Shown: in pieces, positions 1-64,000 of the stretch
How positions within the stretch are numbered: the stretch's first letter is position 1
Layout: each line of letters opens with the position of its first letter
Source: Aphrocallistes beatrix
Lineage: Eukaryota > Porifera > Hexactinellida > Sceptrulophora > Aphrocallistidae
Assembly: GCA_963281255.1 (NCBI GenBank)
Contig: OY725494.1
Coordinates: 4,787,934 to 4,851,933, forward strand
Length of the DNA: 64,000 nucleotides
Direction of reading: 5' to 3'
Notes under the pieces: generated by a model
The model's database searches: none
What the model saw: only the letters and a program-made list of their open reading frames with translations
What the model was told of the DNA's origin: nothing
Translations under genes and position numbers: made by a program

Positions 1-1043
1 GTGAATCGTAGAGAACTGATAACAGCAAATTTGTAGAGTTGTTAACTTGTCACTAACCAATGAAAATTTGATAAATGGACAACTGGAGTTATTACAGAGA
101 GCATAGGAGGCGTAAATTTGAGAAACTTATGCCTAGAGTTTCTAATATTAATTGCAGACGCGAATATATGGAATTGAAACTTACTTATTTCCGGTCTGTT
201 ATAATATTGTATCCTGAACATACATGAAGTGCATCAACTGGGTAAAATGAGACGGCCTATATCCTTTTGAAACCGGATTACAATGATATTCTGCTTGCCA
301 GCAGTTGGTTGTAATAGGATGTGAATAAGAGATAAATATTAGAACCTCGATTTGCTCTGAATATTTATATGCTATGTAATGGAAGGATTTGACTAGTGCT
401 ATGTAGCGCTGATTTGACTTGATTTCATCTTCCGTAAATATATTGAATTGCATTGCCATTGATAGATAAAGTAGCAAAGTCTGCACCCAACTTCAATTGT
501 ACACAGATATATTCCAACCTGAAATGAATTCAACCACTTTTGCTGGTTGATCACAATCAGTTGGCAAACTTCGATGTAGTTATCCATACGATAGTTGAAA
601 GGATATTACAGCACCATTTGGCAGATTTAATTTCCTAGTTTTCAAAATCGCTGACTATCTCCACTCATAATTCCGTTGATTTAGACACGAGTGCACCTGG
701 AAGATGAATGCAGGTGTTTGCTTAATTAACTAATTAACTTGAATGGTATTGAAAGTTTGAAGTATATTGGATTTCGAGCATTCTCTTACGGCTAATTGCT
801 TGAACCGAATAATCTACACTCGTAGGTCACCACATAATACAGTTTAATTACAAATTTGTGTGCTACAGTTCGATCTGAAAGGACATAATATTTCTAAAAT
901 TAGTTATTCCAGATGTCTCTTCGCTGATAGGACGCAGCATTGCAGGTGGGAGTACATTATGATTTGAACTCTCCATTATCTGAATGAAACTAATTCGGTT
1001 AGCACTTCGTCCTGAGAGACATTACTACTGCTATGCTACAGAG
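1..1043. other. 5' edge, no gene recognised
   Basis: AT-rich DNA with stop codons in every frame and no stretch resembling an exon. The last part, up to the TATA box at 1044, is presumably the promoter-proximal region of the LITAF gene that follows. I see no RNA gene or mobile element here. Confidence 0.5.
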
Positions 1044-1053
1044 TATATAAAAG
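1044..1053 (+). promoter_or_regulatory. TATA box of LITAF-domain gene 1
   Basis: The sequence tatataaaag lies 49 bases before the ATG at 1102. This leaves room for a start of transcription near 1075 and a short 5' leader. Similar TATA boxes precede several other genes in the window at comparable distances. Confidence 0.65.
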
Positions 1054-1101
1054 GCAGGGGGAAGCATACTCATAGAACTTGAGATATTACACAATACTAG
1101 A

Positions 1102-1668
1102 ATGAGCTCTTCACAGCTAAACTCCAGATCTTACCTCCCCACTCTGCTGGAATACCCTGAGACAGGCCTGACTATGACACGCAAGGCTAGCAAGTCTGCC
1201 CCTGAACTCGACAGAAATTGTTCCCCCACCACTTACAACCCTCCCACATTCGCGCCACCTGGATTCAACCCAGGACTCCCCAAGAGGAGGTTGAGCTACG
1301 CGGATCCTCCGGCCTATAAACCGGCGTTAGAATCTACCCCGCGTAAAAGAGCCATGAGCTCTCCAATGTTTCCCTCCAAATTCAGTCGCGAAGAATCAGA
1401 AGTGTGCATTGAAGAAGAAACTGTACCGAAGACCATACTAACACCGACAGTCTTTGGTAGGAAACCACAAGTTGTGTATTGTACTTCCTGCGACACTAAG
1501 AACATGACTGTTACCAAGAAGAAGATCGGTAAGGCGGCCAAGTTCACTGCCACTATTCTAATCCCAGCTGCGCCACTCGTGTTTCTGATTCCACACCTCA
1601 AAGACACGGTACACAAGTGTTCCAACTGTCGCCAAGTGGTGGGGAAACACAGACAGCGTATTTTCTGA
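1102..1668 (+). CDS. LITAF-domain protein, single exon (188 aa)
   Basis: The protein has a long polar, proline- and serine-rich N-terminal region (residues 1-120) followed by a LITAF-type domain. The domain shows C127-x2-C130, a hydrophobic stretch at about 145-165 and C173-x2-C176 followed by a basic tail. In the LITAF/SIMPLE family the two cysteine pairs bind one zinc and the hydrophobic segment inserts as a monotopic anchor in the cytosolic face of late endosomes and lysosomes. The family normally has a PPxY or PTAP motif upstream; I do not see a clear one. The second cysteine pair and the anchor fit the family well, although the anchor lacks the many cysteines found in the second LITAF gene of this window (3778-5883). 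The ATG at 1102 is the first after the TATA box and gives one uninterrupted frame. Confidence 0.8.
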   Translation: MSSSQLNSRSYLPTLLEYPETGLTMTRKASKSAPELDRNCSPTTYNPPTFAPPGFNPGLPKRRLSYADPPAYKPALESTPRKRAMSSPMFPSKFSREESEVCIEEETVPKTILTPTVFGRKPQVVYCTSCDTKNMTVTKKKIGKAAKFTATILIPAAPLVFLIPHLKDTVHKCSNCRQVVGKHRQRIF

Positions 1669-3777
1669 ACTAATATATCTGTCCTTTTGAAGTAAATTAT
1701 TTTTAAATAACGATTCTTTAATTACAATATTGAATTTCTCAATTTATTCGACTGAAATATTGTAAAACACTACACTCCATTTGTCAGTCTCTATATACAC
1801 GTGGAGCATGGAGGAGGTACAAATGTCTAGGAATAATGGGCTCATTTGAGATAATATAAAATGAATTGCTAATAGAGCAATCTTGGTTTTAGGTCAAGTG
1901 GCACAGAACCTCCCAAAGTGGTACAACCATTGCCATATACATCACAATACTAACGCCAGTGAGATCTGAGTGAACCACTGTATCTACACATATAGTGGAG
2001 CCGTTATATCAGGTTCCATTGAATTTTTTTAATCATGTGCCTTTAATTCTTACATTCTTTGTTAGATGAGTTGAATAGTTTAAGGCCAGGGGCGTAACTA
2101 GAACTTTAGAGCTTATAACAACCAATCAAATTGCGAGGAGGCACGAGGTCTTAATCTTACTACATTCCTGACTCAATACTTCCCTCATAAGTAATGTTAT
2201 AGTACTAAATCCGTATTTAGATATACACTTATTTGGATATTAATTCTTGATAATCTCTAAACGATTCTCGTGAGTCTATTTCTGCGGGCTGCTTTCCTCA
2301 AATTGAAATATGAAAGTAAAACTAGAATCTAATTCGGAGGTTTACATACATATATGAATGTGGAGTATAAAGTTCTTCAAACAGTACACCCAATTGGTTG
2401 GTGATATCTTCATAATTGAGGAATTAATGATCTGATTATTTCAACGTCCGAAGAAGTGCCACTTTGTTGTATGATGAAATAATCCACTTCATGTGCCATA
2501 TCGACACTTTTGACCAATCAGCTTTGATTTATCAGAATCTGGGTTGGTTGGGATACTTTTTGAAACTCAAACATATATGCAAATTCAAACAAAATAAAGC
2601 CATAAATTAAAATAAGAAATCAAGAAGAAACAACAGATTAGTCTAACTACTGTTAAGTACAATCTATAGATCTTCAATAAATAGAAAATAGGGTTCCTCG
2701 AAATGTTTACAGTTTCGAAAGGGTTCAAAAGCACTGATCAGCGAAAATCGATTTGATCACGTCTCTTCGATATTCTTTATTGTCTCCATTTCGGATTATT
2801 TAAACATTGTTTTATGTGATAATACTTTCGTCTGCCTCTATGTCTAAATAATAAACTCTAATTGTCTGACAAATCAAAATAAAGTATATTCCGCTTTGCT
2901 TTGATACACATCGATTCTATTAATCAATTAAGATTCATGACACTCGATATGCATCCTACTCTTGCACCTGCCAGTTACTTCCAAACAATTAGATTGCAAA
3001 ACCTGATTTGTGATATAATACTGGAGAGTTGAGTGGTAGGAAACTCTTCGCTGTAAGCTGATTAACTATTATGAACATCTCCTATTACGACATAAATATT
3101 ACAATAAATTTGATACTACGTGTTTTTGATTTGTTAGTTGTTTGTCTTCTTTGCTTTGTTTTCAACAAATGTTGTTTATGAATGATTTAAAATCAACCAG
3201 CTAAGTTTCTCCTTTCACCTTATGATTTCCATTGTGTATATTTCTAATTTTAGAATTTCTTAATTTATTTTTTTAAAAATTAGATCCAATTAAGTTAAAT
3301 CTTAATTGAAAACCTAGCAGACTCAAATCTCATGAATTCCCATTCAGGGTTTTCTCTACAAATTGATAGGTTGCGATTGATATTAGATTAGCTAAAAGGT
3401 GATTAGAAATGAGCCGAATCTCTGAGAATGTTAAATATAGATCGTTTTCATACTATGTATCGTACAAAATGTAACAGTAAACAAACTGGTCATGTCGGCC
3501 AACATTTTAATCCTCCATAGCTCCTTATGAGTTATGAGTTTGATTTGAGTCTGGAACCTTAAAAAGGATTTTCCTAACTCATTTCCAGTTAATTCTTTTT
3601 TTTTTTGGGGGGAGTAGGCATAAAAATAAGGTGTCAATTCTATAAATAGAATCGACCCCACGCATTGTAGGTTTTAACTTGATTTACTTAGTTATTGTGG
3701 AGGTGTACCATGGATGAGACTGAAGTAGCATAATAATGTGATTGGTTTAATAGCATTATAAACACTAAAAATAGAAT
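1669..3777. other. Intergenic, mostly unassigned
   Basis: No gene recognised. Around 1990-2022 the text ccgttatatcaggttcc resembles one end of the pogo-like repeat found at 4304-4708, so an old solo terminus is likely. A poly-T tract at about 3597-3606 followed by a G run is simple sequence. Confidence 0.4.
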
Positions 3778-5883
3778 CTAGTCCAGTTGCTTTTTTGTTC
3801 CGTTGACGAACCCACAGTTCGGACATATATGGTTGAGGTCTTTTAAGCTGTCCATGAAAAGTGGCACAACCCCGCAAGGGAGACACAGCCAGCAGATGCA
3901 GAAACAGAGACATAGCGTGCACAGAGCTGTCATCACCCAGTTCAGGCTCCCAACTTTAAACCCGATCTTGGACATCTATAAATAGAAATTTATTTTTAGT
4001 GAAACAAGCATTCGGATAAAATGTTGGTTAGAACATACCAATATTGCAGCTCCACCGAGTAGAGGTGTGAAAAATGTATATAATTACCCATTAAATATTG
4101 GTGTTATAGCATCTAAGTGCGAAAATGAAATCCCACAGAGTTAAATGCCCTATATTAGCCATTGAGATCTCAATAACACCTTTTAAGACAGATTTGAGTG
4201 AAGGTTTGGATTAAATATTATATACAAAACCGGAAATTATGTTTTAGGAACGAGGGTGGTGCATCTACACCATAGTTTCAAATTCCTCATTCATTAAAAA
4301 TTACAATCGAACCTGCTATAACGGCCACTCTATATAACGGTCACCTGTCTATAGCGGTCACCAATGAACAGTCCCGTCCGAAATTCTATAATATTGAACC
4401 TGTGTATAGCGGTCACCTGCTCAACGCGGCCAGCGGCCACCCGTTTGTAGTCCCTTACTGACCCTAAAACTGTGTATAACGGCCATCACCTTTTTCACCT
4501 TTTTATGTGTTTATTACAGGACCTGTTACGAACGATAAACAAGTTTCATGTAATTACTTCAAGTAATGGATTTCTAAAAACTTTATATTTATTGCACTAC
4601 GTTGATACCTTTTGGGGATTAAGACAACCACCTGTATATAACGGTCACTTGTGTATAATGGCCAATTTTGTCCAGTCCCTTGGGTGGCCGTTATATACAG
4701 GTTCCATGTATTTGAATATTTTTCATTGCATTGTGACAAATATAGTATTACACTGTATCAAAATTCAGGATTGAAATCTGTTAGTACTTTTTTTGCCCTG
4801 GTATCTAGTATCTAAATTTTTCTTAATTTTGATTTGATGGATTTTATCAAATAATACTATTCCATAATGAAATTCGTAACACTATTTTGTAACTCTTAAT
4901 TATTTATTCTTTTATTTCTTCTTTCCCTCGCGACAAATACTTATCTGCTAATAGAAACCATTGAGTTGTGGAGATGCACGAATGGTGAAACATTTTCGCA
5001 AAGACTTGAGTTAAGACTATAAAAGGAGATTATGCATATTAAATGCGATTACATCTCCACTTAGATAGGTTGTCTGTTATTCATTGTATTGCAGTGGTTG
5101 CCTATAGGTGATATCACCACACGTGTGGCTGTCAGGTGGATTTCTTTCTCTCAAATGGCCAATCGAATTGTTCTAATCAACAATCAATTCATTTTATTCT
5201 TCAGTCAAGTTTCAATGCAATGAAAACTTATTATTAAAAAAAATAATAATAATAATAATTATTATTATTATTATTACGTATTACTATGCATTACAGCAAA
5301 TCTCACTCGTATGAACAGTTCATCTTTGATATATGATAGTTAACTGTATATATGTATATATGTATACAGTACAGAGATGGATTAATTGAACTACGAGTAA
5401 ACAGATACGTACTCGCTAGCAATGAGATATCTCAATTAAGTCAATTAAGTCAAGATATGGAATTCTCTCTCTCTGTGTGCCACTTGTGTAATTCCCGCCA
5501 CTATTCATGGTGGAGGCAGGTGGCCAAGATGGTTCTTAATATTTAGGCGTTATCCATTAATTGTAGCACGTATAAGCTACAACTATAAATAAGATCTTAC
5601 ATATACTTATGTGGGTAGTACTTTACTTTCTTACCTGCTGCATTTTGCAATTCTGACAAATGAATTCCTGAGGTTGTCTCCCCCAATGAGTCACTCTGAC
5701 ATATCGTTGCTGTTTCCCACCATTAGCAATCCCATTTTCCACTTTGTAAGATTCTGAATCTACGATTGAGTCGACTAGCTCCACATCCTCTCGTTCCAGT
5801 TCTGATAATAAAGAGGTTAGTTTGGTTGGTGTCGATACTGCTGAATCGTATTCGGACATTTCTGAACATTCCCTAAGTTCCAT
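3778..5883 (-). CDS. LITAF-domain protein, two exons (148 aa)
   Basis: Exon 1 is 5635-5883 (83 codons) and ends at a gtaagaaa donor. Exon 2 is 3778-3975, starting after a ttatag acceptor, and joins in phase 0. The joined domain has C76-x2-C79, a strongly hydrophobic cysteine-rich segment (about residues 95-122) and the sequence HICPNC with C134 and C137, followed by GFVNGTKKQLD and a stop. This is a textbook LITAF domain: two zinc-binding cysteine pairs around a membrane-inserting segment, expected on late endosomes or lysosomes. The N-terminal part (1-65) is acidic and polar. Neither exon has a complete domain; joining them restores it, which is strong support for the 1659-base intron. That intron carries a pogo-like repeat at 4304-4708. 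The gene lies opposite to the YME1L-like exons that begin at 6840. Confidence 0.85.
4304..4708. mobile_element. pogo/Tigger-like MITE in LITAF intron
   Basis: The two ends are inverted repeats built on gaacctgtatataacggcca, and the flanks are TA on both sides. Inside are further short repeats of the type ataacggtcac. There is no coding capacity. The end sequence and TA flanks are those of pogo/Tigger-class elements. Confidence 0.65.
5244..5275. repeat. AAT/ATT palindromic microsatellite
   Basis: A run of aat units turns into a run of att units, making a near-perfect palindrome of about 30 bases inside the LITAF intron. Confidence 0.8.
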
Positions 5884-6594
5884 TTTATATGCCTATCAAG
5901 GAAAAGTTATATTTATACTAGTGGAGTCTATGGTAAACCACACAGTCAAATTATGGAAAAATTTAATCACAAAATGCTTAAATCAGTTGTCGTTTCATTA
6001 TCTCTGTTTAATGTATTGCGTTAATGCTAGTTAACAACATGGTGGGATTAGTTGATAGCGATGTCCTAGCGTTTTATAGGTTGTTTTCGAGCTTCCCTTG
6101 TTCTTTGCAGTTTTCTATCGCATCGGTGTTACATTTCTAGCTTCTACAATTTTTCCGATTTGCGTAGAACACGGAACATGCATATAATGATTATATTCAG
6201 TGTTATGCAATCCTTGTGTTAACTCATTTACAAACATTCAATGATTATCACATTTGCACCTGATAAATCAGTAGTTCCACGGGTTTAAGTAGGAATTTAA
6301 ACTTCTCACTCGTGATGGAAAGAGACTTGATTCTTCTGTATTGTATGTTGATGAAAGACCATTGCTTGGAATCATTTGATGGAAACCTATGGCATTATCT
6401 ATCTCGGTGTATTATACACAATAGTTCTGAACTTGTGACGTCATCAACTTGATAGTATCACAAGTATCAAATCCCATCATAATTATAACACCTTTATCAT
6501 AAAGTAACGTGTTTATATAGTGCAGCACAGGTAAACAAGATGCAACACCATTGGGAGTAGGTGCTTGTGTTTCTAGAAATTATATTGGTTCAAA

Positions 6595-6736
6595 TTACAC
6601 CAAATTTGGACCATATATTCCTTATATGGTAGAGATTTGAACCTGGGTGCAAATTCTGAAAAACTTTCACACCTTTTCAAAAAAAGGTGTGAAAAAGTAT
6701 TAGCCAATCAGAATCCAGGCATTTAACATTACATTT
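6595..6736. repeat. Dispersed repeat, second copy inverted at 36409-36560
   Basis: The stretch containing accttttcaaaaaaaggtgt and the nearby agccaatcagaatccagg is repeated in inverted orientation near 36409-36560. Both copies have the same order of elements: a Y-rich start, a hairpin around aaaggtgtg, and a segment ending in tggattctgattggct. The nature of the element is unknown. Confidence 0.55.
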
Positions 6737-6839
6737 TCCGGATTTGGAAGTTGTCACATCTCGGAGTTTCTATACTAGGATGTCAATGAGTTCAAGCCAT
6801 ATTCCATATTTGGAGGTCAATCTGTATTTGTTTATTTAG

Positions 6840-9230
6840 ATCTTCATTGATGAGTTGGATGCGGTTGGTGGTGCCAGGATAGCATCTGACGTGCATCCCT
6901 ATGCCCGTATGACCCTCAATCAGCTGTTGGTAGAGCTGGACGGGTACAAAGAGAATGAAGAGATAGTTGTCATAGGCGCTACCAACTTCCCTCAGTCGCT
7001 TGACAAGGCTTTGATCAGACCTGGGAGATTCGACCTGAAAATAGACGTTCCTCTCCCTGATTTGAAAGCTAGGCATGACATCCTCAAACTCTACCTGGGA
7101 AAGGTAAACAGTTTATGTTTGTGTTTAGATGAAGGTGTCTCTTAACAACATACAGTGAGGTGAGGTTCACATAATCGAAATGTCATTTTCTCACAACTTA
7201 ATTACGTAGACCACCCACTGTATTAGCTCAGTGAGTTTGAGTGTTGAGCAAAAGTTCCAATTTTATACATTTATGATCAGTCAGCACTCATCTACTGTTT
7301 TATGGTCTTAGAAATTCTCTACCAGGAACACACCTAATTATAGGTTTGATAGACGATACGTACGTAACACACAATTGAAATTCTCAGGCACACTCGTATC
7401 CTATACAGTCGACTCCGCTTAATAGGATCACTGTTTGATCGGGCCAACCGCTTAATAGGGCCACTTTTGACAGGACCGAAATAGCTCTCACACTTAGGAG
7501 CGAATACAAAATATTTTCGGTTAATAGGGTTCTCCGCTTAATCGTGGCAAAATGTCCTCTGACCGATATGACCCTATTAAGCGGAGTCAACTGTACAAGT
7601 TTAATGGTTTGGCTTTGACAGGAATAGAAGGTACGATTGATTCAGGAATTAAATTCTGTTTTCGTAAGAGACAATTTCAGACTATTAATATTGCTAATTG
7701 GTATATATTCTAAAAATAGGTTAAATGTGATCCCAAACTGGACGTGGGGGGGATAGCTCGTAGCACGCTGGGGATGACAGGAGCAGATCTCGCCAACCTG
7801 GTCAACCAGGCCGCCATTCAGGGCAGTGTGAAGGGGAGGGAGTTCGTCACGAGGGAGGACATCGAGATGGCGGAGGACAAAATCCGGATGGGACCACAGC
7901 GGAAGTCCCTGGACCTTCAGGAGAAGAGCAAGGAGCTGACTGCCTACCATGAGGCCGGACATGCATTGGTGTCATTGTATACTGAAGGTACGAGATTCAT
8001 CATAGACCACCCAGGGCTTTTCTTCTTCGCAATGTCCATATTTTTGTCCGCATTTTATTATTTCGTTAGCAACATAGTTGGCACTTTGGTATTTTGTGCA
8101 GCGAGGTTAGAAGGTTTAACACAAGGTGAAAATGTACATTCTCGAAATTGCTTGAATCAGTTGGAACGAAATAAGCGTTTTAGTGAGTTTCCTTTGAGCA
8201 ATTTCATGTAAACATAATATGTGGTACCGCATCCGTAGCCTTTACGACACAATTTGCTTTAGTTACGGCACATCATACGACAATGCATTCAGTTATTTGC
8301 CCATGGAAATTATTTTGCACTGCTATAACATTTATAACCATGGATTAGTAGATATATGTTAAATCAATACTATTGAGAGGTGATTATTATTCTATTTAGG
8401 CTCAATGAAAATCAGAAAAGCAACCATAATTCCTAGAGGAAATGCGCTGGGAGTTGTGTCCTACTTCCCTAACGACGAAACAGCAGCAATGACACGCAGG
8501 GAGATGATGGCTAACATGGACACCTGCATGGGGGGTAGAGCTGCCGAGGGAATCATCTACGGAGACAGAGAGATCACGAATGGCGCCAGTAGTGACCTCC
8601 AGCAAGCCACTGGAGTGGCGAGGAGGATGGTGACACATTTTGGTATGAGTGAGAAGGTCCGTTAAATATTCTATTTTTATTCTAATTTACTATTTTTATG
8701 TACAAGGCCGTATGCACCAGGTGTGAAGTGGTGCGATTGGGACTAAAAAGTGTCAGGTTGAATGTCCGAACGGACAAAATCGAAACCGGACCAACCGTAT
8801 CGGTGGCTACGGCCCTGACACTATTGCACAAATACGGTTTCATAATTCTGACATAAATCTGATTGATTTAACCATGGATTAACTTCATTAAGTTCTATAG
8901 AACTTAATCTAATGATTATTTAGATCAATAAGAAATACTAAGGTGTTTATTATTTAAATTTATATGAGACATTATGCTTCTATTTATACTTTTTAGCTCG
9001 GGCCTATTTTCATCGATGACATCTCGCAGGCAAGTGGAGAGCTACGCAAATCGATCGATAGTGAAGTGCAGCGGTTACTCAATGAGTCCTTCTCTCGCGC
9101 CCAATCAATTCTCAGAGAGCACAGCAAGGAGCACCATTACCTCGCTAGGGCACTGCTGAAGTATGAGACATTGGACCTTGAAGAGATCCGACAGGTTTTG
9201 AAAGGGAACAAATTGACTCGAACGATATAG
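6840..9230 (+). CDS. YME1L/FtsH-type i-AAA protease, C-terminal half, four exons
   Basis: Exons are 6840-7103, 7720-7987, 8400-8656 and 8997-9230, all with GT..AG borders and matching phases (0, 1, 0). Exon 1 opens with the Walker B sequence IFIDELDAVGG and continues to the second-region-of-homology motif IRPGRFD with its arginine fingers. Exon 2 ends just after the HEAGH zinc-protease motif. Exon 3 contains SSDLQQAT, whose Asp is the third zinc ligand in this family, and exon 4 gives the helical C-terminus ending in a stop. The order and wording match animal YME1L1 closely. YME1L works as a hexamer in the inner mitochondrial membrane with its active sites facing the intermembrane space. The targeting sequence, membrane segment and Walker A motif are missing: I found no exon for them in the 6.8 kb upstream. 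Either those exons lie farther left beyond an intron holding the LITAF genes, or this is a partial duplicate. The visible exons are undamaged. Confidence 0.8.
7406..7593. mobile_element. pogo/Tigger-like MITE, family P1
   Basis: It begins with cagtcgactccgcttaatag, ends with the inverted copy, is flanked by TA on each side and is 188 bases long without coding capacity. It lies in intron 1 of the YME1L-like gene. Other copies are at 9617, 22126, 24643, 37986, 41205, 49444 and 61368. Confidence 0.85.
8703..8817. mobile_element. Possible hAT-like short repeat
   Basis: The left end reads caaggccgtatgcacc and the right end ggtggctacggccctg, an imperfect terminal inverted repeat of hAT style. I could not see a convincing 8-base target duplication. 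It lies in intron 3 of the YME1L-like gene. Confidence 0.4.
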
Positions 9231-9405
9231 GTGTTAGTTCCATGTTATGTTGCTCCTGTTAGATTAACATCATTGTCTCTATGCCTCATTGCAGATTTCA
9301 TCTTGACTATCAAATATACTAACTTAGTTTATTCTTACTTAATAATCCACTTTACGACAACTCAGTTATTTTGAACCAATTAGATTTCTATAGCTATTAG
9401 ATACA

Positions 9406-12400
9406 ATGACTTGTCTCTTATCCATTCTGGTCTCAGCTATGTTGGTTGTGCACGTTTTGACTGGTGATGCGCCTAATGGCACAGATTGCATAGATACCAC
9501 GTGAGTCAGACTGTAGTTATTAGGTTCGTAGTAGAAGTTTATATTTTACAAGTAAACTTCTCGTGTTCATTGGTTAGTACATAATACCTGGATCTGGTGG
9601 CGATCTAGGATATATACAGTCGACTCCGCTTAATAGAGTCACTGTTTAATCGGGCCACTTTTGGCAGGACCGGAATAGCTCTCACACATAGAAGCTAATA
9701 TAAAATATTTTCGGTTAATAGGGTTCTCCGCTTAAACGGGCCAAAATTTCCTCTGACCGATGTGTCCCTATTAAGCGTGATGGAGTTAATAAACTCTTTT
9801 AGTTAACAATGGCAATTGGTTGTATATACATGGTTCATCCTTTAAGAATATTTTTTTGCTTTTCAATGTGCTTCCTAAGTTCCTACTATTATATTGAATT
9901 ATTTAACTTATTATTAGAGATATATGACGTCCATATACGTAGACCCAATTATGAAATTGTGGTTGTTCCAAATGTGTCATAAAGTATAGTTTTCTCTATT
10001 AAAACCCATCAATGACCTGTGGTCCATTCTATTTATAGCTTGGACCCCACATTTCTATGGCTTCCCCGCCCAAAATAACTTAACCGGAAATGAGTTAGCA
10101 AAATTCATTGAATTATTAAACTCTGCTTATTCATTCCTGATTAGAATATATCAAATAAATGGAATTTTAATATTTTAGTTTTGGATGTTGTGCAGATGGA
10201 GCAACAATTGCTAGCGACTTGGACAAGTCAAACTGTGAAGTGGCAGGAGGTGGTTTGCTAGGTGGCTGTGACGGAACGCGATTTGGATGTTGTGCAGATG
10301 GAACTTATGCGGATGACGTAGAGAAGTCAAACTGTCTAGAAAACGCAGTGAATACAGGACTCAAATTGATTGGACGAAATTCTACGAAGTAAGGAGTAAC
10401 TCTTAATCTGTGATAGTCCATAATGTGAACCTCCAAGGGACCAATAATAAGAAATGTGTCCGGAGGGTTCGTCTTAAACCAACACCCAGTTAGTTGATTG
10501 GGTACAGAGTATGAAAGCAATTCAATCTTGATATTATTAAGAGTATATTACGCTAGAGGGTTCAAAATCTGAAAAGGTAAAAAAAAGCCCTATTTTGGAC
10601 AAGAGAGATGTTAAAATTTGTAGTTTTCTAGCAAAATCCCCAAAAGCACCCTTTGACCGACTTTATTTTGTCTATAATGCCCGCTTGGTTGAATAACTTG
10701 GAAGTGGATTTTGTTGCAAATATCCAATTAAAATCCTTCTCACCTTCATAACTTTTTATCATTTTGGCGCCAATCGACATAAATTGTCTCTTTCAAACGA
10801 TTGGTTCAGAACTGCGATTAAAATCTCTTTTGGAGTTATGTCGTTTTAAAGTCTAAAGTTTTCCCAAATTTCTGGATAGTTTCGACCTTAAAACGCCATA
10901 ACTCACCAGAAAGATTTTATCGTGATGTGAACTAATTATTTGAAAGGCTTTTGGTTTTTTGCTAGAGAGCTACAAATTTTAAGTTCTTTCTTGTCCAAAA
11001 TATTTTCTTTGTACAATTGTGCAATTTTCAAATTATGCACCCTTTGCGGCTTAATTTAACCTTACAGTTGAACAATACATTTCCTGGTTAAATTTCTTTC
11101 TCCAAATTCTATTGTTTTCCACCGAAATTGATTATTCTAATTCAAAAGACTTTTGGGTAGAATCTTTGAATAACTTTTATCAGCTCTCAGCCTCATTTGG
11201 AATTTGAATGATTTAATGATTTAGGGAATAATTTTAACCAATCAATGAGGAAACAAATGGATTTGCGGCGTGCCCAGTTCAATGTGCAGGATAGGATAGA
11301 GTGCGTTTTATCATATGTATAGTATCTCCAGGTTTTAACTGTTGAAATGAGACCACAAAGTTAGCTCGCTTTAACGGATGTTTAAATGATGGATATGAAT
11401 AGCGTTGCCACGAATTTAATAATATGCGTCTAGGACTCTAGGCTGTTTAAGACATCGAATCAACCAGACATTTTTCTAGAAATTTAATTGACAAGGACAA
11501 ATATAAATAAGAATAGTCAAAACTAATAATTAAGCGAACTAATTGGTTAGATATATCACTAGATCCACCTCAGATTGGAAGATAGTCGCATAGGTGCGTA
11601 CTTGTTATTGTACAGCGTGTCTGAGAATTCATTAGATTGAAGTAATTGACTAAACTATTTGGATACGACACAGATACAAATTGAAGGCTCATCCTTCTTA
11701 TTAAAGCGTTTTGTCTATCTCTCGCTAGTTTGAATATTTTCACGCTACTAGTATCCTTTGTGTTCGTTTCTGTAAGGATTTGTTTGTCACCAACTGGACA
11801 AAAGTGTTTCAACACTTGATTCTTCCCCATACAAATAATACTAAATCGGATTTTTTCATGAAGGGCAATACGTTCAAATTCTAAGAGATACTAAAAATCT
11901 GATTTCAGATTCGAAATCTACACATTCGAATTAGTCATAGTTGAACATAACTAATAAATTACTCAACTCAATGAACAATCTTATCAGCCTGAGCCACCAT
12001 AGGTCATTCATTGCCATCATGTATAGTGGTCAAAATGGGTGTATGTGGCATAAAGTGGCACTGATTGATAATTACAAAAAGTTAGGAATGACTGATTAGT
12101 TAGAAAAATTCAAATTTGACTAATTCGAATGCGTATTATTCGAATCTGGAACCCGATTAGCTGTATCCCATACCGTTTAGAAGTAACCTCTTCATTAATA
12201 GACCCATTTTAGCATTATTTGTATGGGAAATAATGAAATTTTCAAATACTTTTGTCCCCTTTGAGTACATCTAATCTATAATTCGACATAATTGCCGCAG
12301 AGTGTTGGACAATTATTTATTAATAGAACGGTTGAGTATTAATTTGTAGGTATGCGAGCATGATTCGTGTCCATTTTCTGGAACTTTGATACTTCCAGCG

Positions 12401-13265
12401 GATACCACAACTGATCTACTCGCATAACATCAGTTCTCAGGTAACCCAGCTGATTTGAACTGAATGTTGCAATCAAATAAAAGATTTTTCACAACCGCTA
12501 CACAAGCCTTAACCATATCCAATGTAAAGGAAAATTTGTTCCACCACATACGTCTTCAAAGGATAATTTTAAAACAGAGATTGATGTCTAAAGAGAGGCC
12601 TTTTGATTTGCATAGTACGTATAGTACCAACCATTGCAGTATTATCTGGGTTTTTAATGGAGGCGTGCATGGCTAGGTTTGCTACTACAGAGATTGAAAT
12701 CCTTTGATCCACGCTCCAGTATATTGTACCGTGTGGTGTGTGGGTTTGGCATCTTATACCTTAAGCTGGAGTGTTTCCTTTGAAAAGATAAGCGCCATGC
12801 AACGATATAGTATTACCTAACTCAGTGCTATAACCTAATCCTGTGACTCATTTAATCCGTGTTAACTTTATACTGTAGAACCTTCATAACGAACTCGTTG
12901 GGAAATCAAACATTATTTGATTATGCAATTATGTCTGCATAGTTTCACTGTGATACGAAGCGATATCTATTTGATCTTGTTTCCTTAGTGCCACACACAT
13001 AAACTCCTTGGCGCCATCTCAACTCCCACCTCGTGACAATTCTGGACTAATTCTTATCATCATAGGAGCTACAACCTTCTTCTCTGTCACACTCTCTATC
13101 ACGCTTCTAATTTTAGCTGTTGTGGTTATTATTAGCTACAGGAGCTTTCAGAAGCGGAGAATTAGGAAAATTCGCCTGTCCTTGGAATGTGAGCTGGAAG
13201 AAGACATGGGCGACCCACTCATGGTGGAGGAATTCGGTGTGTCTATTCCGACTGTAAATACTTAA
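9406..13265 (+). CDS. Small type I membrane protein with two FGCC repeats (193 aa), three exons
   Basis: Exons 9406-9500, 10179-10388 and 12989-13265 join with consistent phase (2, 2). Residues 1-20 are a signal peptide. The extracellular part has two copies of a short motif, FGCCADG followed by A-D-x2-KSNC (residues 33-51 and 67-84), each with three cysteines plus the cysteines C28 and C62 in front. Papilin-type proteins and many invertebrate secreted proteins carry similar FGCCxDG units. N-glycosylation sites are likely at N24, N99 and N102. A transmembrane helix spans about 122-153, followed by a basic stop-transfer stretch and an acidic 35-residue cytoplasmic tail. The function is unknown; a small receptor or adhesion molecule is plausible. 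Intron 2 (2.6 kb) contains two MITEs. The join to exon 3 rests on phase and splice consensus only, so the transmembrane assignment is less certain than the repeat exon. Confidence 0.7.
9617..9790. mobile_element. pogo/Tigger-like MITE, family P1, decayed right end
   Basis: The left end matches cagtcgactccgcttaata; the right end has extra bases and only partly matches. It lies in intron 1 of the FGCC-repeat gene. Confidence 0.75.
10590..11005. mobile_element. MITE with long imperfect terminal inverted repeats
   Basis: The first 45 or so bases, containing ttttggacaagagagatg and ttaaaatttgtag, reappear inverted at the end. The centre holds a second weaker inverted pair around gttatgtcgttttaaag. 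There is no coding capacity. It lies in intron 2 of the FGCC-repeat gene. Confidence 0.6.
11788..12268. mobile_element. Tc1-like MITE, family T1, diverged copy
   Basis: The ends carry ggacaaaagtgtttcaacac and, inverted, caaatacttttgtcc. The same family is at 28757-29230 and 43780-44254, with a partial copy at 35714. It lies in intron 2 of the FGCC-repeat gene. Confidence 0.7.
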
Positions 13266-13445
13266 TTGTTTATGTTTACTTCTATTTGAAAAACTTTATA
13301 TTTATTGTGTAAATATATGTTCCCCAACTCCCACACTTAATCCAAATGAAAATATCAACAATCTATAGTACAAAATCCTCAAGTAACTATCGCGTATTTT
13401 TTCTGAAGAATCATCAAGTTTTTCATTTCATGAGGGTCTTAAGTA

Positions 13446-13537
13446 CTCTAGGGGTCCGAATAAACGGGCCCCCCCGCTTATTAATTTTTGAAAAAGTTTC
13501 CACCCCCCCTCCCCCCCGTTTATTCGAACCCCTAGAG
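13446..13537. mobile_element. Short foldback MITE with C-rich core
   Basis: The ends are inverted repeats of ctctaggggtccgaataaac, flanked by TA. The core contains several runs of C. Confidence 0.6.
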
Positions 13538-15069
13538 TATGCTGAATGACACATAGTACGAAACTAATACAAGTGTTAACATTGATAAGTATCGTCTCTG
13601 CTTTATACTGAGCGTTTTATTCAGCATAAAATGAATTCAACTGATGCAGGGTGGAGTGCAGAAGTGGTTCGATTTGTTCTATTTTTATACGAATTAGGTT
13701 TCTCAATCTCTTCGAATACCAATATATATTCATGTTCTCACTGTTCCCTTCTTCTAAACCCTCGACCTGATTGCTATATGTTTGGAAAACTCGATTCTCC
13801 TCATGGTAGCTAATTTTAGTCTCAACTTTACTCTTCATAATGGAATCTTGGGTAGTACAGCAGTACAGAACATCTGATCTTAAGCTCAGAATGGCGATGA
13901 AAATATAAAATCAGCTGTTTCCTAACTTCATTCTGTTTTCAATAATTCAGCGAATGCAGTCTTCAGGTTTATGCTAGAGAACTAGCTTAGTATTTGCACG
14001 TGATATCATATACGGAGCTTGTATTCCATAGATTCTCTATCATACAAGTGATGAGTTAAGTTAGCTCTTTTGGCTACCGCCGCTGTCTAGCTTCAATTCA
14101 GAGATTCTCCGTGTCTTGTAACGAACGATCTAACGATTGGAAACGATTGCCAAATACGTTTGTAGATCAAAGCGTCTGATGCAAGTTCTGATTCAATCCG
14201 AATATATCACTTCTATATCAGCTGATTTCATGCCCCATTGCAATTAGATAACATTTTAATCTCGATTTTTGCCGCAGGATTGGCGTTAATTTTTAACACT
14301 GAACTTGTCCTCGTAGGACCTGAATATCTGATATACTTGGCTAAGCAAATTCTTTCGAAATGACGTTGAAATCAGTTAATTTATGTCTCTGGTGGTGGAA
14401 GGTTCAAATTGATATTTAAATTAACCATAACAGTTATTAAATTCCAGTTTGGTTTATTCCATTCGTAATTAGTTATTACAAAAACAAATCAACAATGAAC
14501 CTTTGGCTAAGGTTAATATTAGCTTTAGGTTCATTTCCACCGATCAGCTGTTTGACCAAATATCCTGCAATAAGCATTTATCAACTTTAGTTAATGTATA
14601 TAAATATCTCAAATTCTCATTGGTCAATCGAGTCAGCTGCAGAATGTTGAGGTTGACCAATGAATAGAGTGGATCTAACATTCCATTTGTGAAATTACGT
14701 GAATTTGTATTGAAATACACAATTCTATTCGATCTTATTCAAAAAGGAAACTTTCACAGCTGTTGGCGCCCTTAATGCTATCACATTGAATCGTACTGTT
14801 AGCCAAAACTCATAGTTTCTTCAGGAAAGAATGTAGCAGTTCTTTGATATATTATTTATTACATATTCCATTACTTTTGGCTCCTAGCGCAATTAAAACG
14901 AGAAAGTAATCTCGATTACCGTTCATCACAGACAGCACATACGAAGTGACTAATTGTCCAGATAATATATCACGTCAACCTCACACTGTCCAAATATAAC
15001 GAAATTAAATTGGTTGCGATTACATTTAACTACCCAAGTTTTTAAAATGGGTGATCTTTTCAACATTTA

Positions 15070-15213
15070 AAGGTTCCCATACATGATACGTACAACAAAG
15101 TTGCATGCAATAATTTTTCATGCAACAATGTCGAATATAGAACTTGTTCTATCTCCATGCGACATGTACCATTACATAATGCAACAAATTTGTATCGTGT
15201 ATGGGTCCCTTAA
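15070..15213. mobile_element. Short MITE with terminal inverted repeats
   Basis: The left end ggttcccatacatgatacg and the right end cgtgtatgggtccc are inverted copies, and inner segments around acaaagttgcatg also pair. There is no coding capacity. Confidence 0.55.
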
Positions 15214-15904
15214 ATTAACCTATTTTCACAGAATTGTACAGGAATTTTACTTTAAAGAGTCGTCCCTGATTATCTGTCGATCTATATAATTCGACTCTTC
15301 GACTTTAGTGTAATACAGAGTTCTTTTTTACGTGAGTCATATTCGATGTGTCCGAGTGCTTCGTAACTTTCGGTCTAATGAAACTGACTATACTTCGCAA
15401 CTTCTCCAGTTCTATTACTACAAAGGGAAATTAGGTATGTGTATACATAAAAAAATATAGTTTACATAGGATGATGTCTTATGAAAAAGTATTTATTACA
15501 ATACAAGAAAATTGGTTTGAAGAAGTTTGAAGTCTCTTTCCTTCTAAATACTGTATATTACATCCAAGCACTGGTTAGGATCTACTACAACTCTTCGATA
15601 TTCCACGATAAACCCCTGGTACGTATATCTGTAGTAAGCTCCTGTTTCTCAATTTTATTGTGTTCAAATCAATCACATTATTCTATTAGAATATTTTAAA
15701 AATCGTTTTCCTAACATTAACATCTCCCTTACTCACAATGGCTAATGACTGGTTGAATTACAATATACGTTTTAATGTTATTTGTGGTATGTTTACATTA
15801 CTACCAAATTTTCAGTGTATGCTCACATCAATTTCATACTTAACACTTCTTTCTACGTAGTTTTAGAGATGAGAAAAACAATACTGTATAACGGTTACAC
15901 TGGG

Positions 15905-16105
15905 TGCAAGGTATTAATACAGTCCTCCAGAGATACGCTCCTAGTCTCAAGTCTCTCAAACCCATAGATTTCCATACGCCTAAATCGATAAATAACATTA
16001 TAATATATGGTAAATTGGTAATATTCTAAATTTTCACGCTCCTAAACACTTTCGGGCTTAAAATCATATGCATAAAGGAGCGTCTAGTGCTCCTAGAGAA
16101 TCCAT
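15905..16105. repeat. Dispersed repeat with ggagcgt motifs
   Basis: The segment with aaattttcacgctcctaaac and atacgctcctagtctcaag occurs again in part at 16520-16626 and inverted at 30241-30425. It is probably a MITE of roughly 200 bases. Confidence 0.6.
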
Positions 16106-16257
16106 TGGTTGAAACATGCAGCAATTTTTTTTTCTGTAGTGGAGTTTATTCTTAGAAGAGTCCAATAATCTTCAGTTGACAAGATCATTCCTATTTAATA
16201 CAAGCAACATCAGAGATGCCCAAGGTTAAGAAACATTTGAGCGAAATTACTTTATTG

Positions 16258-16459
16258 TAACCATCCATCCATCCATCCATCCATCCATCCATCCATCCAT
16301 CCATCCATCCATCCATCCATCCATCCATCCATCCATCCATCCATCCATCCATCCATCCATCCATCCATCCATCCATCCATCCATCCATCCATCCATCCAT
16401 CCATCCATCCATCCATCCATCCATCCATCCATCCATCTATCCATCTATCCATCCATCCA
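16258..16459. repeat. (ATCC)n microsatellite, about 200 bases
   Basis: Roughly 50 near-perfect copies of atcc, with variant units (atct) only at the right end. Its translation on the minus strand gives artificial MDGW repeats, which are not a protein gene. Confidence 0.95.
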
Positions 16460-16519
16460 AGGGACGGGAGAACTCTGTAGAGAATGAGCTGTGTGTGATT
16501 AAGAATTAGATTTGATATT

Positions 16520-16626
16520 GGGTAAATTGGTAATATTCTAAATTTTCACGCTCCTAAACACTTTCGGGCTTAAAATCATATGCCTAAAGGAGCATCTCCT
16601 CCGCTCCTAGATAATCCATTGGCTGA
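16520..16626. repeat. Second partial copy of the ggagcgt repeat
   Basis: Nearly identical in sequence and orientation to 16011-16110, so the ATCC satellite is bracketed by a direct repeat of about 100 bases. Confidence 0.7.
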
Positions 16627-18804
16627 GTATCTATAGAGATATTTTATATGATAATAGGCATGGGTTCTTGAAATACTTACAGCACAACGTCCCTCAGTTA
16701 GGACCCGCACTAAATTAATCATAGAAACAGATATTAATGGAATGCACTCATTCAAATTCTCCTGTAAGACATTCCACCCAATAATTATGCATCTTTAATC
16801 TTGATCTTATCTGTCAGTTTGGTAAATCCAAGTTTGTAGCTTTTACATAGTTGAATAATTGTTTAACAATTCCAACACAGTCCATTCCACTCTCACGAAC
16901 TGAATAATGGACCTGGAAGTTGCATCATGAGCATAAGAGGTAGACTGACATGCAACGACTCCGATTGTAATCCGATTATTAAAGAACTTCGCATATTTAA
17001 GCTGATTACGTCAGGAAATATGTTCTGTTTCACCAACTCTATGACATCAGGTCCATAATGATTTGAAAAAGTGCAATTTCTAATTTTACTTAATTTGGAA
17101 GAAATTTATTGGATAATTAGCTCAGCTCTAAAATGAAATTCCTTAGCTATGAATTTTGATTGAAATATGCTCTTTCGAATCGTGACTTCATTGGTTGATT
17201 GTGTCGCGCAATGAACTGAAAGAAAGTTCAATTTAAATGTAAGATTAGAAACTCAACTTCCTTCCTACATCTACACTCTATACTTTTTGAACTCTCCAAC
17301 TTCATGCATGTTAATAATGTTAACATTTGGTTTGTGCATTCCTGACTCAGATTACTGTTGCTGGGTTCACTCTATTATTAATTTAACTCCTACAAAAACT
17401 GTTGGAGCGTTTTAATTAAATTCATTTAAACCATTTTGGGTGAATTTATAGTGAAACTATTAATTAATTTATCTAAAATCTTGAAAATCTTTTATTAACT
17501 TCCTCCGTTTTCTAGCTGATCGTAGATAATTAGTTTAGAAGAGAGACTTTTAAGTGGATGGTGGTTACTAAGTGAATTGATAAAATTCAATTAATTATTA
17601 TTCTACGAAGTAATAACATGGTTTACACTCTCTATTGATTTTACGAAGGTTTCCATTCGGATTTTTCAGTATTTATTATCTTTTAACTTAAGTACGAAAT
17701 ACAGGAAAATGTTTAATCACTAATAAAACGAAATAATTGATATTAAAGACTTGAATTCGATGAAAATTGCCGTAATTTCCTTTTTAAAGGATTTATAATT
17801 ATGGAAAGTCTAACCCTATTCGAGTGCAATGCAATTAGGAAGAAATTGATGAGGGTAAGAATAAAATTTACCGTGCTCATTATTTATGCAAATCCAGGTT
17901 ACGAGGGAGGTAACTTGGAATGGAGGTTTCGTCCTCAATAGAATTTAATATTAAATTTGAATAAATTTAGTGGTTATTTTAAGTAGCAGTGATTTGATTC
18001 GCCGAGTTTAATAAATTTAAATTTATACCCAACTTCCTCTGGTAATAGTTAAGAATTGAATAACTACTAGTGCATAGGTAACCAGGTGCACCATTACATA
18101 CCATTATATTGCAAATCAGTTCGTTGAATAAGATTATGTCCCCCACATAGTATGTACGACACAGCTGCCTCATGATACGTTAGGGTAGATGAGTTTGTTG
18201 CACCTGTTATCTTGTGCGAATACTGATCATTTTTTGTAATCAGCCAATTCTCTTTTTTGAGAATATTTAAAATTGAGATTAGCCATTGTGGAGTGTTGCT
18301 AATTTAGTTACAGATTGGTATAGCATGTAGCTGACCAATAGAATGCCATGGTTAAGGTGTCATTTCTTTGCTTCGTATCAGAGGCGGTGTCAGCCTACAG
18401 ATGTGGCACAAAGGTTATAAGTAGCACAGCTGTTCCCATTTACTGGAAATTCATTGGCCATTATGTTTTTTATCATCATATATCTTCAAATAATTTAGTC
18501 GGTCACCTGGTATGAACATTTGTTCATTGTTAGCCAATCATCTCTCCTCTTAGCATACATGGATTTGTATAAGCTCGCAAAAATTCCTTATTATTTTTGG
18601 TTAATTATGGTAATCCATTATTGATAGTTCCCCGCCCTAAGTATAGTCTATTTTTAGTATCATATATATATATATAGAGAATAACAGGTTTTACACAGAA
18701 GTGGGTCATTATTCGTAACATTCTAAATTTAGCTCAATTAATCCCACGAATCAAGTGATGGTGTTACAGTTGCGGTAAAATGGAACTATCCCGCATAGTT
18801 CCGG

Positions 18805-19548
18805 TTAGCTTTTGGATTCTTTGACGAGTTCTTTCGAATACTTTAGCTTGGGTGCGGTTACTGGGGTACAGATTCTGCTTCTGAACCCGATTTTGTCCAA
18901 AACGGTCTGCGACAACTTCTCGAAACAGCTGAGTACATTCTCACCTGTCATTGCGCTGGTCTCGATAAAGTTTGTTCTCCCTTCCTCGCTCCTTTTCCTT
19001 CCGGATGAAGTGGAGACCTTTCTTTCTCCCGTCAGATCTGTCTTGTTTCCAACCAGCATCACTGACACATTGCTTCTGCACCTCAGCTTCACTGTCTGCA
19101 GGAAATTCTGGACATTCTTGAAAGTGTTCTTCCGCGTCACGTCGTAAACTATTAGAACTCCGTCCGCTTTTTGATAAAAGTTGGTTGTGAGTTGTTCATA
19201 TCTAAAAAAATAATTACATTTCTAAAATGCAATCCTTGAAAACTAAATTTTTTAGCTTCTATTATTTTTAGTTCATATTCAATTAGTCCTAATTATAGTG
19301 TATTTTGTTTACAAAACAATTTCTCACCTCTCTTCGCCAGCCGTATCCAATATTTTTGTCTTTATCGTCATTCCTCGCACTCGAAGCATATGCATATACA
19401 TGTCGACTGCGATTGTTTGTAACATATTATTCTCAAAAGCGTCTCCCTTCATTAATCTTTTGCAAATCGCAGTCTTTCCGACTTGGCTATCTCCGATCAT
19501 GATGAATGTCATAAGTCTATCGTAGTTTCTCTCAATTAGACTCGCCAT
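18805..19548 (-). CDS. Rab-like small GTPase, two exons (205 aa), atypical
   Basis: Exon 1 is 19328-19548, exon 2 is 18805-19201, and the phase-2 join restores the text GEERYEQL. The G1 loop GDSQVGKT is at residues 19-26, the switch II motif DTAGEER at 68-74, NKTD at 126-129 and TSA at 155-157, so the nucleotide pocket is complete and the order is that of Ras/Rab GTPases. Two features are unusual. The catalytic Gln after DTAG is Glu (E72), which in Rab proteins would lower intrinsic GTP hydrolysis. The C-terminus ends in KESKS with no cysteine in the last 20 residues, so it cannot be geranylgeranylated in the standard way. Switch I reads TIAVDM instead of the usual Rab TIGIDF. A diverged Rab regulating vesicle traffic, or a soluble Ras-like protein, are both possible. 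Confidence 0.82.
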
Positions 19549-19588
19549 TGTTTTAATACAAACTTTTAATTATCAGTTGAATCTAATG

Positions 19589-19598
19589 TATTTATATG
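19589..19598 (-). promoter_or_regulatory. TATA box of Rab-like gene
   Basis: On the minus strand the sequence catataaata lies about 40 bases before the ATG at 19548. Confidence 0.5.
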
Positions 19599-20218
19599 TT
19601 TTGTGTAACAGTACAATTCTGTTGATCTGACAACTTAACCGCTGAGTATCAACCAATCAACTCATCAGCTGACCAGGTTGAATTTATTTTTGGCTGTTCA
19701 GCTTCATTGATAAATATTTTTTTAATTGCTGACCCCTGGAGTTTGTGTATATTGGCAAAATCAAATGAAACCGAGGAATTTACATTATAAAAGTGATTAT
19801 TTGTAAAATGTATCCTTTTTTTTAATATGCATATTTAGTGTTGATGGTTGACAAAACTAAACTCACGAATTCTTTTGATTCATGGCTTTGTTTCTGGTAG
19901 AAAGGTCTTGACCTGAAAGAATAATTATGGATATATTCAATTTATTTCAGTCGGCAAATTGAGACTTGAGTCACCATTGATAACAATCGATTTACTTCGA
20001 TGAATTAAATTAATTTAAATTTGAAATATTTTAGGGTTTCTTTAATTAACACGAAATATCTCAATTTCCATTTTGGTATTACATTTTTGAGGAATCATTC
20101 AACCGAGAACTTGCAAATTTTGAGACAAAGTATTTTGTACATACAGCTAAGTCGGGGTTTTTTTTGTCCAATCGATTTCAGGCCTAGGCGACAAAAGTCT
20201 ACGGATAGAACCCTACTA

Positions 20219-20664
20219 CCTTGCCTGGCCAAAAGTATTGGAACTCCATATTGCTTTGAATCATAAGTTTTGTGGGGGCCAATCAATTGAAACCGCCAAA
20301 GTTAATTAAAATCTAACATCGATTTCGAAATCTACACACTCGAACTAATCAATTTAAATCTTCCTATGGATTAATCCTTTCCAAAGAGTAATTACTAGCA
20401 CCTCAACTTGTGCCACTTGTCACTTGTTATGGCCATTTATTATGGAAACAGCGGATCAAGGTGGCACAAGTGAATATTATTAATTTATATATAGAAAACT
20501 TTTAGGCTGAATAATTCGAGTGCTTAGATTTCGCATTGCATTTGATATTAGATTTTCAGTAGCTATCGTGGTTTTAATGAATTGGCCTCATGGAGAGACC
20601 CATTTAGTATGATTTATGCTGCAAAACAATATGGTGGGTGTTCCAATACTTTTGGTCAGGAAGG
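20219..20664. mobile_element. Tc1/mariner-like MITE
   Basis: The ends ccttgcctggccaaaagtat and, inverted, atacttttggtcaggaagg are flanked by TA. The ends resemble, but are distinct from, those of family T1. Confidence 0.7.
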
Positions 20665-22125
20665 TATTTTGTAATGAAGCTGCTACTACGACTACTAAAA
20701 TAATGTTATAGAAGCCTAGAGACAAAAAACTATGATGGAAAAACCCTTCAACTATAATTGGAATGCGTATCTAACAAATTTGCAATCAAATTTAAAGTAA
20801 CGTCTCTAAAGCACTTTGATTCTAAAGCCGTATGAACTAGATTAGATAATACGAGTATTTGTATTGAGCTGAGATTGAATATTTTTCTGAATTTGTATGA
20901 TTGATTTGCCACTAGAAACCTTTTTCACTTCAACTGCTTTGTGAGGTGACTTATGATTATTCATCAAAGCTTCGACATGTCTTATCATATTAGCTCATAC
21001 ATCCTCTTTACTAAATTGACTGTATTCAGTGGGTTAGGACATGTTGTTTAACATATGTTGCATATATATTCAAGCTGAAATATCTCCACATCTGCAATAC
21101 CCACATTAAATGCAGGAATACAATAATGTATTATAAGCTTACTTTCTGTGGGTAGATTGTAAAATCATACGTTCCCATTTATAGAGTCATTTTGAACTAA
21201 CGTTAACCTCTGGAGCATTTAATATATAACCTGAAACCAACTTTCTGAAAAGCTATCAGCTGATTTAAACTGACTAGGTGAGAAGCCCTATTAGTTCTTC
21301 GATTTGTGTTGACTTGAATTAACGAACTCTTCATCATTTGAAGCACTACCTTAATAGTTTATGTCCTCCATCTTCACCACATTGCAAAGGTCAATGTTGT
21401 TGCTATGCGAATTTGTCAGATCTTGCATTTTAAAACTTCTTCTATACTAGTATCTAAAAGCCGAAGCTCCACTGAAACTCATAATCCAATTTTATACAAC
21501 CATACAAGCCTGTAAAAAGCTACAAAGCTAAAGTTTGTGTGTCTTAGGAGTAGCTACAGGTTTATATGTTAAAAGCAAACAGAACCATTGGTCCCCACAA
21601 CTTATTAATATCTTGAAACCGTAATAAATTCTATAATTAGATCTTTGAAAGTTTCCAGTGAAAACTATCGTTCGTCATTTGGAAATTATAATAAGACGAA
21701 GCTACGTCTTAACTTCAAAATGACCACTCAGGAATTCTCAATGAATACTCTTTCACGTCGGTAATCAGTTAAATTTTCTGATTTAAATTAACAAGTTATT
21801 TTGATTGTTTCCATACTCAGCGATATTTCGAATAATCATAACGAAGTTTCCATGAAAAATGTTTAATCTTATTTACCAGTAACTCTGCATCATGGTCAAG
21901 TAGCAAATCATGATTATTGGCAAATTGATTTCTATTCCTAAGACACGTGTGCACGTCTGTACGTGTACTAGGATAATGAGGTTATTTGAAAAAGCTGAAA
22001 GTAACCCTATTTTGCAATTTTATAACTTTATACGTCATTTGAATTTACTACATAATTCTGAGTGTATTAATGTACAAACCACATTCCTTGAATCATACTA
22101 GGCTTATTTGGTTACGGAGTATATA

Positions 22126-22296
22126 CAGTCGACTCCGCTTAATAGGGTCACATCGGTCAGAGGACATTTTGGCCCGATTAAGCGGAGAACCCTATTAACC
22201 GAAAATATGTTGTATTAGCTTCTATGTGTGAGAGCTATTCCATTCCCGCCAAAAGTGACCCGATTAAACAGTGACCCTATTAAGCGGAGTCGACTG
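22126..22296. mobile_element. pogo/Tigger-like MITE, family P1
   Basis: Both ends match the family (cagtcgactccgcttaatag and its inverse), with TA flanks. The interior is in the opposite orientation to the copy at 7406. Confidence 0.85.
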
Positions 22297-22714
22297 TATA
22301 TATATATATCTATGCATATATATCTATGTACGATGGAATGTGATATGATTGTCCCTCTATCTAACAGTCATTCTAAGTTCGCTAATTACCCTTCACAGTT
22401 ATGATGTAGAGAAGTATCATCAAATACTCACAAGGATTTCATAAGCTAAATTTTGAACCATGGATAAATATAGTTATGCCAGTTTTAACTTACAGAACAT
22501 TCTCTATCAGAATCTCCGTGTCATAGCTATCCATATATCTTACTTAACAAACAATTGTCTTTAACATAGAATACAAGATTTAACTTATGTTAAAATACAT
22601 TGGTTATTTGCATTAGCTGAATTGAAATGAAGATAACTACACATTTTGGACAATCACGTTGACTACTCATTGTTATATTGAAATGTGACTAAAAGTCCAA
22701 ATTCCACTGGAAGC

Positions 22715-24010
22715 TCACAGTACGATTTTATACAACCATACAGGCATCATTAAGATGATGATTGTTATAATTATAATTATTATTACTGGCGATTCCGCAG
22801 GAGTTTCTCTGCGCGGGATGGTAGATGTGGCAGAGGGAGAGGTGTTGTCAGGAGAGGAGCGTCTCTCTCGCACCCTCTTCTCCTGAGGAGAGGGTACATG
22901 CCGTGGAGGCACCTGGTTGCCCCGTCTCCTCTCCTCCCTCTCGCGCTGCTTCGCCTTATCTCGCTGGTCGTCCTCTTCCATCTCCAGACGATCCCTCTGC
23001 ACCCGCTCATCCTCTCTCAGGTCCTCCTCACGGATGCGATTCGCCTCCGCTCGCTTGCGCGCCTGATTCTCTGCCATCTGCTCCAGGTACTCCCGCTGTG
23101 GTGTCAGACCTGATCCTCCAGGCCTCGAGACCCCTCCTGATCCTCTCACCTGTTGCTGGTCCGCTTGCTTCTCTCTGCTGGTGTGCAGTGGGGAGATGTC
23201 GGCTAGCGCCTCCAGCTTGGGAGAGTCGCCGGTCCTCTCTCGGACTTGGTTCGCTTTGCTCAGGATTGTACGGTCTGCCACCACGCGGCCTGAGTTGTCC
23301 TTCAGTGGGGCGCCGGCTCCACCCTTCCCCCATGGGCTCCACTCTCCCATTGGTTCCTCTCGATTTTTTTTTCGTGGCTCTCTCCTATGAGCTACTGTGT
23401 CTAGTGAGGGGGAGTGATCAGGTTGCGGAGGGGTTTGATACTTCTCTGGAGACTCGAATTGGGATCGGGCCTCTGTCTGGTTCCGCTGGGTTGGAGGTGT
23501 GAGGGGACATGAGCTCCTAGGGGTCCGTTTTGCATCCTGGGCCACAGAGAACTCAACTTTGTTTCTTATTTGTTCTTTCAACTCTCTCCCGTAAACTTCC
23601 TTCCTCTTCCGTTCCTCCTCCCTTCCTCTTTCGCCCTTCCCAAATCCATCCATGAATCCGCCGAGCGACAGTTCCTTCCTTTCAGGAGGAGCACTCCTCG
23701 GCCGATTGCGATTGGGAGGGGAATGGCTACGTGTTCGTCTCTCCACACCCTGGTCCGCTCTGTCCGTTTCTCGAATCTTCATCTCACCCCGTGGCCCATG
23801 TCTCACCGAACCGTACATGTCCCCCTCCTCTGACCACTCCTGCGGGAACGTTACCCTCCTCTCTCGCGGAGGGGCGCCTAATTGCTGTATAAACTGAGAA
23901 TTATTCCTGTCTTTTGTGTCTATCTCCACATGGCCTTCACTCTGTTGTTTGGAGAGAAATTCATTATAATCTTTGTTCCTCTCTGCTCTCAACTTCGCTC
24001 TACTCTGCAT
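22715..24010 (-). CDS. CSPP1-like centrosome/spindle pole protein, large exon, 3' end uncertain
   Basis: The frame is rich in Arg, Glu, Lys and Pro and is predicted to be mostly disordered and helical. Recognisable family wording includes KLRAERNKDYNEFL at the start, SPWGKGGAGAPLKDNSG near residue 225 and EYLEQMAENQARKR near 310. These recall CSPP1, a microtubule-lumen and spindle-pole protein of centrosomes and cilia. The last 20 or so residues (a run of Ile, then VWLYKIVL) come from a tat-rich stretch and are probably intron read-through: a gtaataat donor follows ESP, so coding likely stops near 22792 and continues in an exon I did not identify. Upstream of the ATG a plausible acceptor (aacctag) sits 6 bases away, so this may be an internal exon. 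The base composition is much more GC-rich than the surroundings. It is divergent from FAM32A across about 1.4 kb of repeats. Confidence 0.6.
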   Translation of the reverse strand: MQSRAKLRAERNKDYNEFLSKQQSEGHVEIDTKDRNNSQFIQQLGAPPRERRVTFPQEWSEEGDMYGSVRHGPRGEMKIRETDRADQGVERRTRSHSPPNRNRPRSAPPERKELSLGGFMDGFGKGERGREEERKRKEVYGRELKEQIRNKVEFSVAQDAKRTPRSSCPLTPPTQRNQTEARSQFESPEKYQTPPQPDHSPSLDTVAHRREPRKKNREEPMGEWSPWGKGGAGAPLKDNSGRVVADRTILSKANQVRERTGDSPKLEALADISPLHTSREKQADQQQVRGSGGVSRPGGSGLTPQREYLEQMAENQARKRAEANRIREEDLREDERVQRDRLEMEEDDQRDKAKQREREERRRGNQVPPRHVPSPQEKRVRERRSSPDNTSPSATSTIPRRETPAESPVIIIIIITIIILMMPVWLYKIVL

Positions 24011-24029
24011 GTCCCTAGGTTAGCCAATA

Positions 24030-24086
24030 CTTCTCTACATCATTAGTTATCTGTGACCCTTCACGGATAACTAATGAAGTAGAGAG
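24030..24086. repeat. Short inverted repeat upstream of CSPP1-like exon
   Basis: The text ttctctacatcattagttat is followed after a short loop by its inverse, ataactaatgaagtagagag, making a strong hairpin. Confidence 0.6.
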
Positions 24087-24342
24087 ATCCTAAAATGGCT
24101 CAAAGGATTTCATCTGCTAAATTTATAACTATGGATATAGTATATATATATATATAGTTGGACCAGTTCGCTTTCAGTACAGCTTTCAGTCATCTCCGTA
24201 TCATAGCATATCCTACTTAACTTCGTTGCCTAGGAATTTTGCTGCGTCATTTCCTGTTTAGGCTATTTTTAGGAGGGAAGCCATACAAGTTTGGGAGAGG
24301 ATGTTTCTGAACGAAAAGTCCCGATCTGTGGAATGTATAATA

Positions 24343-24638
24343 CAGTACACCCTCGCTAATCCGAACAGTTCTGTGCCGATGATCGAAAAAATCGTTCAGA
24401 TTAATGAATTTGTTCCGATTAGCGAAATAACACTAATTCAATAGAGTATTAACTATAATAAATGTGTATTGTTGAAAATTAAGGATATTATATTGTTATG
24501 ATTGCTTTTAACGAGGTTTCTCATCATATTGGTAGATATAAGATTATAAACGTTGATTCAATGCAAAGAGACGAATAGGATAATATGTTGACGTTCAGAT
24601 TGTAAAAATCAAGTGTTCGGATTAGCGAGGGTGTACTG
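24343..24638. mobile_element. pogo/Tigger-like MITE, family P2
   Basis: The ends are inverted copies of cagtacaccctcgctaatcc with TA flanks. The wording is typical of Tigger-type termini. It is 296 bases long and abuts the P1 element at 24643. Confidence 0.8.
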
Positions 24639-24642
24639 TATA

Positions 24643-24830
24643 CAGTCGACTCCGCTTAATTAGGTCACTGTTTAATCGGGTCAACCGCTTAATCGGGCCA
24701 CTTTTGGCAGGACCGGAATAGCTCTCACACATAGAAGCTAATACAAAATATTTTCGGTTAATAGGGTCCTCCGCTTAATCGGGGCAAAATGTCCTCTGAC
24801 CGATGTGACCTTATTAAGCAGAGTCGACTG
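24643..24830. mobile_element. pogo/Tigger-like MITE, family P1
   Basis: 188 bases, both termini intact, TA on each side. It starts four bases after the end of the P2 element. Confidence 0.85.
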
Positions 24831-24842
24831 TATATTCCACAG

Positions 24843-24906
24843 ATCAGCGGCCGTATTCACTAATAACTTAAGATCGATCTTAAGATCTTAGTGAATACGG
24901 CTGCAG
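24843..24906. repeat. Foldback repeat around a perfect palindrome
   Basis: The arms ggccgtattcacta and tagtgaatacggctg flank the palindromic centre cttaagatcgatcttaag. It may be a very short MITE. Confidence 0.6.
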
Positions 24907-25385
24907 GAATTTTGTATATGTATTCAGTTTAGTGATGTATTAATGGAGTTTAATCAATTTAAAATTTCAGAAATACATACATTAATACATATACTTTCCG
25001 GGTATGCACAGATTAATAATATTATGTATCTGAACTCGTTTCAATATGGATAACCATTATGGTTTGGGCTCTTGCACCACTGAATCTTACTAAGTATTTG
25101 TTAGCAGAAAATGTTATGCAAGATTACTTCTTAAAGGAAGTGGGGTAGTTAACAGACGAATAATCAGACGAATTCACCGCTAATTCTCCTCTAATGAAGT
25201 TATGCTTTATAAGTTTAGTAGGCCATTTGTATGTTTATAAATTGTATAAATACAAACTAAATTTGATTAAAATATTTGACTGTATTGATTTATTTGTTTG
25301 TTTACTTATTGGTGAGTTAGTAAATAAGATGTTGGATTGGGGCGTGCACAGCATTACCATGTTTACTGTACTATAATTAGCACAA

Positions 25386-26141
25386 ATGTCTTCAGAAGAA
25401 GCCTACAGCTCAGCTCAGGTTAGCAGCCTCAAGCTGAAGAGCGGAAAGGACGCGAAGTTGAAGAACAAGAAGAAGAACCGAGCCAAGGAGGCGCTAGAGA
25501 CAGCCGAGGCCTCAGTGGCTAGGGACGCAGGGGGGGAGTCTGGAGGAGATACGAGGACAGACGCTCAGAAAGCGTTTGATAAGATACAGGTAAGTTCAGA
25601 GGTCATAGATGCATACTTTCCAACCTCTGCAAAGAAAAATCAGGACACTAGTGTATTTTAGCGGGACATAGCATATTTGCAAAGGTCCTATCACCTGAAA
25701 AGCGGGACAATTCCACTTTTTGGAACGTTTTCGCGGGACATTACTTTCAACATATGTCCGAAAAAGCGGGACAGTTGGCAAGTATGTTGGTTTAGTTAAG
25801 TGGAAGAGACTCGCAATTGAGGGGCGTTTATTGTGATGACTCCAGGGGGACAAATATATTTTTTAAATAGGAGAAATCATCTTAACATATGCAAACTCAG
25901 CTTAATACTAATCCTATTTAAACCGTTAAATTAAGACGAGGCGTGTTACATAACACGTCTGAACATAATACATGCTGCTCAGAAGAAATGATAACATTCC
26001 GATCCTTAGGAGCGTCGTCAAGCAGAGCGTATCTTGAAGAAAGCTGAGAAGACGCACAAGCAGCGTGTGGAGGAACTCAACGCGCAGCTAGAGTGTCAGA
26101 GTGAGCACTACGACATTCCTAAAGTCAGCTGGACCAAGTGA
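25386..26141 (+). CDS. FAM32A: FAM32A, two exons (111 aa)
   Basis: Exon 1 is 25386-25589 (68 codons, donor gtaagt) and exon 2 is 26010-26141 after a ccttag acceptor, joined in phase 0. The protein has the FAM32A layout: a short start ending in LKLKSG, a lysine-rich block, TDAQKAFDKIQ, then ERRQAERILKKAEKTHKQRV and the highly conserved C-terminal HYDIPKVSWTK followed directly by the stop. Its length is close to the human protein (112 residues). FAM32A is a nuclear factor of the late spliceosome: its C-terminal tail reaches into the active site of human C* and P complexes and promotes exon ligation at certain 3' splice sites. The preserved tail argues for full function. The intron carries a gcgggac-family repeat. 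Confidence 0.95.
25612..25785. mobile_element. gcgggac-family MITE in FAM32A intron
   Basis: The ends catactttccaacc and, inverted, agttggcaagtatg match those at 37356, 42606 and 47336. The interior has several agcgggac motifs. Confidence 0.65.
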
Positions 26142-26933
26142 TGTTCACCTCTGGAAACATTTCATTCACAAATACCTGTATTATTCATTCAACCTGACCC
26201 CTGTAATTATGATTATCTGCATTGAATGAAGTTGATTCTCTGTCATTCATTGCTAACTGTAAGAAACACTTAATTTGATTGGCTAATTCATTCTAAACAT
26301 TTATATTTTAAATATTGGAAACCTGTGAAAACCCCAAATTTAAGAATATTTCAGTTATCATGCGAAACGAATTCGTTCCTATAATCTGTGACAAGGCTAA
26401 TTATAGAATTCAATGTTTAAATTTAGATATGCAGGTTCGAAGCCATTCTCTAATCTTAAGATTAAATATTTTCAACAGAATGTAAAGCTATCCCAGTAGA
26501 AAATAATAACCATTCTCCATCAAGTAGCTCCATACCGTGTACAGATACAGATTATTTGTTATTACTGATTACTCCTATAATTGTATATCAACATAACACA
26601 CGTGGTGTATTACCAGCATTCCATAGAATGTTATTGGTTGAGTAGGAAAGCACCAGATATTTCAGGAAATTCCTTTGATTAGTTAGATTTGCTGTACTGA
26701 GACATCTGTGCAAGTATGGAATTAAAAGACCAAGAATAATAGCTTTGCGCCAAGTTCCACTTACAACATTGATTTGAATAACGCAGGATTCTGTGATTTA
26801 CAGTCTTTAGTTTGTTAATAGAATAATATTTGAAAATGTTTATAGAGTAATTCCATTTTAATAGTATTTTTTTCGTGGCGATATCTCGTTTCAATTTAAA
26901 CTTGAGCATACAGGTTCTAGGCATTCTCAGTTG
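26142..26933. other. Intergenic, FAM32A to NHL gene
   Basis: 3' flank of FAM32A and promoter region of the NHL gene. No further gene or clear repeat seen. Confidence 0.4.
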
Positions 26934-26943
26934 CTATATAAGA
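26934..26943 (+). promoter_or_regulatory. TATA box of coiled-coil/NHL gene
   Basis: The sequence ctatataaga is 46 bases before the ATG at 26989. The spacing resembles the other TATA boxes in the window. Confidence 0.6.
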
Positions 26944-26988
26944 TAGGTTGAGAAAAGTATTCTATTTCAAATCAATTCAAATCAAGGA

Positions 26989-28209
26989 ATGGCTACGGGT
27001 ATTACAAAAATTGCTACTTTCGATAAGTTGGGACATTTCGATCGTGTCGCCGCACGAATCGAGGAAACATTCCGTGAGTTAATCGATCAGCTGATTTCCA
27101 GGAGAGACCATCTCCTAGGAAAAGTTATTCAGCTGAGAGAGGATTTCCAAGACAAGGAAACCACTCGTGTCGCCGCTTTAGAAGAGTTGGAGGAGACACA
27201 ACTCCACCTCCAACAGTTGAGCGTGAAGGTTAACGTTAACCTCTCAGTACACGAGCAAGCAGGACTCGTGTACCAACAAGCCAAAGAGCAGCTAACTTCT
27301 CCCACCCCACTTCCCAACCTCTCCTTCAGCTGTCCCACCCTCTCCCTCCTTCAGACTCAGCTCTCCCAGTTCGGAGAGTTAGTAGAGTTGCAAGTAACGG
27401 ATTATTCAAAGAAACGCGAACCCATCCTAACAGCTGGGAAGGAGCTAGATGGCCGCGGAGTGGCACTCGACGAGCAGAATGAGAAAGTGTACATAGCGGA
27501 CAGCAACAACAGTAGAATCCAAGTGCTGTCCTTCCAAGGAGAGTTTCTGTCGCAGTTTGGAAATAAAATACTCGATAGGCCCTGGGGGATCGCTGCCACA
27601 GAGAGTCACATCTTCGTCACAGACCACAATCTAAGCAAACTATTCCAGTTCTGTAAGACCACCCACGAACTCACCAACACAGCTGGTGGTGTGGAAACGA
27701 ATGAAGGACAGCTGTTCTATCCTCGCGGATTAACTGTTGACGGGAGTGGAGAGGTATTTATAGCAGATTCTCTTAACCACAGGGTCTCCGTGTTCAATAG
27801 CAAACTTCAATTCCAATCCTGTATCGGCAAAGGATTTCTAAGCTACCCACATGACGTGCAACTAATTCCAGATAAGGTTCTGGTACTGGATGGGAGCTCC
27901 CAGTGCGTTCACTTCTTCTCCAGAAGTGGAGACCTCCTCACCTCCTGCGTGTCTCAGGGAGAAGGGAAGGAGTGTTTAGTGAAAGAAGCTTACTTCTTCT
28001 GTCTGGACGCTGAGCAGAATATAATCATTAGTGACCGTTCCAATCACAACGTCAAGATAGTGTCAAACTCGGGAGAGCTACTCTCTACCATTGGGAAGGA
28101 AGGAAATAACAAAGGGGAATTTTATAGACCATATGGCATTGCCATTTCTAATTCTGGCATCATTTTTGTACTGTCGCGCAATTCTAATAATAGTCTACAG
28201 TGCTTCTAA
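26989..28209 (+). CDS. TRIM-type coiled coil plus NHL propeller protein (406 aa), single exon
   Basis: Residues 15-130 form a helical coiled-coil domain with the wording FDRVAARIEETFRELIDQL, then HEQAGLVYQQ and LSQFGELVE. Residues 150-406 contain about six NHL-like blades, for example RGVALDEQNEKVYIADSNNS, PRGLTVDGSGEVFIADSLNH and PYGIAISNSGIIFVLSRNSN, enough for one six-bladed beta propeller. In TRIM2/3/32/71-type proteins a RING, B-boxes and coiled coil precede such a propeller, which binds RNA or protein; here RING and B-box are absent, so it is not expected to be a ubiquitin ligase by itself. The coding region is intronless. Two paralogs of its first domain lie downstream at 30937 and 33263. 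Confidence 0.85.
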   Translation: MATGITKIATFDKLGHFDRVAARIEETFRELIDQLISRRDHLLGKVIQLREDFQDKETTRVAALEELEETQLHLQQLSVKVNVNLSVHEQAGLVYQQAKEQLTSPTPLPNLSFSCPTLSLLQTQLSQFGELVELQVTDYSKKREPILTAGKELDGRGVALDEQNEKVYIADSNNSRIQVLSFQGEFLSQFGNKILDRPWGIAATESHIFVTDHNLSKLFQFCKTTHELTNTAGGVETNEGQLFYPRGLTVDGSGEVFIADSLNHRVSVFNSKLQFQSCIGKGFLSYPHDVQLIPDKVLVLDGSSQCVHFFSRSGDLLTSCVSQGEGKECLVKEAYFFCLDAEQNIIISDRSNHNVKIVSNSGELLSTIGKEGNNKGEFYRPYGIAISNSGIIFVLSRNSNNSLQCF

Positions 28210-28472
28210 TTTCACTGTTGATTACTATGCTGTGTATATAGTATTACTCATTAAACGCTTTCTTCCGTCAAAGTTAGTTTGGGATATATATAACTATGGG
28301 ATGAGTGAGAGTAGATGGAAGCGAGCGTATTAAGAGATATAATTGATGAAATCAGGGTTTATCCAGCTTTTCGCCTTTTTTAAAACATCCCATATTACAA
28401 TATATGAATTTAGGAAATCGCTCACCATTAATCAATGGAGATCCTTTCAAATGGATCAAACGGTTCCTTATA

Positions 28473-28612
28473 CAGTAGAACCTCTATAATCCGGCATTGC
28501 TTTATTCTCCAATGAGCTTCAGACCATACAATTTATACTGCATAATCCGACAATTTGGTAATCCGACACTTTTTTCGTTCCCAATAAGTGTCGGATTAAG
28601 CAAGTTCTACTG
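28473..28612. mobile_element. pogo/Tigger-like MITE, family P3
   Basis: It begins cagtagaacctctataatcc and ends with aagttctactg; 140 bases. A solo left end of the same type is at 52342. Confidence 0.7.
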
Positions 28613-28756
28613 ACTAACATCGCTTATCAGCTTTTCCTTGCTATGTGTGACTCGGTCCCTTAATTATGATCTTTGAGAAGTTATTTGGACCATAATCGTG
28701 TTCGTATACTTCCTTGATTGGTTTTAGTGAGAAGTAGGAGCGAATATATATATATA

Positions 28757-29227
28757 CAGTACCCGGACAAAAGTATTTGTACACTATATTCTTCCCCATA
28801 CAAATAGTACTAAATTGATCTTTTCATGTAGGGAAAAGTGTTCAAACTCTAAGAGCTATTAAGAGTCTGATTAAGATTCGAAATCTTCACATTCGAATTA
28901 GTAATAGTTGAAGATTTCTAACAAATGGCTCAACCCAATGAGTAAAATTATCAACCTGTGACACAAGTGGTAGTACATCACCATAATGTATAGTGATAAA
29001 AAGGGACATGTGGCACAAGGTGGCAGTGATTGATAATTTGAAATAATTGGGAATTAATAATTGATTAGAAATATCCTACAATAACTAATTCGAATGCGAA
29101 GATTTCGAATTTGAAACCCGATTAGTTGTATCACTTACGGTTTCGGAGTTTTAATCTTCATGAATAGACCATTTTAGTATTAAATGCACGTAAGATAATG
29201 AAGTGTGCAAATACTTTTGTCCGGGTA

Positions 29228-29230
<3 letters not shown>
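28757..29230. mobile_element. Tc1-like MITE, family T1, best-preserved copy
   Basis: The ends are exact inverted copies of cagtacccggacaaaagtat, and the 474-base element sits inside a TA microsatellite. Inside, two further inverted segments pair around gattcgaaatcttcacattc. There is no open frame. Confidence 0.8.
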
Positions 29231-29262
<32 letters not shown>

Positions 29263-30240
29263 ACTACCTACTTCACACCTCTTCCAAACACGAAGAAGCA
29301 AATTGATATTCTAATCTCACAAATAAATTTATCTCATATCTCATAACATTTATACTTTTAAAGTGGATATTGGATATAGTGATAGTGCCAGGGACAGGGA
29401 ATTTTGGGTCACTGTATCCAATATCTACTGTATCAACATTGATACTGTTGAATACATGTCATTTTTTTTTGGGGGAATCCTTGGGATGGAATTGAAGTGG
29501 TATCGCTCCTACAGCGTCCGTACTAGACTTATGTCTGCACTAACCGGTCTCTACTCCCATCAAACAGACTGAGCTGAGAAAGAAGTGTGCATATACAACT
29601 TCGCCACAGTCTCAGTCTAATGTTCATTCACATGTGTATGGCAACTTAGATTATAACATCTTTCAAGTTGGGAATGTTAACACAGCTATATCGTTGATGC
29701 TATCTTAGTAGGTAGTAAGTGTCTCTGCTCACTTGTGCTACGCGGCCTGTGGACACTGTGTCTGCTTCGAGCGACTCGACAATATCAAAATATCTGCAAC
29801 TAATAATTTGCTACTTTTGCTTATTTCTATATTCTGTGTTAATAAAATTAAATCTCAATCAGTGGACCTAATCTTAAGAATGGAATATTCTATCAGAATT
29901 CTTAAAATATATCATTGATTGTGTCGCATTTTACAGAAGATTACTTCAACTAATTAAACACAAAATTATGTGGTTAAATCAACATTAAGATAGTAGTGTG
30001 TTACAGCTAAAACTTCAAATCAGTTATAAGTAAAATACCTGCAGGGAAATTTTAGTTATACTTAGTACCTGGAAATTCCAGGCATTTTTAATAAGTTACT
30101 AAAAATAGAAAGTAAATTTCGGGTATTTTACATAATAACTGATTTGATGCTCTAACGGTAGCATATACAGAGATGTTGGATATATTGATAGTGCCGCGGA
30201 CAGGGAATTTTTGGTCAAATTATCACTATATCCAATCAAA

Positions 30241-30425
30241 GTTTTATCTAGGAGCGCGAGACGCTCCTTTAGGCGTATGATTTAAGCCTCAGTGTTTAGG
30301 AGCGTGAAAATCCAGAATAATATCCAATTTACTCTATATTATAGTGTTATTTATCGATTTAGGCGTATGAAAATGTAGAGGTTTGAGATTAGGAGCGTAT
30401 CTCTGGAGAGCTGTATAATACCCTG
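30241..30425. repeat. Inverted copy of the ggagcgt repeat of 15905-16105
   Basis: It has the same order of motifs as the copy at 15905-16105, on the opposite strand, including aggagcgtgaaaat and gagattaggagcgtatctct. Confidence 0.6.
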
Positions 30426-30488
30426 TATCCAATATATCACTATATCCAATATATCACTATATCAAATATATCACTATATCAAATATCG

Positions 30489-30657
30489 ATAATGCGGAAA
30501 TGATTCGACTTTTTATCATTAGGATTAATGGTGGGTTTTTTTCGAACTATGTATTTCCTTTTTGGAATGTCGAACTATTTCCGGTTTTGGTTCGAACTAT
30601 TTCCTTTTTGGAAAGTCGAATATTTCCGGTTTTGGTTCGAACTATTTCCACCATACC
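30489..30657. mobile_element. MITE with gttcgaactatttcc motifs
   Basis: A start around gcggaaatgattcgac and an inverted end cgaactatttccaccatac, with internal copies of the same motif. A second copy is at 60710-60883 sharing the core tttttatcattaggattaat. Confidence 0.6.
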
Positions 30658-30860
30658 AAAATATCACTATCCAATATCTGTATATTACGTTTGTTTAATT
30701 AGGTCAAGTCGCAATTTTCACTTTTACTAATCAACATTTTTTCTTCAAAAACGAAATGAATAATAACTTAAATAAGGTACAAGAAGTACGTAGATCTCAG
30801 CGATTTGATTGGCTGAACTTAGGAATATAGCAATCTTAGACATTTACATAGCTGAAAGTC

Positions 30861-30870
30861 CTATAAATAG
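30861..30870 (+). promoter_or_regulatory. TATA box of coiled-coil gene 2
   Basis: The sequence ctataaatag lies 67 bases before the ATG at 30937. Confidence 0.55.
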
Positions 30871-30936
30871 TGATTAAAATGTTGAATGTAGAAAGATTGA
30901 ATTGTAAACTGTAACGAATAATAAAACATTTATAAA

Positions 30937-31890
30937 ATGACAGATTTCGACCGTGTCATCACACAAATCATAGACATATTCAGTCAGCTGATCGAACAGC
31001 TGAATGACAAGAGAGACGAACTCCTGGAAGAGGTCTTCCAAATTCGGGATGACTTCGACAGCAAGGAACTCACTCGTGTTAAGTCCTTGGAAAATATAGA
31101 AAAAGTTGAACTGCAAATCCAAGAGGTATCTCTGAAGGAGAACTTTAACAGATCTCTACACGAACAAGTAGATCTCATGTACCAACAGGGCAAGCAGAAG
31201 AAGTCTGTTCCTTCCACACACCCTGACCTCTCCTTCAACTGCCCCACCCTCTTCCTCCTCCAGTCCCAGATCTCCCAGTTCGGAGAGGTACAACAGAACT
31301 CCACACAGGATCAGAAAAACATTTTCATCCATGAAGGATATTCTGCACAAGATTCTGAAACGATAACGAATGGGGCGCAAAAAATTCCAAAGTTTAAAGC
31401 TCCTGACTCTCAATTGACGAATCAAAAAGGATACAAAAACAAAAGTAGAGAATCAGCTGAATGCCTAACTACTAAAAACATATTTTCTAAATCCACCCAC
31501 TCGAATCCAGGAGAACTTAACTTCTATATTTCAAGTGATGACTTCGATCAGAATAACGCAAGAAATACTTCTTGCCTGAAATCACCTCGCTCTCAACCTG
31601 AGCTAAATCTGGAAGAATATTTCATCATCTCACTCCGGGATTTCAAGCAAAACTGCTCAGTTACGAGGGACGGCATTGCTGAATCATTCGCTAGGCCTGT
31701 CCATCCAATACGGAACTTAGATTCAAAACCAATGTCCGAATTTCCCTTTGGAGAACAGGTGCAAACTGTCACAGCTGATGATAAAGGAAAAATTCCTCAT
31801 CCGGATAGGAATGTGGAATATGTTGAGAAAAGGAAAAATAGAGCGGCGAAGAAGGAACTGAGAAGTTCACCCAACACACAAACCATGTAA
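30937..31890 (+). CDS. Coiled-coil protein, paralog of NHL gene, NHL lost (317 aa)
   Basis: Residues 1-115 align along their length with the coiled-coil domain of the gene at 26989: both have FDRV, a helix ending in QL, the phrase LHEQ followed by YQQ, a proline-rich turn, LSF-x-CPTL and SQFGE. After FGEV the similarity ends. The remaining 200 residues are polar and probably disordered, with no NHL blades and no domain I recognise; the C-terminus is basic (EKRKNRAAKKELRSS). It may act as a dimerising or decoy partner of its paralogs through the shared helix, which is inference. The stop codon is followed after 18 bases by a hAT-like insertion. Confidence 0.75.
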   Translation: MTDFDRVITQIIDIFSQLIEQLNDKRDELLEEVFQIRDDFDSKELTRVKSLENIEKVELQIQEVSLKENFNRSLHEQVDLMYQQGKQKKSVPSTHPDLSFNCPTLFLLQSQISQFGEVQQNSTQDQKNIFIHEGYSAQDSETITNGAQKIPKFKAPDSQLTNQKGYKNKSRESAECLTTKNIFSKSTHSNPGELNFYISSDDFDQNNARNTSCLKSPRSQPELNLEEYFIISLRDFKQNCSVTRDGIAESFARPVHPIRNLDSKPMSEFPFGEQVQTVTADDKGKIPHPDRNVEYVEKRKNRAAKKELRSSPNTQTM

Positions 31891-31908
31891 TTCAATAGTA
31901 TTTTAGTA

Positions 31909-32051
31909 CAGCGCTGTCCAACAGGCGGCCCACGTTGCGTCCAAAATGCCTCTATCCATACCAATCCCGAGTGCACGCTCCTGTATTGCGGCCCGCCACT
32001 AAATGGTATGAAGCAGTTGCGGCCCGAAGTAAATATAGCTGGACAGCCCTG
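31909..32051. mobile_element. hAT-like MITE with 8-base target duplication
   Basis: The left end is cagcgctgtccaacaggcgg, and the right end inverted reads cagggctgtcc. The 8-base sequence ttttagta occurs immediately before (31901-31908) and after (32052-32059), as expected for a hAT insertion. It lies in the presumed 3' untranslated region of the gene at 30937. Confidence 0.85.
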
Positions 32052-32261
32052 TTTTAGTATTTCTAATTCTTGCAATTTATTAAAAAATGTGAATACAATA
32101 TCACTTGTGAAAATGAGTGTCAAAAAGTTAGTATACATATATCCAATTATCCATACATAGATCCAGTTCTAAATTGAATACAAATTTTCCTCCTTTTTTT
32201 GTAACCTTAGGACGAATTGGTTTATTTGATTAAGCATGTCAGTAGCAAGGGAGACCGGTTT

Positions 32262-33263
32262 TCAGAATAGATTCTCATATTCTGGCACATTCTCCTTCTT
32301 GTGGGGTACTCTAGCACCAGTACGCACAGATTCATACACTGGCATTTCCTCGCTTAGGTTCTCATAAGGGTGTCCTACGAGTGTGGAGTCTCTATCCTCC
32401 CTGACACTGCTACTAGGAAGTATTACAGTTGTGATTTTTTGATCCCAGACAGATACTAACTTTTTAACTCCTATTGAGGGTTCGGGTGAGCTTTCACTCC
32501 CTGAATCCTGAGGAGGTTCGGGTTGAGGGAGACCTACCCTTGTACTAATGTCCCTATCCTTGCGGGATAAGATAGTTGTATGTGACATGAAATTCGTTTT
32601 TTCGGAAAAATCTCTTTTATCTGCTACTCGCTGATCATTAGAAGGATCCTTATTTGTAGGCAAGGGCTTTGGGCATTTTTATTTTTCTTTCTGGGAACGC
32701 TGTTCTTGTTTCCTGCGTTTAATCTCTTCTGCAGTGACACAGGCATAGGGCGGTTTATACTCGGTTTCAGGTGTTTGGGTAATTTCTCTTTGTTCTTTCT
32801 GAGCTGGCACGCGCATTAGTGGAAGATTCTCCACTACCTCTCCGAACTGGGAGATCCGTAGCCGAAGATGAGAGAAATCGGAACAGCTGAAGGAGAGGTT
32901 AGGAAGCTGGGTAGGGGTAGAGAGCTGGTGTTTGGCTTTTTGGTACACTAGTGCTGCTTCCTTGTGAATGGGTAGGTTCATGTTAACCTTCAGACTCAAT
33001 CGCCCAAGATGAAGTTGTGTTTTCTCCAGTTCATCTAAGGCGGCGATGCGAGTAGCTTCTTTTTCGTGGAAGTCCTCGTTAAGCTGAAGAACTTTTCTTA
33101 AGAGATAACCTTTCCTAGTCATCAGCTGATCGATCAACTCACGGAATGTTTCCTCGATTTGTACAGCGACGCGATCGAAATGCGACATCGTATTGGAATT
33201 TTCTTGGTTGATTTGTTCCATTTCCGGATAATTTGGTTCTCTATATGGACTATTTCCTGCCAT
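32262..33263 (-). pseudogene. Third coiled-coil paralog with ITAM-like tail, in-frame stop
   Basis: From ATG 33263 the frame runs to a TAA at 32679-32681 and, if that stop is ignored, continues in the same frame to 32262. The first 150 residues match the shared coiled-coil domain (FDRVAVQIEETFRELIDQL, then ISQFGEVVE). The part after the stop is polar and ends with YENL, six residues, YESV, and then EYENLF. The pair YENL-x6-YESV has the spacing of an immunoreceptor tyrosine-based activation motif. Three readings are possible: a recent nonsense mutation, stop-codon read-through, or a splice that skips the stop. The ORFs on both sides are otherwise undamaged. A GTG further upstream (33293) is not a likely start because the TATA box lies there. 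An NHL region is absent. Confidence 0.6.
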
Positions 33264-33296
33264 TTTGAATTTTGATAATCCAACAAATGGCACAGT

Positions 33297-33306
33297 TATT
33301 TATAAC
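33297..33306 (-). promoter_or_regulatory. TATA box of third coiled-coil paralog
   Basis: On the minus strand gttataaata lies about 35 bases before ATG 33263, which would give a very short leader. A later ATG at MSHFDR would give a longer one and lines up better with the paralogs. Confidence 0.5.
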
Positions 33307-33977
33307 ATTAGAATCTATCAGATTAACTCAGTTAAAGCTTGTTGCTATTGCGTGTATAATTGATTTAACGCTGAGACAGATACTTAGAGGAACTACGTAC
33401 TGAGCAGCTATCATTTATACAGTTAATACTATGCAAAGTTCAGATGGCTAAGGAGATTGAGAATGGTACAAAGAGGAAGATAGTTTTAAATTACAAAAAT
33501 GCAAATCTCATCAATTGATTGTCCAGTATAGTCTATCTGACCTAACGCACGTGGTAAGTAATCTGCATACTTACCAACCTCTCTTGAAAATTTCCCTGGA
33601 TTTCAATGGCAAATTCCTGGATGTTATTGTATTTTTAATTTTAATGACTAAATTAGCATGAATCAATAGACAGGTTAAATTTCGGAATTCGCGAGCAGAC
33701 TCAAGGCTTTCCATTCTACAAAGTGCGCGCACACTACTGAAACTATGAACTGCAGGAAAATTCTTATGATAAACCATATCCAGGGAATTTCCTGGATTTT
33801 AAATAAAGGCCGAATATAGGTAATTAAAGATATTTAATAGTAAGGATATACGTATATACGTATATCCTTAATTGCGTTTTAGTAAACGATTTTCTCCACG
33901 TCAACAAATCAGATTTCAAGTTTAGAGAGTCACTATAATTCATCTATACGTTCATTGAGTTGGGTATAATCCCTATT

Positions 33978-34514
33978 ATCCTTACTATTAAAACTCGATG
34001 ATTGTATATATATATATCTGTAACGAATTGATTGAAGAAACTGCCGGGCGCAGAAGGCTGATTTTTGGCATGTGGGAGTCTTTTGGCTATGGCTCCAGTA
34101 AGTTCTGAGCTCAGACGAAAATGTCGACTCATCATGGAATAATGACGTCATTGTCACATTTTAAAAAGTTAAGCAACACAGTTATTCGGGCATAACTCAG
34201 CCATTATAAGAGATAGAAGGCTGAAATTTTAATAGAATCTGTATACTAACATACCTCACATATGATGCGACTTTCATCAAAAAATGATGACTCATCACTT
34301 TGTTATGACGTCATCATTACGCATCAAAAATTTTAAAATTGACAAATTTGGTGATTTTTCGAGTGAAATCGGTTTTAACACTAAGATGGACATATTTAGA
34401 GATGTTATCTCCCTTATAATTAACCAATGTCACCTCCAGGCGACCGAAGGGAGCCTCTGGCGGACACAAAGTGTCCGCCAGCCGCGCAGCGCAAGCAAGC
34501 GAAGCGCGCTTGTG
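33978..34514 (+). mobile_element. Helitron-like non-autonomous element, copy 1
   Basis: It starts with tccttactattaaaactcg and ends with a GC-rich block of two hairpins: gcggacacaaagtgtccgc and a segment ending in aagcgaagcgcgcttgt. A second copy is at 35840-36390. The absence of terminal inverted repeats, a TC start and a 3' hairpin fit a Helitron, but the canonical CTRR end is not seen. There is no coding capacity. Confidence 0.5.
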
Positions 34515-34794
34515 CTAATGATATTTCGAATCGTCATGTCTGATTTAGTTTTGGAAAATTTGGTGATTTCTAGGTATCTTTAACATGCTCATGTTGAGTT
34601 ATAGAAATCTATGATTGTTACTAGAATTAGACCTGCCTTGACTTATCCTTAGTATAACTAATTTCTAGACACTATAAACGTTCTATTACGATATATGATA
34701 TACTTTTATGGTCACATGTGTGTCATTTTTACAATTAGGTTTCACCAATTCAATGTTTCCAGGTAAATGCAATGATGGTCAGATAATCATCAGA

Positions 34795-35194
34795 GGGCGT
34801 TGCAATTGATAGAATTTGGAGGTTTGCAATTTTGATCGATTTCGGTAGGTTCGCAATTGATCAACTAAGGTTCGCATTTGATTAACGGTAAGCGGAACTT
34901 TCGTCCCTGGAATTTTCATCCCCGGAATTTTTGTCCTTTTGGAATGGAGTGTTTGAAAAAAAAGGGTGAAAATGAGGCGTTTTGATTGAGAAATCAGTAT
35001 GTGCGAAAGGGGTATTTCAGGGGACGAAAATTCAATAGACGAAAGTTAAGACATTCCTTAGTTGATCAATTGCAAACCTTCAAATTCGATCAACCCATGA
35101 TTTTTCGATCAATTGCAGAATAATATTTTTCGATCAATTGCAAACCTATGAGTTTTCGATCAATCGCAGGGCTTTTTTCGATCAATTCCAGGCG
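34795..35194. repeat. Foldback element with gatcaattgcaa motifs
   Basis: Several copies of gatcaattgcaaac and relatives lie on the right arm, with inverted counterparts (gcaattgatc) on the left arm. The centre holds cgtccctggaattttcatcc and an inverted relative. It is probably a MITE with long subterminal repeats. Confidence 0.5.
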
Positions 35195-35239
35195 CCTCAA
35201 TCATCATTTAGAAACGATAGGCAAGACTTTTTATGTTCT

Positions 35240-35275
35240 CAAAACAACAATAACAACAACAACAACAACAACAAA
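35240..35275. repeat. (AAC)n microsatellite
   Basis: An uninterrupted run of aacaac units. Confidence 0.85.
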
Positions 35276-35713
35276 TGTGTAAACCCGCTTCTCAACTCCA
35301 ACAGACGACATATTGCTGCTCTACAGTCACACAGTTGGGAGAAAAGTCGAGAGTTGGTAGTACTGGATTTATTCCAGTGATTGGTCCGATCACGATATTG
35401 AAGAGGAAACTAAAAGTGCTCAAGATCACCTCAGGGAAATAGCCACGTCTGGAATCCACTGAACTAGAAAAGTTTTAAACCATTGAGAAAATACTCAAAT
35501 TGATTATTCAGCATTTTCCTTGGTTGGAACTTCCCTTCCTTTGGGAGTTCTGCACTAATGCTTCATAATAGCTTACGTGATGGCCACGCATTCTCCAGTA
35601 AGACTGAAAGCATTCTACCATGTAGTCATTTTGAAGATTATTCTTATGACACAATCCAACATAATTTTGTTTGCATAATTTATGAAAATGTGACAAGCTG
35701 GCATGTACCTATA

Positions 35714-35838
35714 CACTGAGCGGACAAAAGTATTTCAACACTTGATTCTTTCGCATACAAATAATACTAAATCGGAGTATTTCATGAAGGGCAATATGTT
35801 CAAATTCAATCTACACATTCGAATTAGTCATAGTTGAA
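35714..35838. mobile_element. Tc1-like MITE, family T1, left fragment
   Basis: It starts cactgagcggacaaaagtat and matches the first 120 or so bases of the T1 family. It breaks off exactly where Helitron-like copy 2 begins, so the latter appears to have inserted into it. Confidence 0.65.
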
Positions 35839-35839
35839 C

Positions 35840-36390
35840 ATCCTTACTATTAAAACTCGATTATTGTTTGTTTATATATATATATATATATCTCTGTAAC
35901 GAATTGATTGAAGAAACTGCTCGGCACAGAAAGCTGATTTTTGGCATGTGGGAGTCTTTTGGCTATGGCTCCAGTAAGTTCTGAGCTCAGACCAAAATGT
36001 CGACTCATCATTTAATTATGACGCCATTGTCACATTTTTAAAAGTTAAGCAACACATTTATTCGGGCATAACTCAGCCATTTTAGGAGATAGAAGGCTGA
36101 AATTTTAATATAATCTGTATCCTAACACGTCTCACATATGATGCAACTATCATCAAAAAATGATGACTCATCACTTTGCTATGATATCATCATTACTGAT
36201 CAAAATTTTAAAAATTGACAAATTTGGTGTTTTTTCGAGTGATATCGATTTTAAAACTAAGATGGACATATTTAGAGATGATATATCCCGTTTAATTAAC
36301 CAATGTCACCTCCAGGCGACCGAAGGGAGCCTCCGGTGAACACGAAGTGTCTGCCAGCCGCGCAGCGCAAGCAAGCGAAGCGCGCTTGTT
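35840..36390 (+). mobile_element. Helitron-like non-autonomous element, copy 2
   Basis: Same start, body and GC-rich end as the copy at 33978, with scattered differences throughout and a longer TA tract near the start. Confidence 0.5.
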
Positions 36391-36408
36391 AGACAATAAA
36401 ATGAAAGC

Positions 36409-36560
36409 CAACTGTAATGTTAAATCCCTGGATTCTGATTGGCTATACATTTGACACCTTTTGTGAAAAGGTGTGAAAAATTTTCAGAAATCGCATCCAG
36501 GTTTAAATCTGCACTATATGAAGAATATCTGGTCCAAATTTGGTGCAATTTGGTCCAATA
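36409..36560. repeat. Inverted copy of the 6595-6736 repeat
   Basis: Contains ctggattctgattggct, the hairpin around aaaggtgtgaaaaa and tttggtgcaatttgg in the order opposite to the copy at 6595. Confidence 0.55.
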
Positions 36561-36634
36561 GAATTTCAAGGAGTGAACAGACGGACGGACGTCGCACGCC
36601 GATCAAAGCACTCCTATACTAGGAGCTGCACTAG

Positions 36635-36745
36635 AAAGTGATAAGACCACCAGCCACTTCTACTGCCATGTGCTATGGCGTGACAGGACAGCTGCGATCT
36701 CCCTGTGCCAAGAGGTTTACAATGACCTGAAAATAGAATTGTGTA
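36635..36745 (+). pseudogene. Possible PTB-domain exon fragment
   Basis: After a ctag acceptor the frame reads SDKTTSHFYCHVLWRDRTAA and then ISLCQEVYNDLKIEL. The pattern CHV, hydrophobic residues and a final amphipathic helix resembles the last strand and helix of phosphotyrosine-binding (PTB) domains such as those of the Fe65 family. No preceding PTB exons are visible, the next 3 kb upstream is transposon sequence, and the promoter of the PX-BAR gene lies just downstream. It could be a stranded exon or a chance match. Confidence 0.3.
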
Positions 36746-36878
36746 AAGTGAAGAGAGATGAATCATATCTGAATCATATTTCTCTACACAGAAACTCTTG
36801 TCTGATTTCTTTGTGTAGTAATCATCCATTGTCTGATACTATTGTATTGTGTGGCTAGGCATAACTTGAATGGAGTTT

Positions 36879-36888
36879 CTATATAAAG
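36879..36888 (+). promoter_or_regulatory. TATA box of PX-BAR gene
   Basis: The sequence ctatataaag lies 62 bases before the ATG at 36950. Confidence 0.6.
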
Positions 36889-36949
36889 TCTTCTGTTCTA
36901 AATTTGAATTAGAATTCTGAATTTTATTAAATAAGAATCAATTTTACGA

Positions 36950-39900
36950 ATGGAGCATTCACACTTGGAACAAACAATATTACAGGTTAGTAAGGTGTCA
37001 ATATTATATTGTTATTCTCTTCTTCTATAGTAAACACTGAAATTTGTTGTTATTGACAAATAAAGTTGTTTCAATGTTTCATGCAAACGAATTGTTTGTT
37101 GGGTATCATTCATGATTCCGTCTATATCAACCTCTGAGGAGCTATGATCGACGATTTCGTATCAGATCAGGTCTCGAGATTTGATAGAAGCGTCTGATAT
37201 TTTGTGACAAATCGTGAGATTTGGGGTCTGTCGTTAGATCGTGACATTTTACCCGAAATCGTGTAACACAGGACGAGATCTTGAGAGTAGAGAGGCCTGA
37301 GAGATGGTTTCATCGCCTAATACTCAATAGACTATTTTCACGTCATAATACCATACATGCCAACTGTCCCGCTTTTTCATTCTTCTATTGAGATAATTTT
37401 CACGAGTCCCGTTTTTACATGAAGTTTCTCCATTATGTCCCACTTTTATGGATTGCATGTATACTACGTTTCTATTGAGTCCCGCCAATTCAACGCCTCA
37501 TCCCGCCCTTACCATTGCTCAAGTTGGCATGGATGTAATACGTATTCGAGTGTAAGATGGTTTATGTGTAAATTGATTTTGTTCTATATTAGGCGATCTA
37601 TGTCAGTGTGACTCTTTGTCTAAAATTGCACACTAAAATGTGTTATAAATGTACAATTATGTGTTTATTGAATTTCCGTATGGAAACTGCACATGGCAGA
37701 TGGAATGTCATATAAAGTGAGTTTATATTTGTAGCTGCAAGAAGAGAAGAGACAGCTGTTTGAAGAGTTGGAGCAATGTCTGAGTGAGAAGAGAGGAGTA
37801 CAAAACAGGTTCGTTGCTACTCATTTATGTTATTTGGTAAAATTGTATTGTACTCGACCAAAGCATAGAATCTCAGTGGGGTGGAAACCTATGCCCATGA
37901 TCAGTCCAACAAGTCCATTTCTATCCGTCCCCCTCTTCGAGTAACAACTTGAGTGTCCAGTGAAGTGGAGAAATTCTGAAGAATACAGTCGACTCCGCTT
38001 AATAGGGTCACTGTTTAACCGGGTCAACCGCTTAATTGGCCCAATTTGGCAGGACCGGAATAGCTCTCACATATAGAAGCTAATACAAAATATTTTCGGT
38101 TAATAGGGCTCTCCGCTTAATCGGGACAAAATATCTTCTGACCGATGTGACCCTATTAAGCGGAGTCGACTGTATTAATTTTTGCTTTTCGAAGGATTAA
38201 CACTAGTTCTCAATATAGATCTGTACTAGTAGCATTAAAACATTTCCTCCTTTACTCCCTGAAAATATCTCCTCCTTTACCCCCTATCTGAGGTCCATAA
38301 ATTAATCATTAGAAACGATTTCTAAACAGCGGAATTCAGAAAATTTCTACGTATGTGTCTCTTCATTATCTGATGCTTAGCTCCACTTATCATCATAGTC
38401 AATACATTGTATTTTAGTAATACAACCCCCATCTACTATCAATGATGACTTCATTATTGCATTACGAGATAGCATCATGGTGGAATTGATTCCATAGCCT
38501 TATTATCAGAATGTCCTGTGTTACCATCACACCCCGGGGAGCATTGGTAGGTTGGTATTCTGAAATATTGGCTACGGTGGTCTTTTAGAATTATGCTTAT
38601 ATACCACGATGTGACGATGTTATAACATGTTGACTGAACTGATTCAATCAGGATTAGTTCAGTAACGTCGTCAGAGTGAAATGAGCAGTATTGTGCCTCC
38701 AAACCACTAATTCAGTTATGCAATGTGTCCTTTTTGTTTGTGTCGTGGTTGCTAATGATATTCAGTGTCACTCAGAAGAAGTAAGGATCATATACCAAAT
38801 TATAACTTTTCCTCATAATTACATGCACAAAGAGGTTTGGAAGTAGAAACTCGTGGGGACACTTGGGACTCTAGTCTAGTATTGGCTTATTCGGGGTCAG
38901 CTATACGGTACGGTAGCTTAGAGGTATTTCCCGAGGGAAGATTGGATCTGTTTATTGAACAGAGACTCTGTGGATACTGGATATGCAATTTCTTATTGAT
39001 TTGTTCGATTTAAAAAAAGAATATTTCTTCCAGCGAACTTGTTAGTGGATAGGACTTCAAATAAGTATATTATACCCCGTTCTACCGTTTAGGAGTTTCA
39101 TTTCTATAACGTATTTGACTTAGCTATTCAACTCAGTGTGTTATCTGTTCCTATGTCTTAGTGAATATCCTATCAATTCAATACTTTAGAACCTTTCATT
39201 TCGTCCAACAATAGAGAATGGCTTCAAAGTATATTATGAAGTAATTATATCACGGATCATCTGCTGTCAACGGAACAATTATAACGTTATCAAATTCTGT
39301 AAGAAAACACTATAGCTTCTCATTGTAGAGATACCTCCACTTAACACTGATAAGATGCGAGTAAAAACATACAAGATTTGAGGCCGATTCTTCTATTGTT
39401 TGATTTACCAATTAAATGCTCTAGACTCGACGTAACGCCACACCAAGGATAGCTATAAATATCCCACTTGCTTATTTGGCGCCCAAAGGTAGAATTGAAG
39501 AGGATACTTAACCCTAGTTGGACTTGGAATGTTGAAGTGAAAGTGAAAGTTAATTGAAAGTGAAAATGAAAGTGGGAATTTTCTATTTATACCTTTGACC
39601 CCAAGTCCAAGTAGGGTTAACTATTAAAAGTTAATAATTATACCCTCCGATTTTTCTATTTATAGTAATTACCCCAAAAGTATATGGTTCCCCGTTAAAA
39701 ATAGCTTAAACCGGAAATTACGCAACACATTCCTGTGGCAACGAATGGTATAACTTATTTAACGGCCAAAACTACTGTTGAAGTATCCCACTACGATATT
39801 TATACCCTTAATGAAGTATTAAGTATAGTAGGGAAGGTTTATTGAAAACAATTGCTAACAGAATCAGGTCTGGAAGAGGTCTCCTACGGAAGGGAGGGGG

Positions 39901-42900
39901 TCCAATCCCGACTTGTAGGAGGGCAGGGAGAGGTCTGGGAGGTTAGCTATGTGTGAAACCAGCTCCTCGTGGACTATGGATACGTGGTCTAACCGCGACT
40001 GTTGTTCAAGCAGTCTGCTTTCCGCTGTGTGGAGGTGCTGTTTCTGTGAAGTGAGGAATGCTATTAACATCTCTTGCAGCTGTTGCTTCTCTTCCAACTC
40101 CTGCAACACGGTTACATTACAACCAGCCCATAGGGTAACTAGGGAGTTTTAGGTGGCACTCCCCACTCTGTTTAGTGCGTGCCAGTGTCGATCAGCTATA
40201 ACACAGAAGTGTACGGCACGCACATCCTATTAAGTAATATGCATCTGACCCTAGTTACGCCAAGTAACCAGAGGTATTTTGCAGTTTCTTATTAAAGAAA
40301 ATGCAAAATAACTCTGGTTAAGGTCTTATACGTAGGGACTGTGAATTGGGTTCATCATGTGCAATGCTGAGTGTCTAGTGCTTCCCAAACTGGGGTCCAT
40401 GGACCCTTTAGTGGTCCACAGAATTCGAAATTTTGTATTACGGTTAATAGGAGGGGGTCCACAGAATATAGGAATAATTACTATAAAGCTGGTTTAGATA
40501 CTCATTTGAATCAAGGTTAGATAAGCTGAGTAAACCTCTCGTAAACACTCTACGAATGACAAATAAAATCTGAATAGATTATCTGGTTTTGCTTAAATTT
40601 GTCGATAAGCAAATTCAAATGGTTGAAATTGCTTGTAAACTTGGTTTACTTGGTCAGTTCACATCTGGAGATAATGTAAATATCTCAGTCAGGTTAGCTG
40701 TTACATTCTACCTAAACTGAACTTTGAAATTGTATGGATATACAAGTGTGCTGAGATCATGAAGTCAGACACGTGGCATAACACAGCATATCTAGTTTGA
40801 CTTCCATGCACGTTATGCTTGTGTATGATATGAACCAATCATGATCTAATTACAAGTAAGTGCATCTCTGTGGAGGTTGTATTTTAATCTGAATAGTTTG
40901 GAAGAAAAGCGTAGTGAGGGGGACATTATTTATTTCCAGTAATTTTGTTCACAGCAAATTAATGCAAATTAAAAGTTAACAACCCACTCAGTTCCTTTTG
41001 AATATGGCTCATGTAGACTGTTGAATATTCTCATTATTTTGCTAGAAGGACTCTATACACATACGAGTAGTTGCTTAGATACGTAGTTATTGTACAAAAA
41101 TGTACATGCACAACTTGTTGTTATAAATAAAACACGCGTTTCTTATGAACTGACCATCTGGTCCTAATACCACAGTTGACATATAATTTGTCTTTTTAGC
41201 AATACAGTCGACTCTGCTTAATAGGGTCACATCGGTCAGAGGTCATTTTGCCCGATTAGAACTCTATTAATCGAAAATATTTTGTATTAGCTTCTATGTG
41301 TGAGAGCTATTCCGGTCCTGCCAAAAGTGGCCCGATTAAGTGGTTGACCCAATTAAGCGGAGTCGACTGCATCTCGTATTAAAATATGTTTCGAACCATG
41401 GATGTTCATAGTAGTGAGTGTTTCCTGGGAGGAATAATAGTTTACAGTCCTAGTATGTCTAGTAACCTTCTGTAGCTGTTCCGTGTATGTCTTTATGAGT
41501 CTGGAAGTGTGCTCTATGCGCTGTAGCAAAGGGTCTATCTCGTGTTTCTCTGAAATCTCTGCTAGAGCAGTCACGTCTTGAAACACGGACACTCTGTTAC
41601 TGATCTCCTGCTGGGTTCTAGATAGAGTGGTAGCACTAGCAGCACTGCTTATATATACACATTGTATCGTCGAGTAGTAGCAGGGCAATTATTATTTTTA
41701 GCTCCCTTTACCAGCCAATGAATCTTCTATATTTCAGAAATGAGGTTTTTCAATGAAAATAACCACTTGAGTGATTGGATAATTGGTAAGAGGGAAGAAT
41801 TTACTGAAAAACTTATCCTATGGGGTAGCAAAGAAATAGCACCCTCTTTGTGGGGGAGGGGGGAGAATATCGAATTCTGTATTAACAGCTTCTACTGGAT
41901 ATACACTGTCTATGATCATACCAACAGTAGGTATATTCAAATACTCAGGAGACAGAAATGTAGAAAATCCAGAGATATTCCATATAAACAAAGGCTGTGT
42001 ATTTGCTCATGGCATGGTATGTACCAGTGGCATTCAAACTGGGGTACGCCGGGTATCAATATTTTATATCTCAACATATTACAAATAATAGTGTGAGAAC
42101 TGTTGGGGTTTACAGAAATTTCAAAAACAGTCTGGGGGGTATGCTTGGAAACAAGAAAGACCACTGGTATGTAGTTACTCACGTGACGTCACCAGACGGT
42201 TGATGCTCGGAGGAGTGCAGAGCTGAGATAAGCTCGGAATAGTCGGGCGCCTCTCTGGTGGGTTTGAGAGTCTCCAGTCCGGACGCGGTCTCCGTGTCCC
42301 TCGAGGGGGGTGGGTCTCTCGCGAGTTTGGCGTACTGCGCGTGGAGCGAGTGGAACCGACTGATGCTCTCACCGCTGAAGCAGCTGCGCTCCTCCCAGAT
42401 GGACACCAGGCGTTGAATGCCTATACCAGTTTATTATTAGGCTTGATTCTATATTTAGTTACGCAATCCTACCAAGGTGTTTAGCATTTAAGAAGGAACT
42501 TTTCTTTGACATGTCATAGTTGAGGATTGTAGGAGTATGATACATAGAAATAGCAGACGGATGGAGATAGTGTGTGTGACTTTTGAATGAGATTACTCAG
42601 TGAATACTTGCCAACTGTCCCGTTTTTGGCGGGACGTCCCGCTTTTTTCACTCTCATATTGACCTAATGTTTACGAGTGTCCCGATTTTACTTAAAATTT
42701 CCCCATTATGTCCCGCTTTTTTAATTCTATGCATAGTACATTTCTATTGCGTCCCGCTAAATTCAACGCTGAGTCCCGCTCTTATCATGGCTCAGGTCGG
42801 CATGTAGTCAGTGGACTCACCCTGAGTTAGTTGGAAGTCTTCCTCCTTGTAAGCTATCTGCAATGCTTTGTGCATTACTTTCCCGAACTCCCGACACAGC

Positions 42901-45900
42901 TCCAAGCCTCTCTTCTTCGAGTTCTGAACGATGTCGTTGCTCAGGAAGAGAAGGGTCAGTTTTCTACCGGGACCAGCTTTGCACAGCTCCTTCAGCCAGA
43001 TCTCCACGGCGGTACGGGCGTGTTTCCGGTGCTTGACCACCCAGAATGAGAGGGTCTGTATGCTGTGCTGTGAGTTCGTGAGCTCTTTCAGACGATGGTC
43101 CAGAGCCGAACTGGAGAAACGTTCATGCGCCGCCATCCTAGCTGCACTGGACTGGAATCAATGTAGATATGCTAGCCTAACTGTGAGAATAACGGATTTG
43201 GCTAATTTTGATTTGACAGCATTTCTCATCAATACTACTCGTGAAATGTTTTAGATTTTAGAGCTGTGGATTGGCAATAAATGACAGAATGGAATGAAAG
43301 TAATAGTGCTTCAATTTCTACAGACACGCATATAATTCTAATAATCGCTACACTATTATCTGCGTACATGCGAATATACAATTTCTCCACGAAAAGATAC
43401 TCCAAATGATTATCCGTAGAGACTCTATTAGAAGATATTAATTAAAATAAATTTACAAATTGTACAACTCGTTTTATTTCGTAGTGATATTATGTCCTAA
43501 AATTGTGATGGAGAAAGGAACCAAATTTCTAACTTGAATAACTAATCTGATGTTTGTAGCTATGAAGAAGCGCTAACTCAGCTGAGCGAGAATGAAGGAC
43601 TTATCTCACAGCTCAGCCAAGAACTTACCTTGGTGAGTTATACACTGAATACAAGAGTGGTTGTATTACAATGCAGCTACAGTCGATTGCTGTAAAACCT
43701 TGGATACCCGATTCAATATAGTTAATTTGAAGCATACAGATCATGAATCGAATTTGGTATAATGGAAGATACGCATGTACACTAAGCGAACAAAAGTATT
43801 TCAACACTTGATTCTTTCCCATACAAATAATGCTAAATGGGTCTATTCATGAAGAGGTTACTTCTAAACGGTATGGGATACAGCTAATCGGATTCCAGAT
43901 TCGAATAATACGCATTCGAATTAGTCAAATTTGAATTTTTCTAATTAATCATTCATTCCTAACTTTTTGTAATTATCAATCAGTGTCACCTTATGCCACA
44001 TACACCCATTTTGACCACTATACATGATGGCAATGAATTACCTATGGTGACTCAGGCTGATAAGATTGTTCATTGAGTTGAGTAATTTATTAAATATGTT
44101 CAACTATGACAAATTCGAATGTGTAGATTTCGAATCTGAAATCAGATTTTTAGTATCTCTTAGAATTTGAACGTATTGCCCTTCATGAAAAAAATCCGAT
44201 TTAGTATTATTTGTATGGGAAAGAATCAAGTGTACAAATACTGTCCGCTTAGTGTATACATGTCTGGTCTATTGAACCGTTTGAGTTATACGCATTTGAA
44301 GAAATGTTCTGTTTGTAGACGAAGTCACAGCTTGGGGAGACTACTCGAGAACTGCTGGCTATCAGGGAAGTGATAGGAGATTCTCACGAGCTGGAGGCTA
44401 TACCAGAAGAGACCATTGTTAGTTACCTGAACACCTTTTAAATATGTGAATTATAACCAATCAGTTTGTCCTGCTTAAAATGAAGAAAATATGATCGTTT
44501 TAATGTTGTCTATGAACTATAATTAGAAGTTAGATTCTAACTTAATTATATTCTATTTAGGACGAGGCCGATGAAGTAGTGGACAGCTCTTCTTTCTCTC
44601 TGGACAAGGTAAGATGGATTCACATTCTCACATACACTAACTGATTCTTTATTCAGAATCACCCTGCATAGCATTCTAATACAATGAACTAATTTAGATG
44701 TACTTTATCATCAATGATAGAATCACTCGAGTGTTTCAGACAATTATACTATAACACAATCAAAAATTTTAAAAATGTATGATGGGAATATATTTGACCA
44801 ATTAGAATGCGTTGTTGTGCAGAGTACAGAATTAGCACATGGTGCTATGGTAATTAATCTCTGTAAAGAAGCTTGATTGTTCATCGAAACAGATTGAATG
44901 AAGTCTGATTCAACACTGTTGTTCCTAATCTCGGTGTACAGCATGCATAGCTATCTGTGTACGTAAATAATGCACCAAACATATGTCCAGTTTAACAAGG
45001 ATTTACAAGAAACTGTAAAAAGTACAGATTATATTTGGTAATTAACTCAGCCAGTAATCAGTCAAACTTTCCTATCGTGAGTGAAAATATTCATCAGGAG
45101 TTTTAGGAGGTTTTATATCTTGAGAGTCACCAGGATTTTATTCATTCAAGTAAATGAGTAGGAATTCTGTCCAAATAATTAATACATGACACACGCTAAT
45201 AAAAAAAAATAATTGTCCTACATAGCTTGAATTTTTTCAGATTGACGCACCAATCCTTCGATGAATTGGCTTCACCCAAACATGTCCATTTTCTCAGTAC
45301 ATGCAGCAGTTATCTAGATTGAATAAGTAATTGAAAATCTGAGTACATTCATTGTTGTCTTGTAAAGTTTCTGATAACAAATCCGCTTAGTTCACCATGA
45401 GAGTACAAGTATGAAATACCTATGACTCATCTTGTTGTGAACCAGAGCCGTACAAATACTGAATTCGTAGTAGAGTTCAATTTTTTAATAAATAAATAGA
45501 AATTATAAAAGTTATCATTTTTGGTACTTAATCTGAACACAAATTGTCTGGTTTCACACAACACAGGAGACATTGAACCGAACTCGTGAATGATCAGAAA
45601 TTTCGTGTGACGATGATCACGAACTGAGAAGCTTTTTTGGTTGCAGATATTAGAATTAACTTTTAAAAATATGCTATCTAAATATTTCTTCAGTCCTTCG
45701 TAACAACAGAAAAAGAATTAGTATTTTCCGTTTGCTTGTTATCATTACTCGAACCATGGATATTTAGCTACCATTTCAAACGATTCTAATTCTAACTTTA
45801 TTTATTTTTAGTTTATAAGTAAACAAATGAACAAACAACAATTCTCAATGATTGTCTTAATAATATTTTCTAAATTAAAATATACGAAATAATGGCATTA

Positions 45901-48900
45901 TTATTGTAAATAAAATTAAACATTTTTTATTTTAGTTAACTTTACAAGATGAGTGTCTAACAACGATAGCCTGTAAGCTGTGTGGAGAAACAGTCCAGTA
46001 AGTAACCCAAACAAATTTGTTTACAAACACAAAACTGTTTGTTTATATATGTTTGTTTATATATGTTTGTTTATATATGTTTATTTATATATGTTTATTT
46101 ATATATGTTTGTTTATATATGTTTGTTTATATATGTTTATTTATATATGTTTGTTTATATATGTTTGTTTATATATGTTTATTTATATATGTTTGTTTAT
46201 ATATGTTTATTTATATATGTTTATTTATATATGTTTGTTTATATATGTTTGTTTATATATATTTGTTGTTTAGATTTGATGATTTAAACCATCACTCCAA
46301 AAGATGTTCCACTTCCTCACCACTTCGAGATGCAGACATCTCTAAATGGTGAGATATAGCATTCCAATCTTGCATTCCTATTGTCAAGGAGTTTGAAGGT
46401 GTTTACGCTATAGGGTAGAGGATATAATGAAACAGGACAACTCTCTCCAGATCACTCTAACCAGGTCCAACCCCTTATCAGGAGAAACTGCCCCCTTCAA
46501 AGTCATCTCTAAGGTCAGAGACTAATACTATATTTACAATCGAATTCTTTAATTGGGACAAAATTCCAGTAACGGAATCTTCTCAGCATAGTAATGCCCT
46601 TAATTGCATCAGTTAATTGGGATATAATCGAGTTAAAATGACAGGAATAAAGTGTCCCCATTAATGGAGTCACATAGAGTATGGTATATACCCTTGGCCA
46701 TCTAACTGTATTCTTTTTCCCTCACTCAAACTTATTCTGTTAAACCAATGTAACTTTCACAATACATTTAAACTCATTTAATTGGCTATCGTACAGAGAG
46801 GGTCTTATCATAGCATTTGATGACTGTGCATTCATAACTTTATTAAAATGTTAATAATACTTTTAACGATTGTTTATTCTAAGCAAACCTGATTATAATG
46901 CCATTCCTCACTATAACCTTGCCGTAATCACATTAATGTTGATGTGTGCAGTTTTGCACTCCATTATGATATCTTATTCAGAGATTCACTAAGATGGTCA
47001 GGGTTGTATCATGTTAAAGTGTGTGGGTTAACATAACACGGCAGTTAGATCATGTCTGTAGAAACTGGACACTTCCAACGTTATCAGAGATGATACTTTG
47101 TTGATGGCGTTGCATTAATAGAATTCTCAGCATTTTACTGAGCAATGTTAGACCCGTATTGCCAACATAATCAATGGTGTTTTGAAGGAGTGAAATTGGA
47201 ATTTCAAATACAGTAGTGGATGCTGATGAATAGTATTGTTTTATCCGCGGGCTTTTCAAATACTTTTGAAGAAATCCGTATCGAGGATATGTTTAAGATA
47301 ACTTAATGCTCTTACACCTGCACCCACTCTACATACATGCCAACTTGAGTCATGATAAAGCGGGACGCAGCGTTGAATTTCGCGGGACATGGCGGGACGC
47401 AATAGAAAAGTATTCTATATCGAATAAAAAAAAGCGGGATATAATGGGGAAATTTCATGTACAAGCGGGACACTCGTTAAAATTAGCTCAATAGAAGAGT
47501 GAAAAAAGACAGTTGGCAAGTATAACTGTATCAATCCTGTTTACAGATGAGGCTACAGCAGAATCAGCATAAGTGTATGGAGGTGTACAGGTCTCACGGA
47601 GATTTCTATTGGCTACACGCAGCTATGCAGGTAATGTATTATGCACATAAAATTGTCGTTTCTATTTAATTGTGAAAGTTCACTTGAAGACTTTGGATAG
47701 CATGTAGTTAGGGACTTCTAAAACTTGAGATTAAAGATCTGTGTTTTATCTCCGTTTAGCTCGCATCTCCTGAACGCATCGTACCTCCACTACAACACCA
47801 GATATCTCTATTCGGTTAGTTGAATTTGAAATGTTCTATTTATAGAATATTGCGGCTTTGCAATGCAAAGTGGAAATTTCATGGAAAGTTATTTCATTAA
47901 ATTTGTATTAAAAATCCTTAATAAATATTTCTAGAAACAATAACTGAATTCCAGAGGTTTCTAAACAGAATAGCATCACACAATGTAAGTTCTGCTACTA
48001 TACTAATAATAACATATTTGAGCCTACAATTCTAACTCACATTCCTTTTCTCCCTATAGCATCTAAGGACTCATCCTCTTGTCATGACATTCCTAACAGG
48101 AACTAACGAGGTAGTTACATACGTATATCATATTCTATATATTGCATTAGTTCCTGAGAAAATCAACACTTATAATGAGCTCTTCAAACTTTGTGTAACA
48201 CATTCGAGAGTAGAGGTATACCAAGTTGTGTATGAAACTTTCAGAAGTGTTTTGTAACATTTGAATGGGTCCGAGTGGTCTGGTTTTATTAAAAGAGCCC
48301 TTATGAAATAGGAGAACCAGAAATATAATTTAGGATAGCTTCTGAAATGAAAAATTATGAAATTGAGTTACTATTTGAAACACAAAGAGCTTTGCCATTG
48401 AAATTTAAAGCAATACAAATCCCTTATTAATACACCGTCTCCTCAGTAGTACGAGATATCCCGTTTCCCATTCAATCCGTGAGTGTTGGTTTGTGTGTAG
48501 AGTATCCGGCTAGCTCGCACTCAGTATAGACAGAGCAGATCTGAAGCTTTGCAGACTGAGTACAGACCCCAGACCAGGGATGGAGAACAGGAGTCATCTC
48601 TAGCTGACACTAAGGTGATTCTATTTTTAGACTGATACTTATTATAGAACTCTCAAACTGTTGAAACAAGTGCGAATTCAACTTTCATTCAGCTCTGTTT
48701 GTTCGATCGCCAATATATTATGCTTATTATTATATGCTATTTTTAGAACTACTTGACATCATTGGAGGGCAATCTTCTGGGACTGCACAACTACTTCCAA
48801 GAGGCACGGAAGATTGACTATGGTATTCACAGCGATGTTATTATTATTATTGTTGTTGTTGTTGTTGTTGTTGTTGATTAGACAGGTGTTTATGGGTATT

Positions 48901-51900
48901 TGTTGTAGGAGGTCCAGGCAAATGGTTGGAAGCTCTCAGTCTTAACGAACCCAGAAACACGTACACTAAGGTAACACCACTCTATAAGCTAGTCTAAAAT
49001 TAGAATATCACCTGAATAGCATACAGTTAGTCGATCTCTTAAGAACGGATTCTTGCTAATAACTTCCAACATTTCTCTATGCAACCAAAATATTGTTTTT
49101 TACATAATTTTACGGTCACTGTGTGTGTGCTATGTCATTCATACTGTTGTTCTATCTCGTGTTTACTCTCTGACTCTTGCAAGTACTGACTTCACGGAGA
49201 ATGTAGGAAGTTATTGAAGGATTCTCTCAGAAGTGTTATGACGTACTTTAATATGCGTTATTTAGATGATTCAATATACTTCCATGTGTAAGCAATAGTG
49301 TTTTTTATACATATCTATTCTTAATGTAGACTGTGATCAGTGATATATCCCGGATCTTCCAAACAATAAGCAACAAACAGGTAATAAATACAAATATGTA
49401 TAATCATATTATTCTATTCTTAAATTTAAGCTTAGTCTGAATACAGTCGACTCCGCTTAATAGGGCCACATCGGTCAGAGGACATTTTGCCCCGATTAAG
49501 CGGAGAACCCTATTAACCGATGTGTGAGAGCTATTCCGGCCCTGCCAAAAGTGACCCTATTAAGCGGAGTCGACTGTATTTGTTTATATGAGCTAACCTC
49601 TGGAGTCAAATCTGTTTACAAATAATTCCTTTAAAGATAAATTCACACAATATTAATCTATTTTTAACACATTCGGTCCGTGTATGTAGGCAGAAGAGAG
49701 CATCGAAGATTGGACTCTGATTCAGAATCTACAGAGCACCATTCAGTACATAACCTCTGCGAGGGTGAGTGGCAAATTTGAATACAATTATGCACTCTAA
49801 CATATCTATAAATAGAATATTTAATAATATAATTTTATCAAAGTTTATGCTACGGCCCTAGAGACGACTTTTACCATTGGCATGTGAACTGTTTTAGTTC
49901 CAAGCATTCAACCAATCAGCTACACTGCTTGAAGTACTATTTTAGTCGAGAGTGAAATTATATTTGGCGGCGAAACGTTTTTCCGAAATTTGTTGTATAC
50001 ACCCAATCTTACCAAATTGAAAAGAGGACACTGATATTATTCTTAGATTCATGTAATAAACAAATTTAAATGAGGCAACATATCAATACAAACAAATATG
50101 CACTGTATTAGCTAGATAATGCTAGCACTGTATAATATAGTAGAAATGTAAACATGCACATACACACATACAAAGAGGTAAACAATGATGTTTCATCTTT
50201 CAAGAACGTGAAACACCAAAAAGATACAGAAACATTACAAACAAACAAAAACACAAGTTCCAGAAATTATTCACAATGCGATTTCCTGCACTAGATTTCC
50301 CAATGCAGACTTCTCCACTAGTAGTATCTCCATTGCTATCCATATTGGTGTCTCAATTAAGATTATAATATTTGAAGTGGATTCAATTTAGCTTTAAAAT
50401 TACTCGATTTTCACTCTATAATATGTAAATAGAATAATACAAGAATACATAATCTCAAAAGAGAGGTTATAATCTCAGAATCCAGATTAGAATGGAATTC
50501 AATTCATTGGTTGTTCAGGGTATCAGCTAGCTTAGCAGATGAAATAATATTCAATGCTCAATCAGCAAGTAATTGCACAGCAATGAATTCACTAATAAAA
50601 GTATATACAAGAAACCATCTGAATGTAAGAGCGTGTGTATATTAATGAATCGTTTTATTAATAGATTATATCAGATCCATTCAATGCTATTTCGTATTAA
50701 TTTTAACTTTTCTAAGGTAATATTTGAGGTTACATCATATCCATAGAGTGTGGAATGCATTTCGTTGATAGACACACCAACATTACATTAATTAATATTT
50801 TAAGCAGTTGAATCTATCACTCAAATTGAGCTTAAAAATCTAAAAATTGTCACTCAGTCCATAAAATACCTAAACTTTTCCAATTGTTCCAGAAGTCTGT
50901 ACGGACACACATATAAAATTGAGATTTGTATACGTATATAACGTATGTATAAATATAATCATGTTTCTAAATATGTTTAGGGATTGCTAGAGAGAATAGA
51001 ACAGACAATGGAGAAGTATCTATTCTGGGATGAAGAAGTGCAAAACTGTGAGAATATAAACAATCAACACCTCTCAACACAGCATTCCAACTACTCAACA
51101 AGTAACCAAGGCAACTCAACACCTGTCCATTTGAGTCCGAGTGACTCTAACGACGACTTGAGTGTTTTTGATGACTCAGGAATGTCTGAATCTGGCGGTA
51201 GTTCCAACCCCAGCGTACAGTACACGTCTGCACACTACAGCACTGCTAGCATCAGTCAGAAGTGGGCAGAGGTGAATTGCTTGTGCATATCGTGATAAAA
51301 TTTAATGACTTAAATTATTGACAAACCCTGGTCACTATACACCTGCAATAGTCTGGATCAACTAATTAAACCTAATAACTTCTCCTCCAATCAGGATCGA
51401 GCTTTTTTATATATTGTTGCATAATTCTGACCAATCAAATTTGCGTAGCGAAATTTCAAAATTTCATTTCTCCCATTATTATATCTCATTTATACTCGTC
51501 TCACTTCTTCCGTATCCTACAATTCGCTCGCAATACAGAATCATCAAATAGTATAATGATGACGTAATCACGTAGAAATTAGTTAGAGAACTTGTGTAAA
51601 CTTATCTTTCCATCCACATGCATTACTGGCGTGTATTTCTAGGCTAACGGCCACTGCTCAAATGCCCGAGAAGAACTAGAGACAATGTGTAAGAGCCTCG
51701 CTACAGAGCTTGCGTACTTTGATTACCTCAAAGAGAAAGACATCAGGAATATCCTCATTGACTACGTCACTACGCAACATGAACATATGCAGAAGGTAGA
51801 TATCATCAATCTTTTTAAATTAGAATTTCACACACGAAATATTGTTAATTTTGACTCTTTCAAAATAGCTTCAAAGCAAATGGTACGCAATGAAACTTCT

Positions 51901-51970
51901 GCTGGAAACCCCCATACAACCGGAAAACAGATCAATTGAGTTCATCTATGAAGACCAGGAGGCCTGCTAA
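36950..51970 (+). CDS. Sorting nexin with coiled coil, C2HC finger, PX and BAR (576 aa), 20 exons
   Basis: Exons: 36950-36985, 37735-37808, 43560-43632, 44319-44417, 44561-44608, 45936-45997, 46274-46348, 46414-46513, 47547-47630, 47760-47814, 47935-47984, 48060-48110, 48501-48614, 48747-48822, 48909-48970, 49330-49380, 49690-49764, 50981-51271, 51643-51795, 51869-51970. All have GT..AG borders and all phases match, giving one 577-codon frame. Residues 1-85 are a leucine-rich coiled coil. C123-x2-C126-x10-H137-x4-C142 is a small zinc finger like that in some AGC kinases. Residues 160-269 form a PX domain (ITLTRSNPLSGE, VYRSHGDFYWLHAAM, IVPPL, LRTHP), which binds phosphoinositides. The rest is helical and ends as in SNX-BAR proteins, with a 70-residue polar insert at about 418-488. 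It should act in endosomal sorting. Which SNX subgroup it belongs to is not clear. The exon 2 to exon 3 join spans the RPRD1 gene and is the least certain. Confidence 0.8.
37356..37531. mobile_element. gcgggac-family MITE
   Basis: Ends catgccaactgtccc and, inverted, caagttggcatg; several gtcccgc motifs inside. It lies in intron 1 of the PX-BAR gene. Confidence 0.75.
37986..38172. mobile_element. pogo/Tigger-like MITE, family P1
   Basis: 187 bases with intact inverted ends and TA flanks, in intron 2 of the PX-BAR gene. Confidence 0.85.
39513..39619. repeat. Short inverted repeat with gaaagtga run
   Basis: The arms accctagttggacttgg and ccaagtccaagtagggtt flank a run of gtgaaagtgaaag units. 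Confidence 0.6.
39864..43136 (-). CDS. RPRD1: RPRD1-type CTD-interacting protein, four exons (322 aa)
   Basis: Exons 42821-43136, 42183-42420, 41467-41644 and 39864-40100 join with matching phases (1, 2, 0) into 323 codons. Residues 1-130 are a CID domain: the start FSSSALDHRLKELTNSQHSI, then SFWVVKHRKHARTAVEIWL and LLFLSNDIVQNSKKRG, continuing across the first splice into IQRLVSIWEERSCF. The rest is a coiled coil that closes with DPLPSVGDLFQT, the conserved end of RPRD1A/B. Human RPRD1A and RPRD1B have 312 and 326 residues. The CID binds the phosphorylated C-terminal domain of RNA polymerase II, and the coiled coil dimerises. In humans the complex recruits the RPAP2 Ser5 phosphatase. The protein cannot be assigned to A or B because invertebrates usually have one gene. 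The whole gene lies antisense in intron 2 of the PX-BAR gene. Exon 3 could alternatively begin three bases earlier. Confidence 0.92.
40376..40470. repeat. hAT-like left end
   Basis: The text gtgcttcccaaactggggtc followed by catggacc resembles the ends of hAT elements. The other end was not found. Confidence 0.4.
41205..41369. mobile_element. pogo/Tigger-like MITE, family P1
   Basis: 165 bases. The left flank is TA and the right flank has changed to CA. It lies in intron 3 of RPRD1, almost touching exon 3. Confidence 0.8.
42025..42166. mobile_element. hAT-like MITE in RPRD1 intron 2
   Basis: It begins cagtggcattcaaactgggg and ends gaccactg. The flanks gtatgtac and gtatgtag are a 7-of-8 target duplication. 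It lies 17 bases from the exon 2 donor of RPRD1. Confidence 0.7.
42606..42804. mobile_element. gcgggac-family MITE in RPRD1 intron 1
   Basis: It starts cttgccaactgtcccg, ends gtcggcatg and is full of gtcccgc motifs. Copies are at 25612, 37356, 47336 and a fragment at 63372. Confidence 0.75.
43780..44254. mobile_element. Tc1-like MITE, family T1
   Basis: It begins cactaagcgaacaaaagtat and ends with the inverse (atactgtccgcttagtg), with TA flanks. It is 475 bases long and lies in intron 3 of the PX-BAR gene. Confidence 0.8.
46040..46265. repeat. 12-base minisatellite in PX-BAR intron
   Basis: About 19 tandem units of tatatatgtttg or tatatatgttta, filling most of the 276-base intron 6. All frames read through it, giving artificial CLYMFVYI-type ORFs that are not genes. 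Confidence 0.9.
47336..47521. mobile_element. gcgggac-family MITE in PX-BAR intron 8
   Basis: Ends catgccaacttgagt and, inverted, acagttggcaagta; 186 bases. It ends only 25 bases before exon 9. Confidence 0.75.
48838..48878. repeat. (TTA)n/(TTG)n microsatellite
   Basis: Run of tta units passing into ttg units, in the 86-base intron between PX-BAR exons 14 and 15. Confidence 0.8.
49444..49576. mobile_element. pogo/Tigger-like MITE, family P1, short form
   Basis: 133 bases with both ends intact. It lacks part of the interior found in the 188-base copies. It lies in PX-BAR intron 16. Confidence 0.8.
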
Positions 51971-52120
51971 CAGTGCCCAATCAAAATCCACCTTTTCTCC
52001 TTATGACACATACGCACACATTCCACTGATAACACAGTGGCTATAAATAGTCGTAACCGCTGCTATTCTCTCAAGTGTGATTCCTATCTATCTTTTGTAA
52101 TTCTAATCACTCACAACTGT

Positions 52121-52126
52121 AATAAA
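52121..52126 (+). terminator. Likely polyadenylation signal of PX-BAR gene
   Basis: An aataaa hexamer about 150 bases after the stop codon at 51970. Confidence 0.55.
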
Positions 52127-52168
52127 TAGATATTTTAAGCCTGTGTCTAATTTTAGTAGTTGGGGAAT

Positions 52169-52270
52169 TTAGTTCGATAACGAAATCAGAGCCTGTATCG
52201 GTCTTTCTTTGGCTTCAACCCTTTGCTTGCCAAAATCCTGGACCAGCTCTGTACGAAATGTACCGGACTC
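52169..52270 (-). CDS. Possible terminal exon of an unidentified gene
   Basis: On the minus strand, after a ttttgttttag acceptor, an open frame of 33 codons reads ESGTFRTELVQDFGKQRVEA and continues to a stop. It has the amino acid mix of a real protein, but I recognise no family and no upstream exon between here and the MATE gene at 55091. It may also be chance. Confidence 0.25.
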   Translation of the reverse strand, partial: ESGTFRTELVQDFGKQRVEAKERPIQALISLSN

Positions 52271-52341
52271 CTAAAACAAAATAGATTTCTTCTAAGTACT
52301 GTAGCGTAGATTCATGAGATCAAAGATCCGTGATTCTCATA

Positions 52342-52379
52342 CAGTAGAACCTCGATAATCCGACACTTGTATAATCCTT
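52342..52379. repeat. Solo left end of P3 pogo-like MITE
   Basis: The text cagtagaacctcgataatcc and following cgacact resemble the ends of the element at 28473. No matching right end is near. Confidence 0.5.
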
Positions 52380-52431
52380 TATCTTTTCATATCAAAATTA
52401 TTAGTAATAATACAGTGATTAAATATTACAA

Positions 52432-52490
52432 GTGCGCTTCGCTTGCTTGCGCTGCGCGGCTTGCGGACACTGTGTGTCTGCAGAGTCTCG
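52432..52490 (-). repeat. Helitron-like GC-rich 3' tail, solo
   Basis: An inverted copy of the two-hairpin tail (gcgcttcgcttgcttgcgct and ggacactgtgtgtctgc) without the body of the element. Confidence 0.5.
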
Positions 52491-52944
52491 CTTCAAGTGC
52501 CTGGGGATATTCAAGAAACGGTCGCTTTTCTAATTCTCCACTAAAAATGTCATTTATCTACGGTTAATCATGAGTTCAGGACTGGAGAAGTAAATTAAGT
52601 TCATGATAAATGGAATTTACTTATAAAGCTAACTAATCCAAGAATGTAATGTCAATTTGAATCTAAAAATTTAACAAAATAAAGATTATTATATTTGAAT
52701 AACTCAAACTACTTCAGTCGAGTAACCTTAATTAACAACAATCGAGATATGTTATGTACTATACTCAATCAATTGATAATTAAATAACTTCTAAAGATCG
52801 AATAATAAACTCAAAATTGCTGCATTCAATCATTTAAGTGAAATAGAATCGTGTGAATCGCATTATAGTAGAACCCTAATAATTGATTGGTTCTCACATG
52901 AACCAATGAATTTCAATCATAAATAGTCCCTTCGACTGTATGTA

Positions 52945-54288
52945 CAGGGTGTTTCATAAGTCGTGGCCAAAAATTTTTTTATATCAATAGTTGTTTTTCT
53001 AATGGACCATGAGCATTACTATTTCCTATTCTGCTGCTTTACTGCGGTATTACAATCACTCTATTTTCAACCATTATTTCGTTTATATTATTTCCTGTTA
53101 CTTTTTTTTTTGATAATTTGTACTTTTTGTTCATTTTTTAAAAATGAATGTGTCTGACTACGGGTTAGTCATGCGTTCTAAGGCAATCGGGATGATAGAA
53201 TCAGGAGTACCTAAAAAAGAGGTAGCCAAGAGGCTTAATGTTGGATATCGTTCGGTTCGAAGATGGTCACAATCCAATAATTCGGGAGTTTCACTGGAAA
53301 CCAAGGGGCGGTCTGGACGTCCGCCGATTTTAGACCGTGTGAGCAAAATTGTTATTGCTAAATCTATCGGCAAACGACTCCAGTCAACGAGGAAAATCTC
53401 GAAGAAACTGCGAAGAAAAGGCTACACTATTTCTCCAACTACTGTTTATAGGCATTTGAAGGACCATATCGGTGCGAGGTCGTACAAACGTCCAAAAAGG
53501 CCACGGATTACCGACAGGATCAAAGAAAAACGACTTTCTTTCGCCCTAGCCCATCAGCATTGGACTGTTGATGATTGGAAAAAGGTTTTGTGGTCGGATG
53601 AGTCCCTCTTTGAGTTGTTTGCATCCCCGAATCCACAAAATGACCGCGTTTGGGACAAAACCAGCGACAGATTAGAGCCTGTCTTCAAAGTGAAATTTCC
53701 AGCGAAGGTCATGGTATGGGGTATGATGTCCCATTCTGCTGTTTCGGAACTGCACATAGTCCCTCAAAAGCAAACTGTAAATGGTGCTTACTATCGGGAT
53801 CATATTTTAAAGAGGACCTGTGTTGATGCAATTCGAAGAAAGCGTAAAACAGGTGGTATTTGTGAGAGGGCTATGCTACAGAACATGTCAAATTTTCTGT
53901 TCATGCAAGACGGTGCACCAGCTCACACTGCTAATTTGACTCAAGCATGGTGTTCAAAGAACTTCCCAAGATTTTGGAAGAAAGGTGAATGGCCAGGTAA
54001 TTCTCCCGACCTAAATCCTATTGAAAATATATGGGCAATTCTTTCAGATAGGCTAGATGAAATGGGACAAATATGCAGAACTGAAGATCTAATTTCAAGA
54101 CTCAAAATAGCATGGTCCAGTATCGATCCGAAAATTCTGAACAATTTAGTTGAAGGAATGCCTAAGCGAATTGCGCAGGTTATAGAGAGTAATGGTGATT
54201 ATATTCATAAATAATACAATCTATTCGTGCACAATTTTCGTTTATTTTCTTTGATTTTGGTAGTGGCCACGACTTATGAAACACCCTG
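52945..54288 (+). mobile_element. Complete Tc1/mariner-like transposon, DD37E
   Basis: The first 25 bases, starting cagggtgtttcataagtcgt, are repeated exactly in inverted form at the end, and both flanks are TA. The 1344-base element encodes one uninterrupted transposase. Identical ends and an intact frame suggest recent insertion and possible activity. Confidence 0.9.
53144..54214 (+). CDS. Tc1/mariner-like transposase, DD37E (356 aa)
   Basis: Residues 1-110 hold two helix-turn-helix motifs: KRLNVGYRSVRRW and KKLRRKGYTISPTTVYRHL, with the basic GRSGRPP linker between them, as in the paired-like DNA-binding region of Tc1 proteins. The catalytic triad is D152 (WSDES), D256 (QDGAPAH) and E294 (SPDLNPIENIW), with 37 residues between D256 and E294, so it is a DD37E type rather than the DD34E of Tc1 or DD34D of mariner. 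No stop or frameshift is present. The enzyme binds the element ends and cuts and pastes it into TA sites. An AT-rich leader precedes the ATG. Confidence 0.93.
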   Translation: MNVSDYGLVMRSKAIGMIESGVPKKEVAKRLNVGYRSVRRWSQSNNSGVSLETKGRSGRPPILDRVSKIVIAKSIGKRLQSTRKISKKLRRKGYTISPTTVYRHLKDHIGARSYKRPKRPRITDRIKEKRLSFALAHQHWTVDDWKKVLWSDESLFELFASPNPQNDRVWDKTSDRLEPVFKVKFPAKVMVWGMMSHSAVSELHIVPQKQTVNGAYYRDHILKRTCVDAIRRKRKTGGICERAMLQNMSNFLFMQDGAPAHTANLTQAWCSKNFPRFWKKGEWPGNSPDLNPIENIWAILSDRLDEMGQICRTEDLISRLKIAWSSIDPKILNNLVEGMPKRIAQVIESNGDYIHK

Positions 54289-54313
54289 TATTGTAAATGC
54301 AAGTCACCACTGT

Positions 54314-54790
54314 TTAACCGTAGAATGCACACTGGGGCACTGTCCCCGATATCACAGATGTCTCCCAAGCCATTTTCTATGGACTGAAGCCATATAAATG
54401 CTGGGCATTCTACAGTTATATCCCAATATATTTGTATTTTAAAATAATCGAATTTCAATCGTCAGCACAATTTGTCACCTATTTCGGCGAGGAGTGAAAA
54501 TTTCGGTTAGATCTTCGAACTTAACTGTAGAATGCCCAGCATTTATATGGCTTCAATGCCATAGAAAATGTCTGGGAGACATCCGCGATATCGGGGACAC
54601 TGTGTCCCCTCTGGGCATTCTACGGTTAATCGTAGATTCATCATTTGGTAGGTGTCAAATGATGAATCTACGATTAAGTTCGAAGATCTAACCGAAATTT
54701 TCACTCCTCGCCGAAATAGGTGACAAATTGTGTTGACCATTGAAATTCGATTATTTTATAATATAAATATACTGGGATTTAACTGTAGAA
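54314..54790. repeat. Two interlocked inverted repeats (composite foldback)
   Basis: 54314-54420 is the inverse of 54526-54628 (motifs gggcattctacagt and tctatggactgaagcc), and 54429-54527 is the inverse of 54674-54770 (motifs ttcggttagatcttcgaac and cctatttcggcgaggagtg). The pairs overlap, so this is either a MITE inserted in another or a complex foldback element. It starts about 25 bases after the DD37E transposon. Confidence 0.75.
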
Positions 54791-55090
54791 TGCCCAATTT
54801 TCATATCCCTACGACTTGCCAATTCTTCAATCAAATTCGGACAAACAAACAAAAAATCCTAGCGTTTTAATATATAAGATTTACCCATGTTCCCAATAAT
54901 AGTGGTAGTCAACACTAATACAACAGCTGCAGGTCTGTAATGCACTATGATCAGATCAAACGTTAATATCAATATCAGAAGACCCTTCCCAAATCATTTT
55001 ATACAGAATGAGGGAATGAAATCATATAATTAAGGAAAATCACAGCATTACATGAATATAACAGTAATAGCATTATCAGAACTGATAAAC

Positions 55091-56671
55091 CTAGAAATCG
55101 CGTACGAATATAATGATGAAGAAGATAATGCCTAGTAACATACAGCTACAATACCTTGCGATGATAAATAGCTTCGAATTACATACATTTCCATAACATA
55201 TGAAACGTGATATAACTGAGTGGTTCTTAACTAAATTATCATTATCTACTTGGCTTATATCTCCTTCAGTATTTTTTCTGACTAGGGCTGCAAACTTTTC
55301 CCAACGTTGACAGAAGACGATTAAGAGACCAATTACAGTGCTTAGGAACATTAGTATTGTCATGACCATGAGCAAACTCAACGCTTTCCACTCCACATAA
55401 TGTGCGACGATGATTGATATGACGAAACTAACAACCAGTCTTATTATGAACTTCTGAATCGCATCGATCCTTTGTTGACAACACGCATTCATCACACCTT
55501 GTTCAAGTAAAAAAACGTCCCCTAAAAGAACAATGGCTAGAATTTTCATACCAAAGGATAGATTAGAAGCTAACATTGCATCTGTTGTGAACAGTTTACT
55601 GAATGGTTGACTTGTCATGCACACAAAACTAGAAATGAGAATCATTACTATCAAGCAATAAATCAAAGAAAATATCGCAACTCTTCTAGCTTTATTTGGT
55701 TCATTCGCACCAAGGATATGGCCAACACGAACAGTAATCGCACTACTGTAACCATAAGCAAAAAGACAGAAAGCAAACCAAATTGAATAGAGGATGGAAT
55801 AAATAGCTAACTGTGTCTCACTTCGAGCTATAATCCCCAATATTATCATAGGAGATATGCCTGTTTGGAAAATCGATGCAAAACTCTGTATTGTGGTGGA
55901 TAATGCGTACTGCATAGTGTGATACCATTCTCCAATCATTTCTACAGTCCAATCGACATTGGTTAATATGTGTGTGTTTGTGAATCGAATGTGTGCGTAG
56001 ATCAACAAAGCTATGAGGTACGTGCTGATGCAGTAACCAGCTGCTGCTCCAGCTAAACCTGTGTCGAAATGGAATATGAAAATGTACTGTAAGATCCCAT
56101 TGAGAGCGCAACCTAAGAGGAGATAGAGCAGAGGAGGCCAAACTACCCCGTTAGCTTGTAGATATCCGATCGCTGCTTTTTGGTACAGATAGGGCGGTAG
56201 AACGAAACAGTAGACCGTTGCATACCTTCCTACCTGGTAGGCTAGCTGCCCGTCTTGTGTTACGAGGTAGACGATAGGACGTGCACTTATGTAGAGAGCA
56301 CACAGTGGGAAGATTGTGAGAGCTGACATGAAGAGAATTCGATAGAAATACAATCCTACCATCCTGTACTGTTTAGCTCCGAATGCTTGGGAACAGAGAA
56401 TATTGGCATAAGCTGCTATTCCTAATCCCAACGGGTACGAAGTGGCGTTTGAAAACATCTGTGCTACGTAGAGTGCACTCAGCATTAGAGTGACTTCACT
56501 TCCTGAACTCCTCCCGATAAATACATTGCTCAACTTCATTTGTATTCCTTCTGTGAAGTATGAAATAGCTGTAGGGAACGCGAGGAAAGTGAGTATTTTA
56601 GCTTCTTGAAACATCCAACAATATCGTTCCAATTTCATTTTTGCAAATAGAATGTTCATTTCATTTTTCAT
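55091..56671 (-). CDS. MATE family transporter, copy A (526 aa), single exon
   Basis: The protein is highly hydrophobic with about 12 transmembrane segments and shows MATE family wording: TFLAFPTAISYFTEGIQ in the first helix, LGIAAYANILCSQAFGAKQY at about 85-105, and GYLQANGVVW near 170, with a second-half equivalent around VRVGHILGANEPNKAR. MATE proteins (SLC47 in animals) export organic cations and drugs in exchange for protons. The length is typical of eukaryotic members. The coding region has no intron, unlike most neighbours. It points away from its twin at 58957, the two starts being 2.3 kb apart. Confidence 0.92.
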   Translation of the reverse strand: MKNEMNILFAKMKLERYCWMFQEAKILTFLAFPTAISYFTEGIQMKLSNVFIGRSSGSEVTLMLSALYVAQMFSNATSYPLGLGIAAYANILCSQAFGAKQYRMVGLYFYRILFMSALTIFPLCALYISARPIVYLVTQDGQLAYQVGRYATVYCFVLPPYLYQKAAIGYLQANGVVWPPLLYLLLGCALNGILQYIFIFHFDTGLAGAAAGYCISTYLIALLIYAHIRFTNTHILTNVDWTVEMIGEWYHTMQYALSTTIQSFASIFQTGISPMIILGIIARSETQLAIYSILYSIWFAFCLFAYGYSSAITVRVGHILGANEPNKARRVAIFSLIYCLIVMILISSFVCMTSQPFSKLFTTDAMLASNLSFGMKILAIVLLGDVFLLEQGVMNACCQQRIDAIQKFIIRLVVSFVISIIVAHYVEWKALSLLMVMTILMFLSTVIGLLIVFCQRWEKFAALVRKNTEGDISQVDNDNLVKNHSVISRFICYGNVCNSKLFIIARYCSCMLLGIIFFIIIFVRDF

Positions 56672-56706
56672 TTTATAATATTGGTCAATGACTACTTATC
56701 TATACA

Positions 56707-56716
56707 CCTTTATAGC
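56707..56716 (-). promoter_or_regulatory. TATA box of MATE copy A
   Basis: On the minus strand gctataaagg lies about 36 bases before the ATG at 56671. In the twin the corresponding sequence at 58911 reads gctatacagg. Confidence 0.6.
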
Positions 56717-57136
56717 ATGGAATGAAGTTGGATATCCCTTGAATACAACAAAACGATCCCTTGAGGCAGTTTCACGTTCATAGTTACACGAGACTGAAGG
56801 ATGAATACGTAGGACAATAGACTATTACTAAGACGTTATTGTTGCAAAAGTTCACATGGACCCTATATAAATCTATCATTCTTTATTTTCAATTTGATAG
56901 CAGTGTGTACATGATATTGATGGTATCATCAGGTAAACAAAATAACACGACATAATTTAGTGGTACGTGTACCATACCAATTTATTCGCATACCACTAAA
57001 TTATGTAGTCTGCCATCAAATTGTGTCAAATTCCATTAAATTATGACGCTTGACACAATTTGGTGACGATTGTTTGACAAAACTAATGATAGAATATCAT
57101 GGTGTAAAATATCAAAGATTAATAGTATCCATGATA

Positions 57137-57327
57137 CAGTCGAAACCGGTTTTTCTTACTCTTTATAGTGTAAGAAATTCCTGGTTACTAGTACATTTCA
57201 TCGGTTTTTTATCACACTTTTTTATCACTAAATCGGTTTGTTATTACTATAGGTTTATCCTTACTATCGGTTTATTCTTACTATATTGATCTGAAAAGAA
57301 ATAGTAAGAAAAAACCGGTTTCGACTG
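57137..57327. mobile_element. pogo/Tigger-like MITE, family P4
   Basis: The ends are inverted copies of cagtcgaaaccggttttt with TA flanks; 191 bases. It lies only in the left half of the spacer between the MATE genes, so it inserted after the duplication. Confidence 0.75.
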
Positions 57328-57459
57328 TACTAGTATATTAAAGGTATATGTAGCAAGAATATCATGCAACATAACTGGAGGAAAGCACACTGAGAAATCA
57401 TGAGTATGCATTTGAGTGTCTTCCTTGTATGCTCTGTACGGAATGATTGTTACAATATA

Positions 57460-57600
57460 CAGTAAAACCTCCATTAGGGAACACCTCCGATTAAGGAACA
57501 CCTTCATATAGTGAACAGCTAGCAGCGATCCCTGTTAACTGTGTAGCGTTCCCAATGTGCAGCGTTCCCTGTGTTCCCTGTTAACAGGGAACACTCTTTC
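57460..57600. repeat. Pogo-like left end with gttccctgtt repeats
   Basis: It starts cagtaaaacctccattaggg, then runs through several variants of gttccctgtt and gggaacac. The right end is not clear. Confidence 0.45.
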
Positions 57601-57626
57601 CCAAATGTCACTTAGTCATTCATATG

Positions 57627-58395
57627 GTGTCAAAGTACACATATCCGTTGTTAAAATTTAGATTAGTCACCATATGGTTGCGCAATAGGTTATACGTATT
57701 TGTGATTTTCAGAGGCCGTTTAGGGGCACTTCTAAGTGTTTTTATCATATATTTTTTCACATAGAACTGAGATGTGAATGGGTTAATACGAAAAATTTGG
57801 ATTTTTTTCACGGAATGTTGCTACATTCCAGTGTTGCTATGGAAACGTGTTTTGGTCAGTTGGGGTTATATCTTGAAAACCGCGATAGCCAGACATTCAA
57901 ATGTAATTCCATTTGATAGCGAATATACTACTTCCTATCAAGCGATAATATAACTTCGACGTCTAAATTCAATGGTTTACGATATATTCGATAATTTATC
58001 ATATTGATCACATTTGGTAATTTGTCCAATATCTCGTAAACAATTGAATTTAGACATCGGGATTATATTATCGCTTGATAGGAAGTAGTATGTTCGCTAT
58101 CAAATGGAATTACATTTGAATGTCTGGCTCTTGCGGTTTTCAAGATATAACCCCAACTGACCAATACACGTTTCCATAGCAACACTTGAATGTAGCAACA
58201 TTCTATGAAAAAAATCCAAACTTTTCGTATTAACTCATTCACATCTCAGTTCTATGTGAAAAAAATTATGATAGAAACACTTAGAAGTGCCCCTAAACGG
58301 CCTCTGAAAATCACCAAATTTGTCACAAATATAATTATTGCGCAACCATATGGTGACTAATCTAAATTTTAACAACGGATATGGGTACTTTGACA
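57627..58395. repeat. Foldback of about 770 bases between the MATE genes
   Basis: 57627-57990 and 58030-58395 are inverted copies (for example tagattagtcaccatatggt on the left and its inverse on the right). The centre, near 58011, is about 200 bases right of the midpoint between the MATE start codons. Confidence 0.8.
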
Positions 58396-58910
58396 CAATA
58401 TTTATATATGCTGATAATACATTCTTAAGCTCTATTGTGCTTTGTTAATGATTTAAGGCAGCTCATGTATTAGTTCAACCATCTTCTACCGCATCCCTAG
58501 TTCCAAATCCGCAAGTTACTATGAGGCCTTATATACAGTAGGCTATGACTGAGACATAATACATTGGATATATTCTGATTGATGAATAATTTTCTTGTGG
58601 GCAACTTGTAATTGAGCAACACAACAATGTTACAATGAAATTTACATATATAACAATAAATTCCTCTCCAGCGCCCCCCTGAGGCAAGCAAACGCCCCCG
58701 TTGGGAACCACTGATCTACACAGTGCTATCAAATTGAAAATAAAGAATTATAGATTTTAATAGGATCCATGTGAACTTTAGTAACAATAACGTCTTAATA
58801 ATAGTCTATTGTCCTACGTATTCATCCTTCAGTCTCGTGTAACTATGAACGTGAAACTGCCTCAAGGGATCGTTTTGTTGTATTCGAGGGAAATTCAACT
58901 GCATTGCATG

Positions 58911-58920
58911 CTATACAGGT
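58911..58920 (+). promoter_or_regulatory. Altered TATA box of MATE copy B
   Basis: The sequence is gctatacagg where copy A has gctataaagg, a single substitution in the TATA core, about 40 bases before the ATG. Confidence 0.5.
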
Positions 58921-58956
58921 GTATAGGTAGGTAGTCATTGGCCAATATATTATAAA

Positions 58957-60537
58957 ATGAAAAACGAAATGAACATACTATTTGCAAAAATGAAATTGGA
59001 ACGATATTGTTGGATGTTTCAAGAAGCTAAAATACTCACTTTCCTCGCGTTCCCTACAGCTATTTCATACTTCACAGAAGGAATACAAATGAAGTTGAGC
59101 AATGTATTTATCGGGAGGAGTTCAGGAAGTGAAGTCACTCTAATGCTGAGTGCACTCTACATAGCACAGATGTTTTCAAACGCCACTTCATACCCGTTGG
59201 GATTAGGAATAGCAGCTTATGCCAATATTCTCTGTTCCCAAGCATTCGGGGCTAAACAGTACAGAATGGTGGGATTGTATTTCTATCGAATTCTCTTCAT
59301 GTCAGCTCTCACAATCTTCCCACTGTGTGCTCTCTACATAAGTGCACGTCCTATCGTCTACCTCGTAACACAAGACGGGCAGCTAGCCTACCAGGTAGGA
59401 AGGTATGCAACGGTCTACTGTTTCATTCTACCGCCCTACCTGTACCAAAAAGCAGCGATCGGATACCTACAAGCTAGCGGGGTAGTTTGGCTTCCTCTGC
59501 TCTATCTCCTCTTAGGTTGCGCTCTCAATGGGATCTTGCAGTACATTTTCATATTCCATTTCGACACAGGTTTAGCTGGAGCAGCAGCTGGTTACTGCAT
59601 CAGCACGTACCTCATAGCTTTGTTGATCTACGCACACATTCGATTCACAAACACACACATATTGACCAATGTCGATTGGACTGTAGAAATGATTGGACAA
59701 TGGTATCACACTATGCAGTACGCATTATCCACCACAATACAGAGTTTTGCATCGATTTTCCAAACAGGCATATCTCCTATGATAATATTGGGGATTATAG
59801 CTCGAAGTGAGACACAGTTAGCTATTTATTCCATCCTCTATTCAGTTTGGTTTGCTTTCTGTCTTTTTGCGTTTGGTTATAGCAGTGCGATTACGATTCG
59901 TGTTGGCCATATCCTTGGTGCAAATGAACCAAATAAAGCTAGAAGAGTTGCGATATTTTCTTTGATTTATTGCTTGATAGTAATAACTCTAATTTCTAGT
60001 TTTGTGTGCATGACAAGTCAACCATTCAGTAAACTGTTCACAACAGATGCAATGTTAGCCTCTGATATTTCCTTTGGTCTGAAAATTCTAGCCATTGCTC
60101 TTTTAGGGGACGTTTGTTTACTTGGACAAGGTGTGATGAATGCGTGTTGTCAACAAAAGATCGATGCGATTCAGAAGTTCATAATAAGACTGGTTGTTAG
60201 TTTCGTCATATCAATCATCGTTGCACATTATGTGGAGTGGAAAGCGTTGAGTTTGCTCATGGTCATGGCAATACTAATGTTCCTAAGCACTGTAATTGGT
60301 CTATTAATTGTCTTCTGTCAACGTTGGGAAAAGTTTCCAGCCCTAGTCAGAAAAAATACTGAAGGAGATATAAGCCAAGTAGATAATGATAATTTAGTGA
60401 AGAACAACTCAGTTATATCACGCTTCATGTGTTATGGAAATGTATGTGATTCGAAGCTATTTATCATCACAATGTATTGTAGCTGTATGTTACTAGGCAT
60501 TATCTTCTTCATCATTATATTCGTACGCTATTTCTAG
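58957..60537 (+). CDS. MATE family transporter, copy B (526 aa), single exon
   Basis: It has the same length and layout as copy A at 55091. By eye about 25 residues differ. The first 160 residues differ only at two conservative positions (Val to Ile), while most changes are in the second half, especially between about residues 340 and 400 and near the C-terminus. Most are conservative; Asn to Ser and Pro to Leu near residue 175 and Glu to Gln near 247 are less so. The frame is intact, so the gene is probably functional. It should be a proton-coupled exporter of organic cations in the plasma membrane or an organelle membrane. Confidence 0.92.
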   Translation: MKNEMNILFAKMKLERYCWMFQEAKILTFLAFPTAISYFTEGIQMKLSNVFIGRSSGSEVTLMLSALYIAQMFSNATSYPLGLGIAAYANILCSQAFGAKQYRMVGLYFYRILFMSALTIFPLCALYISARPIVYLVTQDGQLAYQVGRYATVYCFILPPYLYQKAAIGYLQASGVVWLPLLYLLLGCALNGILQYIFIFHFDTGLAGAAAGYCISTYLIALLIYAHIRFTNTHILTNVDWTVEMIGQWYHTMQYALSTTIQSFASIFQTGISPMIILGIIARSETQLAIYSILYSVWFAFCLFAFGYSSAITIRVGHILGANEPNKARRVAIFSLIYCLIVITLISSFVCMTSQPFSKLFTTDAMLASDISFGLKILAIALLGDVCLLGQGVMNACCQQKIDAIQKFIIRLVVSFVISIIVAHYVEWKALSLLMVMAILMFLSTVIGLLIVFCQRWEKFPALVRKNTEGDISQVDNDNLVKNNSVISRFMCYGNVCDSKLFIITMYCSCMLLGIIFFIIIFVRYF

Positions 60538-60709
60538 GTTTATCAGTACTGACAATGCCATTATACTATTATATACATTTAATGTTGTGATTTCCCTTTT
60601 GCTAATTATACGCTTTCATTCCTAATGAAAATGTGTAAATGATTTGAGAAGGATCTTCTGATATGCAAAGTTTGTTCTAATCCTAATGGATTATAGACCA
60701 AATTATATA

Positions 60710-60883
60710 GGTAATGCGGAAATGGTTCGACTTTTCGAAAAAGGAAATACGTAGTTCGAATTGCAGATTTAGGAAATAGTTCGACTTTTTATCATTAGGA
60801 TTAATGGTGGTTTTCATGAACTATTTCCTTTGTTGGAAAGTCGAACTATTTCCGTTTTTTGTGCGAACTATTTCCACCATACC
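60710..60883. mobile_element. MITE with gttcgaactatttcc motifs, second copy
   Basis: Same core (tttttatcattaggattaat) and ends as the copy at 30489-30657. Confidence 0.6.
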
Positions 60884-60916
60884 AGGAGATATACATACAT
60901 CATGAATAATTTCAAG

Positions 60917-61005
60917 AAAAATCTAGGGTAAAAAAATTAGTTTCTAAATGGAGTTACAGCAACAACTTCATTTAGAAAACTAATTATTTTACCTTAGATT
61001 TTTCT
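60917..61005. repeat. Hairpin-forming inverted repeat
   Basis: The arms aaaatctagggtaaaaaaat and attattttaccttagatttt surround a second pair, ttagtttctaaatgga and ttcatttagaaaactaa. Confidence 0.7.
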
Positions 61006-61129
61006 TTATCGGTTAAAATATGGAAAGAAAGATTGCTTATCAGAGATATAATGGGAAATTAGCCATTTTCTAACAAATAAAATAGCAAATCAGTTGATCG
61101 AATACAACAAGTCAACGAGAGGAAAGGAA

Positions 61130-61264
61130 TTAGTTGAACTCAAAGTTGATGCCACCATCTCCTCCCCCCGAGAACAGTCCGGTTTTCTTTTGCTCCACAA
61201 CCACTGCCTGTCCCTGGGCCGCTTGCATCTGCACCATAGTGGGGGCAACCCCTGGGGGCGGCGG
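61130..61264 (-). CDS. Possible terminal exon of an unidentified gene (44 codons)
   Basis: After a ctcctgtag acceptor on the minus strand the frame reads PPPPGVAPTMVQMQAAQGQ, then VVVEQKKTGLFSGGGDGGIN and FEFN before a stop. The GC content and amino acid mix differ from the surroundings and look like a genuine 3' exon. I do not recognise the family, and no upstream exon is visible to the right edge. Confidence 0.45.
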   Translation of the reverse strand, partial: PPPPGVAPTMVQMQAAQGQAVVVEQKKTGLFSGGGDGGINFEFN

Positions 61265-61367
61265 CTACAGGAGAGAATAGGTTTAGCTCAAGTTTTAAAA
61301 TAGAGCATTGACATGTCGAGTCAAAATATCATAAAGCCTGGCGTGGGCTGTCATATCATAATATGTA

Positions 61368-61654
61368 CAGTCGACTCCGCTTAATCGGGCCACTGTTTAA
61401 TCGGGTCAGCCGCTTAATTAGGCCACTGTTTAATCGGGTCAGCCGCTTAATTAGGCCACTGTTTAATCGGGTCAGCCGCTTAATAGGGCCACTGTTTAAT
61501 CGGGTCAGCCGCTTAATCGGGCCACTTTTGGCAGGACCGGAATAACTCTCACACATATAAGCTAATACAAAATATTTTCGGTTAATAGGGTCCTCCGCTT
61601 AATCGGGGCAAAATGTCCTCTGACCGATGTGACCCTATTAAGCGGAGTCGACTG
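61368..61654. mobile_element. pogo/Tigger-like MITE, family P1, expanded
   Basis: Both ends are intact, but the left part contains a 33-base unit, starting ggccactgtttaatcgggtc, repeated four times in tandem plus a partial fifth (starts at 61388, 61421, 61454, 61487 and 61520), making this copy 287 bases instead of 188. Confidence 0.85.
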
Positions 61655-61709
61655 TATATTGTTTTTGTTCACGTTTAGGCTATATTATTGCAATAGCACA
61701 TATGCCCGG

Positions 61710-61775
61710 GAGTGACTGACGCAAACACGAAGTGTTCGCCAGCAACGCAGCGGAAACAAGCGAAGCGCGCTTGTA
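61710..61775 (+). repeat. Helitron-like GC-rich 3' tail, diverged
   Basis: It has the two-hairpin arrangement (gcaaacacgaagtgttcgc and aagcgaagcgcgcttgt) with a different body in front. Confidence 0.45.
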
Positions 61776-62167
61776 GAGAATAATGGACAGCATGAAACGT
61801 ATTGATGCAACGAAATAGGTTACGCAAATTTGATTGGTCAGATTTAACAATAGGGTAGGAAAAGCTCAATTCTGATTGGATGATATTGTTTTCAGGCTAG
61901 GGAATATCTGCAGATATATTGTTGATGATTGTTTGTCAATATTTTAATAACATTAAGAAACGTCTATAAATAGGTGTAAGACCCACTCGCACCTATATGT
62001 TTATCTAAACATAGTTATCTTATTATAATGTACATAGTTTGAAATTGGCATAACTGAATATGGAACTATTCTCCTAGTCTGTAAGCAGTAATAAAGAAAT
62101 AGTTGCGTGTATATATTCAATTAAGAAAGATGGCTAACTAAGAAGGGCATATTATACAAGTATTTCA

Positions 62168-62275
62168 ACAAGCGCGCTTCGCTTGCTTGCGCTGCGCGGC
62201 TGGCGGACACAAAGTGTCCGCCGGGGGCGCCCTTTGGGCCCCTGGGCTCACATTGATCAATTATAAGGGAGATAA
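62168..62275 (-). repeat. Helitron-like 3' fragment, inverted
   Basis: The inverse of the last 110 bases of the element at 33978, including gataactagg-side body sequence and both hairpins, but with a stronger GC palindrome (gggggcgccctttgggcccc). Confidence 0.5.
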
Positions 62276-62648
62276 CTAGGGATGGAAACAGCTAAGCTGT
62301 TAACAGCCAACGCAAAATTGTAGCTATTAACAGCTATCGCTAAATTTTAATTTATATCTGTCTATCTATTTTTATAATCTAAATTTGAGATAAATTATTC
62401 AAAAATATAGATATTATTATAGAACCATATAGCTTAACCTTGACTGTTATGTAAATATTTACTATTTTATATTGGGTTTTTTTTTTAATGATTCAATTTG
62501 TTTTGCCTATCCCACTAAATATTGCATGTCCCTTTTGACATTTATAGATTGACTCTTGTTTTAAATTTTTATTGACTTTATTATCGTTATTTCATTATTC
62601 ATCAACTTCTCCCTTAATTAGCTTCTAAAAATATTTATTGTTTGTGCA

Positions 62649-62846
62649 ATGGCTGAAAACTACAAGAATATCTACGATATTTACAAGCGTCTCAACGACA
62701 CAATGCAATGTAAATTGTGTCCTCAAACGATGAAGTTCACCTCTAGCAAAGCGAATTATTCGACCCTAAGAAACGATTTAGTCAATAAACACTACGATGT
62801 CTATAGGAAGCAAGGTTCCAAAATTGGATCGTTGGGCAATAAAGAG
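62649..62846 (+). pseudogene. BED-like zinc finger fragment of a transposase
   Basis: The frame of 65 codons reads MAENYKNIYDIYKRLNDTMQ, then CKLCPQTMKF, a gap, and LRNDLVNKHYDVY. The spacing of CxxC and the later helix with LxxHL-like wording resembles the BED finger that starts many hAT transposases. No catalytic domain follows, so it is a remnant or a very short exon. Confidence 0.4.
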
Positions 62847-62873
62847 TGATATAGAAGTCTTTCCCATGGACAT

Positions 62874-63341
62874 TAATAATAATAATAATAATATACATTT
62901 ATATAGCGAGATTCCATTATTAATATGTTCAAGTGCGCTGTACAATTCAATTAAAGTAGGTGTGTGTTATGTATGTATGTGTATGTATGCGTATGTATGT
63001 GTATGTATGCTTGTAAGGTATGTATATGCATTGAAATTAATTTAAGTGGATGTGTCGTGCGCGATACGGAAAAGAAGAGTTTTCAAGAGTTTTTTGAAGA
63101 GAAGAAGTGAGGGGGCATTCCGAATGCTCGGAGGCAGAAGATTCCACTCAACAGGCGCAGCTAAAGTGAATGCACGATCACCCAGAGTTTTGGAAGATTT
63201 GATAGTAGGATGCTCAAGGAGGATGGCGTTGGATGATCGTAGAGTACGATTGGATGACTTAACCTGTATGAGCTGGATGATATAGTCCGGAGCAAGAGAA
63301 TGGATGGCTTTGTAAGTCATGAGGAGGATTTTTCGCTTCAA
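62874..63341 (-). mobile_element. 3' end of a CR1/L2-like LINE, 5'-truncated
   Basis: On the minus strand the frame 63341-63042 reads KAIHSLAPDYIIQLI, then GDRAFTLAAPVEWNLLPPSI and a basic end, the conserved C-terminus of reverse transcriptases of non-LTR elements. After the stop comes a short 3' region with ctatataaatg and a tail of att units (62874-62890), as is usual for CR1/L2-type 3' ends. Most of ORF2 is missing. A tgtatg microsatellite lies inside the 3' region. Confidence 0.75.
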
Positions 63342-63371
63342 TGTTTTTCAATTTTACTATGTATGTCTGTA

Positions 63372-63425
63372 GCGGGACGCAGCGTTGAATTTCGCGGGAC
63401 ATTGCGGGACGCAATCGAAAGTATT
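63372..63425. repeat. gcgggac-family fragment
   Basis: It matches gcgggacgcagcgttgaatt of the copy at 47336 and breaks off after about 50 bases. Confidence 0.6.
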
Positions 63426-63534
63426 ATACACAGACAGATTTTCGGTGCAGCGCGAAGGTGTTGATAGCCGAAGATCTTCTTCATGAATCTTATGAAAAGA
63501 TTCCCGAGGAACTAAGTAAGCAGAAATTGAGAGG

Positions 63535-63835
63535 TTAATATTGGGAGATGAACTTAAATTCTGGGATTTCAAAGCATTTTATGGTTAGTAGATTATTGCG
63601 GATATTCTTTAACAGATTCACAGTATCAAATTGAAAGTAAATAGTCTTTCCAGAGCAATATGGGCCGCGGATAACATGAGTGTTATCGTCGATTCCATAT
63701 AAGTGTCTAAGTTGCTTGAAAGCATTGACGTTTGTGGTATGATTGTCAGCTACTATCGCAAGAAGGTTAAAATCTGTTTGAGATAGCACAGACATACATT
63801 TGTCTAAGTTCGAATGGACTAGAGACTACGAATGG
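63535..63835 (-). pseudogene. P-element-like transposase fragment
   Basis: On the minus strand the frame reads DFNLLAIVADNHTTNVNAF, then RGPYCSGKTIYFQFDTVNLL and KNIRNNLL. In P-element/THAP9-type transposases a phrase like VSDGAxxN is followed some 40 residues later by FDxxHLLKxIRN. The block is open for about 100 codons and stops at 63535, with neither the N-terminal nor the C-terminal part nearby. It is a remnant or one exon. Confidence 0.45.
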
Positions 63836-64000
63836 TATTGACTTGGTTAACGAAATAACCTTAAAACACAGGATACTCTTAAATAAGCCGAGATCTTGAT
63901 CACAGCCAATTAAGTTTTACTATCAAAATACACATTTCAAGTACATTTCATCTAAGAGTAAGACAATATCGTTCCCGATTAATTCGTTGTACCCATAGGC

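Follow-up and report, generated by a model that had tools for sequence, protein, structure and literature searches.

A putative SNX-BAR-type sorting nexin from the sponge Aphrocallistes beatrix with an N-terminal coiled coil, a probable C2HC finger and a PX domain that seems to have lost its usual lipid site

Introduction

The window analysed here is a stretch of 64,000 nucleotides of Aphrocallistes beatrix DNA, and with rather more confidence than doubt we read the gene at 36950-51970 on its forward strand as a divergent, single-copy and orphan SNX-BAR subunit. Within an endosomal coat, the protein would be the half that is blind to PtdIns3P and reads a partner, and its coiled coil and C2HC finger would serve for protein contacts. 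The points that we count in support of this reading are the single reading frame, the PX match (E=2.7e-7), the Vps5-type end (8.6e-5), the coil (0/2000 shuffles) and the rarity of a finger formed across an exon join.

Mammals have about twelve SNX-BAR proteins (PMC11936996, PMC7823608), and the original prediction held that the known ones carry no such finger. This agrees with both reviews as far as their accessible text goes: that of PMC11936996 counts twelve SNX-BARs, three of which have SH3 as an additional domain, and nowhere mentions zinc, and in that of PMC7823608 the additional domains named for SNX proteins are SH3, RA and RGS, with zinc mentioned only for transporters. Among the matches listed in the open-licence literature there was no paper on a sorting nexin with a C2HC finger and a PX domain.

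Results

The exons originally proposed were rebuilt, and all 20 were indeed found to keep one frame. The 19 introns are all GT-AG, and the spliced product has 576 residues followed by a stop codon that ends at 51970. The features of the gene and its surroundings are as follows.

36950..36985, + strand: exon 1, start codon, MEHSHLEQTILQ; donor score 9.4, the best among 15 candidate first exons whose phase fits exon 2
37735..37808, + strand: exon 2, coiled coil; 14/14 decoder settings
43560..43632, + strand: exon 3, coiled coil; 14/14 decoder settings
44319..44417, + strand: exon 4, coiled coil; 14/14 decoder settings
44561..44608, + strand: exon 5, acidic linker; 14/14 decoder settings
45936..45997, + strand: exon 6, probable finger half 1 (C123, C126); decoder 0/14, synonym-only 1/7
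46274..46348, + strand: exon 7, probable finger half 2 (H138, C142), 75 nt; decoder 0/14, synonym-only 1/7
46414..46513, + strand: exon 8, start of the PX domain
47547-47630, 47760-47814, 47935-47984 and 48060-48110, + strand: exons 9-12, remainder of the PX domain
48501-48614, 48747-48822, 48909-48970, 49330-49380 and 49690-49764, + strand: exons 13-17, linker and early BAR-like region
50981..51271, + strand: exon 18, BAR-like helix and a polar insert of ca 75 residues (by eye)
51643..51795, + strand: exon 19, end of the BAR-like domain; Vps5 match, residues 482-551
51869..51970, + strand: exon 20, C-terminus and stop
39864..43136, - strand: RPRD1/CREPT-type gene, 4 exons, 323 residues; CID 4.6e-32, CREPT 6.8e-31
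46036..46267, + strand: tandem array with 16.6 copies of a 14-bp unit, lying in intron 6 and separating the finger halves

The RPRD1/CREPT-type gene is nested antisense in intron 2 and is a neighbour, separate from the sorting nexin. When the genome (100.5 Mb in 28 contigs, the window lying on contig C8) was searched with the 576-residue protein, 18 of the 19 matches at E<=1 fell on the gene's own exons and the remaining one was weak (E 0.35), so that no second copy or paralogue is seen.

The exons were also decoded independently, using a codon model for which 13 open frames of other genes in this genome supplied 7090 training codons. The splice models were built from the three introns of the antisense gene together with the donors of exons 8-19 and the acceptors of exons 9-20, and had thus seen neither the donors of exons 1-7 nor the acceptors of exons 2-8. 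The decoding was done in 14 settings, and in a synonym-only version in 7 settings, with the antisense-gene stretch masked. Exact recovery in all 14 settings was obtained for exons 2, 3, 4, 5, 9, 13, 14, 15, 17, 18, 19 and 20, in 12 settings for exons 12 and 16, and in 8 for exons 10 and 11. Exon 8 was exact in a single setting and took a shortened form, 46436-46513, in the other 13, and exons 1, 6 and 7 were recovered by this decoder in none of the 14. In the synonym-only version, exons 6, 7 and 8 were recovered in one setting, where the penalty was at its loosest and 13 additional exons were called as well; the remaining six settings took the shortened exon 8. Decoding without the mask, which placed many false exons across the antisense gene, gave 17 of the 20 exons in 4/4 settings; exons 1, 6 and 7 were missing here too, yet the donors of exons 6 and 7 were used. 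Since exons 2-5 are joined to the PX-BAR exons by the decoder, the link between the coil and the PX-BAR part is supported.

On a scale where +0.19 per codon is expected for coding sequence and -0.20 for background, the synonymous scores are -0.34 for exon 1, -0.31 for exon 6 and -0.18 for exon 7. The coding statistics thus give no support to the finger exons 6 and 7. It should be pointed out that exon 11, which lies within the PX match, also scores low (-0.17), and because this is nearly the same value, a short exon may be real in spite of a low synonymous score. As to the predicted architecture, a PX-BAR-type sorting nexin with an N-terminal coil is supported, whereas the finger, carried by two small exons whose coding scores are poor, is only probable. 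The alternative first exons chosen by the decoder, 36303-36387 and 36626-36714, lie partly in sequence that by eye seems to be repeated in the window.

The N-terminal coiled coil is borne out by the heptad statistic of residues 1-84, which is 0.625, a value reached by none of 2000 shuffles. The predicted PX domain is likewise recognised by Pfam, where PF00787 matches above its cut-off with E=2.7e-7 for the whole protein; when only the PX part is searched, the value is 1.2e-9. In the PDB the chains that come nearest are a designed CISK PX (9.9e-6) and then SNX7 (0.0023).

We now consider the lipid-binding site of this domain. According to the accessible part of PMC6449406, the human PX domains that bind PtdIns3P all have four residues, an Arg-Tyr pair, the Lys of the PxxPxK motif and an Arg in helix alpha2 (groups II and IV of that paper), and the non-binders are without at least one of them. 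Of the 26 PX places in this genome, 14 were aligned with the sponge protein, together with three PDB segments; the other 12 places were fragments or not chosen. The Arg of the pair is Ser in our protein and Arg in 13 of the 14 other domains (L015 also has Ser), and the Tyr is His, where all 14 others have Tyr or Phe, so that YRSHGDF stands where the RRY motif is expected (exons 9-12). The loop motif reads VPPLQHQ, without the Lys, which was read by motif because gaps make the K92 column unreliable. In the alpha2 column the protein has Ile, although Arg is found there in only 7 of the 14 others, and the helix alpha2 itself is present. The set of four residues is thus not found here, and from the sequence the PX domain seems to have lost its usual lipid-binding site. 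By hand count the loop is also the shortest of the set, with 27 residues to the end of alpha2 (second block) and 33 in the next shortest. Intron 10 adjoins this shortened loop, which follows VPPL; a longer loop by read-through of this intron was considered and ruled out by an immediate stop. In its accessible text PMC6449406 also describes a noncanonical site, made up of a His or Tyr in helix alpha1 plus basic residues, and this may be partly kept, since by eye there is a His after YWL, with few basic residues after it.

The BAR-like helices of the original prediction are upheld in part. A Vps5-type end is suggested by PF09325, whose E is 9.7e-4 when the whole protein is searched and 8.6e-5 with residues 270-576, both below the cut-off. 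The match covers profile positions 164-233 of 236, that is, only the end of the BAR domain in the last third of the profile, while the earlier BAR region has no profile match in Pfam. That the protein may bend membranes is something that we infer from this weak BAR match.

Turning to the finger, the ligands C123, C126, H138 and C142 are all present in the product and are divided between exons 6 and 7. The finger peptide matches zf-C2HC_2 and CEP104_ZnF, both with E=0.024 and below the Pfam cut-offs; for zf-C2HC_2 (PF13913) the score is 14.8 bits, compared to a curated cut-off of 27. Against the PDB, phmmer gave no significant match to the finger (best E 0.085), and in the alignments with Sgf11 (2lo2) and 9y6s_4E, whose E values of 0.91 and 0.085 are not significant, the His of the partner stands opposite H138. 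The last residue of the zf-C2HC_2 match is C142, which falls on position 24 of the 25 in the profile. This register and the PDB alignments lead to C-x2-C-x11-H-x3-C, which is the general zf-C2HC_2 kind, so that the predicted finger stands as to its ligands but not as to its spacing, which had been given as C-x2-C-x10-H-x4-C. The original prediction also likened the finger to that of certain AGC kinases (IRE/Rim15 type), a resemblance that would have to go beyond this general spacing.

How often such a finger arises by chance was estimated from open, phase-fitting pairs of pseudo-exons taken, on either strand, from 123 equally sized, overlapping intervals in other parts of the window, using the pattern C-x2-C-x9-13-H-x2-5-C spanning the join and three thresholds, the strictest of which were chosen with the scores of the real site known. 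A finger across the join was found in 0/296, 1/1351 and 2/5640 pairs, which are not independent of each other as the intervals overlap and also contain other genes. In the real interval, between exons 5 and 8, the corresponding numbers are 1/1, 1/4 and 1/7. We consider it quite probable that the finger is real. A genome-wide search with zf-C2HC_2 gave 39 matches, and the sorting nexin finger is missing from them because it is split by an intron.

The UBZ4 ubiquitin-binding fingers (RAD18 type) have the same ligand spacing, and in them an Asp two residues after the His is needed for ubiquitin. The sorting nexin finger has a Lys at this place, and no UBZ model is among the Pfam matches of the 576-residue product. 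Ubiquitin binding is not favoured, owing to the missing Asp.

The genome was also searched for related genes by profile, which at E<=1 gave 26 PX places and 10 Vps5 places. The gene's own PX domain is absent from the former because it is split over exons. Pfam was run on four of the frames, and found PX with a strong Vps5 match in L002 and L004, PX and Vps5 above the cut-off in L008, and PX above the cut-off without Vps5 in L023. By eye, we take L002 and L004 to be SNX1/2, L008 to be SNX4, L003 to be of the SNX9 type and L024 to be SNX5/6. The gene is near none of these labelled loci, the best being the PX domain of L002 (blastp 3.6e-4).

Discussion

In the mechanism that we propose, the BAR region would dimerise, most likely with a lipid-binding SNX-BAR such as an SNX1/2-type protein encoded in this genome. 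That protein would supply the endosomal targeting. The coil and the finger would contribute contacts to a partner protein, and the coat subunit would be PtdIns3P-blind, its dimer partner reading the lipid and the sorting nexin subunit reading protein. Both the heterodimerisation and the endosomal location are suggested by analogy only. The 20-exon gene is plausible, and its combination of a coil, a probable finger and a PX domain without the PtdIns3P residues is built of known parts. Against the subunit reading stand the finger exons, which look non-coding in their codon usage and which the decoder passes over in 14/14 settings and its synonym-only version in 6/7, and the BAR match, which is below the Pfam cut-off and limited to the last third of the profile.

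The weights given to the alternatives below do not exclude one another. The poor scores of exons 6 and 7 would be accounted for if the main transcript were fingerless, running in frame from exon 5 to an inner acceptor that would make 46436 the first base of exon 8, and giving a coil-PX-BAR product, with exons 6 and 7 as chance or a minor form. The decoder picks this join in 13/14 settings and its synonym-only version in 6/7, both exons have background-like synonymous scores, and the finger profile match has an E of only 0.024. However, the inner acceptor scores 1.3 and that of exon 8 scores 6.0, the finger pair is the sole open, phase-fitting pair in the interval at strict thresholds, and a comparable finger occurs elsewhere in only 1/1351 or 2/5640 pairs. 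Cys and His codons are moreover low in the full codon model, a bias of which the synonym-only model is free. We regard the fingerless transcript as unlikely. It is still harder to see exons 1-5 (or 1-7) as a distinct coiled-coil gene with the sorting nexin beginning downstream, and we hold this to be very improbable: intron 2 does contain a complete antisense gene and exon 1 is weak, but exons 2-5 are joined to the PX-BAR exons in 14/14 decoder settings, and the first Met to follow M1 is M161, which lies in exon 8 shortly before the PX strands.

Compatible with the SNX-BAR subunit reading is the option that the gene is a fast-evolving orthologue of SNX7/30 or SNX8 which gained its coil and finger in the lineage. 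Among the natural SNX chains in the PDB the PX domain is nearest to SNX7 (E 0.0023), and SNX1/2-, SNX4-, SNX9- and SNX5/6-like loci were recognised by eye in the genome, with no SNX7/30 or SNX8 among them. Against it, the SNX7 PX segment gave six matches in the genome, none of which is the sorting nexin gene. Both searches go exon by exon and miss split PX domains, including that of this gene, so that the absence of SNX7/30 and SNX8 is weak too. We find such orthology somewhat unlikely.

The PX domain, followed by what is probably a Vps5-type BAR end, likens this protein to the SNX-BARs (SNX1/2, SNX5/6/32, SNX4, SNX7/30), to which it would add the N-terminal coil, the C2HC finger, a very short PX loop and a polar insert in the BAR region. 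SNX5/6/32 have a long helical insert in the PX domain. This insert is missing here, and none of the 14 other domains or three PDB segments has so short a loop. The loss of the PtdIns3P residues is shared with SNX5/6/32, which shows a likeness but not orthology; in the accessible text of PMC6449406, SNX5, SNX6 and SNX32 bound no tested lipid and are thought to reach endosomes via their BAR domains and heterodimers. The yeast protein Vrl1 of the VINE complex is, in the available part of PMC9507130, a PX-BAR protein that is missing the PtdIns3P residues and requires Vin1 for its membrane localisation. It too has extra N-terminal modules, in its case VPS9 and ankyrin in place of the coil and probable finger of the sponge protein, the likeness of the two being one of domain layout. 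The zf-C2HC_2 fingers (PF13913; Sgf11, 2lo2) share the spacing and have aligned ligands, but the finger is here in an unrelated protein context and its matches are below the cut-off.

If true, a finger-bearing, PtdIns3P-blind SNX-BAR would be another way of targeting such coats, and would fit the view of PX-BAR heterodimers as pairs of a lipid reader and a protein reader. One can speculate further, and we think it distinctly unlikely, that it represents a class of SNX-BAR coat subunits in early-branching animals, absent from vertebrates, in which lipid recognition has been swapped for a partner-reading finger and coil. The collections of viral and prokaryote sequences, scanned by short exact peptides, gave no relative, which by their content and the short-peptide scan is uninformative on animals. 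NCBIfam gave two weak matches of the SMC type, with E 4.6 and 8.4.

Finally, exon 7 is 75 nt long and has the same phase on both sides, and could therefore be skipped without a frame shift, so that a product carrying only half of the finger could arise. Most of intron 6 is occupied by the 14-bp tandem array.

Gene Structure and Neighboring Features

The proposed sorting nexin gene contains 19 introns, whereas each of four other SNX-type genes of the same genome (G000; loci L002, L003, L004 and L008) is a single, uninterrupted open frame of 412–579 codons. The features found within and around the gene are as follows.

Features in the window
26989-28209 (+), frame with coiled coil, 'SQFGE' stretch and NHL-like repeats
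30937-31890 (+), frame with coiled coil and 'SQFGE' stretch
32679-33293 (-), frame with coiled coil and 'SQFGE' stretch
39864-43136 (-), RPRD1/CREPT-type gene (CID 4.6e-32, CREPT 6.8e-31)
46036-46267, 14-bp array, unit TGTTTGTTTATATA, 16.6 copies
53144-54214 (+), open frame, 356 aa
55091-56671 (-), multi-pass membrane protein frame, 526 aa
58957-60537 (+), multi-pass membrane protein frame, 526 aa

The RPRD1/CREPT-type gene is nested, in antisense orientation, in intron 2 of the sorting nexin gene, and the array lies in the intron that splits its probable zinc finger. Judged by eye, the first three frames, which share the coiled coil and the 'SQFGE' stretch, form a local TRIM-like family. The 356-aa frame resembles a Tc1/mariner transposase. 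The two membrane protein frames, near-identical by eye and inverted relative to each other, resemble MATE-type transporters.
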